DNA of 64,000 nt. Origin: Cognatishimia activa (GTDB taxonomy: Bacteria > Pseudomonadota > Alphaproteobacteria > Rhodobacterales > Rhodobacteraceae). The stretch lies in assembly GCF_026016445.1 (NCBI RefSeq), contig NZ_CP096147.1, positions 1,462,501 through 1,526,500 on the forward strand, written 5' to 3'. The position numbers and the translations under genes are program-made. The notes beneath the pieces are model-generated. The model saw only the letters and a program-made list of their open reading frames with translations, did no database searches and was not told the DNA's origin. Positions within the stretch are counted from its first letter, which is position 1; each line of letters begins with the position of its first letter. Below, one piece after another: positions 1-64,000 of this stretch.

Positions 1-2715
1 CCCGCGCAGCATCGTTAAGTTCAGTTCACTTTGAGAAACCGACAGGGTTTCATCATCCGCAATCCGCGCCTCTTCGCTGATCGTGTCATAGTCCCCTAGC
101 GCCTGCACCGCATCCACGCGTACTCGTCCAATTGTCTCTGCCGCGGAGGCGCGACGCCGCTCAACTCCAATTGGCATCTCCGGGGTGACGGCAACCAGTT
201 CCTCGTCGATCTTCTGATCTGCTGACGCACCTCTCATGACAAAATGGAGTTTGCCCTCTCTTTCTACCGCGTCAAATCCATAGCGCAGCATCAGCACCTG
301 CAGGCTCTTGCGGGGTTCAGAGACATCATCGCAAACAAACCCCCTGACAATTCCCACCAGCCCTGAGGTATCGATCTGCTCCAGACCAGCTTGAAAACAT
401 ATCTCACGCACCACTGAGGCCAAAGACCGATGCGTGCTGCGCCCCGACAGCCAATGCCCCCGGCGATAGTTTTCACCATCGCTCCACACATCCAGATTGG
501 CCGGAAACCGAGGATAGGGCCGCGCATCCCAAGCCCAGACATAGGCCCGCGACATGTCGATCATGCGGCTATCATAGACCGCAGACTGAGGATTGTTTTC
601 AGGCGCATTCCAGTAAAGCGTCATCGCTTTGAGATACTGCATTTGCAGATATTCATCCGGTTGCCCGTTCGAATAATGCGGCAGGCTGCTTTCTGACGAT
701 TTCGGATCAAGAAATTTGTTGGGCTGGTTTGTGCCCTTATCAATCGCCGCACAGCCAAGTTCAGTGAAAACAATCGGTTTCGATTGTGGCTCCCAGGCAG
801 TCGCCGCTTCCTGCCGAACGCCACCAATTCGCTCGTGATGTGCATTCTGCCACCAACTGCGAATGTCTTTATAGCGATAGATCCACGGCTCCCCGTAAGC
901 CCCATCTTCGATCGGCGTCCTGATCTGCGCATCCCGCGCCTCCTGGGAGTGATAAAACCAGTCAAACCCCTCCCCGCCTTCAATGTTGGAAGTCAGATAG
1001 TCGAGGTCATAGATCGACGAAAACCTCGCATCTTCGTGTTCGCCGCCATCGCGCCAATCAGAGAGCGGCATGTAGTTATCAATGCCCACAAAATCCAAAT
1101 CCGGATCTGCCCAAAGTGCGTCGAGATTGAAGTAACGATCCCCGGAACCATCACTGGGCTGATACCCAAAATACTCGCTCCAATCCGCCGCATAGCTGAG
1201 TTTTATTTCCGGCCCCAAAATCGACCGCACCTCACGCAGCAAATCAATCATCTGCGTGACTCCGGGAAAGTCTCCATTGGCACCTCGAATAGACGTGACG
1301 CCGCGCATCTCTGAGCCGATACAAAAGGCTTCAACCCCACCGGCTGCTTTGCACAAAGCCGCCTGATGCAGAATGAAGCGGCGATACCGCCATTCATCCG
1401 GACCGCTATAGGTCACCGAACCTTCAGACACAGAGAAATCAGCAGCAGACGCCGCCCCAAAAAACGCCGCAACTTCTGCATCAGCAGCAGAGGTACGATC
1501 AGAAGTCCCATCGCGCCCGGGCGCCACAGCCAATGTAATCCGCCCACGCCAGGGCAATTTGGCTTGATTCGCGCTGTCAGACCACGGATCAGGCAGCCCG
1601 TTGCCCTCGATCTGGTCCATCAGAATAAACGGGTAATACATCACCGCTTTGCCAATCTCATTCAGATGCCGAATAGCCTGAATCACAGCCCCGTCCGCAG
1701 GTGTGCCACCGTAGACCGGACGGTCATTTTCAGACGGTACAATCCCAGCAGAGGACCTCGTGAGCCCCGACACAATCCAAGGCATCGATCCGTCGAACTC
1801 ATGTTTCTCAACCTTCGGCGTGATCTCACAATTTTCGCAGCGCAGATCATTTCCAAACCAAGAAACGATCAGCGATGCCGCCTCACAATTTGGCAGCTCA
1901 CTCTCCAAATCCCTGGCAGCAGTCACAAAATCAGGTAGTCCAGACGGAGAGTTCATATTCGCAGGCCACGATTGCCCCGGACCGTTTTCATAATAAACCG
2001 GCTCCGTCGCCAAAGCGTACTCTCCGGTACCTGGCATCAGGGCGACAGCCTTTGTTCCTCGCGTTGGCTCAATCTCTGCCTCTTCCAACTCAACTGGCGC
2101 AGGTCGTGCCACCTCAAAAGAAAACTGCGGAACACGGTTTCCATAAGGCGCAAGATCGAGGTCTTCAAAAACCACATAGGCCGTGCCGCGATAGGCAGGC
2201 ACTGTCCCGCTGCCTTCCACCGCCTCAATCTTAGGATCAGGCAGTTGATCTTCGCTGCCCGGATAGACCCGCATCGTAACATCTTGCAGAGAGATTTCCC
2301 GACCATCCGCCCACACGCGCGAGATACCTGTGATTTCACCTTCACAAAGCCCCAAAGCCAGCGACACCGAGTAGTTATAGTCATTGCGTTTTGGTGAAGA
2401 CGGCGCGCCCTTACCACCTCCACTGCTGGTCACGGTTTCTTTGAATCCAGTCGCCCAAATCACATGCCCACCGATACGCATGCGCCCGTACAGTCTCGGG
2501 ATCGCACGCCCTTCGGCAGATCCCGTAATCCGGTAGCGATCAATACGCCCGCTTTCGACAGCCGCACCCCCATTGCCCAGAATTTTCTGATCAATCGCAT
2601 TGCCAATCATTGCGCCCGCAAAGCGACCAATCGCCACTGAAGACAGCCCCAAAACCGACCCGCCGACAGCGCCACCCAAAGCGGCACCAGCCGCAGACAA
2701 AACCATAGTTGTCAT
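1..2715 (-). CDS. GTA host-interaction/tail-tip multidomain protein (g15, megatron), 3' end beyond window
   Basis: The frame is open from the ATG at 2715 to the window edge (905 codons), so the C-terminal part is missing; the RcGTA homologue is about 1,300 residues. The N-terminus (MTTMVLSAAGAALGG) is rich in Gly/Ala and followed by RIDRYRITGSAEGRAIPRLYGRMR, typical of the N-terminal section of gp15, the large central baseplate protein that contacts the recipient cell. The start overlaps the stop of the NlpC/P60 gene (ATGA), which fixes the start codon and shows translational coupling. It is the last and largest gene of the structural cluster. Identity is by position, size and N-terminal sequence; the receptor-binding C-terminus cannot be inspected. 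Confidence 0.9.
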   Translation of the reverse strand, partial: MTTMVLSAAGAALGGAVGGSVLGLSSVAIGRFAGAMIGNAIDQKILGNGGAAVESGRIDRYRITGSAEGRAIPRLYGRMRIGGHVIWATGFKETVTSSGGGKGAPSSPKRNDYNYSVSLALGLCEGEITGISRVWADGREISLQDVTMRVYPGSEDQLPDPKIEAVEGSGTVPAYRGTAYVVFEDLDLAPYGNRVPQFSFEVARPAPVELEEAEIEPTRGTKAVALMPGTGEYALATEPVYYENGPGQSWPANMNSPSGLPDFVTAARDLESELPNCEAASLIVSWFGNDLRCENCEITPKVEKHEFDGSMPWIVSGLTRSSAGIVPSENDRPVYGGTPADGAVIQAIRHLNEIGKAVMYYPFILMDQIEGNGLPDPWSDSANQAKLPWRGRITLAVAPGRDGTSDRTSAADAEVAAFFGAASAADFSVSEGSVTYSGPDEWRYRRFILHQAALCKAAGGVEAFCIGSEMRGVTSIRGANGDFPGVTQMIDLLREVRSILGPEIKLSYAADWSEYFGYQPSDGSGDRYFNLDALWADPDLDFVGIDNYMPLSDWRDGGEHEDARFSSIYDLDYLTSNIEGGEGFDWFYHSQEARDAQIRTPIEDGAYGEPWIYRYKDIRSWWQNAHHERIGGVRQEAATAWEPQSKPIVFTELGCAAIDKGTNQPNKFLDPKSSESSLPHYSNGQPDEYLQMQYLKAMTLYWNAPENNPQSAVYDSRMIDMSRAYVWAWDARPYPRFPANLDVWSDGENYRRGHWLSGRSTHRSLASVVREICFQAGLEQIDTSGLVGIVRGFVCDDVSEPRKSLQVLMLRYGFDAVEREGKLHFVMRGASADQKIDEELVAVTPEMPIGVERRRASAAETIGRVRVDAVQALGDYDTISEEARIADDETLSVSQSELNLTMLRG

Positions 2716-3170
2716 GACAAAATCTCCTGTTCGGATGGATCCGGAAGTGGAAAGGCAAACCGCGCCACAATCCGGCGCGCCCATGGGACACTTAAGGGAG
2801 TTTCGACAACTGCATGGCCTGCATAGGCATGAATAAAGGAGGCCTCAGCCCCAGTGCTGGCTTGAATGCCCATATGTTTCGCAACACCTTGGTCTCGCAT
2901 CCGAAAGAGCAAAACATCCCCCTCACAAACTTCGTCCAAACCTTTACAAATCAGATGTCGTTGCGAGGCTTTCCACAGAACTTCGTCTTGCCCCATCTCA
3001 GACCAGTCCCCTGAATAGGCAGGCACGTCTTCAGGTTCTGATCCATTAACTTCACGCCAGATCCCGCGAACAAGCCCCAGACAGTCACAGCCCGCCCCGA
3101 GCATTGATGCCTGATGCACATACGGCGTTCCAATCCAGCGTCGAGCAGCCTGCACAACAGCGGCGTTCAT
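2712..3170 (-). CDS. GTA NlpC/P60 family cell-wall peptidase (g14)
   Basis: A 152-residue protein with the NlpC/P60 arrangement: GCDCLGLV carries the catalytic Cys (residue 30), KHMGI the catalytic His (about 99) and FIHAY a second His (about 114). In RcGTA the corresponding tail protein is thought to cut peptidoglycan so that DNA can enter the recipient. It overlaps g13 upstream and g15 downstream by four bases each. Length and motif spacing are normal for TIGR02219-type GTA peptidases. The catalytic residues look intact, so activity is expected. Confidence 0.93.
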   Translation of the reverse strand: MNAAVVQAARRWIGTPYVHQASMLGAGCDCLGLVRGIWREVNGSEPEDVPAYSGDWSEMGQDEVLWKASQRHLICKGLDEVCEGDVLLFRMRDQGVAKHMGIQASTGAEASFIHAYAGHAVVETPLSVPWARRIVARFAFPLPDPSEQEILS

Positions 3171-4042
3171 CGCAGGCTACCGCCGTTATTCACCCCGTTC
3201 GACCTTGGGATCGTGGTGATCCAGTCATCCCCAGGAAGATCAGGAAACCCTTGAAAGTTCAGATGGTTCGCGAATTTAAATCGACAGGTCGAAAACTGGC
3301 CGTCGCACCCGGCAATCAGCGTCACTTCATCGCCGTCAGTAACGCGCCCAGGAAGCGGCGTCCACAGCTCGATACGTCGCCCAGCGTCAACGCGCACGTC
3401 CGCTTTGATCACGCCGTTCTGCCCTGACGCCTTATGCAAAAGCGCGCCATGGCTGAACCACGCGTCATCAAAAGCGCGACTCCCCTGCAGTTCAAAGACC
3501 ATTGAGTTTTCATGAGACACCACAGAATACGCACCACGATACTCGGGCCGCGTAACGTCTACCCGGCAGCGTTTATCCCCCAAAGAACAATTGCCGCGTT
3601 TCTGATAGGCGCGACCGATCGGCTGGTTCAGTGGTTCGCTCAACCCACGCACTTCTGCTTGAAAACGACCGCCACTGCGGGTGACCTCCCCAATTTGCCC
3701 CGCAAACAAAACCATCCGCTGCTCCGGCGCTGCCCAGTTCACCAACCAGCACTGCACATCAGCCCCGTCATAGAGCCCCGCAGAAATGTCCTCCTCTGAA
3801 ATTGCATCCGCCCTCAAAGCCCCAAGAGTTTCTGTGTTATCGACCCCCAGCCCGGTCCCCTGCTCCAGCGCAAAGGCCGTCATCCCACTGTCTGCCTGAA
3901 AGGCACAGTCTTCAAACTGCAAGGCGCAGTCATGATCGGTGAAACCCAGCACCAGGCCATCTTTGCGCGCAACACGCCAGCATCGCGCCAGCGTTGTCAG
4001 CCCACTGGCCAGATGCGCCTTGAATTCTTCAGAAACAGACAT
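3167..4042 (-). CDS. GTA baseplate hub protein, DUF2163/BR0599 family (g13)
   Basis: A 291-residue protein beginning MSVSEEFKAHLASGLTTLARCW, the hallmark of the DUF2163/TIGR02218 family. It has Cys residues in the middle (RGNCSLGDKRCRVD) and near the C-terminus (AGCDGQFSTCRFKF). This spacing matches the hub proteins of RcGTA and of siphophage tails related to lambda gpL, which bind an iron-sulfur cluster; the cluster here is inferred from the family. The ATG start shares one base with the stop of g12 and has GGAGG ten bases upstream. A GTG one codon earlier is possible but less likely. Confidence 0.9.
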   Translation of the reverse strand: MSVSEEFKAHLASGLTTLARCWRVARKDGLVLGFTDHDCALQFEDCAFQADSGMTAFALEQGTGLGVDNTETLGALRADAISEEDISAGLYDGADVQCWLVNWAAPEQRMVLFAGQIGEVTRSGGRFQAEVRGLSEPLNQPIGRAYQKRGNCSLGDKRCRVDVTRPEYRGAYSVVSHENSMVFELQGSRAFDDAWFSHGALLHKASGQNGVIKADVRVDAGRRIELWTPLPGRVTDGDEVTLIAGCDGQFSTCRFKFANHLNFQGFPDLPGDDWITTIPRSNGVNNGGSLR

Positions 4043-4674
4043 CACACACGCACCTCCACCACAGGCACATTCGGCATATCCCCAGCTTGAAAGCTCGCCA
4101 CGCTGGTCTGAATGCGATCCGTGTCAAAGCGCACCGGCACATCAAATTCAAACCCAGCGGTCACCTGTTCCCCCGGAGCCGGAGCATGGCTCAGAGTGAC
4201 CTTCCCACTGGCCGTATCCAGTGTGAAATCAACGGCTTCCTGCTGTTCAGTGTCAGCAACACCGATACGCACCATACCTTCGACGGGCTTTAAAATCGGC
4301 CGATCATACTGCGCATCGCCGCTTTGATAGACCTTCTGCAGCTGAAACACATGGCGCGCGCCATCCCCTTCACCAATCACCTGATCGCGAAAGTCGATCT
4401 CTGCTGATGCCCGACCCGATTTGAAATCCGACCAGTCCTTCCAGCGAAACCCATAAAGCTGACCCCGCCGCGCTTCAAAGAAGGAAATCAGTATTTCAAT
4501 GTCATCCAAAGACCGCATCCCAACACCCGCATCATAGCGCCGCCGCGCATGCGCCCAGGGTGTGTTGCGTTCCTCAAACCCATTGGCCAACGTCACAACA
4601 TCCGTGCGACGCTCAGGCCCACCGATTGATCCAAAGCTCAAGTTGGCTGGAAATCTTACCTCATGAAAATTCAT
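4042..4674 (-). CDS. GTA distal tail protein, DUF2460 family (g12)
   Basis: About 210 residues starting MNFHEVRFPANLSFGSIGGP, followed by RRTDVVTLANGFEERN and YGFRWKDWSDFKSG. These are conserved segments of the DUF2460/TIGR02217 proteins that form the distal tail ring between tube and hub in RcGTA. An upstream in-frame ATG at 4689 would overlap g11 slightly; the start at 4674 is preferred because the family begins at MNFHEV. It lies just after the tape-measure gene and is coupled to g13. Confidence 0.9.
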   Translation of the reverse strand: MNFHEVRFPANLSFGSIGGPERRTDVVTLANGFEERNTPWAHARRRYDAGVGMRSLDDIEILISFFEARRGQLYGFRWKDWSDFKSGRASAEIDFRDQVIGEGDGARHVFQLQKVYQSGDAQYDRPILKPVEGMVRIGVADTEQQEAVDFTLDTASGKVTLSHAPAPGEQVTAGFEFDVPVRFDTDRIQTSVASFQAGDMPNVPVVEVRV

Positions 4675-4685
4675 CACATGCCCCC

Positions 4686-5345
4686 TCACATATTCCGCTG
4701 ACCGCGCGAGAGCGCCCGGCTCATCTGCGCTGTGATCTGTCCCTGAGAGCGCCGGAAGCCCTCAACATCTGCGGTCTGAACATTCATCACCACCTGCACC
4801 GGTCGCCCGCCGCCACCACGCACGCCCAGTTTGCCATCAGCCCCGCGCGCCAAAGGCATGATCGCTTCAGGCCCGGCCTCCCCCATGAGGCCAAGCCCGC
4901 CACGCATTGGAAAGGCCGTCGCTTGGCTAACGATGCCACCATTGGCAAAAGGCATGACGCGACCCTGCGAAAATGCTGCGCCATCGGCAAAGGGCATCAT
5001 CCCGCGAAACGCCCCGCCGACGCCTCTCGCAATCAATGATCCGATATGGTCCGTGACTGGCGTAACGGCAGCCTCATAAGCTGTATCCATTACGCTTTTG
5101 AACACATTGCGCAGAGCATCACTCAGGCTATCCCCATCTTGAACCAGCCCATCAACGGCCTTCTTCAGCCCTCTGGACATGCCCTTTTCAAAGGTCTCAA
5201 AATCCCCGGCTGAGGTCTGAAGGCTCTGTCGAACCCTCTTTAGCTCGCCGTCAAATGCCGCCAATACATCCCCAGTCACTTCCGCCGTATCGCCAATACT
5301 CGAAAGCCGATCCTGAAGATCTTCAAGATTATCAAATTCACTCAT
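4686..5345 (-). CDS. GTA tape measure protein (g11)
   Basis: A 219-residue protein whose C-terminal half contains repeated glycine-rich stretches (GGAFRGMMPFADGAAFSQG, FANGGIVSQATAFPM, GLGLMGEAGPEAIMPL). The phrase MGEAGPEAIMPL is characteristic of phage tail tape-measure C-termini. The N-terminal half is predicted helical (LEDLQDRLSSIGDTAE ... ELKRVRQSLQTSAG). Its short length fits the short tail of GTA particles, since tape-measure length sets tail length. It overlaps the preceding small chaperone-like gene by eight bases. Confidence 0.9.
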   Translation of the reverse strand: MSEFDNLEDLQDRLSSIGDTAEVTGDVLAAFDGELKRVRQSLQTSAGDFETFEKGMSRGLKKAVDGLVQDGDSLSDALRNVFKSVMDTAYEAAVTPVTDHIGSLIARGVGGAFRGMMPFADGAAFSQGRVMPFANGGIVSQATAFPMRGGLGLMGEAGPEAIMPLARGADGKLGVRGGGGRPVQVVMNVQTADVEGFRRSQGQITAQMSRALSRGQRNM

Positions 5346-5538
5346 CCGAATGTCCTTTCTGATCGGGATAGGCTGCCAACAACTGATCCAACTGGCTGCG
5401 ACTCATCGGAGCCACACCCTTGCTCTGCCCCAACATCATCGCGAGTTCCACTGGCGTCAGCGCCCAGAACTCATGCGGTCGCAATCGCAATCCAAGCAGC
5501 CCAGCCCGCATCAATGCTGCCCAGTCAAAGCGCGCCAT
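5338..5538 (-). CDS. small GTA tail-assembly protein, rcc01693 family (g10.1)
   Basis: A 66-residue product, MARFDWAALMRAGLLGLRLRPHEFWALTPVELAMMLG and so on. The RLRPHEFWALTPVEL segment is the signature of the small proteins found between gp10 and the tape measure in GTA clusters, analogous to the second product of phage tail chaperone pairs. It overlaps the end of g10 by 14 bases in a different frame. In many tailed phages that pair is made by ribosomal frameshifting, whereas here a separate ATG is available. The longer upstream open frame is only overlap with g10. Confidence 0.85.
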   Translation of the reverse strand: MARFDWAALMRAGLLGLRLRPHEFWALTPVELAMMLGQSKGVAPMSRSQLDQLLAAYPDQKGHSDE

Positions 5539-5857
5539 CGCCTTCTCCCGGCACCACAAAGGCCACCGCCAACATCCGCGCTGCCAAACGTGCTGCCTGC
5601 ATGGGGCCACCCTCAATCTCCGCCTCGGCCAGATCCGCCTCAGCCCCCTCCCAGCCGCAGGCTGAGAGCCCCGCATAAAGCAACGAAATCACATCAGACG
5701 CGGAAAAACGGCCGCCTTCGAAGCGCTCCACCAAAGCCATCAAAGACCCAGTTTCCAACCGCGTTTCCAGGCCTGCCAAAGCACCCAAAGTCAGCTTCGC
5801 CAGACAGCGCTCGCCATTCACCACCAGCGCGATTTCTCCTGTATGTGGATTGGCCAT
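5525..5857 (-). CDS. GTA gp10-family tail chaperone-like protein
   Basis: 110 residues, MANPHTGEIALVVNGERCLAKLTLGALAGLE, the typical beginning of GTA_gp10 proteins, followed by the conserved region RFEGGRFSASDVISLLYAGL. Members sit between the major tail protein and the tape measure and are thought to act like tail assembly chaperones. The gene starts four bases after the stop of g9 and overlaps the next small gene. No odd features. Confidence 0.88.
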   Translation of the reverse strand: MANPHTGEIALVVNGERCLAKLTLGALAGLETRLETGSLMALVERFEGGRFSASDVISLLYAGLSACGWEGAEADLAEAEIEGGPMQAARLAARMLAVAFVVPGEGDGAL

Positions 5858-5860
5858 CCC

Positions 5861-6274
5861 TTAAGCCGCCACAAAGGTCAGCGCACCGGCAGATGCCAAA
5901 GCCAACTCATATGTCGCCTCGCCATTATGCTTTCCAGCATACTCCAGAGACGTCACCTGAAACGGCCCTTCGACGGTGCCAAAATCGGGGATAATCACCT
6001 GAAATCCAGGGATCTCACCATCAAAAAACAACTGCCGTGCGCGCTCGTCTGTATCAGCATCTTTGAAAACACCTGACCCCGAAATCGACGCTGATTTTAC
6101 ACCCGCACCACCAAGCAATTCACGCCAGCCACCCTGGCTCTCAAGCGAGGTCACATCCACACTCTCAGCATTAAAACTGATCCGAGTGGCCCTCAATCCG
6201 GCCAGCGTCACAAAGCTACCATCCCCCTGAATATCCACCTTGATTAGCAGGTCTTTCCCGTTCTGTGCCGTCAT
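5861..6274 (-). CDS. GTA major tail (tube) protein (g9)
   Basis: A 137-residue protein, MTAQNGKDLLIKVDIQGDGSFVTLAGLRATRISFN..., with VDVTSLESQGGWRELLGG and SASISGSGVFKD, all conserved in TP901-1/gp9-like major tail proteins. It polymerises to form the tail tube. Length equals that of homologues. A 27-bp gap separates it from g8, one of the few breaks in an otherwise overlapping cluster. Confidence 0.92.
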   Translation of the reverse strand: MTAQNGKDLLIKVDIQGDGSFVTLAGLRATRISFNAESVDVTSLESQGGWRELLGGAGVKSASISGSGVFKDADTDERARQLFFDGEIPGFQVIIPDFGTVEGPFQVTSLEYAGKHNGEATYELALASAGALTFVAA

Positions 6275-6301
6275 CTGCCCAGCCCCTTTCTGTCTATGAA
6301 A

Positions 6302-6712
6302 TCAATTGTCTTGGACACGCGCTGCAAAGCGCAGATCAATTCGCCGAAGGTTCGCAGCCTCTTCTCGGCTCGCGACCGCACGTTCAAATCGCAGAGCGAC
6401 CAAATGCCCCCGCGCCAAACCTAGGTCGGCACCGGCCAACGCATCGCTCACGGCAACTGCGACAGCCTTTGCCCCAGCAAACCCACTGACGTCAGACACC
6501 ACAGAAACTTCAAAGCGATGCAGCGCCCCGCCTCCGTCCCCCTCTGACCGATCCAGCACCGTCTCAGGCCCCAAAGTCACGTAGGTCGATGGAATGGTCC
6601 CGTTTGGCACCTCGTCATAAATCGCGCTTCCCACGAGACCACCGAGATCAGCATCCGCCAACAAATGCTGATACACCGCCGCCTGCAACGCCACCGCCAC
6701 ACCATAGCTCAT
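6302..6712 (-). CDS. GTA tail terminator protein, DUF3168 family (g8)
   Basis: 136 residues with the DUF3168 pattern: N-terminal LQAAVYQHLLADADLGGLV, then IYDEVPNGTIPSTYVTLGPE and a C-terminal beta-rich part ending RRIDLRFAARVQDN. DUF3168 proteins close the tail tube at the head-proximal end. It overlaps g7 by four bases (ATGA). The assignment is strong from motif and position. Confidence 0.9.
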   Translation of the reverse strand: MSYGVAVALQAAVYQHLLADADLGGLVGSAIYDEVPNGTIPSTYVTLGPETVLDRSEGDGGGALHRFEVSVVSDVSGFAGAKAVAVAVSDALAGADLGLARGHLVALRFERAVASREEAANLRRIDLRFAARVQDN

Positions 6713-7047
6713 GCCGCCACCTCTTCACGCGCCAGACAGATCAGATAGCGCCCGGTAAGGTCAGGCTCCATCACCGCCAAAATCCTGAATATCCGAGCCC
6801 CCTCGCGTAGCCGCTGCCCTGCTTCAGGCCGTCTGGATGACCCGACAGGCGCCGCCCGCACCGTCACTTTCATATCCAGCCGAGAAACACCCACATCCTC
6901 GCGATCCCGCTCGCTACCAGAACGAGGCTTCACTTCCGCCCATAGCTCTCCCAATGCGACCCAGCTTTCCACAAAGCCGCCCGCACCATCAGAGTTCCGC
7001 GTCACGCTTTCCAACACCATGCGGCGGCTCAACAAAGGCTGCCTCAT
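6709..7047 (-). CDS. GTA head closure/stopper protein (g7)
   Basis: A protein of about 112 residues starting MRQPLLSRRMVLESVTRNSDGAGGFVESW, with LGELWAEVKPRSGSERDRED. That combination is typical of HK97 gp10/SPP1 gp16-type head-tail adaptors (head closure). The ATG at 7047 overlaps the stop of g6 and is favoured over in-frame codons further upstream, which would lie inside g6. It connects the connector ring to the tail terminator. Confidence 0.88.
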   Translation of the reverse strand: MRQPLLSRRMVLESVTRNSDGAGGFVESWVALGELWAEVKPRSGSERDREDVGVSRLDMKVTVRAAPVGSSRRPEAGQRLREGARIFRILAVMEPDLTGRYLICLAREEVAA

Positions 7048-7652
7048 GACATGCCCTCCAGCCCCATGCGGCCAATGCTCAAACGGCGATAGCGCGCAAT
7101 CAGGCTCGTTACGCCAAAGGGCATACAACCGCCGCCCAGTGCAGTCTCGTTGCGGTATTCATAATAGTGGGCTGCCAGCATGAGAACCGCTTGCTGCAAA
7201 TCTGCTGGCACATCACCCCAGTCTGCCGCAAAGCCCACGGTCGCCACGACTTCAATTTGCCCGCCGCTCACCGGCGCAGGCAAACATGCGCCCACCGCCC
7301 GAAGCATCGGATAATGCGCGTCCATATCCAGACGGTACAACGAAGCGGCGACTTCCGTCGGCATCTCTGCTACATCCAACAGGCGCACAGCCTCAACCGA
7401 CGTCACCGGCGCCAAGGGTAAAACCTGTGCTTCAGGATCGCGCCAATCGCGCATCCGCCAGGTCACAACCCGCGCCATCAAGACCTTGCTGCAACGTGCC
7501 TCAATCACCGCAATCGCCGCGCGCAGAAACCCTTCCAGAACGCTGTCCTGCAGGCTGTCCTCGGCAAACCCCGTCCCCAGTCGCAAATGCGCGCGAAACT
7601 CGGCCATGGGCAATGCCGACACCGGCAATTCTGTTTCATCCACCAGATACAT
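7044..7652 (-). CDS. GTA head-tail connector (adaptor) protein (g6)
   Basis: About 202 residues. The region AEFRAHLRLGTGFAEDSLQDSVLEGFLRAAIAVIEARC is the helical signature of gp6-like head-tail connectors, and the C-terminal half contains WGDVPADLQQAVLMLAAHYYEYRNE, also conserved. The start at 7652 is chosen because the GGAGG immediately before the ATG at 7658 is six bases too close to serve that codon and well placed for 7652. It is preceded by an unusual 159-bp non-coding stretch. Confidence 0.9.
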   Translation of the reverse strand: MYLVDETELPVSALPMAEFRAHLRLGTGFAEDSLQDSVLEGFLRAAIAVIEARCSKVLMARVVTWRMRDWRDPEAQVLPLAPVTSVEAVRLLDVAEMPTEVAASLYRLDMDAHYPMLRAVGACLPAPVSGGQIEVVATVGFAADWGDVPADLQQAVLMLAAHYYEYRNETALGGGCMPFGVTSLIARYRRLSIGRMGLEGMS

Positions 7653-7811
7653 GGACATCCTCCAAACCTCTCGCTCCCCTCACCTCTCCCCAACACGAAA
7701 TGGGGCGCGCACCACGCGTCACTCGGTGGGAGGGGAGCAGCCAGAAACGCGTCTCAGGCGCACGCCCCGGCAAGGCAGTCACATCACCGCCTCACCCCTC
7801 ACGACGCCCGC
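7653..7811 (-). other. structured non-coding gap between GTA capsid gene and g6
   Basis: This 159-bp stretch is the longest break inside a cluster whose other junctions mostly overlap. It can fold into a long imperfect stem: GCTCCCCT at 7673-7680 pairs with AGGGGAGC at 7731-7738, extended by ACC/GGT. An inner hairpin forms between CCCC at 7688-7691 and GGGG at 7702-7705. It contains no open frame of note. It lies directly after the stop codon of the major capsid gene, where an RNA structure could stabilise or partly terminate the transcript; that role is inference. Confidence 0.55.
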
Positions 7812-8996
7812 TTAGGACACCGCGAACCGCAGCAGTTTTATCGCCGCAAAGTCGCTCACATCGCCGCCCACGCGTTTGGTTGCGTAAAACAGCACGTGAG
7901 GTTTGGCAGAGAATGGATCGCGCAACACGCGCAGGTCTGGACGTTCCGCAATCGTGTAACCCGCTGAGAAATCACCAAAAGCAATAGCATCCGCACCGGT
8001 GACAATATCTGGCATATCCTCAGCAATCAGCACTGGATAGCCGAGCAGACGCGCAGGTTCCCCCGCCGCCAGTCCGTCAGACCAAAGGAAACGCCCATCG
8101 GCATCCTTCAGCTTGCGCACAGCGCCCGCAGTTTTGGAGTTCATCACAAAAGAGCCATTCGCGCGGTATTCAGCACCCACCGCATGGACCAGATCAATCA
8201 GCCCATCACCGCCATTGAAACCGCCATCCACACCGGTGGCCACATAGCCAATATTGCCCCAGCTCCAGCTGTCATTATCCACCGCCGTATGGCTCAGAAT
8301 GCCTGTCGGCTTATCAACACCATCGCCACTGATGAAGGCCGCTGCCTCAGCACGCGCGAATTTGTCCGCAATGCGCCCGGCCAGCCAGCCTTCGACATCA
8401 AAAGCACTGTCATCCAGCAACCGCTGAGACGCCTTCGGCAGCGCCGAAAGTTCATGCAAAGGAATAGCAATCCGCTCAATCGTCGGCGTGCCAGTCTCAG
8501 ACGTGACCGAGGTCTCATCCGCCCAACCAGCACCCGCCTCCGTGCTGTCAATCAGTACGTCATAAGACGTCGCCTCGACATTCACGACATTGGCAATCGC
8601 CCGAATTGAGGCGGTCGAGGCCAGCACCGAATTCACACTTTCAGATGTCACCGGATCAACCAAATAGCCGCCATCCCCGTTCACAACAGACGACAGCGCC
8701 TTTTCTTCCAGCTCCAGCCCACGCAGCCCGTCATCATCCCCTGTCCGGAGATAAGCCGCCATCGCCTTCTTGTGTGGCGCTTCATAATCCGTGCGCTCCA
8801 ACCCTGGTCGCGCTGCCATCATCGTCTTTTGATCCAACTTGTTCATTCGCTCGTCCTGCTGTTGCAATTTCTTTTCAATCTCCGCCCGAAAGCCTTTGAA
8901 TTCAGACGTAAACCCCGCCACCGCGGCCTTTACCCCCTCCACCGGAGACACACCTTCCCCGTTCCGAGCCATCAGCCCGGTTCCCGTCTTGGTCAT
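7812..8996 (-). CDS. GTA major capsid protein, HK97 fold (g5)
   Basis: About 394 residues from MTKTGTGLMARNGEG. An N-terminal helical part (FRAEIEKKLQQQDERMNKLDQKTMMAARP) is the delta-type scaffold segment, normally removed by the prohead protease. The HK97 core follows: GDGGYLVDPVTSESVNSVLASTASIRAIA, then SALPKASQRLLDDSAFDVEGWLAGRIADKFARAEAAAFISGDG. Homologues have the same length. An earlier in-frame start (9059) would overlap the protease gene; 8996 is preceded by an AAGG-type ribosome site. It packs with g4 and g3 to build the capsid. Confidence 0.94.
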   Translation of the reverse strand: MTKTGTGLMARNGEGVSPVEGVKAAVAGFTSEFKGFRAEIEKKLQQQDERMNKLDQKTMMAARPGLERTDYEAPHKKAMAAYLRTGDDDGLRGLELEEKALSSVVNGDGGYLVDPVTSESVNSVLASTASIRAIANVVNVEATSYDVLIDSTEAGAGWADETSVTSETGTPTIERIAIPLHELSALPKASQRLLDDSAFDVEGWLAGRIADKFARAEAAAFISGDGVDKPTGILSHTAVDNDSWSWGNIGYVATGVDGGFNGGDGLIDLVHAVGAEYRANGSFVMNSKTAGAVRKLKDADGRFLWSDGLAAGEPARLLGYPVLIAEDMPDIVTGADAIAFGDFSAGYTIAERPDLRVLRDPFSAKPHVLFYATKRVGGDVSDFAAIKLLRFAVS

Positions 8997-9024
8997 CCTT
9001 GAACCCTTTCGAAATGTACCGACG

Positions 9025-9597
9025 CTAGTCCCGCGCCATCTCCTGACGCGCGTCCTCAAAGACCCCCGCCAAAGCCCGCATCATGTCAGCGTCAGGGTCA
9101 TCCATATAATCATCCCCCTTGGCTGCCACGCGCGCCGTTGGAAGCATCGGGAAGGTCACCAAAGACACCTCCCAAAGCTCCAATTCATTCAAGAGCCGCT
9201 GGCCTTGTCCATCCTTCGCAGCCTTCACAGTCCGGTAGCCAATCGACAGCCCGTCAATCGCACCCGCCGCAATCAAGGCCGCCGCCTCGCGTCCTTTGGT
9301 CACTCTGTCGAGCAACCGGCCTTTCACATAAAGGCCTCGTGCATCCTCGCGCACCTCATCCCAAATCCCGATGGGCTGCGCCGGATCATGCTGCCACAAC
9401 ATCTTCACGGATCGCCCCGCTGCTTTCAGAGCCTTCAAGGATGCAGCATAGGCCCCCGCCTGCACCACATCGCCGCCCTGATCGGTTGCGCCAAACAGCG
9501 AGGCATAGCCCTCAATCACATTGCCAGATTCAACCGTCAGCCCCTCGCCAAAACGCGCAAACTTTTGTTCTAACCCCGTGGCTAAATCCATTTCCAT
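9025..9597 (-). CDS. GTA HK97 family prohead protease (g4)
   Basis: About 190 residues: IEGYASLFGATDQGGDVVQAGAYA near the N-terminus, VKMLWQHDPAQPIGIWDEVREDARGLYVKGRL with the catalytic His, and IDGLSIGYRTVKA with the nucleophilic Ser. These are the three classic blocks of U35 prohead proteases. It cuts the N-terminal arm of the capsid protein during maturation. The start at 9597 follows the stop of g3.5 by two bases; longer frames upstream are overlap with g3.5. Confidence 0.93.
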   Translation of the reverse strand: MEMDLATGLEQKFARFGEGLTVESGNVIEGYASLFGATDQGGDVVQAGAYAASLKALKAAGRSVKMLWQHDPAQPIGIWDEVREDARGLYVKGRLLDRVTKGREAAALIAAGAIDGLSIGYRTVKAAKDGQGQRLLNELELWEVSLVTFPMLPTARVAAKGDDYMDDPDADMMRALAGVFEDARQEMARD

Positions 9598-9599
9598 CC

Positions 9600-9830
9600 T
9601 CACATCCCCGCTTCGATCAATGACTGAAACGCCTGCGCCAGGATCACCCCCACGACGCCATAAACCGTCAACCACAGCCGTTTCTCCAGCCGCTCAATCA
9701 GCGCTTCAATCCGATCGAGCCGCTTGTTCAAACTGTCAAATTGCAGCTTCGCCACCCGCTCATGCGCTTCCAAACGCAAGGCCGGCGCACAATCAAAGGC
9801 CTCAAACCCGTATCGGTCCCCTTCAGCCAT
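9600..9830 (-). CDS. small GTA protein, g3.5 type
   Basis: A 76-residue protein with an N-terminal polar part (MAEGDRYGFEAFDC), a coiled-coil-like middle (LNKRLDRIEALIERLEKRL) and a hydrophobic C-terminal segment (LTVYGVVGVILAQAFQSLI) that could be a membrane anchor. A small gene of this architecture sits between portal and protease in Rhodobacterales GTA clusters. The start overlaps the portal stop by eight bases. Function is unknown; holin-like or assembly roles are guesses only. Confidence 0.82.
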   Translation of the reverse strand: MAEGDRYGFEAFDCAPALRLEAHERVAKLQFDSLNKRLDRIEALIERLEKRLWLTVYGVVGVILAQAFQSLIEAGM

Positions 9831-10998
9831 CCGCCCCCTCCATCATCGGAGGCAAACCAAGCAGCTTGCGCTTTTCCTGAGGCGTCAAAAAATCCGCCGC
9901 CTGCACCCGCGCCCATTGACTGTCACGTTCTGCACTCAAGGCAGGCACCTGATCCAAATCCGGCTTCAGCTGTACCGCTTCACCTGAAAACCCACCCAGC
10001 CAGTCCGCCAAGCGACCCGCCAAGCGGCTTACCAAAGGCAGAACAGTCAGCCGGAAAAACGCCCGATGCGCTTCTTGGTAATTCGCGTAGGTCGCATCTC
10101 CCGGAATACCCAGCAACATCGGCGGCACCCCAAAGGCCAAAGCAATCTCCCGCGCCGCCGCTTCTTTGGTCTTTTGAAACTCCATATCGGATGGAGAGAA
10201 CCCCATGGGCTTCCAATCCAACCCACCTTCCAGCAACATCGGACGCCCTGCATTCCGCGCGCCCTGATGATGGCTCTCCATCTCAGAGACCAACCGATCA
10301 TATTGATCCGAACTCAAAGACCCCTGCCCATCTGCCGCCTTATAGGTAATCGCCCCAGACGGCCGCGCCGCATTATCCAAAAGCGCCTTCGACCAGCGCG
10401 ACGCGCTATTGTGCACATCCAGCGCCATGGCCGCTGCCTGCATCGGCGAAAACCCATAATGATCATCCTGCGGGTGAAAATTCCGCAAATGGCAAATCGT
10501 GGATTGCCCAGAAACTTCAAACCGATGCTTTCGCCCACCAACCGCATATTCATAGCCAGCAGGCCAACCATCCGCTCCCGGCACGACACGCATGCGGTCA
10601 GACCGCAAGACATGCAGCTCCACCGGCAAACCAGCCTCGCCCACGGCTTCCACATAACCATCGCCCGACAGCATCAACTGCGCGACTAAAGCCTCCAGAA
10701 ACTCCGCCCGCCCCTGCGCCAGGTTCGGATGCGCTAACAGTGACAAAATAGGATGCGTCTCATACCGCTTCTCAGCATCCTCCAGCACCAAAGACACTGC
10801 CGCCGCCGCTTCTGCAATCAGCTTCACACAGCGAAACCCAACCGGATTTCCCGCATAGCCCGTCTTGGTCAAAGACACGGTGTCTCGTGGTGACCAAGCC
10901 ACCCGGCCCGAGGATTGATACGCCACCACAGGCGCCACCGCACTGGCCTTCTGCTCAGGCGCTTGCCATGATCCACGCTTTAGAAAATCAAACACCAT
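9823..10998 (-). CDS. GTA portal protein, HK97 family (g3)
   Basis: About 391 residues starting MVFDFLKRGSW. Portal signatures are present: GYAGNPVGFRCVKLIAEAAAAV, MLSGDGYVEAV, ALLDNAARPSGAI, EAAAREIALAFGVPPMLLGIPGD and the C-terminal LTPQEKRKLLGLPPM. The portal forms the dodecameric ring through which DNA is packaged and released. ATG at 10998 has an AGAGG eight bases upstream; the alternative at 11037 lacks one. A 110-bp gap separates it from the terminase gene. Confidence 0.94.
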   Translation of the reverse strand: MVFDFLKRGSWQAPEQKASAVAPVVAYQSSGRVAWSPRDTVSLTKTGYAGNPVGFRCVKLIAEAAAAVSLVLEDAEKRYETHPILSLLAHPNLAQGRAEFLEALVAQLMLSGDGYVEAVGEAGLPVELHVLRSDRMRVVPGADGWPAGYEYAVGGRKHRFEVSGQSTICHLRNFHPQDDHYGFSPMQAAAMALDVHNSASRWSKALLDNAARPSGAITYKAADGQGSLSSDQYDRLVSEMESHHQGARNAGRPMLLEGGLDWKPMGFSPSDMEFQKTKEAAAREIALAFGVPPMLLGIPGDATYANYQEAHRAFFRLTVLPLVSRLAGRLADWLGGFSGEAVQLKPDLDQVPALSAERDSQWARVQAADFLTPQEKRKLLGLPPMMEGADG

Positions 10999-11108
10999 GC
11001 GCCTCGCCTCTACCCTCGTTGTTTTGTTGAAAATCAATCTGACAGAAACCCGTTAAACCCCTGACACATATGGGTTCTCTCTGCATGCAACGCCCCATAA
11101 AGACCGCG

Positions 11109-12482
11109 CTACAAAGACCTTACCGATGGCCGAGACCACTTCGCCGCTGGCTCCAACATCACATCGGTCAATGCCCAGACCAGCGCATCCACCCGATCAG
11201 GCGATCTGTCCCCCTCAAAGCCTTGCGGCCCCATCAAGCACATCTGATCCTCCAGGGCCCCAAGACCCGGCAGATGCCCCACGCGCCCCTGCTCATACAA
11301 AGCCGCCACCGGCTCTGCTCGCGCCACCTTGCCCCTGGACGCCCGCACCGCCCGATAGGCCATCAAAGGATCTACCTGCCGCAGCACGCTCTCCACCAGA
11401 TCACCACCCTGATTGACCTCTGCCACTAGCCGATCCGCCCCCCAACGCCGCGCCGCATCACAAGCCGCTTCAGCCCAGCCCTGCGGCGACTTCCCCGCCA
11501 CCGAGGCATCCTCCAGCACATAGGCCTTCCACTCTTGCGGAGGCCCGTTCATCACAGCCCCCACAACCACAATCCCGCACTCGTCTGATTGCGCCGTCCC
11601 CGTCACCGGAGGGTCCACGGCAACCACAATCCGCCGCAACTCCGCCGCCTTTTTCACCTGCGCCGCCGACAACATCGTCCGAGACCACAAAGCCCCCTCA
11701 ATGTCGGCCATCAACACGCCCTCAAGCTCCTGCCGCCCCAGCCGCGTCCCGGCATAGCGCCGCTCCACCTCTTCTAGGAAACTCGCAGCAAGATTGGCCC
11801 GGTTCGCCTCCGTTGGCGCATGGGTCTGCACCGTCGTATCCAACTCCAAAATCCGCTTCAGGACCGGCACATTTCGTGGCGTCGTGGTCACCACCTGCTG
11901 CGGGTTCTCTCCCAGCCGCAGCCCAAATTGCAACATGTCCCAAGTTGCCTCAGCATTCTTCCACTTCGCCAACTCATCCACCCAAGCCGCATCAAACTGC
12001 GGCCCCCTGAGCCGCTCCGGATCATGCGCCGAAAACGCCTGCGCCATGGCCCCGTTCGGCCAGGTCAAACGCCGCCGCGTCTCATGCCACACAGGTTTCC
12101 GATCTGGCGGCGAGCAGGCAATAATCCCGCTCTCCCCATGCACCATGACCTCGCGCACCTGCTCCAGCGTTTCCCCCACCAAAGCCACACGCGACGCCAG
12201 CCCCGCATCTAGGGGACGAGAACCCTCGACCATGGACCGAACCCACTCTGCCCCGGCCCGCGTTTTCCCAGCCCCGCGGCCACCCAAAATGACCCAGGTC
12301 TTCCAATCCACACCCTCTGGCGGCACCTGATGCCCCATCGCCCAGAACTCAAACAAATCAGGGAGAGCCAGCAGCTCTCCCTCTTCCAACCCATTCAGAA
12401 ACTCATTCCGAACGGCAGCACTTTCGCAAGCGAGCCAATCGGCACCCGATCGTCCGTCGGGCCTCAACGAGATCGAGCGCAT
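11109..12482 (-). CDS. GTA terminase large subunit (g2)
   Basis: About 457 residues. Walker A is GGRGAGKT at residues 67-74; the Walker B segment is FDAAWVDELAKW. The nuclease half contains IVVAVDPPVTG and ADRLVAEVNQGGD, which provide the metal-binding Asp residues. The enzyme packages random host DNA by a headful mechanism in GTAs, the feature that separates GTAs from phages. The start chosen (MRSISLRPDG) overlaps g1 by 80 bp in another frame, as in related clusters; starts further upstream would increase the overlap. Confidence 0.94.
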   Translation of the reverse strand: MRSISLRPDGRSGADWLACESAAVRNEFLNGLEEGELLALPDLFEFWAMGHQVPPEGVDWKTWVILGGRGAGKTRAGAEWVRSMVEGSRPLDAGLASRVALVGETLEQVREVMVHGESGIIACSPPDRKPVWHETRRRLTWPNGAMAQAFSAHDPERLRGPQFDAAWVDELAKWKNAEATWDMLQFGLRLGENPQQVVTTTPRNVPVLKRILELDTTVQTHAPTEANRANLAASFLEEVERRYAGTRLGRQELEGVLMADIEGALWSRTMLSAAQVKKAAELRRIVVAVDPPVTGTAQSDECGIVVVGAVMNGPPQEWKAYVLEDASVAGKSPQGWAEAACDAARRWGADRLVAEVNQGGDLVESVLRQVDPLMAYRAVRASRGKVARAEPVAALYEQGRVGHLPGLGALEDQMCLMGPQGFEGDRSPDRVDALVWALTDVMLEPAAKWSRPSVRSL

Positions 12483-12732
12483 ATCCGTCCACAATCCCTT
12501 CTTGTTCTTGTCGTCGCTTTTCAAACCGTGCCTCCGTTTCAATCGCCAAACGGCTCCAGGTGCGGATATCAGCGAGCAATTTGTTCGCCTCCCGCACAGA
12601 CGCAGGCTCCCCAGCCATGACTTCATTCTCCAGCCCCCGCAGGGACTGGGTCAGATGCGCCAATGTCTGGCGAACCGCGTCAAATTCCTCCTCCAACGAA
12701 GGAGCTTTTTGTGGCGTTTCATTGTTTTGCAT
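12403..12732 (-). CDS. GTA g1, small terminase-like protein
   Basis: 109 residues from MQNNETPQKAPSLEEEFDAVRQTLAHLTQ. The protein is largely helical and charged, with AREANK-type and RSWSRLAIETEARFEKRRQEQ-like stretches seen in GTA gp1, now regarded as the small terminase subunit, reduced in DNA recognition. The frame runs open upstream to 12825, but the ATG at 12732 has AGAGG eight bases before it, and starting at 12825 would translate through two strong hairpins. First gene of the structural cluster. Confidence 0.85.
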   Translation of the reverse strand: MQNNETPQKAPSLEEEFDAVRQTLAHLTQSLRGLENEVMAGEPASVREANKLLADIRTWSRLAIETEARFEKRRQEQEGIVDGYALDLVEARRTIGCRLARLRKCCRSE

Positions 12733-12810
12733 GTATTTCGCCTCTCGTGTTGTTGCCTCCCACACGAGCGAAATGAAAACGGCCTTAGGGAATACTCCCA
12801 AGGCCGAACC
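12733..12810 (-). promoter_or_regulatory. GTA operon leader with two consecutive hairpins (attenuator-like)
   Basis: Reading towards g1, the leader first forms a hairpin from 12806 to 12780 (CGGCCTT/AAGGCCG plus GGG/CCC with one bulged A), directly followed by GTTTTC. It then forms a second: TTTCGC-TCGTGT pairing with ACACGA-GCGAAA, ending just before the g1 ATG. The first resembles an intrinsic terminator. Because a strong promoter lies upstream of it (12832-12860), it falls inside the expected transcript. Alternatively it terminates the upstream ankyrin gene. Confidence 0.5.
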
Positions 12811-12831
12811 CAACTCTTCTAGCATGCCATA

Positions 12832-12860
12832 TCTATAGCAAGGACCGTGACGATTGTCAA
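12832..12860 (-). promoter_or_regulatory. near-consensus sigma-70 promoter upstream of GTA cluster
   Basis: On the minus strand TTGACA (12860-12855) is followed by a 17-bp spacer and TATAGA (12837-12832). The -35 hexamer is perfect and the spacer optimal. Transcription would start near 12825, about 90 bases before g1. The surrounding sequence (12838-12900) is AT-rich. No GafA or CtrA site can be assigned by eye. Confidence 0.6.
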
Positions 12861-12915
12861 TATATTGTTTATTTACAAATACTTAAATGTCCGCACCCTG
12901 AACCTGCAACGCAGA

Positions 12916-13707
12916 TCAATTCGTCGGAGAATACTTCTTCAAAACAGCCATAGTCGGTTCATGACCTTCGGCAAATGCAAATACATCAGCACCCGAGAAA
13001 CACCCCTTACCGGTGTCGCCCGCGCACACCGTGATATCCGCACCAGCGAGCAAAAGCGCTTCAGTTGCGATCGGATTCCATTCCGAAACCGCTGTAATCA
13101 GCGGAGTCCATTCTAAGTTTTCGGAGCGTTGTTCGATATCAGCACCAAGCTCAACGCAACGTAGGACAATTTGCGAAAGTGCTGTGGCATCAACACCATT
13201 CAGGTTTGCAAATCCCAAACCATGCAAAACATTCGTATGGGTCAGCCCCAATTTCGGATCCGCGCCATGGTCTAGTAATAGAGTGATGACGTCCAATGAT
13301 ACGCCAGTCATGTTGGACATAGCCGCATAAAGCGCAGTCTTGTCATATTGACCAATCCGCGCGTTGATATCCCAATCGCTCAATGCAGCGCGGACGGCTT
13401 CTAATTCACAGTCATCAATGGCTTCAAATATAGCTGGCTGCGGCTCTATCGGTTGTTTCAACCGCTCTTCGATATCCGCCGCGAGCTCTGGATTGCCCAT
13501 AAGATCAACATGCATCTGAACACTCATCTCCAGCGCTTCGCTCAGCTGCTCCAGTTCTTCGAGTTCAGGATGGGCCTGTGCCGCGGCAACCAGTTCCTTC
13601 TTCAAAGCTTCACACTCTGGCAAAAGCTTCGCCTGCCGCTCAAGATCAAAACCGGATAAACCCATCATCAGGTCCGTGGTTCGCTTCATCAAATCATCAA
13701 TATTCAT
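12916..13707 (-). CDS. ankyrin-repeat domain protein
   Basis: 263 residues. The C-terminal part shows ankyrin-type repeats: YDKTALYAAMSNMTGVSLDVITLLLDHGADPKLG, HTNVLHGLGFANL...ALSQIVLRCVELGADIEQR and WTPLITAVSEWNPIATEALLLAGADITV. The N-terminal 100 residues are helical and acidic without recognisable motif. There is no signal peptide, so it is expected in the cytoplasm, and the partner is unknown. It lies just upstream of the GTA promoter in the same orientation but is not obviously part of that cluster. Confidence 0.75.
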   Translation of the reverse strand: MNIDDLMKRTTDLMMGLSGFDLERQAKLLPECEALKKELVAAAQAHPELEELEQLSEALEMSVQMHVDLMGNPELAADIEERLKQPIEPQPAIFEAIDDCELEAVRAALSDWDINARIGQYDKTALYAAMSNMTGVSLDVITLLLDHGADPKLGLTHTNVLHGLGFANLNGVDATALSQIVLRCVELGADIEQRSENLEWTPLITAVSEWNPIATEALLLAGADITVCAGDTGKGCFSGADVFAFAEGHEPTMAVLKKYSPTN

Positions 13708-13877
13708 TGGAAAAGTCCTTTTCTAATCCACTCTTCCTACCCGGATAATACGGCAAATATTTGATCCAATCAGTCTAATTTCTCCAGACACAAGCCCAAC
13801 CTGACCCAAACGTGATTGGCTGTTGAACGGAAATCCGTGAACTCTACCCCAAAGAATTTCCAGCAAAGGGCGGCTCC

Positions 13878-15236
13878 ATGTCTAAGATCTCTCGTTTCAA
13901 AGCAGCACTGTCCTCTGCGCTCCTTCTTGCGCTCACATCCCTGCCCGTTTCAGCAATCGCGCAAACCAACCACGCCGTCGAGCAATTCGGCACGCCTCCC
14001 CAATCCCCGACAGGATCGCTTTCTGGGGAATTAGAAACGGCCATTCAAGTTGCCTTCATCGACAGCATGCAAGATGGCACCTGGGGCGAGGCGCAAAACG
14101 TCGCGCTGCATACAATCACAAACTCAGGCGATCCCCGCATCGCATGGATCATTTCTGACCTTCTACGCTTTGCAGGCAGTGCGCAGCTCAACCAAGCCCT
14201 TGCCAATTCCGCCGCTGCTCTGCTGGGCATATCCCCCCCACGCCGCAACCATTGGGGCGTCATCACCGACCACCTCATCGCCTATGACATCCCCGCCCCG
14301 CCCGACTACCTGAAAGCCAAACGCGCGATCTTCACCACGGTTGTCCCCGGCTGGGACAAGATCTTCGTCAAGGGTGACATCGACTGGCGGCATGTCTCCT
14401 GGGGAGGTGTGCTGATCGACGACCGCCCATTCGACAGAACCGACGATCCCTGCAACTGCATTCCAGCTGCTGACAATCCCGAAGTTCAAACAGCGAACGA
14501 AGCCACTTGGCTGAAAGACAGCGACATTGTCTTTGGCGTCGAAGTGAACGGCGAATACCGCGCCTATCCCCGCCAAATCATGGAAGTGCGCGAGATGGTC
14601 AACGACACCCTGGGCGGCCGCGACCTCGGCATCCCATACTGCACACTATGCGGCGCAGCGCAGGCTTATTTCACCGACGTCAAAGGCATCAACCGCCCGG
14701 TCCTGCGCACCTCAGGCCTGCTGATCCGATCAAACAAAGTCATGTATGACATCACCAGCGGCTCGGTCTTTGACACCTTCAAAGGCACCGCCGTCACAGG
14801 CCGTTTGGCCCGCAAAGGCATCCAGCTGGAACAAGCCAACGTCATCACCACCGAATGGGGGGAATGGAAAAAAGCCCACCCGGAAACCACTGTTTTGGTT
14901 GAAGAACTGGCCCTGGGCCGCAATTTCGACTTCCGCAACAACCGCGATGCCGGCGGCCCGATCTTCCCAGTCGGAGATATCGACCCCCGCCTGCCCGTGC
15001 ATGAAGACATCATCGGAGTGATCACCGCCTCCGGCAAACCGATTGCCTTCCAACGCAGCAAGGCTTTCTTGGCGCTAAAACGCGGCGAATCCATCTCGGT
15101 CGAAAACGTCAACCTCGTCATCGACGCAGGTGGCGTGAAAGCCGTAGACGCCAGCGGAGCCCCACTCGGGAGCCACCAAGCGTTCTGGTTTGCCTGGTCG
15201 CAGTTTTACCCAGAGACTGAATTGTGGGGTGGGTGA
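13878..15236 (+). CDS. secreted DUF3179 domain protein
   Basis: 452 residues with a clear signal peptide (KAALSSALLLALTSLPVSAIA followed by QTNHA). The DUF3179 body includes IPADNPEVQTANEATWLKDSDIVFGVEVNGEYRAYPRQIM, then VNDTLGGRDLGIPYCTLCGAAQAYF and ending NFDFRNNRDAGGPIF. The CTLC pair is conserved in the family. Its biochemical role is not established. It is transcribed away from the ankyrin gene and followed by an AT-rich stretch. No operon partner is apparent. Confidence 0.85.
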   Translation: MSKISRFKAALSSALLLALTSLPVSAIAQTNHAVEQFGTPPQSPTGSLSGELETAIQVAFIDSMQDGTWGEAQNVALHTITNSGDPRIAWIISDLLRFAGSAQLNQALANSAAALLGISPPRRNHWGVITDHLIAYDIPAPPDYLKAKRAIFTTVVPGWDKIFVKGDIDWRHVSWGGVLIDDRPFDRTDDPCNCIPAADNPEVQTANEATWLKDSDIVFGVEVNGEYRAYPRQIMEVREMVNDTLGGRDLGIPYCTLCGAAQAYFTDVKGINRPVLRTSGLLIRSNKVMYDITSGSVFDTFKGTAVTGRLARKGIQLEQANVITTEWGEWKKAHPETTVLVEELALGRNFDFRNNRDAGGPIFPVGDIDPRLPVHEDIIGVITASGKPIAFQRSKAFLALKRGESISVENVNLVIDAGGVKAVDASGAPLGSHQAFWFAWSQFYPETELWGG

Positions 15237-15437
15237 TGCAATACCAAAAAGATTTTTTCCGTAACATGCTTAGAATTGGATAAACTTCGAGAACTTATTT
15301 AACTTGAGGACGTTCAATCAAAACTGATAAATGCTGTAAAATTGGAAGCTTGAATTATCGCGCTCTGGCTGTGTAAACCTGCTGAAGCAAATAATTAAAG
15401 ATAGAATCTTTACCAATTTTCAGAGAAGAATTCCGTA

Positions 15438-16277
15438 ATGCCGTTTTCCGCAACAGTTTATAACGTCCTTATCGCGTCACCATCCGATGTTCCAAACGAA
15501 AGAAAGGCAATAGCTCAAGCATTGCAAGACTGGAATTCTTTGAATGCCAAGGATGAAGGAAAGGTACTACTTCCTGTCATGTGGGAAACCCACAGTGCAC
15601 CAGCAATGGGCGAACGACCTCAAGGTCTGATCAATAATCAAGTCGTACGCGGATGTGATCTTCTTGTCGGAGCATTTTGGACTAGGTTTGGTTCACCAAC
15701 TGGTGTTGAAGAAAGCGGTACAGTTGAAGAAATTAAGTGGTTTCTGAACAATAAGAAACCCACGATGCTCTATTTCTCTAAAGCTCAGGTGGATTTGGAT
15801 GAAGTCGATATTGACCAATATCAGAAACTAAAAGATTTTAAAAAATCTATCCGAGATAAGGGCATACAAGAAAACTACCATGGGTGCGATGAACTTCGAC
15901 AGAAGCTCTTACGGCATTTGACAATCGTTATGCGCGAGATGAACACTGGGCCAAGCTTAGACAAACAAGCTGTTCAGGCAGTGAAAGCGTCCAGTCGGGC
16001 AGAAGAACATCATTCTACCTCGAATAGCCAACCAACTGGCGAAAATAGTTCCGCGAACGCGACCAAGAATAACATTACTCTAGTAGAGTATTCCGCTAAG
16101 GCATTCATAATTCGGGGTAATGTAATTCAGTTCAAGGACGAATTGAAAAAGCAAGGCGGTAAATGGATTACTTGTAGAGACAAATCTAAGGCATGGATGT
16201 TCTCAAAACGGCACACAAAGAGTGTTGCGAAAATCCTGAACATTAAGCCTATATTGGTCGCTATTGAAGAGGCTTAA
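15438..16277 (+). CDS. DUF4062 protein with additional C-terminal module, candidate defence gene
   Basis: 279 residues. Residues 1-165 match the DUF4062 pattern: YNVLIASPSDVPNERKAIAQ, LPVMWETHSAPAMGERPQGLIN, CDLLVGAFWTRFGSPTG, SGTVEEIKWF and KPTMLYFS. This Rossmann-like domain is found next to NTPases and effector domains. A Ser/Asn-rich linker (about 170-212) follows, then a second module with LVEYSAKAFIIRGN, FKDELKKQGGKWITC and KAWMFSKRHTKSV. That G-x-K-D-x-LK-x-x-GGKW ... W-x-FSK pattern resembles a short domain seen at the ends of some DNA-associated proteins; I cannot name it. The gene is visibly more AT-rich than its neighbours and stands alone, suggesting horizontal acquisition. Confidence 0.75.
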   Translation: MPFSATVYNVLIASPSDVPNERKAIAQALQDWNSLNAKDEGKVLLPVMWETHSAPAMGERPQGLINNQVVRGCDLLVGAFWTRFGSPTGVEESGTVEEIKWFLNNKKPTMLYFSKAQVDLDEVDIDQYQKLKDFKKSIRDKGIQENYHGCDELRQKLLRHLTIVMREMNTGPSLDKQAVQAVKASSRAEEHHSTSNSQPTGENSSANATKNNITLVEYSAKAFIIRGNVIQFKDELKKQGGKWITCRDKSKAWMFSKRHTKSVAKILNIKPILVAIEEA

Positions 16278-16419
16278 AAATTAGTCCAAGATTGAAGTGT
16301 AATCGATCTTGGAACCCAATCAAATAGTTGGAATTTTTAGATATATCGTTCTTCGCGATAATAAGCGTCAGTTAGTCAAACCTAGACAAATCAATGATTG
16401 ATCAACAATGTCAATCTAA

Positions 16420-17568
16420 CTACTCAGCCCGCTCCGCCTCAATCTCACGCCACTTCGCCACGTTCCGATTATGCTCGGCCAATGTCGTCGCGAACGCATG
16501 CCCACCGGTCCCATCTGCCACAAAGAAGATATACTCCGTCGTGTCCGGGTTCGCTGCTGCTTCAAGGCTCGCGCGGCCTGGGTTGGCGATCGGTGTCACT
16601 GGCAGACCGTCAATCTGATAGGTGTTCCAAGGCGTCTCGCGCTGCAATTCGCTGCGGCGCAGACCACGGCCCAGAGTACCCTCTCCGCGGGTGATGCCAT
16701 AGATCACCGTCGGGTCAGTTTGGAGCCGCATGCCGCGGTTCAGACGGTTGGCAAAGACACTCGCCACCTGACGGCGCTCTTCGGCGACGCCCGTTTCTTT
16801 TTCTACAATAGACGCCAAGATCAGCAGCTCTGCCGGCGAGGACAGAGGCACCGAGGTATCCCGCGCGGCCCAAATCTCTTCAACAGCCGCCGCCTGAGCC
16901 AATTGCATGCGTTCAATAACAGAAGCACGGGTATCGCCTTCACGGATTTCATAGCTATCCGGCGCCAATGTACCTTCTGTAGGCACCTCAACTTCACCCG
17001 CCAATAGGTCAATCCTGCTAAGACTATCAACCACTTGCCAGCTGGTCACACCTTCGGCCATGGCAATACGATAGCGCGTGTCAGACTGCGCGCGCACCTT
17101 GGTGAAAATCTCAGGCGCTTCCGCCTCGGCAGGCTCAAAAGACACGACATCGACAAAACGATTGGTCGCCGGGTCCAGTTCGCGCACCTGCACAGAGGCA
17201 CGGGTCACACCGATGCGGTAGACCACTTCGGTGCCACAAGTAGACGCGCCACCACGGGTCACAATATCGGTGATCTCTTCCATCGAGGCACCGGCTGGTA
17301 CCAGAAACGACCCGGCCTTAAGCTGTGATGATTTCTCGGCATAGTCAGCACCAATGCGGAACAAAGCACCGCTCGACACAGCGCCCGCCTCTTCCAGCTG
17401 ACCAGACACGCGGCGCATGTTCGAGCCGCGGTCCACTTTCACACAGATGGCTTCCGACAGTGGCCCTTCAGCCGTATATTGGCTCTGCCCCCACAGGATC
17501 ACCCCGCCAAGCAGGAACACCGCGACAATCAACAAGGTTATCGCGTTTGACGCAATGCTCCGCCACAT
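16420..17568 (-). CDS. mltG: endolytic murein transglycosylase MltG
   Basis: 382 residues with one N-terminal membrane helix (ITLLIVAVFLLGGVILW) and the YceG/MltG domain. KAGSFLVPAGASMEEI lies in the LysM-like part, the catalytic Glu is in LILASIVEKETG, and VFANRLNRGMRLQTDPTVIYG and NTYQIDGLPVTPIANPG follow. MltG cuts nascent glycan strands and ends their elongation. It follows fabF by four bases, the usual fabF-mltG pairing in alphaproteobacteria. Confidence 0.95.
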   Translation of the reverse strand: MWRSIASNAITLLIVAVFLLGGVILWGQSQYTAEGPLSEAICVKVDRGSNMRRVSGQLEEAGAVSSGALFRIGADYAEKSSQLKAGSFLVPAGASMEEITDIVTRGGASTCGTEVVYRIGVTRASVQVRELDPATNRFVDVVSFEPAEAEAPEIFTKVRAQSDTRYRIAMAEGVTSWQVVDSLSRIDLLAGEVEVPTEGTLAPDSYEIREGDTRASVIERMQLAQAAAVEEIWAARDTSVPLSSPAELLILASIVEKETGVAEERRQVASVFANRLNRGMRLQTDPTVIYGITRGEGTLGRGLRRSELQRETPWNTYQIDGLPVTPIANPGRASLEAAANPDTTEYIFFVADGTGGHAFATTLAEHNRNVAKWREIEAERAE

Positions 17569-17571
17569 GGG

Positions 17572-18828
17572 TTAGACCTTCCCGAAAAGCACCGAGGCGT
17601 TGGTCCCGCCAAAGCCAAAGGAGTTGGACAGCGCCACGTCGATCTTGCGCTCGACCTTTTTGTTCGGTGCCAGATCAACCTTGGTCTCAACCGCTGGGTT
17701 GTCGAGGTTGATGGTTGGCGGCGCAACCTGGTCACGGATCGCGAGGATCGAGAAGATCGCCTCAATCGCGCCAGCCGCGCCCAACAGGTGGCCGGTCATA
17801 GATTTGGTGGAGGACATGGTGACATTCGCCGCAGCCTCACCCATCATGCGCTCCACCGCGCCCAGCTCGATGCTGTCGGCCATGGTGGATGTGCCATGTG
17901 CGTTGATATAGTCGATGTCCGCTGGCTCTTTGCCCGCGTCTTTCAGAGCGGCGCGCATGGAACGCTCACCGCCCTCACCATCTTCAGACGGCGCTGTGAT
18001 GTGGTATGCATCGCCAGACAGGCCATAGCCCAGAACTTCCGCGTAAATCTTCGCACCACGTGCCACGGCGTGATCATAGTCTTCCAGCACAACAACACCC
18101 GCGCCTTCGCCCATCACGAAACCATCCCGGTCTTCATCATACGGACGGGACGCCGCCTGTGGGTCATCCGCACGTTTGGTCGACAGCGCCTTACAGGCGT
18201 TAAAGCCCGCAATACCAATCTCGGAAATCGCCGCCTCAGCACCGCCTGCAATCATTACATCCGCGTCGCCGTTTTTGATCAGACGGCTCGCATCGCCAAT
18301 CGCATGCGCACCTGTAGAGCAAGCAGTAACAACCGCGTGGTTCGGGCCTTTAAAGCCATAGCGGATCGACACCTGACCGGAGATCAGGTTGATCAGCGCA
18401 CCTGGGATAAAGAACGGAGAGACACGACGTGGGCCGCGCTCTTTGATCAGGATCGCAGTTTCGGCAATCGAGTTCAGACCACCGATGCCAGACCCGATCA
18501 TCACGCCAGTGCGCAGACGGTCTTCTTCGCCCTCAGGGGTCCAGCCAGCATCCTGCACAGCCATCTCAGCCGCCGCGATACCGTAAAGGATAAAGTCATC
18601 GACCTTACGGCGTTCCTTTGGCGCCATCCAATCGTCGGCATTGAACGTCCCATCGCTGCCATCGCCCAAAGGCACTTCGCAGGCGTATTTGGTTGTGACG
18701 TTCTCGGCATCAAACCGAGTGATCGGCCCCGCCCCGGATTTACCCTCCAGAATACGAGCCCAGCTTTCCTCAACTCCGGATGCCAATGGGGTCACCAGAC
18801 CCAGACCTGTAATGACGACACGACGCAT
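17572..18828 (-). CDS. fabF: beta-ketoacyl-ACP synthase II (FabF)
   Basis: 418 residues beginning MRRVVITGLGLVTPLASGVEE. The Cys-His-His active site is seen as VVTACSTGAHA (Cys), INAHGTSTMADS (His) and KSMTGHLLGAAG (His); the C-terminal NSFGFGGTNASVLF is conserved. It extends acyl-ACP in type II fatty acid synthesis. Normally fabF follows acpP directly, but here about 3 kb of other genes separates them. Its leader (to about 18890) is duplicated upstream of the neighbouring HisA-like gene. Confidence 0.97.
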   Translation of the reverse strand: MRRVVITGLGLVTPLASGVEESWARILEGKSGAGPITRFDAENVTTKYACEVPLGDGSDGTFNADDWMAPKERRKVDDFILYGIAAAEMAVQDAGWTPEGEEDRLRTGVMIGSGIGGLNSIAETAILIKERGPRRVSPFFIPGALINLISGQVSIRYGFKGPNHAVVTACSTGAHAIGDASRLIKNGDADVMIAGGAEAAISEIGIAGFNACKALSTKRADDPQAASRPYDEDRDGFVMGEGAGVVVLEDYDHAVARGAKIYAEVLGYGLSGDAYHITAPSEDGEGGERSMRAALKDAGKEPADIDYINAHGTSTMADSIELGAVERMMGEAAANVTMSSTKSMTGHLLGAAGAIEAIFSILAIRDQVAPPTINLDNPAVETKVDLAPNKKVERKIDVALSNSFGFGGTNASVLFGKV

Positions 18829-18885
18829 AGTGCTGCCCTTTCCTCAATTCGTTGAATGCTCTTACCAAGGCTTTGCTATTGGGGG
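18823..18885 (-). repeat. fabF leader, copy A of a direct repeat
   Basis: The fabF leader, from codons 1-2 outwards, is nearly identical to a second copy at 19877-19939. Over about 40 nt from the start codon outwards there is a single mismatch, then the match continues at lower identity in gapless alignment, including CTTGCCCC. It carries the fabF ribosome site (GAGGAAAGGG). TTGCTAT and ATAGCAA at 18873-18879 and 18892-18898 could also pair. Confidence 0.85.
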
Positions 18886-18962
18886 CAAGACATAGCAAGA
18901 CATTCAGCGGACTGTCACTGAACAAAGCACCTATGCTGGTGAATTTTCGCTGAAATCGCGCC

Positions 18963-19709
18963 TTACTGAAAATGCGCCTTGGGTTCCGGCGTCGCCTGCG
19001 CCAGCGCCAATGCCTCTTCCAGTTCTACGTCCTTGGCAAAAAGAGCCCGCCCCACAAGGGTCCCGCTGATGTTTGACACATATTTCAAGCGCGAGACATC
19101 ATCGGCTGTATTTACAGTACCGCGCGCGATCACCGGATGTTTCGTCGAGGCAGCAAGGCCAGAGATCACACTTAGATGCCCCTCCTGATCATCGCCAATA
19201 TCAGCATCAATATCGGTCACAATCACACCGGCCAATGGCACATCATCATAGGATTTCAGGAAATCCTCCGGCACCATGGCGCCTGCGTTGCGCCAGCCCT
19301 CGGTCATCAACTTGCCCTGAAAAATATCAACCGCCAGCACAATCTGATCCGGATGGCGTATGGCAAGCTCTCGCACGATCTGCGGCGCCTGCACGGCCAA
19401 AGTCCCGATGACAACGCGCGCCGCACCTTTGTCGATCAGATATTCCGCACGATCTGCGGTGCGCACCCCGCCCCCGATTTGAATGGCAGCACTGGTCGTG
19501 GTGATCATTTCTTCGATCAGCGCATCATTGCTGCCCTCGCCTGCAACGGCGTCCAGATCGGTCACATGTATCCAGTCCGCACCCTGCGCGGCAAACCCCT
19601 GCACCGTCTCCAGCGGGTCAACATGCCAGATCGAGGCCTCCTCCAGCCGTCCGCGCTGCAGGGACACGCATTTGCCATTTTGCAATTCGACGGTGGGGTA
19701 AATGATCAT
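18963..19709 (-). CDS. divergent HisA-family (betaalpha)8 barrel protein
   Basis: 248 residues from MIIYPTVELQNGKCVSL, preceded by AGGAGG. The fold is that of HisA (ProFAR isomerase): QIGGGVRTADRAEYLIDKGAARVVIGT, VLAVDIFQGKLMTEGWRN and VIVTDIDAD. Two functional positions differ from genuine HisA. The first catalytic Asp (normally PAIDL) is Glu8, and the phosphate-gripping SGG near residue 196 is ARGT. The second catalytic Asp (Asp128) and the GGGVR phosphate site are kept. Substrate may therefore differ from ProFAR. No other his genes are near, so this is a paralogue rather than the pathway enzyme. It is placed between two copies of the fabF leader. Confidence 0.8.
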   Translation of the reverse strand: MIIYPTVELQNGKCVSLQRGRLEEASIWHVDPLETVQGFAAQGADWIHVTDLDAVAGEGSNDALIEEMITTTSAAIQIGGGVRTADRAEYLIDKGAARVVIGTLAVQAPQIVRELAIRHPDQIVLAVDIFQGKLMTEGWRNAGAMVPEDFLKSYDDVPLAGVIVTDIDADIGDDQEGHLSVISGLAASTKHPVIARGTVNTADDVSRLKYVSNISGTLVGRALFAKDVELEEALALAQATPEPKAHFQ

Positions 19710-20019
19710 GGGGTCCTCCTGAGACAGTCTGCGGCTATGACGGGCCACAGAATTATCTTGCAATCTCAGATCGAAATCAAACGGCACCAAATCGGCGTGT
19801 CTGGGTCAAAAGGCGACCTATTTGGAGAGATTTGAGAAGATCGCCACGCGGATGGAAAACGCTCGAATAGGAAAAGACGCATAGCGCTGCCCTTTCCTCA
19901 ATTCGTTGAATGCTCATACCTTGGGTTGGGTATGAGGGGCAAGTCTATGTGCCCCACTTGAGGAGTTTCAGCAAAGATTTTGCCATTGCAGCGCCTCTAA
20001 GGCCGGGTGACCCTCTGTT
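19710..20019 (-). other. intergenic region holding the second fabF-type leader
   Basis: This 310-bp gap lies between the SDR stop and the HisA-like start. It contains copy B of the fabF leader (19877-19939), ending with an ATG at 19882 and the same first codons ATG CGT as fabF. A 38-codon open frame then runs to a stop at 19766. The frame (MRLFLFERFPSAW...) matches nothing I recognise and is probably a leftover of the duplication. CATACC/GGTATG at 19915-19934 can form a hairpin. Confidence 0.7.
19877..19939 (-). repeat. fabF leader, copy B of a direct repeat
   Basis: Near-identical to the true fabF leader at 18823-18885, same orientation, including the ribosome site and the first codons. The pair brackets the HisA-like gene, so homologous recombination between copies could delete it. 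The copies differ in the outer part, yet each can form a small hairpin at a similar place. Confidence 0.85.
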
Positions 20020-20763
20020 TCAGCGCATAATACGTTCTGCGATGGCCGGGGATAGTCGGTTCAAAATCCGTAAGGTTTTAGCCTTCTCGACCCAGACTTC
20101 GGCGCGCTCGCGTTCTAGCCCTGCCAGAACCTCGTTGGCGGCCTGCGCAGCTGTGATTTTACCTGACCCACGCCCGGCAGTCATATCCGTTTCAACCAGC
20201 GCCATAATGGCCTCGCAGACATGAATATGCGGTGCGGAAGATTGACATTGATACCGCAGCGCCTTGGTAAAGGACCGTAGCGCAGCCTTGGTGCCGCAAT
20301 AGGTTGGCGAAGCTGCTTTTGGCGCAAGGGCAAGTCCCGAACCGATATTCACAATCGCTGAGGCCTTGTGGACTCGCAAAATGGGCAGAAAGCCAATCGT
20401 CAGGGCAACCAAAGCGGAAAGGTTCAAATCGATTTCGCGGCGCGCCAGCTCGATGAGCCTCGCATTGTCTTCGCTGAAAACATCCATTTCGAATTGCACG
20501 GCAGCGTTGTTTATCAAGACATTGATGTCAGGATGGACCGTCGCCACTGTCTTCAAAAGCGCGTCCACCTCCCGGCTTTGAGAGAGATCTGCCTGATAGA
20601 CCGCAACACGATCTGGATAGGCGACCTTCAGGGCCTCCAAACTATCCAGAGAGCGCCCAACGGCCACAATAGAAGCGCCTTTCTCGATCAGCTGCTTTGA
20701 CAATTCCAGCCCGATGCCCCGCGCTCCGCCGGTGATCAAGATTTTGCTTGCGTTCAGGTTCAT
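20020..20763 (-). CDS. short-chain dehydrogenase/reductase, DltE-like
   Basis: 247 residues. The NAD(P)-binding motif is ITGGARGIGLELSKQL, then INNAAVQFE, SAIVNIGSGLA with the catalytic Ser region, and YCGTKAALRSF with the YxxxK pair. The classical SDR active site is complete. It is coupled to the upstream darcynin-like gene (ATGA overlap) and lies divergent to a TetR regulator, which probably controls both. The substrate is unknown; resemblance is closest to DltE/YbbO-type oxidoreductases. Confidence 0.85.
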   Translation of the reverse strand: MNLNASKILITGGARGIGLELSKQLIEKGASIVAVGRSLDSLEALKVAYPDRVAVYQADLSQSREVDALLKTVATVHPDINVLINNAAVQFEMDVFSEDNARLIELARREIDLNLSALVALTIGFLPILRVHKASAIVNIGSGLALAPKAASPTYCGTKAALRSFTKALRYQCQSSAPHIHVCEAIMALVETDMTAGRGSGKITAAQAANEVLAGLERERAEVWVEKAKTLRILNRLSPAIAERIMR

Positions 20764-21098
20764 ACCACCGCCCCACGCGCTTTGGCCTTCTGAAAGGCCT
20801 GATGCCCGTTTTCCAGAGCCGGAAAAATATCAATCACTTCGAAATAGGCTTTGGCAATCAAGGCACTGCTGCGCAGCCGCTCCATGACAAAATAATAGGC
20901 CTGCAGATCGCTGGCTTCAAAAACCGCAATATCAGAACAGCGGCCCGCAAAAGCCTCCGCATCGTAAAACCGCATGGTCACACGGTCATCCACCAGCGCC
21001 TCACGCAATGATGTATCAGCGATTTCGCCGCGCATATCATCGCTAAGAGACAGCCATTCGGTGGATACTTTGAGCAAAACAAATATCGTCCAGGTCAC
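20760..21098 (-). CDS. darcynin-like small protein
   Basis: 112 residues beginning MTWTIFVLLKVSTEWLSLSDDMR. The opening F-V-L-L-K-x-x-x-x-WL-x-L and the following ferredoxin-like pattern (RFYDAEAFAGRCSDIAVFEA, then YYFVMERLRSS) match the darcynin family, whose function is not known. It starts 79 bp from the divergent TetR gene and overlaps the SDR start. The three genes form a compact regulated module inserted in the fab locus. Confidence 0.7.
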   Translation of the reverse strand: MTWTIFVLLKVSTEWLSLSDDMRGEIADTSLREALVDDRVTMRFYDAEAFAGRCSDIAVFEASDLQAYYFVMERLRSSALIAKAYFEVIDIFPALENGHQAFQKAKARGAVV

Positions 21099-21177
21099 CT
21101 GAAATTCCCTTCTTTTCTTGGTGCCCTATTGATATTGAGTAATTACTCACATTTTCCACTCGCATTGAGATGATCCA

Positions 21178-21768
21178 ATGTCAGCGCCCATAAATCCCAG
21201 AAAAGAACCAAAACAGGCGCGGTCCAAAGCCACGTTTGAGGCCATCCTTGAGGCCTCTGCTCGCATTTTGGAAACGGGTGGGCTTGAAAATTTCAACACA
21301 AATCGCGTGGCTGAGGTCGCTGGGGTCAGCATCGGAACGCTCTATCAATACTTCCCGTCCAAACAGGCCATTCTGACAGAGATCATTCGTCAGAAACGCA
21401 GCTTGCTATTATCGGACCTTCGGTCCGCGACTGCCATGCAAGCCGAAGAGCGCTTTGAAATCACCTTGGATAAGCTGCTGTGGGCCGCGATCCGACATCA
21501 ACTGCGCTGGCCCAAACTGGCGCAGACCCTGGAATATGCAGAGGCCTTCCTACCGCTCGAGACGGAAACCTCCGAATTAAACCGGGACATTCTGAATGTA
21601 GTGTCGGACTTTCTCATTCACACGCAACATCCCAACCCAGAGCAAACGGCCCAAGACCTGATTGCAGCTCTGCGCGGGATGATTGATGCAGCAGGTCTGG
21701 CAGGAGAAACCGATCAACAATCGCTTTTCATGCGATGTCAAAAACTGGCGCTGGGGTATTTGACTTAA
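21178..21768 (+). CDS. TetR/AcrR family transcriptional regulator
   Basis: 196 residues. The N-terminal helix-turn-helix is standard: KATFEAILEASARILETGGLENFNTNRVAEVAGVSIGTLYQYFPSKQAILTEII. The C-terminal ligand domain is unassigned. Divergent arrangement with the darcynin-SDR pair and the short shared promoter region (21099-21177) suggest local repression of that pair and of itself. The ligand is unknown. The gene is convergent with acpP. Confidence 0.88.
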   Translation: MSAPINPRKEPKQARSKATFEAILEASARILETGGLENFNTNRVAEVAGVSIGTLYQYFPSKQAILTEIIRQKRSLLLSDLRSATAMQAEERFEITLDKLLWAAIRHQLRWPKLAQTLEYAEAFLPLETETSELNRDILNVVSDFLIHTQHPNPEQTAQDLIAALRGMIDAAGLAGETDQQSLFMRCQKLALGYLT

Positions 21769-21779
21769 CTCCTGTCCAA

Positions 21780-21808
21780 ACAAAAAAACCCCCGCCGAAG
21801 CGAGGGTT
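21780..21808 (-). terminator. intrinsic terminator of acpP
   Basis: On the minus strand ACCCTCGC-TTCG-GCGGGGGT (21807-21788) is followed by a run of seven T. The UUCG tetraloop and U-tract make a textbook terminator. On the plus strand no T-run follows, so it serves acpP rather than tetR. Confidence 0.9.
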
Positions 21809-21833
21809 CTTCCGAATTGATCTCTGACGAAGC

Positions 21834-22067
21834 TTAGGAAGCTTCGGAGATGAATTTCACTGCGTCGCCGAAAGACTGGATGGTCTCTGCTGCGTCGTCA
21901 GGGATTTCGATGCCGAACTCTTCTTCGAAAGCCATAACCAGCTCTACGGTGTCCAGAGAGTCTGCGCCCAGATCGTCGATGAAGGAAGCGCCTTCAACAA
22001 CTTTGTCTTCTTCAACACCCAGGTGTTCTACAACGATCTTTTTTACGCGGTCTGCGACGTCGCTCAT
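21834..22067 (-). CDS. acpP: acyl carrier protein
   Basis: 77 residues, acidic, with the phosphopantetheine attachment Ser in [23 protein letters not shown]. It carries acyl chains in fatty acid synthesis and supplies the acyl-homoserine lactone synthase and lipid A enzymes. It lies after fabG with a 233-bp gap that probably holds its own promoter, as is usual for this highly expressed gene. fabF no longer follows it directly. Confidence 0.97.
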
Positions 22068-22300
22068 GTCAATTCCTCATTCGTACTGGCCGCAATGGCC
22101 TTTGGTCTTCCGCTCAGCGGATAATCATTTGCCCGTATGGGCGGCTCTTGTTCCGGCTCCCCCGGATACCCGGAAAGCCAGACGGCTCACCCGGAAACTG
22201 CGCCGCCTGTAGCATATGATTCCTATTAGGCAAACGCTTTCGCACTGTAATTCCTGAAAGGCTGCTATGAGGTTTTCGCCCCATCTCAGCCCGTCAGCGC

Positions 22301-23038
22301 TTACAACATGGCCATGCCACCGTTCACATGCAAGGTGGTGCCTGTCACATAGCCCGCTTCATCGCTGGCCAGATAGAGAACCGCCGCTGCGATTTCAGCT
22401 GGCGTGCCCATGCGGTTGCTTGGGATTTGCTTGTTGATGGCTTCTTTTTGCTCATCGTTCAGCTTTTCGGTCATCGCAGTGGCGATAAAGCCCGGAGCAA
22501 CGGCATTTGCGGTGATGCCACGGCTTGCGACTTCGTAGGCAATCGACTTGGTCATGCCGACCATACCTGCCTTAGAGGCCGCATAGTTGACCTGTCCCGG
22601 GTTGCCTGTCGCGCCGACGATAGAGCTGATGTTGATGATCCGGCCCCAACGCGCTTTCATCATTGGGCGCATGACCGCACGGCAGAGACGCATCGCGGAT
22701 GTGAGGTTCACATCAATGACCTGCTGCCATTCTTCATCCGACATACGCATGAAAATCTGGTCTTTGGTGATGCCTGCGTTGTTCACAAGGATATCAAGGC
22801 TGCCCATGACTTCGATGGCCTGTTTTGGCAGTTCTTTGACGGCTTCTGCGTCACCCAAGTTGCATGGCAAAACAAAAGCGCGCTCGCCCAGTTCTGCGGC
22901 CAGCGCTTCAAGCGGCTCAACACGCGTGCCGGAAAGGCCGACATTTGCGCCCGCTGCGTGCAACGCTTTGGCGATTTCGCCGCCGATGCCACCGGATGCA
23001 CCGGTTACGAGGGCGGATTTACCTGTTAGATCAAACAT
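22301..23038 (-). CDS. fabG: 3-oxoacyl-ACP reductase FabG
   Basis: 245 residues. Conserved elements are VTGASGGIGGEIAKAL (NADPH site), LVNNAGITKDQIF, NISSIVGATGNPGQVNYAASKAGMVGMTKS (Ser and YxxxK) and the C-terminal YVTGTTLHVNGGMAML. It reduces 3-oxoacyl-ACP. It is placed 30 bp after fabD and in front of acpP, as in most proteobacteria. Confidence 0.97.
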   Translation of the reverse strand: MFDLTGKSALVTGASGGIGGEIAKALHAAGANVGLSGTRVEPLEALAAELGERAFVLPCNLGDAEAVKELPKQAIEVMGSLDILVNNAGITKDQIFMRMSDEEWQQVIDVNLTSAMRLCRAVMRPMMKARWGRIINISSIVGATGNPGQVNYAASKAGMVGMTKSIAYEVASRGITANAVAPGFIATAMTEKLNDEQKEAINKQIPSNRMGTPAEIAAAVLYLASDEAGYVTGTTLHVNGGMAML

Positions 23039-23068
23039 TTGAACTCCTGAAATTCAAACTTTTAGAAT

Positions 23069-24013
23069 TTATGCCAGCTTCTCAGCGGCGGCTTTGACAT
23101 CATCTGGCGTGCCAACGGCAGTGCAGGCAATCGCGCGATCAATACGGCGCACCATGCCGGACAGCGCTTTACCTGCGCCGATCTCATAAATCTCGGTCAC
23201 GCCTTCACCGGACATCCAAGCCACGGACTCACGCCAGCGGACAGAACCTGTGACCTGCTCAACCAGCAAAGAGCGAATGGTTGTCGCATCCGTCACCGCC
23301 TGCGCGCGCACATTGGCCACCAGCGGCACGGCTGGGCGTTCAATGTTCACACCATCCAGTGCCTCGGCCATGACTTCGGCAGCAGGCTGCATCAGAGCAC
23401 AGTGGAACGGAGCACTCACTGGCAGCAGAACCGCGCGTTTCGCGCCTTTTTCCTTGGCCAGCTCTACCGCGCGTTCGACCGCTTCTTTGTGGCCGGAAAC
23501 CACCACCTGACCTGGGTCATTGTCGTTTGCCGCCTGACAGACCTGCGCGCTTTCTTCGGCCGCTGCTTCAGCCACTTCGGTCGCGGCTGCGAAATCAAGC
23601 CCCAAAAGAGCGGCCATCGCGCCAACGCCTACCGGAACCGCAGCCTGCATTGCCTCGCCGCGGGTGCGCAGCAGGCGCGCGGTGTCAGCAATGCTCAGAG
23701 AGCCAGCAGCCGCGAGAGCGGAATATTCACCAAGGGAGTGGCCCGCGACGAAAGAGGCGGCCTCTACAGAAACGCCTTCTGCTTCCAAAGCTTTCATCGC
23801 TGCCAAAGACGTTGCCATCAAGGCTGGCTGCGCGTTCTGTGTCAGGGTCAGATCAGCCTGATCGCCTTCCCAGATCAAAGAACTGAGTTTCTCACCCAGC
23901 GCGTCATCCACCTCGTCAAAGACAGCCTTTGCGGCTGGATAGGCTTCGGCCAAGGCTTTGCCCATTCCAATTGTCTGCGCGCCCTGTCCCGGAAAAACGA
24001 ATGCTCGGCTCAT
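23069..24013 (-). CDS. fabD: malonyl-CoA:ACP transacylase FabD
   Basis: About 314 residues from MSRAFVFPGQGAQTIGMG. The active-site Ser is in VAGHSLGEYSALAAAG, the His in APFHCALMQPAAE, and the Gln in PGQGAQ. An ATG four codons earlier is possible, but the family begins at the chosen one. First gene of the fab cluster, divergent from the cytochrome b561 gene. Confidence 0.96.
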   Translation of the reverse strand: MSRAFVFPGQGAQTIGMGKALAEAYPAAKAVFDEVDDALGEKLSSLIWEGDQADLTLTQNAQPALMATSLAAMKALEAEGVSVEAASFVAGHSLGEYSALAAAGSLSIADTARLLRTRGEAMQAAVPVGVGAMAALLGLDFAAATEVAEAAAEESAQVCQAANDNDPGQVVVSGHKEAVERAVELAKEKGAKRAVLLPVSAPFHCALMQPAAEVMAEALDGVNIERPAVPLVANVRAQAVTDATTIRSLLVEQVTGSVRWRESVAWMSGEGVTEIYEIGAGKALSGMVRRIDRAIACTAVGTPDDVKAAAEKLA

Positions 24014-24178
24014 GAGAACTCCCAAAATTCTTGCGTTTTATCCGCAATACCGAACCCTGTGCGGGTGTGCAATGTCATTGCGCGTGCCTGCACTGAGTTT
24101 CGGTGCCCTCTGCGCTTGCTGTGCGACGTTCACCGCATATCCTGTCCCAAACGGCAAACATGCAACGGGACCCATATT

Positions 24179-25381
24179 ATGGCGCTCACAAACACCCACA
24201 AGAGTTACGGCGGCATCGCCAAGGTCTTTCACTGGATGACAGCGCTGCTGATCCTAACGGCCTTTCCACTGGGCATCATCGCCCAGCAGCTTCCTTTTGA
24301 AACAAATGATCAACTCGCTCTAAAAGCTACTGTGTTTTCTGCTCATAAAACGATCGGCGTACTGGCCTTCTTCACAGCTTTAATGCGCATCCTCTGGGCC
24401 ATAACTCAGAAACGCCCAGGCCTTTTGAACGCCGAAAACAAGCTTGAGGCGACCGCTGCGGAAACAGCGCATTGGTTGCTATATGGATCGATGCTGGCAG
24501 TGCCATTGACCGGATGGGTACACCATGCTGCCACCGAGGGCTTTGCACCGATCTGGCTGCCATTCGGGCAAAGCCTTCCGCTGGTGCCAAAGTCCGAGGC
24601 AGTGGCGAGTGTCACAGCCTCTATGCATTTTCTGCTGATCATTGTGCTTGGACTAACAATCCTTGCCCATATCGGTGGTGCGCTTAAACACTTCGTCATC
24701 GACAAGGATCAAACCCTGCAACGTATGTTGCCTGGGCGCGCCCCTCAGGTGGATGTCGAGCCTCACGTGCGCAGCCTACTGCCCCTCAGCGCAGCACTCG
24801 CAATCTGGGCCATCGCAATGGTCGCAGGCACTTTCGGAGGTGTCTTCAAATCGCATGACGCGCCGATCGCAACCGTGGCCCTGCAAGAGGTCACATCAGA
24901 CTGGCAGGTCACTTCCGGAGACCTCACACTGGAAATCACGCAATTTGGTGCACCCGTTGCTGGATCATTTGGCGAGTGGACCGCGCAGATATCCTTTGAA
25001 GAGCAAGACATTGACGGACGTCACGGTGATGTAACAGTCGAAGTCGCTATTGGCTCATTGTCATTGGGATCAGTCACGCAACAGGCAATGGGCAATGACT
25101 TTTTCAATGTCGCGACCTTTCCAACAGCCACCTTCCAGGCCGACATTCTGTCCGATTCTGATGGCGACAACCAATACATCGCTGAGGGTACGTTGACCCT
25201 AAAAGGAGCCACAGTTCCGGTCACCCTGCCCTTCGTGATGGAAGTTGACCAGAACACTGCAACGATGGAGGGCTCTGTTTCACTGGATCGGCAGGACTTT
25301 GGTATTGGAGCCAATATGCCTGATGAAACCAACCTCGGATTTGGTGTGGATATTAGCGTGGCGCTTCAAGCTCAGCGCTAA
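24179..25381 (+). CDS. cytochrome b561 domain fused to YceI domain
   Basis: 400 residues. The N-terminal half (about 1-180) is a cytochrome b561: KVFHWMTALLILTAFPLG, SAHKTIGVLAFFTALMRILWA, HWLLYGSMLAVPLTGWVHH and HFLLIIVLGLTILAHIGGALKH give four helices and the haem-binding His residues. A further helix (LPLSAALAIWAIAMVAGTFGG) leads to a periplasmic YceI domain (about 235-400): QISFEEQDIDGRHGDVTVEV, FFNVATFPTATFQADI and LDRQDFGIGANM. YceI proteins bind isoprenoid quinones, so the fusion may move electrons between quinone and periplasm; that is inference. The start is the ATG where similarity to b561 begins. Confidence 0.88.
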   Translation: MALTNTHKSYGGIAKVFHWMTALLILTAFPLGIIAQQLPFETNDQLALKATVFSAHKTIGVLAFFTALMRILWAITQKRPGLLNAENKLEATAAETAHWLLYGSMLAVPLTGWVHHAATEGFAPIWLPFGQSLPLVPKSEAVASVTASMHFLLIIVLGLTILAHIGGALKHFVIDKDQTLQRMLPGRAPQVDVEPHVRSLLPLSAALAIWAIAMVAGTFGGVFKSHDAPIATVALQEVTSDWQVTSGDLTLEITQFGAPVAGSFGEWTAQISFEEQDIDGRHGDVTVEVAIGSLSLGSVTQQAMGNDFFNVATFPTATFQADILSDSDGDNQYIAEGTLTLKGATVPVTLPFVMEVDQNTATMEGSVSLDRQDFGIGANMPDETNLGFGVDISVALQAQR

Positions 25382-25398
25382 AATTCCCCAAAAGAAGA

Positions 25399-25429
25399 AA
25401 AGCCCGCAGGTCAGAAACCTGCGGGCTTT
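25399..25429. terminator. bidirectional intrinsic terminator
   Basis: A 12-bp stem AAGCCCGCAGGT/ACCTGCGGGCTT with a five-base loop sits between the convergent b561-YceI fusion and YceI genes. Plus strand ends in TTTA and the minus strand in TTTTCTTC, so it may serve both. Confidence 0.85.
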
Positions 25430-25452
25430 ACAGCGTTTAGGTATCAGATTGA

Positions 25453-26037
25453 TCAGCTTGCGCTGCCGTCTGCTTTCATCGCTTCGATCGAGATCATCAC
25501 TGGAACTTCATCGCTGACAAAAGGCGCAAACTGACCAAGATTGAAATCTGAGCGCACCAATGTGGTTGTCGCGTCAAAACCCGCCCAAGGCTTGCCTGCC
25601 AATGGGTGGTCGCCAACTTGGTTGAGTTTTGCATCCAGAACAACGGATTTGGTTACATCGTTCATTGTCAGATCGCCTGTGATCAGCGCGGTGTTTTCAC
25701 CGGTCACTTCAATGCTGGTGGAAACGAAAGTTACTAAATCATCGTCTTCCGCACCAAAGAAGTCGGCTGACATGAAGTGGCCAAAGCGCTCTTCCCAACC
25801 GGTCAGCATGGATTTCACTGGGAATGCCACAGACACAGACGACGACGCCGGATCTTCCTGATCGAACATGATTTCACCGTCAAAACCAGAGAACATGCCG
25901 TAGGTCGTAGAGTAGCCTAGGTGGTTATAAGAAAAGACGATTTGGCTGTGGCTTGCGTCGAGCACATATTTCTCGGCACCTGCGGATGCCATGGATGCTG
26001 CGGCCGCCAGGCCAGCTGCGAGTACGAGAGTTTTCAT
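25453..26037 (-). CDS. periplasmic YceI family protein
   Basis: 194 residues with a signal peptide (MKTLVLAAGLAAAASMASAGA) and a lipocalin-like YceI domain: YVLDASHSQIVFSYNHLGYSTTYGMFSGFDGEI, then VKSMLTGWEERFGHFMSADFF and GDLTMNDVTKSVVLDAKL. Family members bind polyisoprenoid quinones. It is convergent with the b561-YceI fusion, and the pair may work together on a common lipid carrier. Confidence 0.92.
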   Translation of the reverse strand: MKTLVLAAGLAAAASMASAGAEKYVLDASHSQIVFSYNHLGYSTTYGMFSGFDGEIMFDQEDPASSSVSVAFPVKSMLTGWEERFGHFMSADFFGAEDDDLVTFVSTSIEVTGENTALITGDLTMNDVTKSVVLDAKLNQVGDHPLAGKPWAGFDATTTLVRSDFNLGQFAPFVSDEVPVMISIEAMKADGSAS

Positions 26038-26173
26038 TGGATTGCTCCGTTATCAAAAAGAATACGAAGCAGAGATTGCCCTGTTCGTGCGTGCAATCAA
26101 TTCGTTGGTTGCCAACAGATATTGTGCAGGGTTGCACAAGAGTTTCTGTTGCCAACCAATTGCTTGACCGAAG

Positions 26174-26638
26174 TCAGACTGCGGCTTGCAATCTGTGAAA
26201 CTCAGAAACCAGGGCCTGGCGGGCTGGCTTCTCTAAATGCAGGTCAAACAATGGGTTGGCACGCTCATCCCTCATTGCAGCATCGCTTCCACGCAGGGTC
26301 AAAACACTGCCGCGTGGAGCAATATTCTCCAACTTCACTGCTTTCCCGCGGCGCGCGGACATTTTCCATTCTTCCGTCGAGCGGTCAAAGGCCAGCTCTA
26401 CCGGTTGTCGCACTGTGCCTACGCGCGTCATGGCGACGCCAGAGACGAACAGGGACACACCGATAAGAGCTTTAATGAGAGCCAATGCCTCCGACTCAAA
26501 TCCAGGAAGGGCCAGCACAGAGATCCCCATCACGCATATTGAGGCCCCAACGGCGACAGCCATTATGCGTTTGAGCCGATCCAAACCCGCTGTGACAAAC
26601 AACTGCAGGCTGTTGGAGGGAGCGATTTCTATCACCAT
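26174..26638 (-). CDS. small membrane protein of unknown function
   Basis: 154 residues with two hydrophobic segments (IMAVAVGASICVMGISVLAL and ALIKALIGVSLFVSGVAM) followed by a polar C-terminal half beginning ELAFDRSTEEWKMSARRGKAVKL. I recognise no family. It probably sits in the inner membrane with the tail in the cytoplasm. It is monocistronic and transcribed away from rpsF. Confidence 0.6.
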   Translation of the reverse strand: MVIEIAPSNSLQLFVTAGLDRLKRIMAVAVGASICVMGISVLALPGFESEALALIKALIGVSLFVSGVAMTRVGTVRQPVELAFDRSTEEWKMSARRGKAVKLENIAPRGSVLTLRGSDAAMRDERANPLFDLHLEKPARQALVSEFHRLQAAV

Positions 26639-26759
26639 GATTGACCCGACTTTCTTCCGGATTTACAGACAAGTTCAGCCTGATCAGGAAAAACGGCGCA
26701 ATTTAGGCAAAATCCTTTGAATTAAGGCGGAAACAGTTTGTTTCGAAAATCAAAAAGGG

Positions 26760-26787
26760 TTGCTTAACCCCCTTAATTCGTTATACA
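26760..26787 (+). promoter_or_regulatory. candidate promoter of the rpsF operon
   Basis: TTGCTT, a 16-bp spacer and TATACA, about 110 bp upstream of rpsF in an AT-rich stretch. It fits the sigma-70-type consensus moderately. Confidence 0.45.
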
Positions 26788-26897
26788 GCGCCATCCTTTT
26801 TGCAATTGTTTAGAACCGCGCAGTCTCTCGTGGGTGAGGCGCAAAAAGGTCTACTGCCTCGCTCTTTGAAATGCGCTTGAAATGAACTGGAGTTCAC

Positions 26898-27254
26898 ATG
26901 CCACTCTATGAGCATGTTTTCATCTCGCGTCAGGACCTGTCCAACACGCAAGCTGAAGGTCTTATCGAACATTTTGGTTCCGTAGTATCCGACAACGGCG
27001 GCTCGCTCGTTGAATCCGAATACTGGGGTGTCAAAACGATGGCCTACAAAATCAACAAGAACCGCAAGGGCCACTACGCCTTCCTGAAAACTGACGCGCC
27101 TGCGGCAGCTGTTCAGGAAATGGAACGCCTGATGCGTCTGCATGACGATGTTATGCGTGTTCTGACCATCAAAGTTGACGAACATGCGGAAGGTCCGTCT
27201 GTTCAGATGCAAAAACGTGACGATCGCGGCGAACGCCGTGAGCGCCGCAACTGA
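26898..27254 (+). CDS. rpsF: 30S ribosomal protein S6
   Basis: 118 residues starting MPLYEHVFISRQDLSNTQAE, with GGSLVESEYWGVKTMAYKINKNRKGHYAF in the middle. The C-terminus is a charged tail (MQKRDDRGERRERRN). It binds S18 and 16S rRNA. First of rpsF-rpsR-rplI, with GGAG before the start. Confidence 0.97.
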   Translation: MPLYEHVFISRQDLSNTQAEGLIEHFGSVVSDNGGSLVESEYWGVKTMAYKINKNRKGHYAFLKTDAPAAAVQEMERLMRLHDDVMRVLTIKVDEHAEGPSVQMQKRDDRGERRERRN

Positions 27255-27279
27255 TAGCGCGAAGAAAGGACAGTAAACC

Positions 27280-27507
27280 ATGGCTGCAAAACCATTTTTC
27301 CGCCGTCGTAAGGTCTGCCCATTCTCTGGTGAGAATGCGCCTAAGATCGACTACAAGGACACAAAACTTCTGCAACGCTACATCTCTGAGCGTGGCAAGA
27401 TTGTTCCTTCCCGCATCACTGCGGTTTCCGCGAAAAAACAGCGTGAGCTGGCTCGTGCAATCAAACGCGCGCGCTTCCTCGCTCTGCTGCCTTACGCAGT
27501 GAAATAA
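27280..27507 (+). CDS. rpsR: 30S ribosomal protein S18
   Basis: 75 residues including [22 protein letters not shown] and [43 protein letters not shown], standard for S18. It forms a heterodimer with S6. Spacing of 25 bp to rpsF and 12 bp to rplI supports one operon. Confidence 0.97.
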
Positions 27508-27519
27508 GGAGATACTGAT

Positions 27520-28143
27520 ATGCAAGTTATCCTTCTTGAGCGCGTGGCCAAACTGGGCCAAATGGGCGAAGTTGTAGATGTGAAGCCGGGCTACGCTCGT
27601 AACTTCCTGCTGCCACAGGGCAAAGCGCTGACCGCGTCTGAGTCCAATGTTGCACAGTTCGAAGCGCAGAAAGCGCAACTCGAAGCACGCAACCTGGAAA
27701 CCAAGAAAGAAGCAGAATCCCTGGGTGAGAAGCTGGCTGGCCAGCAGTTCATCGTGATTCGCTCCGCTTCCGATGCTGGTGCGCTTTATGGCTCCGTTAC
27801 ACCACGTGACGCAGCAGAAGTTGCAACCGAAGCAGGCTTCTCTGTTGACCGCAAGCAAATCGTTCTGATCGCACCGATCAAAGAACTTGGCCTGCACAAC
27901 GTAGAAGTTCGTCTGCACCCAGAAGTCTCTGTTGAAATCGCTCTGAACGTTGCACGTTCCGAAGAAGAAGCAGAACTGCAAGCTTCCGGCAAATCCATTC
28001 AGGAACTGGCGGCAGAAGCAGAAGCAGAAGCAGAATTCGAAATCGCTGAACTCTTCGACGATATCGGTTCTGCGGCAGCTGACGACGACAACCTGGTTGA
28101 AGACGCCCCTGCTGAAGAAACCGAAGAAGACGCAGAGTCCTAA
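27520..28143 (+). CDS. rplI: 50S ribosomal protein L9 with acidic C-terminal extension
   Basis: 207 residues, longer than the usual 150. The N-domain is typical: [40 protein letters not shown]. The C-domain ends near residue 150, after [22 protein letters not shown]. An extension of about 55 residues follows, dominated by Glu, Ala and Asp ([16 protein letters not shown], then [17 protein letters not shown]). Such a tail is common in Rhodobacterales and could bind basic partners. The repetitive GAAGCAGAA codons at 28015-28035 encode it and are not a separate repeat element. Confidence 0.95.
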
Positions 28144-28160
28144 TCGGTTTTACAAGATTG

Positions 28161-28185
28161 GATGTCGCGCCTCACGCGCGACATC
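28161..28185 (+). terminator. hairpin after rplI, possible terminator
   Basis: A perfect 10-bp stem GATGTCGCGC/GCGCGACATC with a five-base loop, 17 bp after the rplI stop. It lacks a T-run, so it may act as an RNA-stabilising structure rather than a terminator. Confidence 0.5.
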
Positions 28186-28351
28186 TCATGCAAGCCAACG
28201 CCGAAGAACTCGGCATTCTAACAACTTTAAGGCGAAGAATTTGCCCTGACGCCATAATTCAGGCAGAAAGGTTTGCATATAAATGGTCGCCACGGGACGG
28301 ATTGCGGCTACGCAACCGGTTCGTAATAGTAGTTAGAACCACAGGTGAAGT

Positions 28352-28756
28352 ATGAATAAGATCGATGTTTTGGTTGGCAAAAGGATCCGTGCGCGTCGGC
28401 ATGCCATGGGTATCAGCCAAACCGAACTCGGCGACGCAATTGGCGTCAAATTCCAACAAATTCAGAAATACGAAACCGGTGCAAACCGTGTGAGTGCGTC
28501 CCGTCTTTGGGCCGTTGCTGAGAAGTTGGGGGTAGACGTTGTCTACTTCTTCGAGGGCATTAAGCGCTCCGATGAAAACGCTGAGTTGTCAGATGAACCA
28601 ATTGACAAGATGGAATTCCTGTCAGACCGTGATGCCATCGAGATGATGGAGCTCTATCGCAAGCTGCCCAATAGCCAGCGAAGTGCAGTTCTGGCATTTA
28701 TGCGCTCCATGGTTATGGAATCGCAGCAGACAAACTTGAGTGTCGCGAACTCTTAA
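28352..28756 (+). CDS. XRE family transcriptional regulator
   Basis: 134 residues. The helix-turn-helix covers residues 9-63: VGKRIRARRHAMGISQTELGDAIGVKFQQIQKYETGANRVSASRLWAVAEKLGV. This form, with FQQIQKYE, is widespread in alphaproteobacteria. The C-terminal part (DRDAIEMMELYRKLPNSQRSAVLAFM) is helical. It lies just upstream of luxR in the same direction; control of the quorum-sensing genes is possible but unproven. Confidence 0.88.
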   Translation: MNKIDVLVGKRIRARRHAMGISQTELGDAIGVKFQQIQKYETGANRVSASRLWAVAEKLGVDVVYFFEGIKRSDENAELSDEPIDKMEFLSDRDAIEMMELYRKLPNSQRSAVLAFMRSMVMESQQTNLSVANS

Positions 28757-28797
28757 TCGAGACACTCACGCGTGTTTCACACGCACCGGGAGGATAG

Positions 28798-29502
28798 TTG
28801 TTGGATCTTTTCAGCCTGCATGACGCGCCACGTTCAGAAGAGCTATATGCGAGCTATCTGGATGAAGTGTGCGAAACGCTTGGCTTCGACAATGCGGCCT
28901 ATGCAGGTATCAACCCTGCCGGTGGAACCATGCATGCCTATGTCACCTATAGTGAAGATTGGCAGAACCACTACCAAGATCACGGGCTGCATAATCTCGA
29001 CCCTACCCTACATTCTGCCATGCGCAGCGTCGCCCCTGTGGATTGGTCGCGCCTGAGCCGCGATACAAATTTTCGCCGTGTTTTCAATGACGCGAGAGAT
29101 TTCGGCATCAGTGAACGTGGGATCACAGTTCCCATTCGTGGTCCCTACGGGGAATTCGGAATGCTCAGCGTAACGCGCGATTGTTCCAATACAGAATGGA
29201 AGAAGCACCGGAACACGGTGATGGTTGAGCTGCAGAAGATTGCAGCCCATGTACATGACCACGTGATGGTCTCCGAACCGATCACACGTTTCCTGAAGCA
29301 TCCAAACCTCTCCAAGCGTGAGTTGGAAATCCTGCAATGGATCGCGGCTGGCAAATCTCAGCAGGACATTGCGGACATTCTTAACATTTCGAGCCGCACC
29401 GTTGAGGTGCATTTGAAATCATCTCGCAGCAAACTCTTTGCACTGACCACAGCCCAGGCCGTTGGGCGCGCGGTAGGTATGGAACTGATCTATCCGAGCT
29501 AA
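28798..29502 (+). CDS. LuxR family quorum-sensing regulator
   Basis: 234 residues, starting at a TTG (28798); a second TTG at 28801 is slightly better spaced from GGGAGG. The autoinducer domain keeps the ligand-contact residues in order: W and Y in DWQNHYQDH, D and P in LHNLDPTL, W in VDWSRL. The HTH is LSKRELEILQWIAAGKSQQDIADILNISSRTVEVHLKSSRSKLF, close to the C-terminus. It is the natural partner of the downstream LuxI-type synthase. TTG starts imply low translation. Confidence 0.9.
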   Translation: MLDLFSLHDAPRSEELYASYLDEVCETLGFDNAAYAGINPAGGTMHAYVTYSEDWQNHYQDHGLHNLDPTLHSAMRSVAPVDWSRLSRDTNFRRVFNDARDFGISERGITVPIRGPYGEFGMLSVTRDCSNTEWKKHRNTVMVELQKIAAHVHDHVMVSEPITRFLKHPNLSKRELEILQWIAAGKSQQDIADILNISSRTVEVHLKSSRSKLFALTTAQAVGRAVGMELIYPS

Positions 29503-29543
29503 CACCTCAAAACTTAAATAGAAATTCAAATTGATTCGCTTCA

Positions 29544-29565
29544 CGCCCGGCCCAGATGCCGGGCG
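29544..29565 (+). terminator. hairpin after luxR
   Basis: An eight-bp stem CGCCCGGC/GCCGGGCG with a six-base loop, about 40 bp after the luxR stop. No clean T-run follows, so termination is possible but uncertain. Confidence 0.45.
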
Positions 29566-29673
29566 CAGTCATGTTTTGCCCCCATCAATCAACTACGGGA
29601 TTTCCCTAATAGATAAAATTTTCTGAAAGTTTAGCAGTTAACCACGATCAATTTCGCAAGGATGGGGAAAGAG

Positions 29674-30600
29674 ATGATCATTATCGTAGATGGACTGAAC
29701 AAGCATATGTTCCAGCCCCTGCTGGACGATATGTTCCGCCTTCGCGCCCGGGTTTTCGCCGGTCGTCTGGGGTGGGAAGTGAATATTGAAGACGACAAAG
29801 AGATCGACCAATTCGATCATATGGATCCAGGCTATATCATTGGCGTGGATGAAGATATGAACGTGATCTCTTGTGCACGTGTTCTGCAAACCACCGGCCC
29901 GCACATGCTGTCAGATGTGTTTAACGCAATCCTGTGCGGTCAGGATCCGGTGCGCAGCCCGAACATCTGGGAAAGCACACGTTTCTGCGTCGATACGCAG
30001 CGTCTGAAAGGCGAAAAGAGCAAACACACGGTTTCCACGGCAACCTGTGAACTGATGCTGGGCATTCTGGAATATGCGCAGGATAACGGTATCACAGATA
30101 TTGTCACCGTGATCGACCCAGTGATGGACCGCGTGCTGAAGCGCTCCAACAATGCGCCGCATGGCTACGTGGGTGAGACCGTGCCGATGGGTAAGGTGAA
30201 AGCACTTGCCGCCCTTCTGGACTGTACAGACGAACGCATTGCCAATGTTCGTGAATTTGCTGGCATCGATGGCGAAATCTTCGTTTCAGAAGAAGAAGCG
30301 CTCAAAAAACTGGAACTGCGCCAGATCGCACAAGAAATGTGCCTCGCTGCCCTGCCCGACAATGAGCTTGATCTGGAAGCGATCTCAAAGCCAGGCGCCA
30401 GCCTGACGGACCTGCGAGAATACTGCTTTGACCAATTGGCGAAAGCGGAAACCGAAGCAGAGATGTCTGCAGCAGTTGCTCTGATGGAGATGCTCTCGGA
30501 CAAAATCGGTGCCTCTGATGCCGAAGAGCTGCAGCGCCTGGCGCGTAAACTTCCACGCTCTGCAGAGGAAACGCGGGCGAAGCTCACCCGCTCTGCCTAA
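29674..30600 (+). CDS. LuxI-type acyl-homoserine lactone synthase with long C-terminal extension
   Basis: 308 residues from MIIIVDGLNKHMF. With this start the catalytic set falls at canonical LuxI numbers: Arg24, Phe28, Trp34, Asp45, Asp48 and Arg69, then Glu100/Arg103 in WESTRFCVD. This supports 29674 over the ATG at 29662. Synthase similarity ends near residue 190. About 115 further residues follow that are predicted helical (SEEEALKKLELRQIAQEMCLAALPDN, then QLAKAETEAEMSAAVALMEMLSDKI) and are absent from typical LuxI proteins of about 200-215. It uses acyl-ACP and S-adenosylmethionine. The tail's role is unknown. Confidence 0.9.
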   Translation: MIIIVDGLNKHMFQPLLDDMFRLRARVFAGRLGWEVNIEDDKEIDQFDHMDPGYIIGVDEDMNVISCARVLQTTGPHMLSDVFNAILCGQDPVRSPNIWESTRFCVDTQRLKGEKSKHTVSTATCELMLGILEYAQDNGITDIVTVIDPVMDRVLKRSNNAPHGYVGETVPMGKVKALAALLDCTDERIANVREFAGIDGEIFVSEEEALKKLELRQIAQEMCLAALPDNELDLEAISKPGASLTDLREYCFDQLAKAETEAEMSAAVALMEMLSDKIGASDAEELQRLARKLPRSAEETRAKLTRSA

Positions 30601-30607
30601 ACAAACA

Positions 30608-30771
30608 CATGGCGACGCGCCCCTCGTGCGCCATGGAGTTGAAGACTGTCTGCGCTGTCGCTGGCTGCGCATACAAATGACTTGCGAATAACCGCTCAAT
30701 CATCCCCTGAGCGGGTTGCGCTCCCCAACGGCGCAACATACCGGAGGCTGCCAAAACTCCTGGCAGCCTCC
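30608..30771 (+). ncRNA. array of four stem-loops with C-rich loops, candidate sRNA or structured luxI 3' UTR
   Basis: Between convergent luxI and lysR genes lie four stems. H1 at 30608-30635 is CATGGCG-ACG/CGT-CGCCATG, with one bulged G. H2 is at 30692-30714 (CCGCTCA/TGAGCGG). H3 is at 30715-30737 (GTTGCGC/GCGCAAC). H4 is at 30743-30771 (GGAGGCTGCC/GGCAGCCTCC). The loops on the plus strand are CGCCCCT, ATCATCCCC, TCCCCAACG and AAAACTCCT, so each shows a C-rich patch that could pair with ribosome-binding sites, as in the CcsR/cuckoo RNAs of alphaproteobacteria. Structure is seen by eye; expression is unknown. Confidence 0.5.
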
Positions 30772-30820
30772 AACTGTTTCCACAAAACAAACCGCCTTTC
30801 GGCAGTAGGTATCGGTGGGT

Positions 30821-31711
30821 TTACCTGGAATTGCCCTGAATCAGCGCTTTTTGCTTGGTCATTTCAGCCACAAGAAAACGCACAAATGTCATCACACGCA
30901 CCGAACTGCGCAAATCCGGGTGTGTTAAAACCCATCCGGGTCGCGATGAAACCGCGCCTGTGCCGGGAACGCGTTGGAGCCCCTCGAGCGTGTCCGCAAA
31001 AAAACAGGGCGAGACGATCATGCCCATCCCAGCCTTTGCCGCCTCGGCCTGATCCAGCATATCTGGGATTTGGTGCTTTACATCAGCATCAGGGAACGGC
31101 CCGCTTTTGACCCAACCATGGCTGGGATCAACAACGCCGCGGCCGATCCAGTTGGCATTGGTCTGATTGCCGTCAAACCAATGCGCGGCAATGTAATCTG
31201 GCGCTGCATAAGCGCAATCCACGAAATCAGGCAATCGTCGCCCCACCAGATTGCCGTTTGGATCAAATTCTGAACGGAAGGCTACATCTGCAGCCCCCCT
31301 CATCAAATCCTCGATTGAAAAACTCGAATTCAAAAGAATTTCGATGCCCGGGTATTGCTGACAAAACTTCGAAATAAGCGGCATCAGCATGTGCTGCGAC
31401 AACAGCGGCGGCGAGGTCACACGGATCTGACCAACCAAGGCGGAATCCAAACTGTTCGCAGTACGCTGAAGTTCCACAACACCGCCCTCGACCCGCTCCG
31501 CTTTGGCAAAAATCTGTTCCGCCATAGATGTCGCCAACATGCCATCTCGTGACCGGGTAAAAAGCACTGCACCCAAGCTGGTTTCCAGATCCGTCAAATG
31601 CCGCGACACGGTCGAGTGGCTCATGCCCAACTCGGCTGCCGCCCCGCGAATAGAGCGCTCACGGAACAGGGCCAAAAAAACCCGGATGTCGTTCCAATCC
31701 AACTGGGCCAT
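30821..31711 (-). CDS. LysR family transcriptional regulator
   Basis: 296 residues from MAQLDWNDIRVFLALFRERSIRGAAAELGMSHSTVSRHLTDLETSLGAVLFTRSRDGM, the winged HTH of the family. A co-inducer domain follows from about residue 90. The start at 31711 is backed by AAGGAAC seven bases upstream. It is divergent from the SRPBCC gene and probably controls it. The effector is not deducible. Confidence 0.92.
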   Translation of the reverse strand: MAQLDWNDIRVFLALFRERSIRGAAAELGMSHSTVSRHLTDLETSLGAVLFTRSRDGMLATSMAEQIFAKAERVEGGVVELQRTANSLDSALVGQIRVTSPPLLSQHMLMPLISKFCQQYPGIEILLNSSFSIEDLMRGAADVAFRSEFDPNGNLVGRRLPDFVDCAYAAPDYIAAHWFDGNQTNANWIGRGVVDPSHGWVKSGPFPDADVKHQIPDMLDQAEAAKAGMGMIVSPCFFADTLEGLQRVPGTGAVSSRPGWVLTHPDLRSSVRVMTFVRFLVAEMTKQKALIQGNSR

Positions 31712-31824
31712 CAAAGTTCCTTTCAGGGGGTGGTCGATTTCTGCACCATATCCCCCCATTTCTCGCAGTTCCATTTCATTTTTGACGGGATTAACTGAAG
31801 GGGACACAAGGATTGGAACAGTAA

Positions 31825-32361
31825 ATGACCGAGAAAATGAACCGGACGGAATTCAAGGAAACCATCAATGCCGCTAAAGAACGCGTCTGGGAGCTCCTGT
31901 TTCGCGAATATGGAGAGATCCACGTTCATAACCCAACGATGGTCAGCTCAAATTACTTAAATGGCGGCAGCAAAGGCGAACTCGGTGCCGTCAGACACTG
32001 TAAATTCAGCGACAAGCTTTTTCTGGATGAAAAGATTGATGAAGTGAACGGAACCCATAGCTTCAAAGTCGTTGTAATTGAACATAATTTGCCGTTCGTG
32101 AAACATATGTCGGCGATCTATGAGCTGTCATCATTCGACGATGAAACCACCGAATTGAAGATGACCTCGTTCAATTCCTTTTCGCCGAATTTCATGAAGT
32201 ACCTGATGCGCGGCCAAATGGCGAAGTCTCTGCGCAAACATCTATTCGGCCTGAAATACTACGCTGAAACGGGCAAAACCGTGAACAGTGACACCTACGA
32301 TAAGGTCCACCAGACCTACGCCTGCCCCCCAAAAACGCATCACCTGACGCCGAGTCCTTAA
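31825..32361 (+). CDS. SRPBCC superfamily protein
   Basis: 178 residues beginning MTEKMNRTEFKETINAAKERVWELLFREYGEIHVHNP. The helix-grip pattern (INAAKERVWELL at the start, LKMTSFNSFSPNFMKYLMRGQMAKSLRKHLFGLKYYAETG at the end) matches polyketide cyclase/dehydrase-like proteins of the START fold. The ligand is unknown. It is coded opposite the LysR gene and followed by another small protein of unknown role. Confidence 0.75.
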   Translation: MTEKMNRTEFKETINAAKERVWELLFREYGEIHVHNPTMVSSNYLNGGSKGELGAVRHCKFSDKLFLDEKIDEVNGTHSFKVVVIEHNLPFVKHMSAIYELSSFDDETTELKMTSFNSFSPNFMKYLMRGQMAKSLRKHLFGLKYYAETGKTVNSDTYDKVHQTYACPPKTHHLTPSP

Positions 32362-32446
32362 CCGGCGAGCGGCGCTAAAATTTTACCAACTCGCAATCCA
32401 TGATTGGCGACCCGAGAAGGGTGCCAAAACCTTAAGGAGAAATAAT

Positions 32447-33010
32447 ATGACCACTGAAATCACCCTATCCCCTGATGCCCGTATTGAATTCGGTTTTGGC
32501 ACTGTAAAGGCAGAAAAAACAGAGTGGATGTATGGCGAATACTTCCCATATATGGCGCCGGCCATGGCCGAGCATCAATTGAACATTCTCGCAGGCTTCA
32601 GGGTGATCGCCACCAATTTCGCGGGTGGCACGCCAACCACCGGAAGCATCGCAAGCTGGCCTTCAGCAAACCATCGTGCCGCGCTGCACAATGACCCGAG
32701 GTTCTTGAAGATCCAGCCGGCACGCGACGCCGCGATGGAGTTTTTGTCTGGTGGTCATTTGTTTGAATCGATTGATGATCTGATCACATTGAACACCGAT
32801 GCTGACTATGCCTTTATCATTTCCGCTGATCCGAGCATTTCCGAAGATAACATTTTTGCTCTCCCGCTTACGGATGATAGCCCGGAACAATCCTACGCAG
32901 GAAAATTCCTTATGCTACGTCCCTGGAGCGAAGCCTCTGATGAATTGCTGAAATCTAATCCGGCTACGGCAGAAGTGTTTCGCGTGCGGTTTAGCCCCTC
33001 AGCCAGATAG
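32447..33010 (+). CDS. hypothetical protein, possibly dimeric alpha-beta barrel
   Basis: 187 residues with a good ribosome site (AAGGAG). The middle part SIASWPSANHRAALHNDPRFLKIQPARDAAMEFLSGGHLFE resembles the pattern of NIPSNAP/DUF1330-like dimeric barrels, in which W and HxDP recur. The C-terminal 60 residues are not familiar. Together with the upstream SRPBCC gene it may form a LysR-controlled pair. Family placement is tentative. Confidence 0.6.
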   Translation: MTTEITLSPDARIEFGFGTVKAEKTEWMYGEYFPYMAPAMAEHQLNILAGFRVIATNFAGGTPTTGSIASWPSANHRAALHNDPRFLKIQPARDAAMEFLSGGHLFESIDDLITLNTDADYAFIISADPSISEDNIFALPLTDDSPEQSYAGKFLMLRPWSEASDELLKSNPATAEVFRVRFSPSAR

Positions 33011-33070
33011 CTCACCGACTGCCATGGCTGTCGGTGTCTTACGACGGTATCACCAGATACCTTCAAACAA

Positions 33071-33100
33071 AAAGGCCACCCAAGTGGGTGGCCTTCTCTT
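33071..33100 (-). terminator. intrinsic terminator of tig
   Basis: Stem AAGGCCACCC/GGGTGGCCTT with a four-base loop and five T on the minus strand, 22 bp after the tig stop. The plus strand carries TCTCTT, so it could also serve the convergent gene. Confidence 0.85.
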
Positions 33101-33121
33101 AACCGATTGACGGTCGAAGAT

Positions 33122-34456
33122 TTACTCTTCTTCCAGCGCTTCAACAGCTTTCTGCAGATCGTCTTTAGAGACTTCTTTCTCAGAAACTTCTGCCAGTTCA
33201 AAGACATAGTCGACGACTTTGTCTTCAAACAGTGGCGCGCGCAGCTGCTGCTGCATCTGTGCGTTTTGCTGAACAAACTCAAAGAACTGACGCTCTTGAC
33301 CAGGGTACTGGCGCGCCTGGTTCATGATCGCTTGGGTCATTTCAGCGTCGGTCACTTCGACCTCTGCTTTCTGGCCCAGCTCTGCAAGCAAGAGGCCTAG
33401 ACGCACGCGGCGCTCTGCCAGTTTGTTGTGCTCTTCAGTTGGCTCGATCTTATCGTGATCGTGGCCTTCCACTTCTGGGTTCTCTTCATGCCACAGCTGA
33501 TGCGCGATTTGACCTGCTTCAGCTTCCACCAAGGAAGGTGGCAGATCGAAGGAGACTTTCTCGTCAAGCGCATCCAGAAGCGCACGCTTCTGAACCTGAC
33601 GGGAGGCACCGGCGTATTCTGCTTCCAGACGCTCAGCAACTTGGCCCTTCAAGCCAGCCAGATCTTCTGCGCCGAATTTCTTCGCCAGCTCGTCATCGAT
33701 CTCTGCCGCAACAGGTTCTTTGACTTCTTTGATCACACAAGCAAACACAGCTTCTTTGCCCGCGAGATGCTCTGCTTGATAGTCTTCAGGGAAGGAAACA
33801 GTAACGTCCTTCTCTTCTTCTACCTTCACACCAACCAGCTGCTCTTCAAAGCCCGGGATGAATTGACCGGATCCCAGAACCAGAGGGAAGTCGTCGCCTG
33901 CGCCGCCGTCAAATGCTTCGCCGTCGATTTTACCAACGAAATCCATGACAACCTGGTCGCCGTCTTTCGCTTTGGAACCTTTGCGACGCGCTTTGAAGTC
34001 CTGTGCTGTTTCAGCAAGGTTTGCCAGCGCTTCATCAACGTCCGCATCAGCTGCTTTCACAACCATTTTCTCCAGAGAGATAGACTTCAGGTCTACTTCT
34101 GGAATTTCTGGCAGAGCTTCGTAAGACATCTCGACGTTCACGTCGTCGCCTTCTTTCCACTCTTCGCCGTTTTTCATTTCGACTTTTGGCTGCAGTGCAG
34201 GACGGTCGCCGGACTCTTCAAAGTGCTTGTTCATCGCACCGTCTACGGCTTCTTGCATTGCTTCACCCAGCAGGCGCTGACCGAATTGCTTTTTCAGCAG
34301 AGCCATAGGCACTTTGCCTTTGCGGAAACCTTTCATTTCGATTTCCGGCTGTGCTTCAACCAGCTTTTCATTGACTTTTTCGTCCAGCTCAGCGGCGGTG
34401 ACAACGATATCGTAACCGCGCTTCAGGCCTTCATTCAGGGTCTCGGTGACCTGCAT
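33122..34456 (-). CDS. tig: trigger factor, ribosome-associated chaperone
   Basis: 444 residues. The N-terminal ribosome-binding segment contains [17 protein letters not shown] with the signature GFRxGKxP. A PPIase domain ([44 protein letters not shown]) and a helical C-domain follow. It binds nascent chains at the ribosomal exit. Long open frames on the opposite strand are shadows of its regular codon usage. Confidence 0.97.
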
Positions 34457-34791
34457 TGTGGCATCCTTCTTAAAGTGGGGCGCATGTTTTCGCCGCAGCC
34501 TAATAAATCAGTCGCCCTAATAGGGCTTCAAAGCCATCGGTGCAAGGCGAATGTGCTGGGTTTCTTCGCCTCAAAAGCAGCGCAAGCGAGGGATCGCTGG
34601 CTTAATTTAAAGGCGTTGCGTTCAGAAGCCCTTCAAATGAACCAAGAGCGCCTAGAAATTCAGAGAAATGTATAGGCTGCACACAACTTAAACTTGCCAG
34701 AATTCACACAACAGGATACTGCGAAAACAATTCCATTTCTGAACATACGCATAGTTCAATAACTGATTTTAGTAAGGCATTGGAGACCGGC
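34457..34791. other. intergenic region between divergent tig and lipoprotein genes
   Basis: 335 bp without a gene. On the minus strand TTGCAC (34545-34540), a 17-bp spacer and TATTAG (34522-34517) form a plausible tig promoter; a small palindrome GCCCTA-A-TAGGGC (34514-34526) overlaps the -10. The part near 34680-34791, upstream of the lipoprotein gene, is AT-rich with no Fur box that I can see. Confidence 0.55.
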
Positions 34792-35391
34792 ATGCGCGTT
34801 GCGGCTGCACTTGTGTTTATCCCCTCATTTTTGATGTCAGCATGTTCGCTGGGAACGCCTTATGTCGATGGATATAATGAGAAAAACAGCTCTCACAGCC
34901 TACCCTTCGTTGCTGAACTGAACGCATCCACAGCCACAGCGCTGACAACGACGCCAACGGAAAGCTCTGCCAGCATGGAGGGGACGTTCTACGTCACCTC
35001 AACAAGTTTCCGAAATGTCCACGGCATCGCAGGTCAGATCGACATGGAAGCCAATTTCGCGGCCGGTACTGTCAGCGGTAAGATGACAGAGTTTGTCGAA
35101 GTTCAACCGACTTCGACCTCCACCCGCCTGATCGGCAAAGATATGTTTGGCGAAATCAACTACGCAGGCACGATCAATATCGGAACCGGCTCTGGGGATG
35201 ATATCTCAGCAACGGGTTCTGGGCGGATGCGGACCACAAACGGAACCACCTACTCGACCACAACGACCATGAATGGTGATTTCTATCGTCGCCCAAGCTC
35301 TGCATTGGCAGCAGCGGGCGGGATCACAATGACCGGCAATCCGGGCGCGACCGCAGAAACAGGCACGGGCTCATATTTCGTGACAGAATAA
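34792..35391 (+). CDS. predicted surface lipoprotein, candidate Slam substrate
   Basis: About 199 residues from MRVAAALVFIPSFLMSACSLGTP; the signal ends in a lipobox-like MSAC, so Cys would be lipidated. The mature part is Ser/Thr/Gly-rich and beta-strand-rich. It has repeated G-x-x-x-G turns (HGIAGQIDMEANFAAGTVSGKM, then FGEINYAGTINIGTGSGDDISATGSG), like the small beta-barrel of TbpB-type proteins exported by Slam. It lies two bases before the Slam-like gene. No metal or haem ligand motif can be identified, so the cargo's role is open. Confidence 0.75.
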   Translation: MRVAAALVFIPSFLMSACSLGTPYVDGYNEKNSSHSLPFVAELNASTATALTTTPTESSASMEGTFYVTSTSFRNVHGIAGQIDMEANFAAGTVSGKMTEFVEVQPTSTSTRLIGKDMFGEINYAGTINIGTGSGDDISATGSGRMRTTNGTTYSTTTTMNGDFYRRPSSALAAAGGITMTGNPGATAETGTGSYFVTE

Positions 35392-35393
35392 TC

Positions 35394-36548
35394 ATGAGCG
35401 CGGGCACCAATGTGTCTATTCACCTGAATACGATCGCCGCTCTACGCAAAGTATCCCTTTGTCTTGGTGCTTTCTTTTTCGCCTCCCCACTTTGCGCGAT
35501 GGATCAGGGTTTGGTGTCTCAGCATATTCAGCTGGCACAGGACGACCTCGGAAGCGGTAAGTGGGAAAGGTCCCTCGCCCGTTTTCGCTGGCTATTGCTG
35601 GAAAGCGATCCTGATCCCCAGCACATGGTTGCCTATCAAAACACCATCGCATCGATCACTGCTGAACATCCGCTCCGCTTTGGCGTCAGCGGAGCAATTT
35701 TGCCATCTTCAAACATTGCGAAGGCCAGCAATCACTCGGTGTTTTCGACCGAATTTGGTGATTTTTACATCGACTCCTCAGAAGACCGAAAAAGCGGCAT
35801 CGGATTGCAGCTTGGCGTCTCTGCCACCTACAGCGTTCCCTATGCGCGCGGCAGAAGTGTGTTTGTCACCGGAGCGAGCTCGGCCAGTCACTTCAAGCAA
35901 AAAGACCTTCAGGTCGCCCAGGCGGGCATCTCGATTGGGCATGAATGGCTCTCTGCTGGTCGGCAATTTCGTGTAACGCTGTCGCACAATGCCTTTGCCT
36001 ACCGCGAAATCGAAGGCCGAGATGACCCTGATTTTGCCTCTGACGCTCTGTCATTTGATAGCTACCATCGCATTAACCCCAATTTTTCGGTGCGCGGTCA
36101 GATCGCCCTCCAGGACGCAAACTATGCCGAACGGGACTACAATGACGGTCTGCACAAATCCATTTCGATCACGCCAAAAATTGATCTGAACACGCAGAAC
36201 GCTCTTTCGATCAAAATAGGGCTGCAAGATGTGGATATCGACGCCAAACACCTCTCGTTCTCAGGAAAATCCATCGGGCTATTCTGGGATCGAACCGAAC
36301 AAAACGGCATACGTTGGGGTCTTGGCATCGAGCAACATTGGCGCGAATTTGACAGCCGCTTCCCGGCCCTGAGCTACAATCGAGCAGATCATGTCACAGA
36401 TCTTGTTTTGAGCGTCTCTCATCCACGGATCAAAATCAAAGACATGACACCACGGCTGCGCTGCACCCTGCGCGATCATGGTTCCAATGTTGCGCTTTAT
36501 GATTACAAATCAACAGATTGCAGCGTTTCTCTGAACTACCAGTTCTGA
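35394..36548 (+). CDS. Slam-like outer-membrane translocator (DUF560, type XI secretion)
   Basis: 384 residues. A signal peptide (VSLCLGAFFFASPLCA) precedes a short TPR-like part (LVSQHIQLAQDDLGSGKWERSLARFRWLLLESDPDPQ). A long beta-barrel follows that ends in Tyr-Gln-Phe, as outer-membrane proteins do. Strand-like stretches such as RKSGIGLQLGVSATYSVPYARG and GLFWDRTEQNGIRWGLGIEQHWREF match the Slam barrel. Slam proteins move lipoproteins or haemophores to the cell surface. The TPR part is short compared with the best-known Slams. Pairing with the adjacent lipoprotein is the strongest context evidence. Confidence 0.8.
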   Translation: MSAGTNVSIHLNTIAALRKVSLCLGAFFFASPLCAMDQGLVSQHIQLAQDDLGSGKWERSLARFRWLLLESDPDPQHMVAYQNTIASITAEHPLRFGVSGAILPSSNIAKASNHSVFSTEFGDFYIDSSEDRKSGIGLQLGVSATYSVPYARGRSVFVTGASSASHFKQKDLQVAQAGISIGHEWLSAGRQFRVTLSHNAFAYREIEGRDDPDFASDALSFDSYHRINPNFSVRGQIALQDANYAERDYNDGLHKSISITPKIDLNTQNALSIKIGLQDVDIDAKHLSFSGKSIGLFWDRTEQNGIRWGLGIEQHWREFDSRFPALSYNRADHVTDLVLSVSHPRIKIKDMTPRLRCTLRDHGSNVALYDYKSTDCSVSLNYQF

Positions 36549-36581
36549 GTTATTAGAAGGTTTCAAACTGAGGAAAAGTGG

Positions 36582-36663
36582 TGCGGGTGAAGGGACTTGA
36601 ACCCCCACGCCTTGCGGCGCCAGAACCTAAATCTGGTGCGTCTACCAATTCCGCCACACCCGC
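36582..36663 (-). tRNA. tRNA-Leu (anticodon UAG)
   Basis: On the minus strand the acceptor arms GCGGGTG/CACCCGC pair, the anticodon arm reads CCAGA-TTTAGGT-TCTGG with anticodon TAG, and a class II variable arm (GCCGCAAGGCG) and GGTTCAAGTCC T-arm follow. CCA is not encoded. The gene stands alone between the Slam gene and the NAD(P)HX repair gene. Confidence 0.95.
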
Positions 36664-36745
36664 ATCCGGTTGAAACGACTCTCTTGCCGTTTCGTCCGGC
36701 GTTCCTAGCAAAGGTCTGAGCGGGATGTAAGAGGAAAAATGCAGC

Positions 36746-38506
36746 TTAAAGCCCAAGATCGCGAAAGACTGCTGGAAGCTGTTCTGGAATGTCTTCAGCA
36801 ATCAACGCCGGTCCAAATTTCAGTGCACACTCCACATGCAGCCAGGCCGCCGTTTCTGCGGCCTGCATTGGTTCAAATCCACGTGCAAGGAGCCCTGTGA
36901 TAAACCCGGTCAAGACGTCGCCCGATCCGGCGGTCGCAAGCCAAGGGGCTGAACGTTCATAAAGTGCAGAATGAATGGAACATCTTCCCTCAGGATCCGC
37001 GATCACGGTTGCCGCGCCTTTGAAGAGCACAACACACCCTGCCCGCTTCGCAGCCTCGCGGGTTGCATCGACTTTAGAATAGGCTGGGCCTTTCGTGGGG
37101 ACCTCATTCAATTTCTCGGAAATATCCGGGAACAGCCTCGCGAACTCGCCTCCGTGAGGAGTGAGAATGCATTCGTTGTGTAGCATCTCAAACAAGGCAT
37201 CTGGCTCATCTACGAAGGCTGATAGTGCATCAGCGTCTAAAACCGTTGCCCGCGCCTGTTTCAAGGCTGCACTTACCAAAGGCTTTGCCCGATCAAGACC
37301 TAATGCGGGTCCAATGCAAAGTGCGTTGATGCGTTTGTCATCGAGCGCTTCTTCAAGCGCGGAAGCATCTTCGATCTCTTTCAGCATGATTGCAGTCAGC
37401 TGTGCCGCTGCTTCCCGAAGCGCTTCATCTGTAACACCAAGAGTGACAAGACCAGCACCAATACGCAGCGCGCCTCGGGCCGCCAACCGTGCTGCGCCTG
37501 TTTTACCGGTGGAGCCTGATAAGATTAGAGCGTGACCGTGAATGAATTTGTTGAACTGTGCAGCCTTTCCAATTGAAACTTTGGGTTCAGTTATTAGATT
37601 CACTTTTCTCGCTACCCGCTTGCCAACCGTCAAATTTCTTTGGCTTGGCGAGCTATCAAAATCTGACAAACTCGCCTCTTTGCCCGTCACAAGCCCGATA
37701 TTTTTGACTACGAGCCTTCCCGAAGGCCAATCGTTATCACCTAGAAAGTGCCCAAGTTTTCCGCGATGAAAACTGACAATAAGGTCAGCCGGAAATCTAC
37801 CTTCCCAAATTGAACCTTCCACGTCTCGTCCATCCGAAACCTGAAGGTACATATCACTGAGAAAGTCTGAATCAATTGCGAAACTTCTGCCACTATCGCT
37901 GCAAACTCCAGTGGGAATATCCACGGCGACAAACCTGCTTCCAAAGTCCCAATAATGTGTTTGTGCCAAGTCCTCAAAAAACAGCAATGCCTCAGACGAA
38001 CGGGTTAATCCGGTTCCAAATAAAGCGTCTATGAATAACTCCGGCGGCACATCCTTACGAAACAGGTTCCAAAGTAGCTTCTGTGCAACAACATCCAGCA
38101 CAGGGAACGAAAGCTGTGATGCGTCGCCAACTTCCATCCAGCGCTCAAAATTCACCCGCGCATCTGGTGGCAGCTTCTCAGCATCCCCATACAGAAACAC
38201 CTCTACCGCCCAACCCCGCTCCGAAAGCAATCGCGCCACAACAAACCCGTCACCGCCATTGTTGCCCGGACCACAAAGCACCACTGCCCTTTTCTGTTTG
38301 GCAGAAATACCTTGGGGTGAGGCCTCTGGCCGAGGAGCAGCGCCCCTCTCACCCGCGTTGTCATCCAGCTCCGGCCATTCCTCAAAAATGGCCTCCACCA
38401 CCCCCTGCCCGGCGCGCTCCATCAGTTCCAATCCGGTCACTTCACCGGAATCAATTGCCGCTTGTTCAATGGCGCGCATTTGGGCAGCAGTCAGGAGTTC
38501 GGTCAT
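36746..38506 (-). CDS. nnr: bifunctional NAD(P)H-hydrate epimerase/ADP-dependent dehydratase
   Basis: 586 residues. The epimerase half has MRAIEQAAIDSGEVTGLELMERAGQGV, VVLCGPGNNGGDGFVVARLL and FVAVDIPTGVCSDSG. The dehydratase half has ILSGSTGKTGAARLAARGALRIGAGLVTLG, CILTPHGGEFARLF and ATAGSGDVLTGFITGLLARG, all normal. The protein is longer than usual. One cause is a stretch at residues 53-73 (ERGAAPRPEASPQGISAKQKR) that is encoded by a dispersed repeat inserted in frame. The enzyme repairs hydrated NAD(P)H. Reading frame and motifs are intact, so it should be active. Confidence 0.94.
   Translation of the reverse strand: MTELLTAAQMRAIEQAAIDSGEVTGLELMERAGQGVVEAIFEEWPELDDNAGERGAAPRPEASPQGISAKQKRAVVLCGPGNNGGDGFVVARLLSERGWAVEVFLYGDAEKLPPDARVNFERWMEVGDASQLSFPVLDVVAQKLLWNLFRKDVPPELFIDALFGTGLTRSSEALLFFEDLAQTHYWDFGSRFVAVDIPTGVCSDSGRSFAIDSDFLSDMYLQVSDGRDVEGSIWEGRFPADLIVSFHRGKLGHFLGDNDWPSGRLVVKNIGLVTGKEASLSDFDSSPSQRNLTVGKRVARKVNLITEPKVSIGKAAQFNKFIHGHALILSGSTGKTGAARLAARGALRIGAGLVTLGVTDEALREAAAQLTAIMLKEIEDASALEEALDDKRINALCIGPALGLDRAKPLVSAALKQARATVLDADALSAFVDEPDALFEMLHNECILTPHGGEFARLFPDISEKLNEVPTKGPAYSKVDATREAAKRAGCVVLFKGAATVIADPEGRCSIHSALYERSAPWLATAGSGDVLTGFITGLLARGFEPMQAAETAAWLHVECALKFGPALIAEDIPEQLPAVFRDLGL
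38288..38346 (-). repeat. dispersed GGGGCG...CACCCC...GTATTT repeat, copy inside nnr coding sequence
   Basis: Read on the minus strand it begins GGGGCGCTGCTCCTCGG, continues through CTCACCCCAAGGTATTTC and ends in CAGAAAAGG. The same pattern occurs at 43361-43419. Elements of this kind are common between genes in Rhodobacterales. Here it contributes 20-odd in-frame codons to nnr. Confidence 0.65.
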
Positions 38507-38595
38507 CTATTCACCTAATGCGATTCAATTCAGCACAATTTGACGGCAAATTGCCTATTTTTTAAGCATCACTTGCAATTCCCCTACGCAGGTAG

Positions 38596-39018
<423 letters not shown>

Positions 39019-39069
39019 TTTCAAAATCACAAACCCACACCATTATCTGTAACCGAAAGGGATAAGAGA

Positions 39070-40476
39070 ATGAGCGCAGACGCAGTTCTCAAGCTGATCA
39101 AGGACGAAGAAGCGGCATATGTCGACATTCGTTTCACTGATACACGCGGCAAACTTCAGCACGTAACAGTAGACGTCGACCTGGTCGACGAAGACTTCCT
39201 GGAAGAAGGCTTCATGTTCGACGGTTCCTCCATCGCGGGCTGGAAATCCATCGAAAACTCCGACATGAAACTGATCCCAGACACAACGTCTGCTTATGTG
39301 GATCCGTTCTACGCGGAAAAAACAATCTGCATCCACTGTTCCATCGTTGAGCCTGACACAGGTGAAGCATATGAGCGTGACCCACGTTCCACAGCGCAGA
39401 AAGCAGAAGCATACCTGAAGTCTTCCGGCATCGGTGACGCGGCTTACATGGGCCCAGAAGCAGAATTCTTCCTGTTTGACGACGTGCGCTTCTCCAACTC
39501 CATCAACAAAGTATCCTACGAAGTTGATGCACAGGATGCGTCCTGGAACACCGACACAGAATACGAAATGGGCAACACCGGTCACCGTCCAGGTGTCAAA
39601 GGTGGTTACTTCCCAGTAAACCCAATCGACGATGCACAAGACATTCGTTCCGAGATGCTTTCCACCATGAAGCGTCTGGGCATGAAAGTGGACAAGCACC
39701 ACCACGAGGTTGCGTCCTGTCAGCACGAGCTGGGCCTGATCTTTGACAGCCTGACCAAACAAGCGGACGAGCTGCAGAAGTACAAGTACGTGATCCACAA
39801 CGTGGCACAGTCTTACGGCAAATCTGCAACCTTCATGCCAAAGCCAATCGCAGGCGACAACGGCACAGGTATGCACGTGAACATGTCCATCTGGAAAGAT
39901 GGTAAGCCACTGTTCGCTGGTGACAAATATGCGGATCTGTCTCAGGAAGCTCTGTACTTCATCGGTGGTGTTCTGAAGCACGCGAAAGCGCTGAACGCCT
40001 TCACAAACCCATCCACCAACTCTTACAAGCGCCTGATCCCAGGCTTCGAAGCTCCAGTTCTGCGCGCATATTCTGCACGCAACCGCTCTGGCTGTGTTCG
40101 TATCCCTTGGACAGAATCTCCAAAAGCGAAGCGCGTTGAAGCTCGTTTCCCTGATCCATCTTCCAACCCATACCTGTGCTTCGCAGCACTGCTGATGGCT
40201 GGTCTGGACGGCATCACAAACAAGATCGATCCGGGCGAAGCCATGGACAAGAACCTCTACGACCTGCCTGCGGAAGAACTCGCAGACATCCCAACAGTCT
40301 GTGGTTCCCTGCGCGAAGCTCTGGACGAGCTGCAGAAAGACATGGACTTCCTGCTGGCTGGTGACGTCTTCACCAAAGACCAGATCGAGGGCTACATCGA
40401 GCTTAAGATGGAAGAAGTTGAACTGTACGAGCACACCCCACACCCAGTGGAATTCGGCCTGTACTACAGCTGCTAA
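39070..40476 (+). CDS. glnA: glutamine synthetase type I
   Basis: 468 residues. Signatures are [19 protein letters not shown], the metal site [15 protein letters not shown], and [21 protein letters not shown]. The adenylylated Tyr lies in [10 protein letters not shown] (about residue 397). It makes glutamine from glutamate and ammonia. It is cotranscribed with glnB and ends at a strong terminator. Long open frames on the opposite strand reflect its codon regularity and are not genes. Confidence 0.98.
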
Positions 40477-40497
40477 TCTTAGCGATAAGACCTACGG

Positions 40498-40526
40498 AAA
40501 AGGCGCTCTTTGGGGCGCCTTTTTTG
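40498..40526 (+). terminator. intrinsic terminator of glnBA
   Basis: Stem AGGCGC/GCGCCT (40501-40506 with 40515-40520), flanked by AAA and six T, 22 bp after the glnA stop. Confidence 0.9.
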
Positions 40527-40624
40527 TTGCCCGATTTTTTTAGAGCATGTCTTTGTCATATAAATTTCATTTGCCAAAAGGGAAAAATCCAGAGATCGTC
40601 TGCCGGTTTTATAGAAGCTTTCCG

Positions 40625-41800
40625 ATGACCAACCGATCTGCCCTTCCGTTTTTACTGCTGCTTTTTACCAACACGCTCTGTAATTCGATGATCGTACCTT
40701 ACATGGGGTTTTTCATCGTCGAGGGACTTGGAAAACCGCCTTGGATTATGAGCGTCTATGCCTTGATTGGCATTTCGCTTACGATTGTGATGAACCGTCA
40801 AATAGGCAAACGGTTGGATGCTGGCCATCGAGTATTTCCATTGGTGGGCGTTGCTGCCGCAGGATTTGCTTTAGCGACTTTAAGCCTTGCATTGTTCCCG
40901 ATATTCCCTGTGGTCATGACGCTTGGGGTTCTCGGATTTGCGATTTCCTCTAGCGCTGTATCCACAATGTTCACCTTTGGTCGCGCCTTTGCCAGTGAAC
41001 GCGGATTTGACGCAACGCGGTTCAATTCTTTTATGCGCGCCACAACTTCGACCGGGTGGATGATCGGACCTGCGGTCTCCTTTATGGTCGCTGATCAAAT
41101 CGATGAAACAGCGGTGTTTAAAGTGGCCTTCGCCCTAGTTGTGGTTTGGGTCGGTTTGTGGCTGCGCATTGTTCCGCGAGATATGAATGCGCTTGGTAAA
41201 GACAATCTAGGCGAAGACCATCAAACAGGCCGCAACTTCGGGCTCTGGTTGGCAATCTGTGTCTGCTTCTCACTGTCTCTCGCACATTCGATGACATTTC
41301 AGGCCCTACCTTTGTTCTTTGTGCAGGAAGTCGGCCTACCCACCTACGCCCCCGGCACACATTTTAGTATTAAAACCTTTGTCGAAATTTTCGCTATTCT
41401 TTCAACGCCTTGGTTGATTCAAAAGTTCGGGATGCGAAACACGCTAATGGCAACTGTGGCATTAGGAGCGATCACAATTCAATTGTTGGCAGCCGTTACG
41501 ACTTTCCCGCAGATGATCTTAGGCGCAGCTTTGGAAGGGCTTTACTACGGCCTTTACGCGAACCTCTCGATCAGCTTTGTGCAGAGCTTTGCAGGTGGAC
41601 GGGTTGGACATGCAACGGCCATGTATTGGAATGCGATTATGGGTACAGGTATTCTCGCCGGTCCGCTGGTGGGAGGGATTGCACAATTGCATAGCTTTCA
41701 TCTTGCTGTTCAGGTCGCGAGCATATGGGCAGTTGTGTCTCTTATTGTACTGCTATTGTCGCGCGGCCGAGGGCCCTCAGAAGTGCAATCAACGACATGA
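40625..41800 (+). CDS. MFS transporter, SetA-like
   Basis: About 391 residues from MTNRSALPFLLLLFTNTLCNSMIVPYMGFFIV. About twelve hydrophobic segments are present. The arrangement is of the sugar-efflux SetA/SotB kind: RQIGKRLDAGHR in the loop after TM2, then FMRATTSTGWMIGPAVSFM. The substrate is unknown. The start given is the first with good similarity; an upstream in-frame ATG at 40547 would run through the region just after the terminator. Confidence 0.82.
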   Translation: MTNRSALPFLLLLFTNTLCNSMIVPYMGFFIVEGLGKPPWIMSVYALIGISLTIVMNRQIGKRLDAGHRVFPLVGVAAAGFALATLSLALFPIFPVVMTLGVLGFAISSSAVSTMFTFGRAFASERGFDATRFNSFMRATTSTGWMIGPAVSFMVADQIDETAVFKVAFALVVVWVGLWLRIVPRDMNALGKDNLGEDHQTGRNFGLWLAICVCFSLSLAHSMTFQALPLFFVQEVGLPTYAPGTHFSIKTFVEIFAILSTPWLIQKFGMRNTLMATVALGAITIQLLAAVTTFPQMILGAALEGLYYGLYANLSISFVQSFAGGRVGHATAMYWNAIMGTGILAGPLVGGIAQLHSFHLAVQVASIWAVVSLIVLLLSRGRGPSEVQSTT

Positions 41801-41949
41801 GCGATACCAAGTTGGCGAAGCTTGACGATTGGAAGGTCGAATTAAGACTCTATCACCCCAGCTTTATCTTCTATTTCGGCAGCAGCCTCTTTGAAACAGG
41901 CAACACTCAAGGTTTAAAAACTTTTTATTATCAGAAAGATATCAACTAA
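41797..41949 (+). CDS. 50-codon open frame overlapping the MFS gene, uncertain
   Basis: The ATG overlaps the stop of the transporter gene (ATGA), which usually marks translational coupling. The product MSDTKLAKLDDWKVELRLYH... has no family that I know, and the C-terminal part (FKIFYYQKDIN-like) is AT-rich. It may be a small protein, a decayed remnant or chance. Confidence 0.3.
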   Translation: MSDTKLAKLDDWKVELRLYHPSFIFYFGSSLFETGNTQGLKTFYYQKDIN

Positions 41950-42142
41950 TTTTCATTCAGTAATAGTCAGCTAAATAGTCAAAATTACACAATCGGGACA
42001 ATCCTGTTGCGATCCCCACAAATCGAAAGTTGCATCGTCCTCACCCTCTCTCACCATCCCGTGACATCCTCGTAACCTCTCTTGGGTTTTTCTGCGCCAT
42101 GTCCCAAATTGGCTGGGTATTGGCGAAAGGACCCCTTCGAGC

Positions 42143-43360
42143 ATGACAACCGAACGCATCACCTTCACCGGCCACAGCGGCGAGAAGCTGGCGGCGCGGC
42201 TTGACCTGCCGGATGGCCCACATCTGGCCACTGTGCTGTTTGCGCATTGCTTTACCTGTTCAAAAGACATCCCTGCCGCGCGTCGGATTGCCGGTCGTTT
42301 GGCCGCGATGGGCCTAGCCGTGCTGCGCTTTGACTTTACTGGCCTTGGCCACTCAGAAGGCGAGTTTTCAAACACCACCTTCACTTCCAACGTTTCTGAT
42401 CTGCACGCGGCAGCAGCTTATTTGGCCGATCGTGGGATGGCACCGGATATGCTGATCGGGCATTCCCTTGGTGGTGCGGCGGTCCTGCGCGCTGCAGGTG
42501 ATCTGCCAAGCGTGCGCGCCGTTGCAACCCTTGGCGCGCCCTTTGATCCTGAGCATGTGACCCATAACTTTGACAGCGCGCTTGAAACAATCGGCAGCGA
42601 TGGGCAGGCCAAAGTTTGTCTCGGTGGTCGTCCCTTCACGATCCGCAAGGAATTTGTCGAGGATATCTCTGCCCAAAATCTTGCACCGGCCATCAACGAT
42701 CTGCGCCGCGCGCTCTTGATCTTACATGCGCCACTGGATGACGTCGTGGATATCGAAAACGCTGCGCAGATTTTCAGTGCCGCGAAACATCCTAAGAGCT
42801 TTGTCACTCTGGATGATGCCGATCACCTGATCAGCCGCCCTGAGGATGCGGAATATGCTGCCGAAGTTATTGCGGCCTGGGCGGCACGCTATATGCATCT
42901 TGCACCACCTGCCCCGCCGATTGGTGCGCCGGAAGGCGTTGTCCGGGTCTCAGAGGCGGACGCAAATGGGTTCCTGCAAGACGTGAACTCTGGCCCCTTC
43001 CATCACACTCTGGCGGATGAACCGCTGGCCTATGGCGGCACCAACAAAGGCATGACACCCTATGGGTTCCTGTCCTCAGGTCTGGGCGCCTGTACCTCGA
43101 TGACGATCCGCATGTATGCCCGCCGCAAAGGCTGGCCGCTGGATCATGTCTGGGTCGATGTCTGCCACAATAAGGTGCATGCGCAGGATGCGGGTACGCG
43201 TTCTGGCGAGCGGATCGATAGTTTCAAACGGGTGATCCATCTGACCGGAGCACTGGATGCTGAGCAGAGAGTGCGGCTTTTGGAAATCGCCGACAAATGC
43301 CCGGTGCATCGCACGCTTGAGAAATCAAGTGAGGTGATTACGGAACTGGCAGAGGATTAA
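42143..43360 (+). CDS. alpha/beta hydrolase-OsmC family fusion protein
   Basis: 405 residues. Residues 1-255 form an alpha/beta hydrolase: FDFTGLGHSEGEF, nucleophile Ser in LIGHSLGGAAV, acid in HAPLDDVVD and His in DADHLISR. Residues 265-405 form an OsmC-like domain with YGFLSSGLGACTSMTIRMYARRKGW (peroxidatic Cys) and LLEIADKCPVHRTLEKSSEVI (second Cys). OsmC reduces organic hydroperoxides. The same fusion occurs in many proteobacteria and may remove hydroperoxy esters; the exact substrate is unknown. Confidence 0.92.
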   Translation: MTTERITFTGHSGEKLAARLDLPDGPHLATVLFAHCFTCSKDIPAARRIAGRLAAMGLAVLRFDFTGLGHSEGEFSNTTFTSNVSDLHAAAAYLADRGMAPDMLIGHSLGGAAVLRAAGDLPSVRAVATLGAPFDPEHVTHNFDSALETIGSDGQAKVCLGGRPFTIRKEFVEDISAQNLAPAINDLRRALLILHAPLDDVVDIENAAQIFSAAKHPKSFVTLDDADHLISRPEDAEYAAEVIAAWAARYMHLAPPAPPIGAPEGVVRVSEADANGFLQDVNSGPFHHTLADEPLAYGGTNKGMTPYGFLSSGLGACTSMTIRMYARRKGWPLDHVWVDVCHNKVHAQDAGTRSGERIDSFKRVIHLTGALDAEQRVRLLEIADKCPVHRTLEKSSEVITELAED

Positions 43361-43419
43361 GGGGCGTTGCCCCTCTGCGCTGCGCGCATTCACCCCTGAG
43401 TATTTGTACAAAGGTGAAG
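43361..43419 (+). repeat. dispersed GGGGCG...CACCCC...GTATTT repeat, intergenic copy
   Basis: Starts one base after the hydrolase stop: GGGGCGTTGCCCCTC, then TTCACCCCTGAGTATTTG and AAAGGTGAAG. Same family as the copy inside nnr. It lies between convergent genes, the usual place for such elements. Confidence 0.65.
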
Positions 43420-43420
43420 C

Positions 43421-43756
43421 TTATGGCGTATTGATTGTGCCATCGGTTATGGCACCAGATGCTCCAATAAAGCGGAGATGGCCGGGTTTTTGCATCATGT
43501 CGTAGCACGTCCAATGGTCACTCGGCGGCCAGACGCTGCAATATTGATCGCCACGCACCTCCCATTGGCCGTAACTGGCACGACCGGCAACATATTCTGT
43601 CGATCCATCTTTAGAAAAACTCTGTGACGCTCTGGCATATTTAAGAGTCACACCACTCAGAGCGCCCTTGATCTCGTCGCCGGTCATTGCCGACCAGTCT
43701 TCTGCTGCGGCTGGTGCAGCCAAAGCCAATAAAAAAAGGGATATACGTGCGATCAT
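43421..43756 (-). CDS. small secreted protein of unknown function
   Basis: 111 residues with a signal peptide (MIARISLFLLALAAPAAAE). The mature part has WSAMTGDEIKGALSGVTLKYARASQSFSKDGSTEYVAGRASYGQWEVRGDQYCSVWPPSDHWTCYD, a pattern found in periplasmic alphaproteobacterial proteins without a known role. The two Cys may form a disulfide. It shares a 77-bp divergent region with purB. Confidence 0.75.
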   Translation of the reverse strand: MIARISLFLLALAAPAAAEDWSAMTGDEIKGALSGVTLKYARASQSFSKDGSTEYVAGRASYGQWEVRGDQYCSVWPPSDHWTCYDMMQKPGHLRFIGASGAITDGTINTP

Positions 43757-43833
43757 AGCCAATGTTGCCTTGTTCCAATGTGCCACGCAGTCTATACGAC
43801 GCGCGACATGCATTGAGAACACAAGGTTGTGAC

Positions 43834-45138
43834 ATGATCCCACGCTATTCCCGCCCTGATATGGTTGCCATCTGGTCGCCAGAAACAAAGTTCAAAATCT
43901 GGTACGAGATCGAAGCACACGCCTGTGACGCGCAGGCTGATCTGGGTGTGATTCCGCGTGAAAATGCAGACGCAGTTTGGAAAGCCAAAGACGTAGACTT
44001 TGATGTGGCACGCATCGACGAGATCGAAGCTGTCACGAAACACGACGTCATCGCCTTCCTCACCCACCTTGCGGAACATGTTGGCTCTGAAGAAGCGCGT
44101 TTTGTGCATCAGGGCATGACTTCTTCTGATGTTCTGGACACCTGCCTGAACGTGCAGCTGGTGCGTTCTGCGGATATCCTGATCAAGGATATGGAAGGCC
44201 TGCTGGCTGCGCTGAAAAAACGCGCAATTGAGCATAAAGACACTGTGCGCGTTGGTCGCTCGCACGGCATCCACGCTGAACCAACCACAATGGGTCTGAC
44301 ATTCGCGCGTTTCTACGCGGAAATGGACCGAAACCTTAATCGTCTGAAAGCAGCCCGCGAAGAAATCGCAACCGGCGCGATCTCCGGCGCGGTTGGTACC
44401 TTCGCCAACATCGACCCAGCAGTGGAAGAGCATGTTTGTGAGAAACTGGGCCTCAAGCCAGAACCGATTTCCACTCAGGTGATCCCGCGTGACCGTCATG
44501 CCATGTTCTTTGCTGTGTTGGGTGTGATTGCTTCTTCCATCGAAAACGTCGCAATTGAAATCCGCCACATGCAGCGCACTGAAGTGCTGGAAGGCGCTGA
44601 ATTCTTCTCTATGGGCCAAAAAGGCTCTTCTGCGATGCCGCACAAAAAGAACCCTGTTCTGACAGAAAACCTGACAGGTCTGGCGCGTCTGGTCCGCTCT
44701 GCTGTGATCCCGGCGATGGAAAACGTCGCCCTGTGGCACGAGCGTGACATTTCCCACTCTTCTGTTGAGCGCGCGATTGGTCCAGATGCTTGTGTGACTT
44801 TGGACTTCGCCTTGGCGCGTCTGACTGGTGTGATCGACAAGATGCTCGTGTTCCCAGAGAACATGCTGGACAATATGAACAAGTTCCCAGGTCTGGTGAT
44901 GTCCCAGCGCGTGCTGCTGGCTCTGACCCAAGCTGGCGTGTCCCGTGAAGACGCTTACGTCATGGTGCAGCGCAACGCGCTGAAAGTTTGGGAATTCCGC
45001 ACAGACTTCCGCGAAGAGCTGCTGGCGGACGGCGATGTCGTCAAAGCTCTGGGTGAGGAAGGCATCAACGAGAAGTTCAACATGGACTACCACACCAAAC
45101 ACGTCGACACGATTTTCAAACGCGTCTTTGGTGAGTAA
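43834..45138 (+). CDS. purB: adenylosuccinate lyase
   Basis: 434 residues from MIPRYSRPDMVAIWSPETKF. The fumarase/aspartase signature GSSAMPHKKNP, the conserved HQGMTSSDVLDTCLNVQL and GRSHGIHAEPTTMG are present. It splits adenylosuccinate and SAICAR in purine synthesis. The in-frame codons upstream (43762) lie in the divergent promoter region and are not used here. Confidence 0.97.
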   Translation: MIPRYSRPDMVAIWSPETKFKIWYEIEAHACDAQADLGVIPRENADAVWKAKDVDFDVARIDEIEAVTKHDVIAFLTHLAEHVGSEEARFVHQGMTSSDVLDTCLNVQLVRSADILIKDMEGLLAALKKRAIEHKDTVRVGRSHGIHAEPTTMGLTFARFYAEMDRNLNRLKAAREEIATGAISGAVGTFANIDPAVEEHVCEKLGLKPEPISTQVIPRDRHAMFFAVLGVIASSIENVAIEIRHMQRTEVLEGAEFFSMGQKGSSAMPHKKNPVLTENLTGLARLVRSAVIPAMENVALWHERDISHSSVERAIGPDACVTLDFALARLTGVIDKMLVFPENMLDNMNKFPGLVMSQRVLLALTQAGVSREDAYVMVQRNALKVWEFRTDFREELLADGDVVKALGEEGINEKFNMDYHTKHVDTIFKRVFGE

Positions 45139-45159
45139 TCCTTAGCTTAAGTGAATATA

Positions 45160-45192
45160 AGAAAGGCCCGTGCATTCGCCGGGCCTTTTTCT
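45160..45192 (+). terminator. intrinsic terminator of purB
   Basis: Stem AAAGGCCCG/CGGGCCTTT with a nine-base loop and TTCTTTT; also usable on the minus strand by the DUF1223 gene. Confidence 0.85.
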
Positions 45193-45209
45193 TTTGATAT
45201 CAAGACGTT

Positions 45210-45923
45210 CTATCGCAATTCAGCGGCGGCCAGGATCGGTCCAAAACCTTTGCGTTGAACAATCACGACCACTGGCGCATCGCCGGGGACATTTGCGGTC
45301 AGGGTTTTCGCGCGTCGCGCGTTCCAGTCGCCAATCGTTTCCCAATGGGTGACGATATTGTGGTAATCCAGCGTCCGGCCCGCGTTTTCGCCACGGCGAA
45401 TGTTGCGTGTTTCTTTCTTGGAATAGCGCACCAATTGCACGACCATCGGATCGCGCTGGTTGCTCTCGCTATCCAGTTTGATTGTCAGACGATCCCCGTT
45501 GCGTGTGATCGCCAGATCGATGTGAGCGCCGTCTGACCTATGTTTTGCAAGGTTTTTGCGCACCTCAGACGGGCGATTGCCAACCACGTGATCTACACCA
45601 CCAATCACCATCTGTGGGGTATAAATCGAACGTTTCTGAGCTGCCTGTGCATACCCGCGCTGTCGTTTGGTATAGGCGGGGCTCGCAAAATCATCTTTCC
45701 AGCCGATATAATCCCAATAATCCACATGCAACGCCAAGGCGATGATATCATCGCGGCCCACGAGTTCTTTACCAAAATAGGCATCTGCGGGCGGGCAGCT
45801 GCTGCAGCCCTGCGAGGTATAGAGTTCAACAACAACCGGGTGCTCACCGGCATTGGCTAAAGAGCCGAAAACGCTGGCCATTGAAAACGCCGCGATCCCA
45901 ACCCATCGCTTAAATGCTGTCAT
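45210..45923 (-). CDS. DUF1223 family secreted thioredoxin-like protein
   Basis: About 237 residues from MTAFKRWVGIAAFSMASVFGSLANA, a signal peptide. The body begins VVVELYTSQGCSSCPPADAYF, with a CSSC pair as in thioredoxin folds, then LALHVDYWDYIGWKDDFASPAYTKRQRGYAQ, conserved in DUF1223. Likely periplasmic with a redox-type role, not established for the family. Start codons further upstream are in the intergenic region. Confidence 0.88.
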   Translation of the reverse strand: MTAFKRWVGIAAFSMASVFGSLANAGEHPVVVELYTSQGCSSCPPADAYFGKELVGRDDIIALALHVDYWDYIGWKDDFASPAYTKRQRGYAQAAQKRSIYTPQMVIGGVDHVVGNRPSEVRKNLAKHRSDGAHIDLAITRNGDRLTIKLDSESNQRDPMVVQLVRYSKKETRNIRRGENAGRTLDYHNIVTHWETIGDWNARRAKTLTANVPGDAPVVVIVQRKGFGPILAAAELR

Positions 45924-46124
45924 CCCAAAACCTTCCACAATTATGGTGTTTCTCATGCTTAGAACGAAAGGTGATGAAACGCCAATCAACGAATTGCGAG
46001 GAGATGTTAGAATTAATTTGAGATGACATCGGCGCCTATTGGGATGCAAAATCACCAAACAACCACCATGCTATCTGACATTGATGCAAATTTTACATTC
46101 ACCTGATTCAAGAGATAACGCTTT

Positions 46125-46664
46125 ATGACTGAGACCACCAAAACACCACAATGTTGGGCTTGCGGCACCGACCTTAAGTCAATCGATCAAAAAGCCTGTC
46201 AAAATTGCGATCGCTGGCAAAAACTTCCATGGAAATACATCACAATTTCAAACTCTGCTGTCGCAGTGATTGCTGCCATAATCAGCACCGGGGTTGCGAT
46301 CATGGCTGTGAGGTCAGATTACATCGAAAAAAGTAACTTCAATTACATATTCGCAGGAAGGTCCATCATTGAAGCAAGCGGAAACCTTGGAATCCGCGTA
46401 CAGAATTATAGCAAGAACAGCTTTACGACTGCCGATTCAGCTTCCTGCGTTTTGCTTGGCAACAAAAACCAAACTTATGATCTGAAACTGCCAGACCGAT
46501 GGCGTTTCTTTCCCGCTGCCATGAGTTCGGAGGTATCCGATCGGTATTTTGTTCCAGACGGTCAAGTGACACTGGCAAAAGGCGAAGTTTATAAGTGCAC
46601 CATTGAGCTTGAAAATATCAACGGTTTCAAATCATTGGCCAAATTCACTGCGGAGGTATACTAA
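46125..46664 (+). CDS. zinc-ribbon membrane protein of unknown function
   Basis: 179 residues. The N-terminus has two CxxC pairs, CWACGTDL and CQNCDRWQ, a zinc-ribbon pattern. A membrane segment follows (SNSAVAVIAAIISTGVAIMAV), then a beta-rich outer part (IIEASGNLGIRVQNYSKNSFTTADSASCVLLGNKNQTY). The ribbon would face the cytoplasm. I know no named family. The gene is AT-rich compared with its neighbours and lies between minus-strand genes, suggesting that it is a newcomer. Confidence 0.6.
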   Translation: MTETTKTPQCWACGTDLKSIDQKACQNCDRWQKLPWKYITISNSAVAVIAAIISTGVAIMAVRSDYIEKSNFNYIFAGRSIIEASGNLGIRVQNYSKNSFTTADSASCVLLGNKNQTYDLKLPDRWRFFPAAMSSEVSDRYFVPDGQVTLAKGEVYKCTIELENINGFKSLAKFTAEVY

Positions 46665-46721
46665 GGCCAATAGCGCCCGGTTCACAATCAGGCGTGCCCA
46701 AGGCACAGAGCTTGATAGCGC

Positions 46722-47252
46722 TCATTGTGCGTCTAGGATCGGTCTCAAACGGTTTTCGAGCTCGCGTTGCACCAAAGGCCCTGCGATGCGCAGCAGAACT
46801 TTACCGTCCCCATCAATCAAATAAGTCTCTGGCACGCCGTAGACGCCCCAATTCAACGCCATCTTGCCATTGGCGTCAGCCCCCCCCTTGGCAAATGGAT
46901 TGCCCAGCTCTTCCAAGAAGGCTGCACCGTTCTGAGCGTTATCTTTGTAGTTTACGCCCATGATCTCGATGCCTTCGTTCCGCAATTGCATCAAAGTCGG
47001 GTGTTCTGCACGGCATGGGGCACACCAGGAGGCCCAGAAATTCACGAGTTTCAGATTACCATCGCGCAGATCAGCATCGGTAAAGGCTTCCAGAAACCCC
47101 AGCTCTGACACGACCACTGCGGGCGCTTCACGGCCCACCATGGCGCTTGGCAGCTCATCAGGATTATCCCTCTGCATGCCAAAGAAAAACAGCGCTGCAA
47201 GGCCTGCAAAAATGGCAGGCGGCGCGATCATAAGTGGAGAGACTTTAGCCAT
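46722..47252 (-). CDS. ccmG: thiol:disulfide interchange protein CcmG/DsbE
   Basis: 176 residues with an N-terminal anchor (LMIAPPAIFAGLAALFFFG) and a thioredoxin domain: LVNFWASWCAPCRAEHPTLMQL with active CxxC, MGVNYKDNAQNGAAFLEELGNPF, and GVYGVPETYLIDGDGKVLLRIAGPL with cis-Pro. It reduces apocytochrome c. It overlaps ccmD by eight bases. Confidence 0.95.
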   Translation of the reverse strand: MAKVSPLMIAPPAIFAGLAALFFFGMQRDNPDELPSAMVGREAPAVVVSELGFLEAFTDADLRDGNLKLVNFWASWCAPCRAEHPTLMQLRNEGIEIMGVNYKDNAQNGAAFLEELGNPFAKGGADANGKMALNWGVYGVPETYLIDGDGKVLLRIAGPLVQRELENRLRPILDAQ

Positions 47253-47394
47253 CTTTGCGCTCCACTTTCTGAAGGTCTTTCTTCGCTTTTCGAGACGCTC
47301 TGAGGCTCATCCAGACCAAGCCAATCAATAGTACGATCGACGCGCCATAGGCGGACAGCACGGTAGCCGCGTATTTGCCAAGATCAGGGATCAT
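47245..47394 (-). CDS. ccmD: haem exporter protein CcmD
   Basis: 49 residues, too short for a simple length cut: MIPDLGKYAATVLSAYGASIVLLIGLVWMSLRASRKAKKDLQKVERKDG. One membrane helix preceded by YAATVLSAYGA and followed by a basic tail is typical of CcmD, which releases holo-CcmE. It overlaps ccmC and ccmG. Confidence 0.92.
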   Translation of the reverse strand: MIPDLGKYAATVLSAYGASIVLLIGLVWMSLRASRKAKKDLQKVERKDG

Positions 47395-48143
47395 GCCAGT
47401 TGCTCCCGTGCAATCAAAGCCGCGGTACGGCGTTTGCGGATTTCGGTTCGGGTGCGCAAAAGGGTCAGCGCAAGGAAGAACAGAATGAAGCCCGCGATAC
47501 AGATAAAAAGCGGCACAGCAAAAACGTTGCTGACCTTTTCTTCGGTGTCTGTTCCGGTGACGGCCCCTGCCCGCAACACAGATGCGCCTTGGTGTAAGCC
47601 TTGGTTCCAGAAATTCACTGCATAGCGGCTGAGAACAGCAAAGACGGTTCCGACTAGGCAGAGAACGGCTGTCAGATCCGCTGCTGTGTCAGGGCTTTCA
47701 ATGGCCTCCCAGAGGGCGATGTAGCCAAGATAGAAGAGGAATAAGATCAAGAAAGATGTCAGCCGGGGATCCCAGACCCACCATGTGCCCCACATGGGCT
47801 CTCCCCAGATGGCGCCGGTGACCAGTGCGATCATGGTCATCACAGCGCCAACCGGCGCTGCGGCTTTCGCTACCAAGGCTGAAACATGATGGCGTCGAAT
47901 GAACCAGACCAGCGAAGCCACCAGCATCACAAACCACGCATTGATCGCGACCAAAGCGGATGGCACATGCAGATAGATGATTTTTACAGTGGACCCCTGA
48001 CGGAAATCGTCGGGTGTTAGAAAGAAGCCCCAGAAAATGCCGATCACCATGCAGAGGCCAGCCGCCACAGCAACCACAGGCATCACGCGGTCGGTCAACC
48101 GCATGAATTTTACCGGATTCGCATATTCCCAAATCGATGCCAT
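47391..48143 (-). CDS. ccmC: haem exporter/interaction protein CcmC
   Basis: 250 residues and six membrane segments. The tryptophan-rich signature GTWWVWDPRLTSFLILFL is complete, and the His residues in IYLHVPSALVAINAW and RYAVNFWNQGLHQGAS flank it. CcmC loads haem onto CcmE. It overlaps ccmD by four bases. Confidence 0.96.
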   Translation of the reverse strand: MASIWEYANPVKFMRLTDRVMPVVAVAAGLCMVIGIFWGFFLTPDDFRQGSTVKIIYLHVPSALVAINAWFVMLVASLVWFIRRHHVSALVAKAAAPVGAVMTMIALVTGAIWGEPMWGTWWVWDPRLTSFLILFLFYLGYIALWEAIESPDTAADLTAVLCLVGTVFAVLSRYAVNFWNQGLHQGASVLRAGAVTGTDTEEKVSNVFAVPLFICIAGFILFFLALTLLRTRTEIRKRRTAALIAREQLA

Positions 48144-48235
48144 GGTGTCTCTTTACGCTGCTTTCCTGTCCATATGCACCTCACATCTCAGAGAGAGAAG
48201 TGCGTCACATTGATCCCAATCAACTCGTATCGTTC

Positions 48236-48892
48236 CTAGCGCAAATTGATGCGCAAGACCAAGGCACTGACAAAGGGCAAGATGGCGATCACCGCCAGTG
48301 AAATGCCCGCCAGCAAGGCCAAAGGCCCATTGACTGCCAATCCCTCGGTGCCACGCCGCGCAACCTCTGCGCCAAAGATCAGCGTTGGCACATATAACGG
48401 CAGCACCAAGAGCGATAGCAAAAGACCACCGCGTTTGATACCAACGGTCAAAGCTGCACCGAATGTGCCAATTACAGATAGGGCTGGTGTGCCCAACAGC
48501 AAGGAGGTGATCAGCCAGACATAGCCGCTTTCCGGCAGGCTGAGGAGAAGCCCCAAAATCGGAGCGGCCAACGTCAGCGGCAGGCCTGTTGTGAGCCAAT
48601 GTGCCAGTGCTTTCACGGCACAGACTGCTTCTAAAGGTAGTGGAGATGTTGCGAGCAGATCAAGCGATCCGTCTTCCCAATCGAGGGCAAATATCCGGTC
48701 AAGCGACAGAAGGCAGGCCAGCAAAGCTCCAAGCCAGAGAACCCCCGCCGCGATTTTTGACAGGAGATCGTTTTCAGGCCCGACACCAAAAGGCACCAGG
48801 ATGGCGACGATCAGAAAAAAGGCCAATCCTAGTCCAAATCCGCCACCGGAGCGGAAGGACAATTTGAGGTCTCTGAGCAGAAGCGCCTTCAT
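48236..48892 (-). CDS. ccmB: haem exporter protein CcmB
   Basis: 218 residues beginning [39 protein letters not shown]. Six hydrophobic segments with [13 protein letters not shown] and [23 protein letters not shown] are typical. Membrane half of the CcmAB ABC transporter. It overlaps ccmA by four bases. Confidence 0.95.
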
Positions 48893-49506
48893 AGGAACTC
48901 CTCATCAAAGGCTCCGAGAACCTGAGCAGGGTCTGCTTTGAACTCTCCGACATCCAAGGTCGGCGCATCCAAACCCAGATCGATATGCGTGGCGAGCAAA
49001 GCCATGCCACCTGTAGCCAGATGCGCTTTTACATTCTCTGCAAACTGCGCGACCGAGGCCTGATCAAGGGACACAGTAGGTTCATCCAGAACCCAGATCG
49101 GTCGCCCCGTCACAAGCAAACGCGCCAGACCCAGGCGGCGTTTTTGACCTGCTGACAAAGCATGCGCCGGGCGATCCGACAGCGCTTTGAGATCAAATCG
49201 CTCTAAGGCCTCTTCGATATTTGAGGTACCAAAGACATCCGCCCAGAACTGCAGGTTCTCTGTGACCGTCAGGCTTGCCTTCAAGCCATCAGAATGCGCG
49301 GCATAGGCGATGGCGTCATCATCGCAGCGAACCTCGCCTTCAACGGCGGGCTGCAATCCAGCAATCGTACGCAGCAGGGTGGTTTTGCCTGAACCATTTG
49401 GCCCGCGCAAAATCAGCGCCTCGCCTGCAGAGATCGAAAAACTGACCCCGGCCAGCAAAGGCACCCCGGCCCGCGCGACTGTTAAGTTTTTAACGGATAG
49501 GCTCAA
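48889..49506 (-). CDS. ccmA: haem exporter ATPase CcmA
   Basis: 205 residues. Walker A is [19 protein letters not shown], the signature motif [15 protein letters not shown] and Walker [13 protein letters not shown]. It energises release of haem-loaded CcmE with CcmB. First of the ccmABCDG run, with the Mth938-like gene three bases downstream. Confidence 0.96.
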
Positions 49507-49509
49507 GGC

Positions 49510-49869
49510 TCAGGCACTCACCGGTAGGATGGCGGCAGCCACGCGGCGGCCTTCGGAAACCAGAACATTGTAGGTCCGGCAAGCGCTGTCTGTCTTCATG
49601 ACTTCCACGCCGATGCCCGCCTCTTCTAAGGCCCTGCGAAAGTCGGCTGGTGCGTGACGCAGATCCGATCCGGTGCCGAGCAGTATGAAATCAAGCTTAT
49701 CGGACAGCGCGAGGATTGCCTCGGTGTCGTCCGTCCCGGTCCAATGGCTCGCCCCTTCGGCGTGTACTATCGTAGGTGCCGCGATCACCTCGCCTGCAAC
49801 GCGGACAAAATCCGGGCCGTAGCTTTCGATGGGCTGGGCATCAGCGTATTGGATCTCGGTCAGTATCAT
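49510..49869 (-). CDS. Mth938 domain (DUF498) protein
   Basis: About 119 residues from MILTEIQYADAQPIESYGPDFVRVAGE, with LDFILLGTGSDLRHAPADFRRALEEAGIGVEVMKTDSACRTYNVLVSEGRRVAAAILP. That is the NDUFAF3/Mth938 fold; the last part is the conserved region. In alphaproteobacteria the gene often lies near secDF, as here. Its role (perhaps complex I assembly, by likeness to NDUFAF3) is inference. Confidence 0.88.
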   Translation of the reverse strand: MILTEIQYADAQPIESYGPDFVRVAGEVIAAPTIVHAEGASHWTGTDDTEAILALSDKLDFILLGTGSDLRHAPADFRRALEEAGIGVEVMKTDSACRTYNVLVSEGRRVAAAILPVSA

Positions 49870-49894
49870 GGGGCATCCTTCGTCCCAACCACGG

Positions 49895-50650
49895 TTAATC
49901 CCAGATCGGCAGGCCAGTCGCAACCGCCAGCGCAATCACCAGATAAGCCATTGTTCGATACGTCTTTTCGTATTTCGGGTCAAACATCCCCTGCCCGACA
50001 CGAGCCGTCAGGAAATATGGCACCGCCAAAAACAGACCCAGAGCAACCATCTGCCATGTGATTAGCCCGCCAATGGTCATATTGGCCACGATCACCACGT
50101 CCAACATGGCGAGAAATAAGATGGTGTTGGCCCGCACGATCTCTGCCCGAGAGCCGTTGGCGAGATAAAACAGAATGACCGCTGGCCCTGTCAGCCCGGT
50201 CATGCCGCCAATCGCCCCCCCGGCTGCCCCAATGCCCAACAGGCGTTTCATATCGATGCGCCCGCGATAGCGCCATCCCAGCACTAGAGCAGACAACATG
50301 GCAAAGGCGATGACTGCCGCGGTCCAGCGGATTGCGTCCTGCGGCAGCTGTGTCATGACCCAAAGGCCAAGTGGGACAGTTAGGATGGCAGCGCCGCCAA
50401 GGATCGAGACGTCTTTGACTTCAGCCACCTTCAGGGCGCGTGGCAGCAAGGCGGCGGAGCCTCCAAAGCCCACAAGCATCGTGATCGCAATCACATCAGC
50501 TGCTGGCAGAAAGATATTGGCAACCGGGACAAAGATCAGCGCGGTGCCAAAACCGGTAAAGCCGCGGACAATGCCCGCGACTGAAATGGTCAAGACCAGC
50601 CAAACCAGCCCTGGCGTGGCCAGGACCGATGTTAGGATGTCAGGCGTCAA
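49895..50650 (-). CDS. TSUP family (TauE/SafE) permease
   Basis: About 251 residues with some eight hydrophobic segments. VRGFTGFGTALIFVPV and GIGAAGGAIGGMTGLTGPAVILFYLANG are the duplicated TSUP signatures. It probably exports or imports sulfonate- or sulfite-type anions. The first in-frame codon is TTG at 50650, overlapping the stop of secF by eleven bases; the true start is uncertain. Confidence 0.88.
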   Translation of the reverse strand: MTPDILTSVLATPGLVWLVLTISVAGIVRGFTGFGTALIFVPVANIFLPAADVIAITMLVGFGGSAALLPRALKVAEVKDVSILGGAAILTVPLGLWVMTQLPQDAIRWTAAVIAFAMLSALVLGWRYRGRIDMKRLLGIGAAGGAIGGMTGLTGPAVILFYLANGSRAEIVRANTILFLAMLDVVIVANMTIGGLITWQMVALGLFLAVPYFLTARVGQGMFDPKYEKTYRTMAYLVIALAVATGLPIWD

Positions 50651-51608
50651 CGTTGGCGAATTGGTTTCCTGAATTATTGTCAGGCTTAGACCAATCCCGC
50701 TTTACGCCCAGTTTCAGCAGCGCCGTCGACGCAACAAAGACAGAGCTATAAGTACCCACAATAACCCCCCAAATCATGGCAAAGACAAAACCACGAATAA
50801 CATCTCCGCCCAGAACGAATAGGGCCAGAAGCGCGAGCAATGTGGTGACAGATGTCATCACGGTCCGGCTGAGGGTTTCATTGATCGAGAGGTTCAGAAC
50901 CTCTTGCAGGTCCCGCTTTTTATAGCGGCGCAGGTTTTCGCGCACACGGTCAAATACAACAACGGTGTCGTTCAGCGAGTAGCCCACGATGGTCAGAAGT
51001 GCTGCGATAATGGCTAGATCAAATTTGATTTGCAGAACCGAGAAAATGCCAATGGTCAGAATGACATCATGTACCAGAGCGGCAACCGCACCGACAGCAA
51101 ATTGCCACTCAAAACGCAACCAGATGTAAATCAGAACCGCGCCAATCGCCAAAAGAACAGCAATCACCGCTGTCTGGATCAGCTCTCCCGAAACTTTAGG
51201 GCCAACGGATTCAACCGAAACAAAGGTGATGTCGGGTGCAACCTGCAGCAAAGCCGCATTCACGCTGTCCACAACATCCACAGTGACGGATTCCTGCCCT
51301 TCCTGCGCCTGAATGCGGATCATGGTGACGTTCTGATCTTCTTCAAAGGTCGGATCAAACACTTCGGTGATCGATACATCCCCCAGACCAAGTGGCGCAA
51401 TCGCGTCGCGATAGTCACCAACAACAACCGTCTGCGCGCTTTCAGTACGGATGGTTGTACCGCCCCGGAAATCGATGCCAAAGTTCAGGCCCTGGATCAG
51501 GAAAAAGGCAATGGATGCCACGATCAGAATCGATGAAAATCCGATAGAAATCTTAGTCTTACCGAAGAAATCCCAAGCGGTTTCTTTAGGAACAAGTCTC
51601 AGGCGCAT
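50640..51608 (-). CDS. secF: protein translocase subunit SecF
   Basis: 322 residues. Opening MRLRLVPKETAWDFFGKTKISIGFSSILIVASI, then LNFGIDFRGGTTI, and the helical core QFAVGAVAALVHDVILTIGIF, TIVGYSLNDTVVVFDRVREN. Six membrane helices with SecD form the translocation motor. Placed two bases after secD. Confidence 0.97.
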   Translation of the reverse strand: MRLRLVPKETAWDFFGKTKISIGFSSILIVASIAFFLIQGLNFGIDFRGGTTIRTESAQTVVVGDYRDAIAPLGLGDVSITEVFDPTFEEDQNVTMIRIQAQEGQESVTVDVVDSVNAALLQVAPDITFVSVESVGPKVSGELIQTAVIAVLLAIGAVLIYIWLRFEWQFAVGAVAALVHDVILTIGIFSVLQIKFDLAIIAALLTIVGYSLNDTVVVFDRVRENLRRYKKRDLQEVLNLSINETLSRTVMTSVTTLLALLALFVLGGDVIRGFVFAMIWGVIVGTYSSVFVASTALLKLGVKRDWSKPDNNSGNQFANVDA

Positions 51609-51610
51609 CT

Positions 51611-53272
51611 TTACACCTCCAAGGTTTTCGGACGGCGGCGTTCATACCAGATCACAACCATCAAACGGGTGACAAAGATCGCAGTGAAGACGGATGTCAT
51701 GATGCCTGCGCCCAGCGTGATCGCAAAGCCGCGCACCGGACCAGAGCCCATCGCAAAAAGGATCACAGCGGTGATGAAAGTGGTGATATTGGCGTCGATA
51801 ATCGCACTCAGCGCCTTTTCATAACCAAGATCAATCGCCCGTGCGACGCCCTTTTTGGATTTCAGCTCTTCTTTGATGCGTTCAAAAACCAGCACGTTGG
51901 CATCAACCGCCATACCAATGGTTAAGACGATCCCTGCGATACCCGGCAGGGTCAGCGTCGCGCCGATCAGCGAGAGCAATCCAAAGATCAGGCCAACGTT
52001 GATGATCAACGCGATATTGGCAAAAACACCAAATGTGCCATAGCTGAGGAACATGAAAATAAGCACCGCGCCGAAGGCAACAAGACATGCGATGCGGCCT
52101 GCTTCGATGCTGTCTTGACCCAGTTCTGGGCCGATGGTGCGTTCTTCGAGGAATTCCAAACCTGCTGGCAACGCACCTGCACGCAAGAGAACCGCAAGAT
52201 TAGTGCTTTCTTCCACAGAGAAATTGCCGGTGATGATACCTGAACCGCCCGGAATATGGCTTTGAATGACCGGTGCGCTGATGACTTCGCTGTCTAAGAC
52301 GATAGCGAAAGGAGAACCAATGTTATCCGCTGTGTAGTCGCCAAAGGCGCGCGCGCCTGATGGGTTAAAGCGGAAGGACACGGCTGGGCGGCCGTTTTGG
52401 TCAAAGCTTGGTTGTGCGTCCACCAGTTCTTCGCCACTCACCACGTGAGCGCTTTCAAGGATGTAATAGACGCCCTCTTCATCAAGCGACGGGACAACTT
52501 CGTTGCCAGCGCCAGCTGGGGCGTTTGCATCAGATGCGCGCCCAACCACTGGGTTAAACGTCAATTGCGCAGTTGTGCCGATGATCGCTTTCAATTCGCT
52601 TGCAGAACCGATGCCCGGAACCTGAATCAGGATACGATCTGCGCCCTGGCGTTGAATGGTTGGCTCACGTGTACCTACTTCGTCGATCCGGCGACGAATG
52701 ATCTCAAGCGATTGCTGAACGGTACGCTCATCCGTTGCCAGCTTTTCAGCCTCAGACAGAGTGACAACAATAGTGTCATCTTCAGCAGAGACTACCAGAT
52801 CGGTCGAGCCTGCTCCAGTCAAAGACACAACCGGCTGCGCAAGGCTGCGCACGATGGTCACGGCTTGCTGGATCGCCTCTGGTTTCGAGATTTTTACCCG
52901 CAGTTCTGTTGGATCAGATGGCTGAAGGCGAATGGTGCCGACAGTCGCGCGTTCTTCCCGCAGCAAATTGCGCACATCTGGCCACAGCGATTTGATACGG
53001 GTTTCGTAAACGTCTTCGACTTGAACTTCGGCCAGCAGATGCGCACCACCGCGCAAATCAAGGCCAAGGTTTACAAGCGAAGATGGCAAAACAGACGGCC
53101 ACATCGCCGCCTGCTCTTCCAGACCATTGCCTGAGAAACCCGCTTCGATTGAAGCCGTTGCATCATTGTATGCCTCAACGCGTGGGTAAAACGCGTTGGG
53201 CAATGCGAGAAGCAGACCCAGGGCGCAGACGCTCCAGATCAGAACCCGTTTCCAGAGGGCGATTTGCAGCAT
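51611..53272 (-). CDS. secD: protein translocase subunit SecD
   Basis: 553 residues. MLQIALWKRVLIWSVCALGLLLALPNAF is helix one; a large periplasmic part contains LGLDLRGGAHLLAEVQVED, and the C-terminal helices hold SIEAGRIACLVAFGAVLIFMFLSYGTFG and GIAGIVLTIGMAVDANVLVFERIKEE. Normal length. Works with SecF and YajC in late protein export. Confidence 0.97.
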   Translation of the reverse strand: MLQIALWKRVLIWSVCALGLLLALPNAFYPRVEAYNDATASIEAGFSGNGLEEQAAMWPSVLPSSLVNLGLDLRGGAHLLAEVQVEDVYETRIKSLWPDVRNLLREERATVGTIRLQPSDPTELRVKISKPEAIQQAVTIVRSLAQPVVSLTGAGSTDLVVSAEDDTIVVTLSEAEKLATDERTVQQSLEIIRRRIDEVGTREPTIQRQGADRILIQVPGIGSASELKAIIGTTAQLTFNPVVGRASDANAPAGAGNEVVPSLDEEGVYYILESAHVVSGEELVDAQPSFDQNGRPAVSFRFNPSGARAFGDYTADNIGSPFAIVLDSEVISAPVIQSHIPGGSGIITGNFSVEESTNLAVLLRAGALPAGLEFLEERTIGPELGQDSIEAGRIACLVAFGAVLIFMFLSYGTFGVFANIALIINVGLIFGLLSLIGATLTLPGIAGIVLTIGMAVDANVLVFERIKEELKSKKGVARAIDLGYEKALSAIIDANITTFITAVILFAMGSGPVRGFAITLGAGIMTSVFTAIFVTRLMVVIWYERRRPKTLEV

Positions 53273-53294
53273 ATTGCGCCTGCCTTGCTAAAAG

Positions 53295-53579
53295 TTATTT
53301 GGATTCAACTGGTTCGGTCTTGGAAACGACCTGTGCCAGAGTGGACTGCACAACGCGAACTTTCACGCCTTCAGCCAGCTCAACTTCCAGCTCGTTGTTG
53401 TCTTTGACCTTAACCACTTTGCCGATGATGCCGCCTTGAGTGACAACTTCGTCACCGCGACGCACTGCTGCCACCATGGCCTGATGATCTTTGACCTTCT
53501 TCTGCTGAGGACGGATCAGGAGGAAATACATGATCGCGAAAATCAGAATAAGTGGGATAAACTGGCCGAAAGCTTCCAT
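53295..53579 (-). CDS. yajC: preprotein translocase subunit YajC
   Basis: 94 residues from MEAFGQFIPLILIFAIMYFLLIRPQQKKVKDHQAMV, the classic YajC start: one helix followed by RPQQKK. Then VRRGDEVVTQGGIIGKVVKV. First gene of yajC-secD-secF. Confidence 0.96.
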   Translation of the reverse strand: MEAFGQFIPLILIFAIMYFLLIRPQQKKVKDHQAMVAAVRRGDEVVTQGGIIGKVVKVKDNNELEVELAEGVKVRVVQSTLAQVVSKTEPVESK

Positions 53580-53722
53580 AAGGTTTTGTCCTTGTCTGTG
53601 CGCGCGTGAGTGCCGCGAAATTTGCAGGGAACCTATGTGTCCCTGCCCCCAGATGCAAGACAGTAAAACTTGGGATTGTTGGGCGTTAACAGGTTGATTG
53701 GCAGCAGAACGTCGCGCACTGA

Positions 53723-54925
53723 TCATGCGACGATTTTTGCGCCCTTCGATCCGTGAGTGAGAATGGCCTTCAATTCTTCAAGCGCCATGGGTTTGTGGAA
53801 GAAAAATCCCTGCGCATATTGGCACCCGATCGCCCGCAGAAGGTCAACATCCTCTTGTGTCTCAAGCCCCTCAGCAATCACATCCACATCAAGCTCTCGC
53901 CCCAACCCAACCAGCAGCCGCACGATGCTGCGCGAAATCGCATTCCCCACCGCATCGCCAGCAAAGGCCCGATCTATTTTCAAGGCTGTCAGCGGCAGTG
54001 CCTTCAAATAACCAAGGTTCGAATAGCCTGTCCCGAAGTCATCAATGGAAATCCCGCAACCGAGTTTGCGCATATGGTCCAAATTGCGGCTAGCCTGTTC
54101 TGAATCCGGAACCAAGGCTGTTTCCGTCACCTCCAGCTTTACCTGACTTGGATCAAGCAGATTGATATCCAAAACGTGCTCGAGAAAGTCGACGAACCCT
54201 GAACGATCCACATCCTGCCCCGACACATTGATCGACGCAAAGAGTGGCATCTGCGCGAGCTCGGAAAGCTCACTTAAAGCGCTGGCTGCCTCCCAAAGCG
54301 CAAACTCTGTCAGCTTGCCAATCGACCCCATGGATTCCGCGACAGATATAAATCGATCCGGCGGCACCAACCCGTGGTCTGGATGTTGCCAGCGCATCAA
54401 GGCCTCAAATCCGCCAATTGTCCCATCATTTAAGTGCACAATGGGCTGATAGTTCATAAAAAACTGCCCGGACTTCAGCCCTTTCCCGATGTCGAGCTCA
54501 AACTTGAACTGCTCAATCAGCTCATCAGCATCCCGCAGAGTGCTCGGCGCGACGGGAGTTTTCGTTGCATCCAAGGCATTTGGTTGATTGATGCGGGATA
54601 CAAAATCGATGGTGGTTTCTACGCAAGACCGCAGGATCGGGTCCAACTCATTGTATTTCTGCAAGATATCCTCAGCAGATATCCGATAAAGCCGCGTATC
54701 CATCAGAGCCTCAACCGTAACCGCTCGCGGATTGCCGGTGAGAATCGATGTCTCCCCCAAAATGCTACCGGCCTTGCGGCGCTCACGATCAATACGCCGC
54801 CCGTCGACGTGGTCAAACAGCAGAATTTCACCGGATTCGACAACATATGCCGAGTCATTGGGATCCCCCTGCCGATAGAGGATTTCCCCCTTTTTCAAAT
54901 TCACTTCGACTACAGACAAAGCCAT
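53723..54925 (-). CDS. cyclic-nucleotide-binding domain fused to EAL phosphodiesterase
   Basis: 400 residues. Residues 1-115 form a cNMP-binding fold: LKKGEILYRQGDPNDSAYVVESGEILLFD, then RRKAGSILGETSILTGNPRAVTVEALMDTRLYRIS; the usual phosphate-binding arginine motif is only partly kept. Residues 150-395 form an EAL domain with the full catalytic set: EALMRWQHP, SINVSGQD, LEVTETAL, IDDFGTGYSNLGYLK, LKIDRAF, IAEGLE and GCQYAQGF. It should hydrolyse cyclic di-GMP. No membrane segment. Coupling of the ligand pocket to activity is inferred. Confidence 0.9.
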   Translation of the reverse strand: MALSVVEVNLKKGEILYRQGDPNDSAYVVESGEILLFDHVDGRRIDRERRKAGSILGETSILTGNPRAVTVEALMDTRLYRISAEDILQKYNELDPILRSCVETTIDFVSRINQPNALDATKTPVAPSTLRDADELIEQFKFELDIGKGLKSGQFFMNYQPIVHLNDGTIGGFEALMRWQHPDHGLVPPDRFISVAESMGSIGKLTEFALWEAASALSELSELAQMPLFASINVSGQDVDRSGFVDFLEHVLDINLLDPSQVKLEVTETALVPDSEQASRNLDHMRKLGCGISIDDFGTGYSNLGYLKALPLTALKIDRAFAGDAVGNAISRSIVRLLVGLGRELDVDVIAEGLETQEDVDLLRAIGCQYAQGFFFHKPMALEELKAILTHGSKGAKIVA

Positions 54926-55161
54926 TCAGCAACCCAAACCTACGCCACTTGGTCTGACTAATCAAAAGCTCCTAACCAGCTGTGAAACTTCCGATTTGGC
55001 GCCGCATTATCTTCGAACAATTTGAGACGCATTACGCCGGTTCCTTCGAATAAACATGAAAGCAACCATTTTGACCGATCACGCCAGAGCCGCTTACGGA
55101 GCTTCAAAAAATGCGTCATAAGCGATGCACGATATGAATCACTTTTGAAGGACATGATCCC

Positions 55162-56454
55162 ATGCATGACATCCGTGCGATCCGCGAAAATCCGGCAGCC
55201 TTTGATGCCGCCCTCTCCCGCCGTGGAGACGCGCCGATGTCATCTGAGCTTTTGGCGGTAGATGCAGAGCGCCGCGCCAAGATCACGGCGGCCGAACAGG
55301 CACAGGCGGATCAGAAGAAGGCGGCGAAAGAAGTTGGCGCGGCGAAAGCAAGCGGCAATGAGGCGGAATTTGAACGCCTGCGGGCACTGGTTGGCGATAA
55401 GAAAAACGAAGTCGCTGCCATGCAGAACGAAGCAAAAGAGCTTGATGCAAAGCTCACAGATATGCTCGCCCGCATCGCCAATGCGCCAGCGGATGACGTG
55501 CCAGATGGGGCTGATGAAGATGATAATGTTGAAGTCAGCAAATGGGGCGCACCTGCCAAGTTCACCTTTGATCCGAAAGAACACTATGAGATCGGCGGCG
55601 TTGCTGCATCGATGAACTTTGACACGGCGGCCAAAATCTCTGGCGCGCGCTTTGTCTATCTGAAGGGCGCCGTGGCGCGCATTCACCGTGCCTTGGCTCA
55701 GTTCATGATCAATACACACGTGGATGAGAACGGCCTGACCGAGATCAACACACCGGTTCTGGTGCGTGATGAAGCGATGTATGGCACTGATAAGTTGCCG
55801 AAATTCGCAGAAGACAGCTATCAGACCACTAATGGCTGGTGGTTGATTTCAACCTCTGAAATCCCTCTGACCTACTCTGTGGCGGGCGACGTACTGGACG
55901 CGCGTGATCTACCGATCCGTATGACAGCGCATTCGCTTTGCTTCCGTTCTGAGGCCGGTTCTGCCGGGCGTGATACTGCGGGGATGCTGCGTCAGCACCA
56001 GTTTGAGAAGGTCGAGATGGTGTCGATCACCCATCCAGATGAGTCTGACGCAGAACAGAAGCGCATGCTGAAATGCGCAGAAGGCATTTTGGAAGCGCTC
56101 GGTATTCCTTACCGCACTGTTGTGTTGTGCACCGGTGACATGGGCTTTGGCGCGCGCCGAACCTTCGACATCGAAGCATGGTTGCCGGGGCAAAACACCT
56201 ATCGTGAGATCAGCTCCGTTTCGACAACCGGTGACTTCCAAGCCCGTCGTATGAACGCGCGCTTCAAGCCCGCAGACGGCGGCAAGCCAGAGTACGTGCA
56301 CACGCTGAACGGTTCCGGCCTGGCTGTGGGCCGCTGCCTGATTGCTGTGCTTGAGAATGGGCAGCAAGAAGATGGCTCTGTCAAATTGCCAGACGTATTG
56401 GCCCCATATCTTGGCGGCAAAACGCTTCTGTCTGCGGACGGCGTACTGATCTAA
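55162..56454 (+). CDS. serS: serine-tRNA ligase
   Basis: 430 residues. [22 protein letters not shown] and a long coiled coil (about 30-110) form the tRNA-binding arm. Class II motifs are [25 protein letters not shown] and [19 protein letters not shown]. Charges tRNA-Ser. The start has GAAGGA ten bases upstream. No T-box is expected in this group. Confidence 0.97.
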
Positions 56455-56455
56455 T

Positions 56456-56486
56456 AAAAAGGCCCGGCACTGACCGGGCCTTTTCT
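56456..56486 (+). terminator. intrinsic terminator of serS
   Basis: Stem AAAGGCCCGG/CCGGGCCTTT with a six-base loop and TTTTCTTTT, two bases after the stop codon. Confidence 0.9.
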
Positions 56487-56499
56487 TTTGAGGTCTCAG

Positions 56500-57465
56500 T
56501 TAAGCGGCAGCAAAAGTCACCATTTTTTCCGCGTCTTCATCCCAAAGCTTCCAGCCAAAACAGGCCACAGCTTCGCGGATCGAAATTTTCCGTGAATGCA
56601 GAAGCCCAGCATCTTCCAATCGCGCGTGGCAGTTCTGTAGATTGTAGTTTGGGATCATCGGATTGAGATGGTGCAAGTCGTGAAACCCGATATTTGCGGT
56701 CAACCAGTGATAAACCCGCCCAAAATCCAATACTGCCGAGCTTTCTGTCGCGGCAATTTGTGAGGTCAGCTCTGGTCTGCGCCCCCAATGTACATCTTCG
56801 AAATTATGCTCAACATAGGGAATGATCGCCCCGAAAGAGACGCCAATCCAGACTGATAAGAGTAGAACACAAAGACCGGTCACCCCTGCCCAATAATAGA
56901 TCAGACCATAGAAACCAAAGAACAGGAAATTGTGGATCAGCACGTCTTTCATAAAACCGCCCTTCAAGGTGTTTTTGGGAAAGCGGTGAAAGATCGCATA
57001 GACCAGAAACGGGCCGACTATGATCAGGGTAATTGGGCTGCGATAGAGGCGGTAGCACAGCCTCCTCCAAACAGGCAGCCCACGATACTCTTTGACCGTC
57101 AACACATTGATTTCAAAGGTATCTCGATGATCGAGATCCCCAACATGGCTATGATGAAGATTGTGGTTATAGCGGCCCACTGCAAAGGGTGTCAGTGTAA
57201 AGGGCGAGAGCAGTACACCAACCAGATCGTTAAGCCATCTTGGGGTGAGAAAACATCGATGCATGCAATCGTGCTGCAGCATATAAAGCCGAACCGCGGT
57301 TACTCCGCAGGCTGCCGCAGTCGGCAGTAGAATGAACCAGTGCTGTGCCTGTGTAATCGCCAGCCATAAAAATCCGAGATAGGCTGCTAATGTGCCGGCA
57401 AGCTGTTGAATTGATTTGTAACTATTCGGTACTCGATACTCCGCAATAATAGAGTGAAGCGTCAT
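56500..57465 (-). CDS. membrane fatty acid desaturase
   Basis: 321 residues with four or more hydrophobic segments. The three His boxes are LQHDCMHRCFL, YNHNLHHSHVG and GFHDLHHLNPMIPNYNLQ, which bind the di-iron centre. The type is close to acyl-lipid or ketocarotenoid-associated desaturases; substrate uncertain. It is convergent with serS and ends near the shared terminator. Confidence 0.88.
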   Translation of the reverse strand: MTLHSIIAEYRVPNSYKSIQQLAGTLAAYLGFLWLAITQAQHWFILLPTAAACGVTAVRLYMLQHDCMHRCFLTPRWLNDLVGVLLSPFTLTPFAVGRYNHNLHHSHVGDLDHRDTFEINVLTVKEYRGLPVWRRLCYRLYRSPITLIIVGPFLVYAIFHRFPKNTLKGGFMKDVLIHNFLFFGFYGLIYYWAGVTGLCVLLLSVWIGVSFGAIIPYVEHNFEDVHWGRRPELTSQIAATESSAVLDFGRVYHWLTANIGFHDLHHLNPMIPNYNLQNCHARLEDAGLLHSRKISIREAVACFGWKLWDEDAEKMVTFAAA

Positions 57466-57592
57466 GGTGTCCCCCGAAAATAAAGGCGCAGCTCTATTCT
57501 CGGAGGATTTTTCTTATCTGAAAGTTGCCCAAACCTGACTTGACAGGCGGCAAAACAACTCTCCCATGGGGCGAGTCACCCTAAAAATGAGA

Positions 57593-57829
57593 TTATTTTG
57601 GGAGCAGCTCAGCGTCCATTGCAGCTTTCAATTCATCCTCAGAAAGCTCACCGCTTTCATCGGTATCAAGCGCTACAAATTGTTCCTCAGACAGTTCTGA
57701 ATAGACGGCTTGCATTTCAGCGAGGCTGAAGCTGCCGTTGCCATCGGTGTCTTCTATGAGCACGTCTGCAATTGCAGTGCTAGCCAAACCCATCGCGGTC
57801 AGTGCGGCAAAAAGAACGATTTTTTTCAT
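57593..57829 (-). CDS. small secreted EF-hand protein
   Basis: 78 residues with a signal peptide (MKKIVLFAALTAMGLASTAIA). Two EF-hand loops, DTDGNGSFSLAE and DTDESGELSEDE, have the oxygen ligands for calcium in the right places. A periplasmic calcium-binding protein of unknown role. Together with the desaturase it is transcribed in the same direction, but its own promoter region (57830-58111) is likely. Confidence 0.88.
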   Translation of the reverse strand: MKKIVLFAALTAMGLASTAIADVLIEDTDGNGSFSLAEMQAVYSELSEEQFVALDTDESGELSEDELKAAMDAELLPK

Positions 57830-58075
57830 TTCTAAATCTCCTGATTTTCAAACGGGGCATCCCCGTGAGCTCAGGCATGACGGGTCTGATTTGAGGCCTC
57901 AACAGACCAAATCGCCTGCGCGATTTTCCGGCACAGCAGCGCCAAGTGCTTGCGGAAATTAGCCCAAAATCGCAGCCAGATTTGGCCGATGGGCCCTGGT
58001 AAAACCTGCCGATGGCAAAGCTTCGCCCAAAGATCGGCAAAACAAGACGCATGCCAACTCATTGGGCCAAAAAAG

Positions 58076-58105
58076 AAAAAACCCGCCGATGTTGGCGGGT
58101 TTTTC
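58076..58105 (-). terminator. intrinsic terminator of der
   Basis: Stem ACCCGCC/GGCGGGT (58081-58087 with 58094-58100) followed on the minus strand by six T. Lies just after the der stop codon. Confidence 0.88.
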
Positions 58106-58111
58106 GAAGTT

Positions 58112-59578
58112 TTATTTTTCGCGGATCGCGCGGGGTTTGAGGTGCTTTTTCAAAGCGCCCGCGTTTTTCTTGCGGCTGCCTTTGTAGGGGTTCTTATCTC
58201 CCTGCCCGCGCATCGTCAGGCGGATCGGTGTGCCCGGCATGTCAAAGTCTTCGCGCAGCCCGTTCACCAGATAGCGGTTATAACTCTCTGGGATCTTATC
58301 GGGATGGGAACACATAACGACAAATCCTGGCGGACGGCTTTTGGCCTGCGTCATGTAGCGTAGCTTGATGCGTTTGCCTTGTGGCGCGGGCGGCGGGTGC
58401 TGTTCTAGCATACCTGTCAGCCAGCGGTTCAGCTGAGCGGTTGGCACGCGGCGGTTCCAGACATCATAGGCGCGCATGATGGCGTCGTGCAGACGCTCCA
58501 TGCCACGACCAGTTTTGGCCGAGACCGTAATCAGCGGCGCGCCACGCAGCTGTGGTAGCAGTCGACCGAAGGCCTCTTTCAGGTTCTTCAGCTTTTCCTG
58601 CTTTTCGTCTTCGATGTCCCATTTGTTCACGGCAACAATTACCGCCCGCCCCTCGCGTTCCGCAAGGTCAGCGATGCGCAGGTCTTGTTGCTCAAACGGG
58701 ATCGCAGCATCCAGCAGCACGATGACGACTTCAGCGAATTTCACAGCGCGCAGACCGTCAGAGACAGAAAGCTTCTCAAGCTTTTCCTGCACCTTGGCCT
58801 TTTTGCGCATCCCGGCGGTATCAAAGATGCGCATCGGAACGCCGTTCCAATCCACGCGGGAGGAAATCGCATCGCGGGTAATGCCAGCCTCAGGACCAGT
58901 CAGCATTTTATCTTCGCCGAGAATCTGATTGATCAGCGTGGACTTACCAGCGTTCGGGCGGCCAATAATCGCAATCTGCAACGGCTTTTCGCGAGTTGGC
59001 ATAGGGACGGCTTCTTCATCCTCACCGTCCTCGTCTAAAGTCACGTCAATCAATGGGGTGTTATCTTCTTCGATCTTGGAGAACTTCTCCTCGAACGGCA
59101 GAAGCTGAACGAAGAGATCGTTCAATCCTTCACCGTGTTCCGCAGAAAGGCGAATTGGCTCACCAAGTCCCAAGGAATAGGCTTCGATCACACCAGCATC
59201 CGCTGCTGCGCCTTCGCCTTTGTTGGCGGCCAAAATCACATGGGCAGAGCGTTTGCGTAGGATTTCCGCGAAGATCAGGTCGGTTGGGGTCACACCTGCA
59301 CGCGCGTCGATCATGAAAAGACAAACGTCCGCCATATCAACAGCGCGTTCGGTCAGACGACGCATACGCCCTTGCAGGGAGTCATCTGTCGCATCTTCCA
59401 GACCGGCCGTATCAATCACGGTGAATTTCAGATCGCCAAGCTTCGCCTCGCCCTCGCGCAGATCGCGCGTGACGCCGGGCTGGTCGTCGACCAGCGCGAG
59501 CTTTTTGCCCACAAGACGGTTAAATAGCGTGGATTTGCCCACGTTTGGGCGCCCCACAATGGCGAGTGTGAAACTCAT
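58112..59578 (-). CDS. der: ribosome biogenesis GTPase Der (EngA)
   Basis: 488 residues with two consecutive G domains: [16 protein letters not shown] at about 8 and [16 protein letters not shown] at about 208. Switch motifs DTAGLED and [11 protein letters not shown] and the NKGE/NKWD specificity motifs are present. The KH-like C-terminal domain ([36 protein letters not shown]) ends with a basic tail. It helps 50S assembly. Downstream gene of the TPR-bamB-der group. Confidence 0.97.
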
Positions 59579-59625
59579 AAGTCTCTCCAGAGAATCCGAA
59601 GATGCCGCATTACAGCAATTTTAAA

Positions 59626-60930
59626 TCAACGGAAAGCGAGCAATTCGCCTTTTTTGTTGACCACATAAAGCGTGTTGCCAGCAACCACAGGGTTTGAAGA
59701 CGCGCCATGTGGCAACTCAACAGAGCGGTGCAACTCGCCAGACGTTGGATCAAACGCATTCAATGTGCCATCAGATGACGCCACCCAAAGCCAGCCGCCT
59801 GCGATCACAGGACCATAGTGGCCATAGCGACGCACTTGGCGTTTTGGTTTTGGTTTGATGAAATCAGGCAGGCGTTTCGCCCAGATGGTCTCACCTGTTC
59901 CTGCTTCCAAACGCACAAGCTGGTTTTGCTCATTCACAAGGAAGATCGAGTCCCCAGCAGGCCAAACCGGACCAAGAGAGCCTTCTTCCACGGTCCATTT
60001 GCGTTCACCAGTGTCGACATCAAGTGCCACAAGACGACCGGAGTGGTTTCCCACGTAGATGGTTTTACCGGAAACAACAGGATCACCGGAGATGTCACCA
60101 ACAGTCGACAGCGCACGACCTACGCGGCCACCTTGCACGCCGGCATCCCAGAAGCGCAGACCACCTTTGCGGAAGGCGGCTTGGACTTCACCAGAGCCGA
60201 AACCAAAGACCACAAATTTATCTGTCACGGCCGGTGCAGAGGGCACCTGCAGGTTATTCACATCAGGGGTCGAAGACAGTTGCCACTCGATACGACCCGT
60301 GTCGGCATCAAGTGCCCAAGCGAGATCATCACCTGAAATCACATAGACCAGCCCGCCAAATACTGTTGGTGCGCCGCTGCCGGTCGCGCCCAAGCGCTGC
60401 TCCCAAAGCACCTCGCCAGAGGCCGGATCAAGCGCCAGTAGACGCCCAAAGCCGTTGGTCACAAAAAGCTTGCCCTCGGCAAGAGCCAGACCACCACCGG
60501 AAGCATCGTTGGATTTGTCCCCGGCCGGGGTCATGTCCAAAGACCAAAGGCGCGCACCAGCAGTGCTGGTCGCAACCAATGTCGCGGCGCTGTCGATGGT
60601 AAAGATGCGCCCATCAGCAATCACAGGATCGGTCGAAATTCGTTGACGACGGCCTTCGCCCTCGCCGATATCAGCCGACCAAGCAAGATTAGGCGCGGTT
60701 GCCAATGCCGGATGCGCTGTGCGGAATTTCTGCGTGCCGTGACGGTGTGTCCAGGCGCTGTTGCTGGATTGAGCAGCCAAACGAATGGCACGGGTCTCAG
60801 ACGGTAATTCAAGCTGTGGTATTTCGCCACGCAGCTCTTCTCGTTCGCCCTGTAAAATGACCTCGCGATCAGCACAGGCGCTCAATAGAGCTGCCACCGC
60901 TGCCGCGATAATCCAATTCCGTTGTGCCAC
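59626..60930 (-). CDS. bamB: outer-membrane assembly lipoprotein BamB-like (PQQ repeats)
   Basis: 434 residues with a lipoprotein signal (AVAALLSACADRE; Cys at 19). Beta-propeller repeats recur: GRIFTIDSAATLVATSTAGARLWSLDM, GKLFVTNGFGRLLALDPASGEVLWEQRLG, LVYVISGDDLAWALDADTGRIEWQL and GKTIYVGNHSGRLVALDVDTGERKW. It belongs to the BAM complex. Sits between TPR and der, the usual alphaproteobacterial order. Confidence 0.92.
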   Translation of the reverse strand: MAQRNWIIAAAVAALLSACADREVILQGEREELRGEIPQLELPSETRAIRLAAQSSNSAWTHRHGTQKFRTAHPALATAPNLAWSADIGEGEGRRQRISTDPVIADGRIFTIDSAATLVATSTAGARLWSLDMTPAGDKSNDASGGGLALAEGKLFVTNGFGRLLALDPASGEVLWEQRLGATGSGAPTVFGGLVYVISGDDLAWALDADTGRIEWQLSSTPDVNNLQVPSAPAVTDKFVVFGFGSGEVQAAFRKGGLRFWDAGVQGGRVGRALSTVGDISGDPVVSGKTIYVGNHSGRLVALDVDTGERKWTVEEGSLGPVWPAGDSIFLVNEQNQLVRLEAGTGETIWAKRLPDFIKPKPKRQVRRYGHYGPVIAGGWLWVASSDGTLNAFDPTSGELHRSVELPHGASSNPVVAGNTLYVVNKKGELLAFR

Positions 60931-60953
60931 TGCCCTGCCCTCCGGTTGTTCTT

Positions 60954-61661
60954 TTACTGCGCTGCTGGCAGTGAAGGCAGAGTTTCTGGCTCTCCACCCA
61001 GCGCCACAATCAACTGAGATGCGCGCTGACGCAAGCCCGCCGTTGCCTCGGCATCAAGAATGATGGCCTGCAAACGCTCAATCGCGGCTTCTGCATTGCC
61101 CGCTTCGACATCCAGAAGAGCAATTTGCTCAGATGCAATCAAAGACAGAGAACCACCCGGCTGAGCCAGAGCTTCCAGTCGAGAGCGACGTTCATCCAAG
61201 GCGAGGCTGTCGCCTGCCAGCATCAGCGCCTTCAGCTCTGCAATATCCTTGTAGATTTGTGAGGTTTCAGGTGCCGTATTGAGGAAGGCATCAAGCGTTG
61301 CTGCTGCTTTTGCATTGTCGCCAGCCGTAACCTGTTCAGAACTCAGCAGGAACTGACGGATGACTTCTGCTTCGGAAACTTCAAGCGTCGCACCCTCTAG
61401 GGCTGAAACGCGTGCTTCACTCTCGTTTTCATTCAACGCATTCAGAAGTGCATCGCCGGTCGCCTGAGCTGCAGATGATATCTGCGCCTTGCGGTATTCA
61501 TTGTAGCTTGCGCCACCCACAATCAACACAACTGCGGTGACAGCAATCCAGCCATATTTGCGGAAATAGCCATAGAGTTGATCACGGCGGACCTCTTCGG
61601 AGACCTCATCAATAAAACTGTCGGTATCGCTCACAGCAGTATCCTCAATAATTTCCGACAC
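60954..61661 (-). CDS. membrane-anchored TPR protein, YfgM-like
   Basis: 235 residues. One membrane helix (YGWIAVTAVVLIVGGASYNEY) near residue 40 and a periplasmic helical repeat region follow (FLNTAPETSQIYKDIAELKALMLAGDSLALDERRSRLEALAQ...). The layout and position before bamB match YfgM/TMEM-type proteins that work with SecYEG and periplasmic chaperones. Repeats are weak. Function by likeness only. Confidence 0.82.
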   Translation of the reverse strand: MSEIIEDTAVSDTDSFIDEVSEEVRRDQLYGYFRKYGWIAVTAVVLIVGGASYNEYRKAQISSAAQATGDALLNALNENESEARVSALEGATLEVSEAEVIRQFLLSSEQVTAGDNAKAAATLDAFLNTAPETSQIYKDIAELKALMLAGDSLALDERRSRLEALAQPGGSLSLIASEQIALLDVEAGNAEAAIERLQAIILDAEATAGLRQRASQLIVALGGEPETLPSLPAAQ

Positions 61662-61842
61662 TCTTAACGCGTCGATTTAACACTGCCAAGTCAAAGCCAC
61701 GATCCGGGCGAAAGCTTGCAGAAAGGCAACGTTGAAACTAAACTAAACCGGACGGTTCAGAAATTTGCGGCTGCCCTATTGCAATTTCGGCTCAACTTTC
61801 TACCTCCAAACACAAACGCGTGAACATTAAGGCTACTCAACA

Positions 61843-63084
61843 ATGAGACTTGTCCCGATCATCATTGCCGTAATTGTAGCGGCATTTATGTATTTCTTCG
61901 TTATCGAGCGCGACTCGCTTCTGGCATTTGCCGCTTCAGAGGACGCAGCTGCTGACGCGACGGTTGTAGAAGTGCCTGAAGAAGCCGCTCCGGCATCAGA
62001 TGTTGTCCGTGTTGTGGCCGTTCACTCGACCGCCCGTGTGATTGACAGTGCAGTTGTTGTGCGCGGTGAAACCGAAGCAGAGCGTCAACTGGACGTATTG
62101 GCAGAAACATCCGGTTTGGTAACCTCTCAACCACTTCGCAAAGGCGCCTTTGTAGAACAAGACCAGATCATCTGCCAAATCGATCCGGGCACTCGCCCAG
62201 CCACTCTTGCAGAAGCGCAGGCGCGTTTGATCGAAGCGAATGCTGGTGTTCCAACTGCAATGGCCCGCGTTGATGAGGCCAAAGCGCGTTTAGAAGAAGC
62301 CAAGATCAACGACAATGCGGCGTCTAAACTGTCACAAGACGGCTTCGCCTCTGAAACACGCGTTGCCTCCACACAGGCGGCTGTACGCGCAGCTGAGGCA
62401 GCCCTTTCCGCTGCAGTCTCCGGTCTGGACAGCGCTCAGGCAGGCATTCAAGCCGCTGAGGCTCGTGTGGCGAGCGCACAGAAAGAAATTGATCGCCTGA
62501 CCGTCCGTGCTCCTTTCGCGGGCCTTTTGGAATCCGATGCAGCGGAATTCGGCAGCCTCCTGCAGGCGCAGGGTCCAAATGGCGCGCATTGCGCGACCAT
62601 CATTAAGCTTGATCCAATCAAACTTGTTGGCTTTGTGCCAGAGACCGAAGTCAATCGTGTTGAACTCGGTGCCCTAGGTGGCGCGCGTCTGGCAAGCGGC
62701 GAGCAAGTCCGCGGCACAGTGACCTTCATCTCGCGCGCGGCGGATCCAAACACCCGCACGTTCCGCGTCGAATTGGAAGTGCCAAACAAAGATCTGAAAA
62801 TCCGCGACGGTCAGACCGCTGAAATCATTATCGCAGCAGAAGGCAAAGCCGCACACCTGCTGCCTCAGTCCGCGCTGACCTTGAACGACGAAGGCGCATT
62901 GGGCGTTCGCGTTGTCACCAAAGACAGCGAGGCTGATTTCGTGCCCGTATCTGTTCTGCGCGACACAACAGACGGCATCTGGCTTGATGGTCTGCCTGAA
63001 AAGGCCGACGTCATCATCATCGGGCAAGAATACGTGATTGCTGGCGTCCCAGTTGAGGCATCCTATCAGGAGACCAATGAATGA
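61843..63084 (+). CDS. RND efflux periplasmic adaptor (membrane fusion protein)
   Basis: 413 residues with an N-terminal anchor (LVPIIIAVIVAAFMYFFVI). Lipoyl half-motifs TSGLVTSQPLRKGAFVEQDQIICQIDPGTR and RLTVRAPFAGLLESDAAEFGSLLQAQGPNG are separated by a coiled-coil hairpin (LIEANAGVPTAMARVDEAKARLEEAK...). The barrel domain ends in FRVELEVPNKDLKIRDGQTAEIII. It links the pump to an outer-membrane channel. Overlaps the pump gene by four bases. Confidence 0.94.
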   Translation: MRLVPIIIAVIVAAFMYFFVIERDSLLAFAASEDAAADATVVEVPEEAAPASDVVRVVAVHSTARVIDSAVVVRGETEAERQLDVLAETSGLVTSQPLRKGAFVEQDQIICQIDPGTRPATLAEAQARLIEANAGVPTAMARVDEAKARLEEAKINDNAASKLSQDGFASETRVASTQAAVRAAEAALSAAVSGLDSAQAGIQAAEARVASAQKEIDRLTVRAPFAGLLESDAAEFGSLLQAQGPNGAHCATIIKLDPIKLVGFVPETEVNRVELGALGGARLASGEQVRGTVTFISRAADPNTRTFRVELEVPNKDLKIRDGQTAEIIIAAEGKAAHLLPQSALTLNDEGALGVRVVTKDSEADFVPVSVLRDTTDGIWLDGLPEKADVIIIGQEYVIAGVPVEASYQETNE

Positions 63085-64000
63085 TCGGTGTTGTTGATTG
63101 GGCCGCGTCTCGCGCGCGGATGGTCATAGCGTTTATCGCATTGTCCCTGCTTGCTGGGGGCTTTGCCTACTGGAACCTTCCCAAAGAAGGTGAGCCAGAC
63201 ATCGAGATCCCAGCGATCTTCGTCTCCGTTCCATTTGCAGGCATTTCCGCAGCGGACTCTGAAACGCTGCTCGTGAAACCCATGGAAACCGAGCTCGCCG
63301 ATCTGGACGGGCTGAAAAAAATGTCCTCCACCGCTGCCGAAGGTTATGCCGGGGTCGCACTGGAGTTTGAATTCGGCTGGGACAAAACAGCCGTTATGGC
63401 AGATGTTCGCGACGCGATGAGTAAGGCGGAAAGTCAATTCCCCGAAGGCGCGGACACTTACACTGTCAACGAGATCAACTTCTCTGAATTCCCGATCATC
63501 ATCATCAACCTGACCGGTCAAGTGCCAGAACGCACCATGGCGCGTGTTGCCGATGATCTGCAGGACAAGCTTGAATCGCTTGATGCAGTCCTGGAAGCGG
63601 GCATCGCAGGCAAGCGCGATGAGATGCTAGAAGTCCTGATCGATCCTCTGCGTCTTGAAAGCTACAATGTCACAGCAGGCGAGCTGATCAACGTTGTTCG
63701 CAACAACAACCAGCTGATCGCTGCGGGTGAGATTGAATCCTCCACCGGTAGTTTTGCCGTTAAAATCCCATCGAGCTTTGATGAAGCTCAGGATGTCTTT
63801 TCTCTGCCCGTTAAAACCAATGGTGACCGCGTGGTCACCCTCGGTGATCTGGCAGATATCAAGCTGACCTTTGAAGACCGCGAAGGCACCGCGCGTTTTA
63901 ATGGTGTTAACACCGTCGCGCTCCAGGTTGTGAAACGCAAAGGGTTCAACTTGATCGATACCGCGGAATTGATCAAAACAACGGTGGATGAAGCTGCGGC
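63081..64000 (+). CDS. RND efflux transporter permease, 3' end beyond window
   Basis: The first 306 codons are present: MIGVVDWAASRARMVIAFIALSLLAGGFAYWNLPKEGEPDIEIPAIFVSVPFAG, then periplasmic porter domain sequence. The start overlaps the adaptor stop (ATGA). The usual length is about 1,030-1,100 residues, so about two thirds is missing. Of the hydrophobe/amphiphile or related type by the opening; substrate unknown. Confidence 0.93.
   Translation, partial: MIGVVDWAASRARMVIAFIALSLLAGGFAYWNLPKEGEPDIEIPAIFVSVPFAGISAADSETLLVKPMETELADLDGLKKMSSTAAEGYAGVALEFEFGWDKTAVMADVRDAMSKAESQFPEGADTYTVNEINFSEFPIIIINLTGQVPERTMARVADDLQDKLESLDAVLEAGIAGKRDEMLEVLIDPLRLESYNVTAGELINVVRNNNQLIAAGEIESSTGSFAVKIPSSFDEAQDVFSLPVKTNGDRVVTLGDLADIKLTFEDREGTARFNGVNTVALQVVKRKGFNLIDTAELIKTTVDEAA

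Follow-up and report, generated by a model that had tools for sequence, protein, structure and literature searches.

In the genus Cognatishimia DNA has repeatedly been inserted into the gap that separates acpP from fabF, and in the stretch of C. activa SOCE 004 DNA analysed here (64,000 nucleotides, the window in what follows) this gap holds a second, structurally intact copy of the fabF leader upstream of a divergent HisA-family gene that we call hisA2. We favor a model, to which we assign a probability of about 0.6, in which the gap is a hotspot and the second copy is the edge of a segment that was joined to the chromosome homologously on one side and illegitimately on the other. On our best reading the second leader is thus a well-preserved recombination scar produced by an ordinary mechanism. 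An earlier note on this DNA had traced the repeat to a tandem duplication or a target-duplicating event; a recombination or insertion event emerges from our analysis as the likely cause.

Results

The acpP-fabF interval and its direct repeat

On the minus strand the locus reads fabD, fabG, acpP, a three-gene cassette, the second leader (copy 2), hisA2, the leader that adjoins fabF (copy 1), fabF and yceG. The hotspot is bordered on the left by acpP (21834..22067, minus strand) and on the right by fabF (17572..18828, minus strand; identified by a protein profile match), and the interval between them measures 3005 nt, in agreement with the separation of about 3 kb reported previously. The cassette lies between acpP and copy 2 and was absent from the earlier note. 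It comprises a divergent TetR-family regulator gene (21178..21768, plus strand), a gene of the darcynin family (PF17074; 20760..21098, minus strand) and a short-chain dehydrogenase (SDR) gene (20020..20763, minus strand), each assigned by a protein profile match. Such cassettes are rare: searching with darcynin at E<=1e-10 recovered 10 of 394 genomes of the family, and the nine others carry TetR-darcynin-SDR (seven) or TetR-darcynin (two) with neither acpP nor fabF in the 1.5-kb flanks. Across the 10 loci compared, the cassette adjoins acpP only at the window's locus. TetR-darcynin-SDR thus forms an independent unit, and at this locus it has been inserted. Elsewhere near the fab locus, a 279-aa protein (15438-16277) matches DUF4062 just under the Pfam cut-off (24.1 of 24.7 bits).

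The repeat was recovered independently by repeat finding as a same-strand pair at 18817-18889 and 19871-19943, 73 nt long, 85% identical and spaced by 1054 nt. This bears out the recurrence that had been placed at 18823-18885 and 19877-19939 in the same orientation, with the HisA-like gene (18963..19709, minus strand; PF00977) between the two copies. BLAST within the genome aligns them at 87% identity over 68 nt (E 2.2e-17). Copy 1 (18822..18889, minus strand) consists of a -35 hexamer TTGCCC (18888-18883), an 18-nt spacer, a -10 hexamer TAAGAG (18864-18859), a ribosome site and the fabF ATG at 18828. Copy 2 (19876..19943, minus strand) retains each of these elements and their spacing intact, with TTGCCC at 19942-19937, an 18-nt spacer, TATGAG at 19918-19913, a ribosome site at 19899-19890 and an ATG at 19882; its likeness to the start of fabF fades past ATGCGTC. 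As stated before, this ATG opens a 38-codon frame on the minus strand that ends at 19766 (19766..19882), and the frame carries no indication of being a gene.

A third copy was found neither by BLAST against the genome at E<=1 nor as a 30-mer with three or fewer mismatches anywhere in its 3,211,994 bp. With two copies only in the genome, a dispersed repeat is ruled out, and copy 2 is no member of an unrelated family of intergenic repeats, a possibility that the earlier note had raised. Direct repeats flanking a gene also call to mind a target-site duplication, or the attachment site of a mobile element, at the start of fabF. We consider this very improbable. Target duplications are usually shorter and less diverged than 68-73 nt at 85-87% identity, no third copy exists in the genome, protein profiling of the genes in the cassette and between the two leaders revealed neither an integrase nor a transposase, and the relics of border genes found in relatives (see below) have ends that differ from those of the window's repeat.

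The fabF leader

Comparison of 54 distinct fabF leaders, made up of copy 1 and leaders from other genomes, points to a promoter. The pattern TTGC-N17/18-TA fits 45 of them, with an 18-nt spacer in 40 and a 17-nt spacer in five, and nine show no fit; letter shuffles of the leaders fit it 0.6 times on average and three times at most. The end of the -10 element lies 30-38 nt from the ATG in the fitting leaders. A housekeeping-type promoter is characterized by hexamers at a constant 17-18 nt and by a fixed distance from its gene, and the fabF leaders have both. From the -35/-10 spacing in 45 of the 54 leaders, the repeated stretch can therefore be read as a promoter followed by a short 5′ untranslated region, then by a ribosome site and the opening codons of the gene. 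Every one of these predicted parts is present in copy 2, as judged by its letters.

The earlier proposal that the leader is a promoter is thus upheld, together with its ribosome site. The accompanying idea of a structured RNA element was rejected for lack of a family match: no Rfam model matched the leader at the gathering score, at which a tRNA was the sole match in the 64-kb window, and at E<=10 within 18700-20100 only a CRISPR-repeat model appeared, with 21.1 of the 39 bits needed. Conservation near codon 1, from which selection on the leader itself had been suspected, is explained by conservation of the promoter and ribosome site. The promoter spacer of copy 2 (19911-19943) contains a perfect 8-bp inverted repeat, and that of copy 1 one of 4 bp. 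Such a dyad was considered as an operator and rejected: the mean stem is 4.3 over 44 leaders versus 3.9 with shuffled spacers, though some leaders have strong ones.

Insertions between acpP and fabF

The premise that acpP and fabF are normally neighbours is true for just two of the nine Cognatishimia genomes, G004 and G008, in which 190 and 231 nt separate them; in the other seven the gap ranges from 977 to 17430 nt. These include G003, which we take to be C. sp. SS12, G005, taken as C. activa CECT 5113, and G007, taken as C. maritima DSM 28223. The contents of the gap are diverse. In G005 the insert measures about 14 kb. Its genes include some of a sulfur-oxidation type (those for a flavocytochrome c sulfide dehydrogenase, a cytochrome c and a metallophosphoesterase, plus transporters recognized only by eye) as well as CobW and hisA2 genes, and past a relic of the acpP tail an AAA ATPase gene follows. 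The distance from acpP to fabF in this genome is 17.4 kb, with the relic and hisA2 inside (L147, 875-18539). In G007 and G003 a higBA toxin-antitoxin pair, assigned to its family using the G007 proteins, is followed by an acpP-tail relic (L062, 6300-8620; L063, 5000-6290), and in G002 the gap holds a PilZ-domain gene.

We entered 60 loci into a scan for relics and searched the 46 that have both borders for a second copy of either border. A relic of the fabF leader is found in one of these 46 intervals, that of the window genome. Thirty-one of the intervals carry hisA2, the window's among them, and a second fabF leader is present in none of the other 30 (a 15-nt match in L096, E 0.001, was not counted); the earlier note had allowed that all relatives might carry the leader twice, and this is not the case. 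Relics of the acpP tail occur in three gaps, all from Cognatishimia: 179 nt at 91% identity in G005, 44 nt at 100% in G007 and 72 nt at 79% in G003. The relics of G003 and G007 lie at an identical offset and probably derive from one shared event.

Kinship of the second leader and its flanks

Over 68 nt, copy 2 is 94% identical to the leader of G003 and 93% to that of G007, versus 87% to its own copy 1 and 85% to G005. In 5000 column bootstraps of these 68 nt, copy 1 came out as the sequence nearest to copy 2 in 7% and one of the two leaders of G003 and G007 in 89%, and G003 was nearer to copy 2 than copy 1 is in 92%, a comparison over only 68 sites. In the spacer, AAGCCTTGG is common to copy 1 and G005, and CAACG is found in copy 2, copy 1 and G005 where G003 and G007 have CAAAG.

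These relationships bear on a tandem duplication of the resident fabF leader, either by itself or together with hisA2, followed by a change in copy 1's spacer that would have left copy 2 as the one closer to the ancestral form. We regard this as possible, if distinctly less probable than one-sided recombination. The sequence nearest to copy 1 was copy 2 in 78% of bootstraps (over the same few 68 sites), CAACG is present in both copies, and AAGCCTTGG could be a later change in the common lineage of copy 1 and G005. A duplication in place is harder to reconcile with the closer likeness of copy 2 to G003 and G007 than to copy 1 and with the cassette directly adjoining copy 2. Moreover, the second leader occurs in one of 46 intervals, so if the duplication were old, G005 and other genomes must have lost it. 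Nor is the tandem duplication first suggested for this locus supported in a simple and recent form, since copy 2 resembles fabF leaders from other species more closely than it resembles copy 1, albeit at few sites.

The DNA beside the cassette hints at an imported flank. A tract from the 3′ region of acpP to the 3′ part of fabG (21776..22700) is closer to G007 than to G005. Within 22068-22700, 62 sites favor G007 and 33 favor G005, versus 80 and 98 in fabF and 81 and 129 in yceG (Fisher p 3e-5, in a test chosen post hoc). Taken as a whole, fabG is near even (44 and 51 sites), and the 27 kb profiled contain more G007-like tracts at 14201-15100, 25301-25900, 34001-34600 and at the start of fabF with copy 1 (18701-19000). 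A mosaic profile along fabF-yceG alone gave no clear breakpoint. The DNA of the window genome is 88% and 82% identical to that of G005 in two stretches, and 66-98% in 300-nt windows; the two may therefore be different species.

hisA2 and its upstream region

The 248-aa product of hisA2 resembles HisA (TIGR00007) in being a full-length PF00977 homologue. It differs in scoring 188.7 bits, below the TIGR00007 cut-off of 228.95, whereas the canonical HisA encoded elsewhere in this genome scores 270.6. Aspartate 8 of HisA has a catalytic role. This residue is D in all 19 canonical HisA proteins compared and E in 37 of 40 hisA2 proteins, the window's included, and the hisA2 proteins have a largely conserved C-terminal extension, PEPxAxF. 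At E<=1e-50 hisA2 is present in 96 of the 394 genomes, and from these carriers we compared 40 loci, namely the window, 11 stretches and 28 further loci. On the same strand, acpP lies upstream in 34 and fabF downstream in 33, with both in 30; at three loci (L067, L070 and L101) the compared DNA has neither. From the 34 and 33 of 40 it follows that the address of hisA2 is old in the family. Four of the nine Cognatishimia genomes carry the gene: G000 (the window genome), G001, G005 and G006, the last with a compact acpP-hisA2-fabF order. G003 and G007 are without it, and gain or loss of hisA2 within the genus could have occurred despite the old family address.

In a tree of 51 rows, 15 of them taken from a list of 120 proteins, the hisA2 proteins of G000 and G005 both belong to a six-member clade with good support. 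A foreign origin of hisA2 was considered and the tree gives no sign of it, this clade mirroring the sister relationship of the G000 and G005 fabF genes; the G001/G006 branch is long and weakly placed (86/52). The pair of leaders had been taken as the mark of hisA2's first arrival. This is not supported, as in all 30 other hisA2-bearing intervals the gene occupies the acpP-fabF gap and only one leader is present. Titles and the beginnings of abstracts in the open-access literature yielded no report of such a HisA paralogue, nor of hisA in the vicinity of acpP or fabF.

From copy 2 it is about 170 nt downstream to the start codon of hisA2. Between the end of the fabF-like sequence and hisA2's own upstream element is a junction zone (19797..19875, minus strand) whose limits are partly inferential. 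The element, GCCGATTT (19789..19796, minus strand), lies at -87 of hisA2, downstream of copy 2, and is common to other hisA2 upstream regions (11 of 40, versus 0.07 in shuffles, for a motif picked by eye in the same sequences). It is followed by a promoter-like TTGATT-17-GATAAT (19752..19780, minus strand), a consensus match in a scanned region that has five such sites versus 1.8 expected. Read-through from copy 2 into hisA2 is plausible from this arrangement. Because hisA2 retains its own GCCGATTT element and promoter-like site, copy 2 may be an added candidate promoter for the gene, and hardly its sole one.

Copy 2 would be more than a scar if it persisted under selection, by putting hisA2 under a fabF-type promoter and so coupling its dose to fatty-acid synthesis. 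In keeping with such a capture, the -35, -10, spacing, ribosome site and ATG of copy 2 are all intact and acpP-tail relics have fallen to 79% (G003) and 91% (G005). We nonetheless judge it improbable: the acpP tail of G007 is 100% identical over 44 nt, so functionless relics can stay intact, the upstream element and promoter-like site of hisA2 are both downstream of copy 2, and the arrangement is found in no other of the 46 intervals.

Discussion

Altogether, the intact promoter-like copy 2, its closer likeness to the leaders of other species and the relics of border genes in the gaps of the genus lead us to favor one-sided homologous recombination. We envision a scenario in which chromosomal DNA from a related bacterium entered the cell and was joined by homology on one side and by a homology-free join on the other. 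Copy 2 would then be what is left at the margin of a fabF allele, either foreign or older, and would comprise its promoter, 5′ untranslated region and first two to three codons. In the version that we prefer, the donor was a relative that lacked hisA2, had a C. maritima-like leader and carried the order acpP-[TetR-darcynin-SDR]-leader-fabF. Homology in acpP/fabG would have anchored this DNA, and its other end, at codon 3 of the donor fabF, would have been fused to the resident upstream region of hisA2. A mirror version fits nearly as well: here fabF would have provided the anchor for an incoming hisA2-leader-fabF segment, and the homology-free join would lie at codon 3 of the resident fabF. 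With hisA2 entering together with copy 1, the mirror version could partly rescue the earlier idea that the leader pair records an arrival. Under either version the likeness to fabF is expected to end just past the start codon and copy 2 need not simply be nearest to copy 1. The direction of the event is thus given here as a preference, and copy 2 could still start transcripts into hisA2.

The locus illustrates in legible form the entry of accessory genes into the space between two core genes, where profiling of the genes showed no integrase, and it illustrates that gene insertion can duplicate a promoter in passing. A bolder extension, which we think rather unlikely, is that the gap is a scar-writing hotspot in which one-sided recombination traps genes and leaves behind an acpP tail or a fabF promoter-start. 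In the window the scar would have become a second, functional fabF promoter, and through it the HisA-fold protein hisA2, with its changed active-site residue and its old address, would be linked to fatty-acid synthesis. The HisA-like family itself is to us the most interesting remaining point: it is uncharacterized, is mostly kept between acpP and fabF where compared, and may act in fatty-acid metabolism.

Homology-facilitated illegitimate recombination (HFIR) would duplicate part of a border gene, and copy 2 is such an abruptly ending partial copy beside inserted DNA. Here the process is deduced from the scar; the donor order acpP-cassette-leader-fabF was found in none of the 394 genomes searched by darcynin, judging from nine other loci with their 1.5-kb flanks. 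A precedent comes from the effector-immunity arrays of the type VI secretion system (T6SS) in Vibrio cholerae, where, according to the portion of the article drawn on here, successive insertions occurred at one spot and parts of displaced genes were retained; its authors put forward a process similar to HFIR and describe HFIR itself as a rare occurrence (PMC5361080). Those arrays, as that portion describes them, retain effector ends and immunity genes, whereas the gap studied here is bordered by fatty-acid genes, and its relics consist of either a fabF promoter-start or an acpP tail. Hotspots without recognizable mobile elements have also been described, with recombination at flanking core genes and variable accessory genes between them (PMC5635113, as presented in the sections cited). 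The model set out in those sections is a double homologous recombination, which we infer would alone leave no scar of this kind. In its general design the acpP-fabF gap nevertheless resembles the hotspots they describe, with accessory genes lodged between two core genes and exchanged via them.
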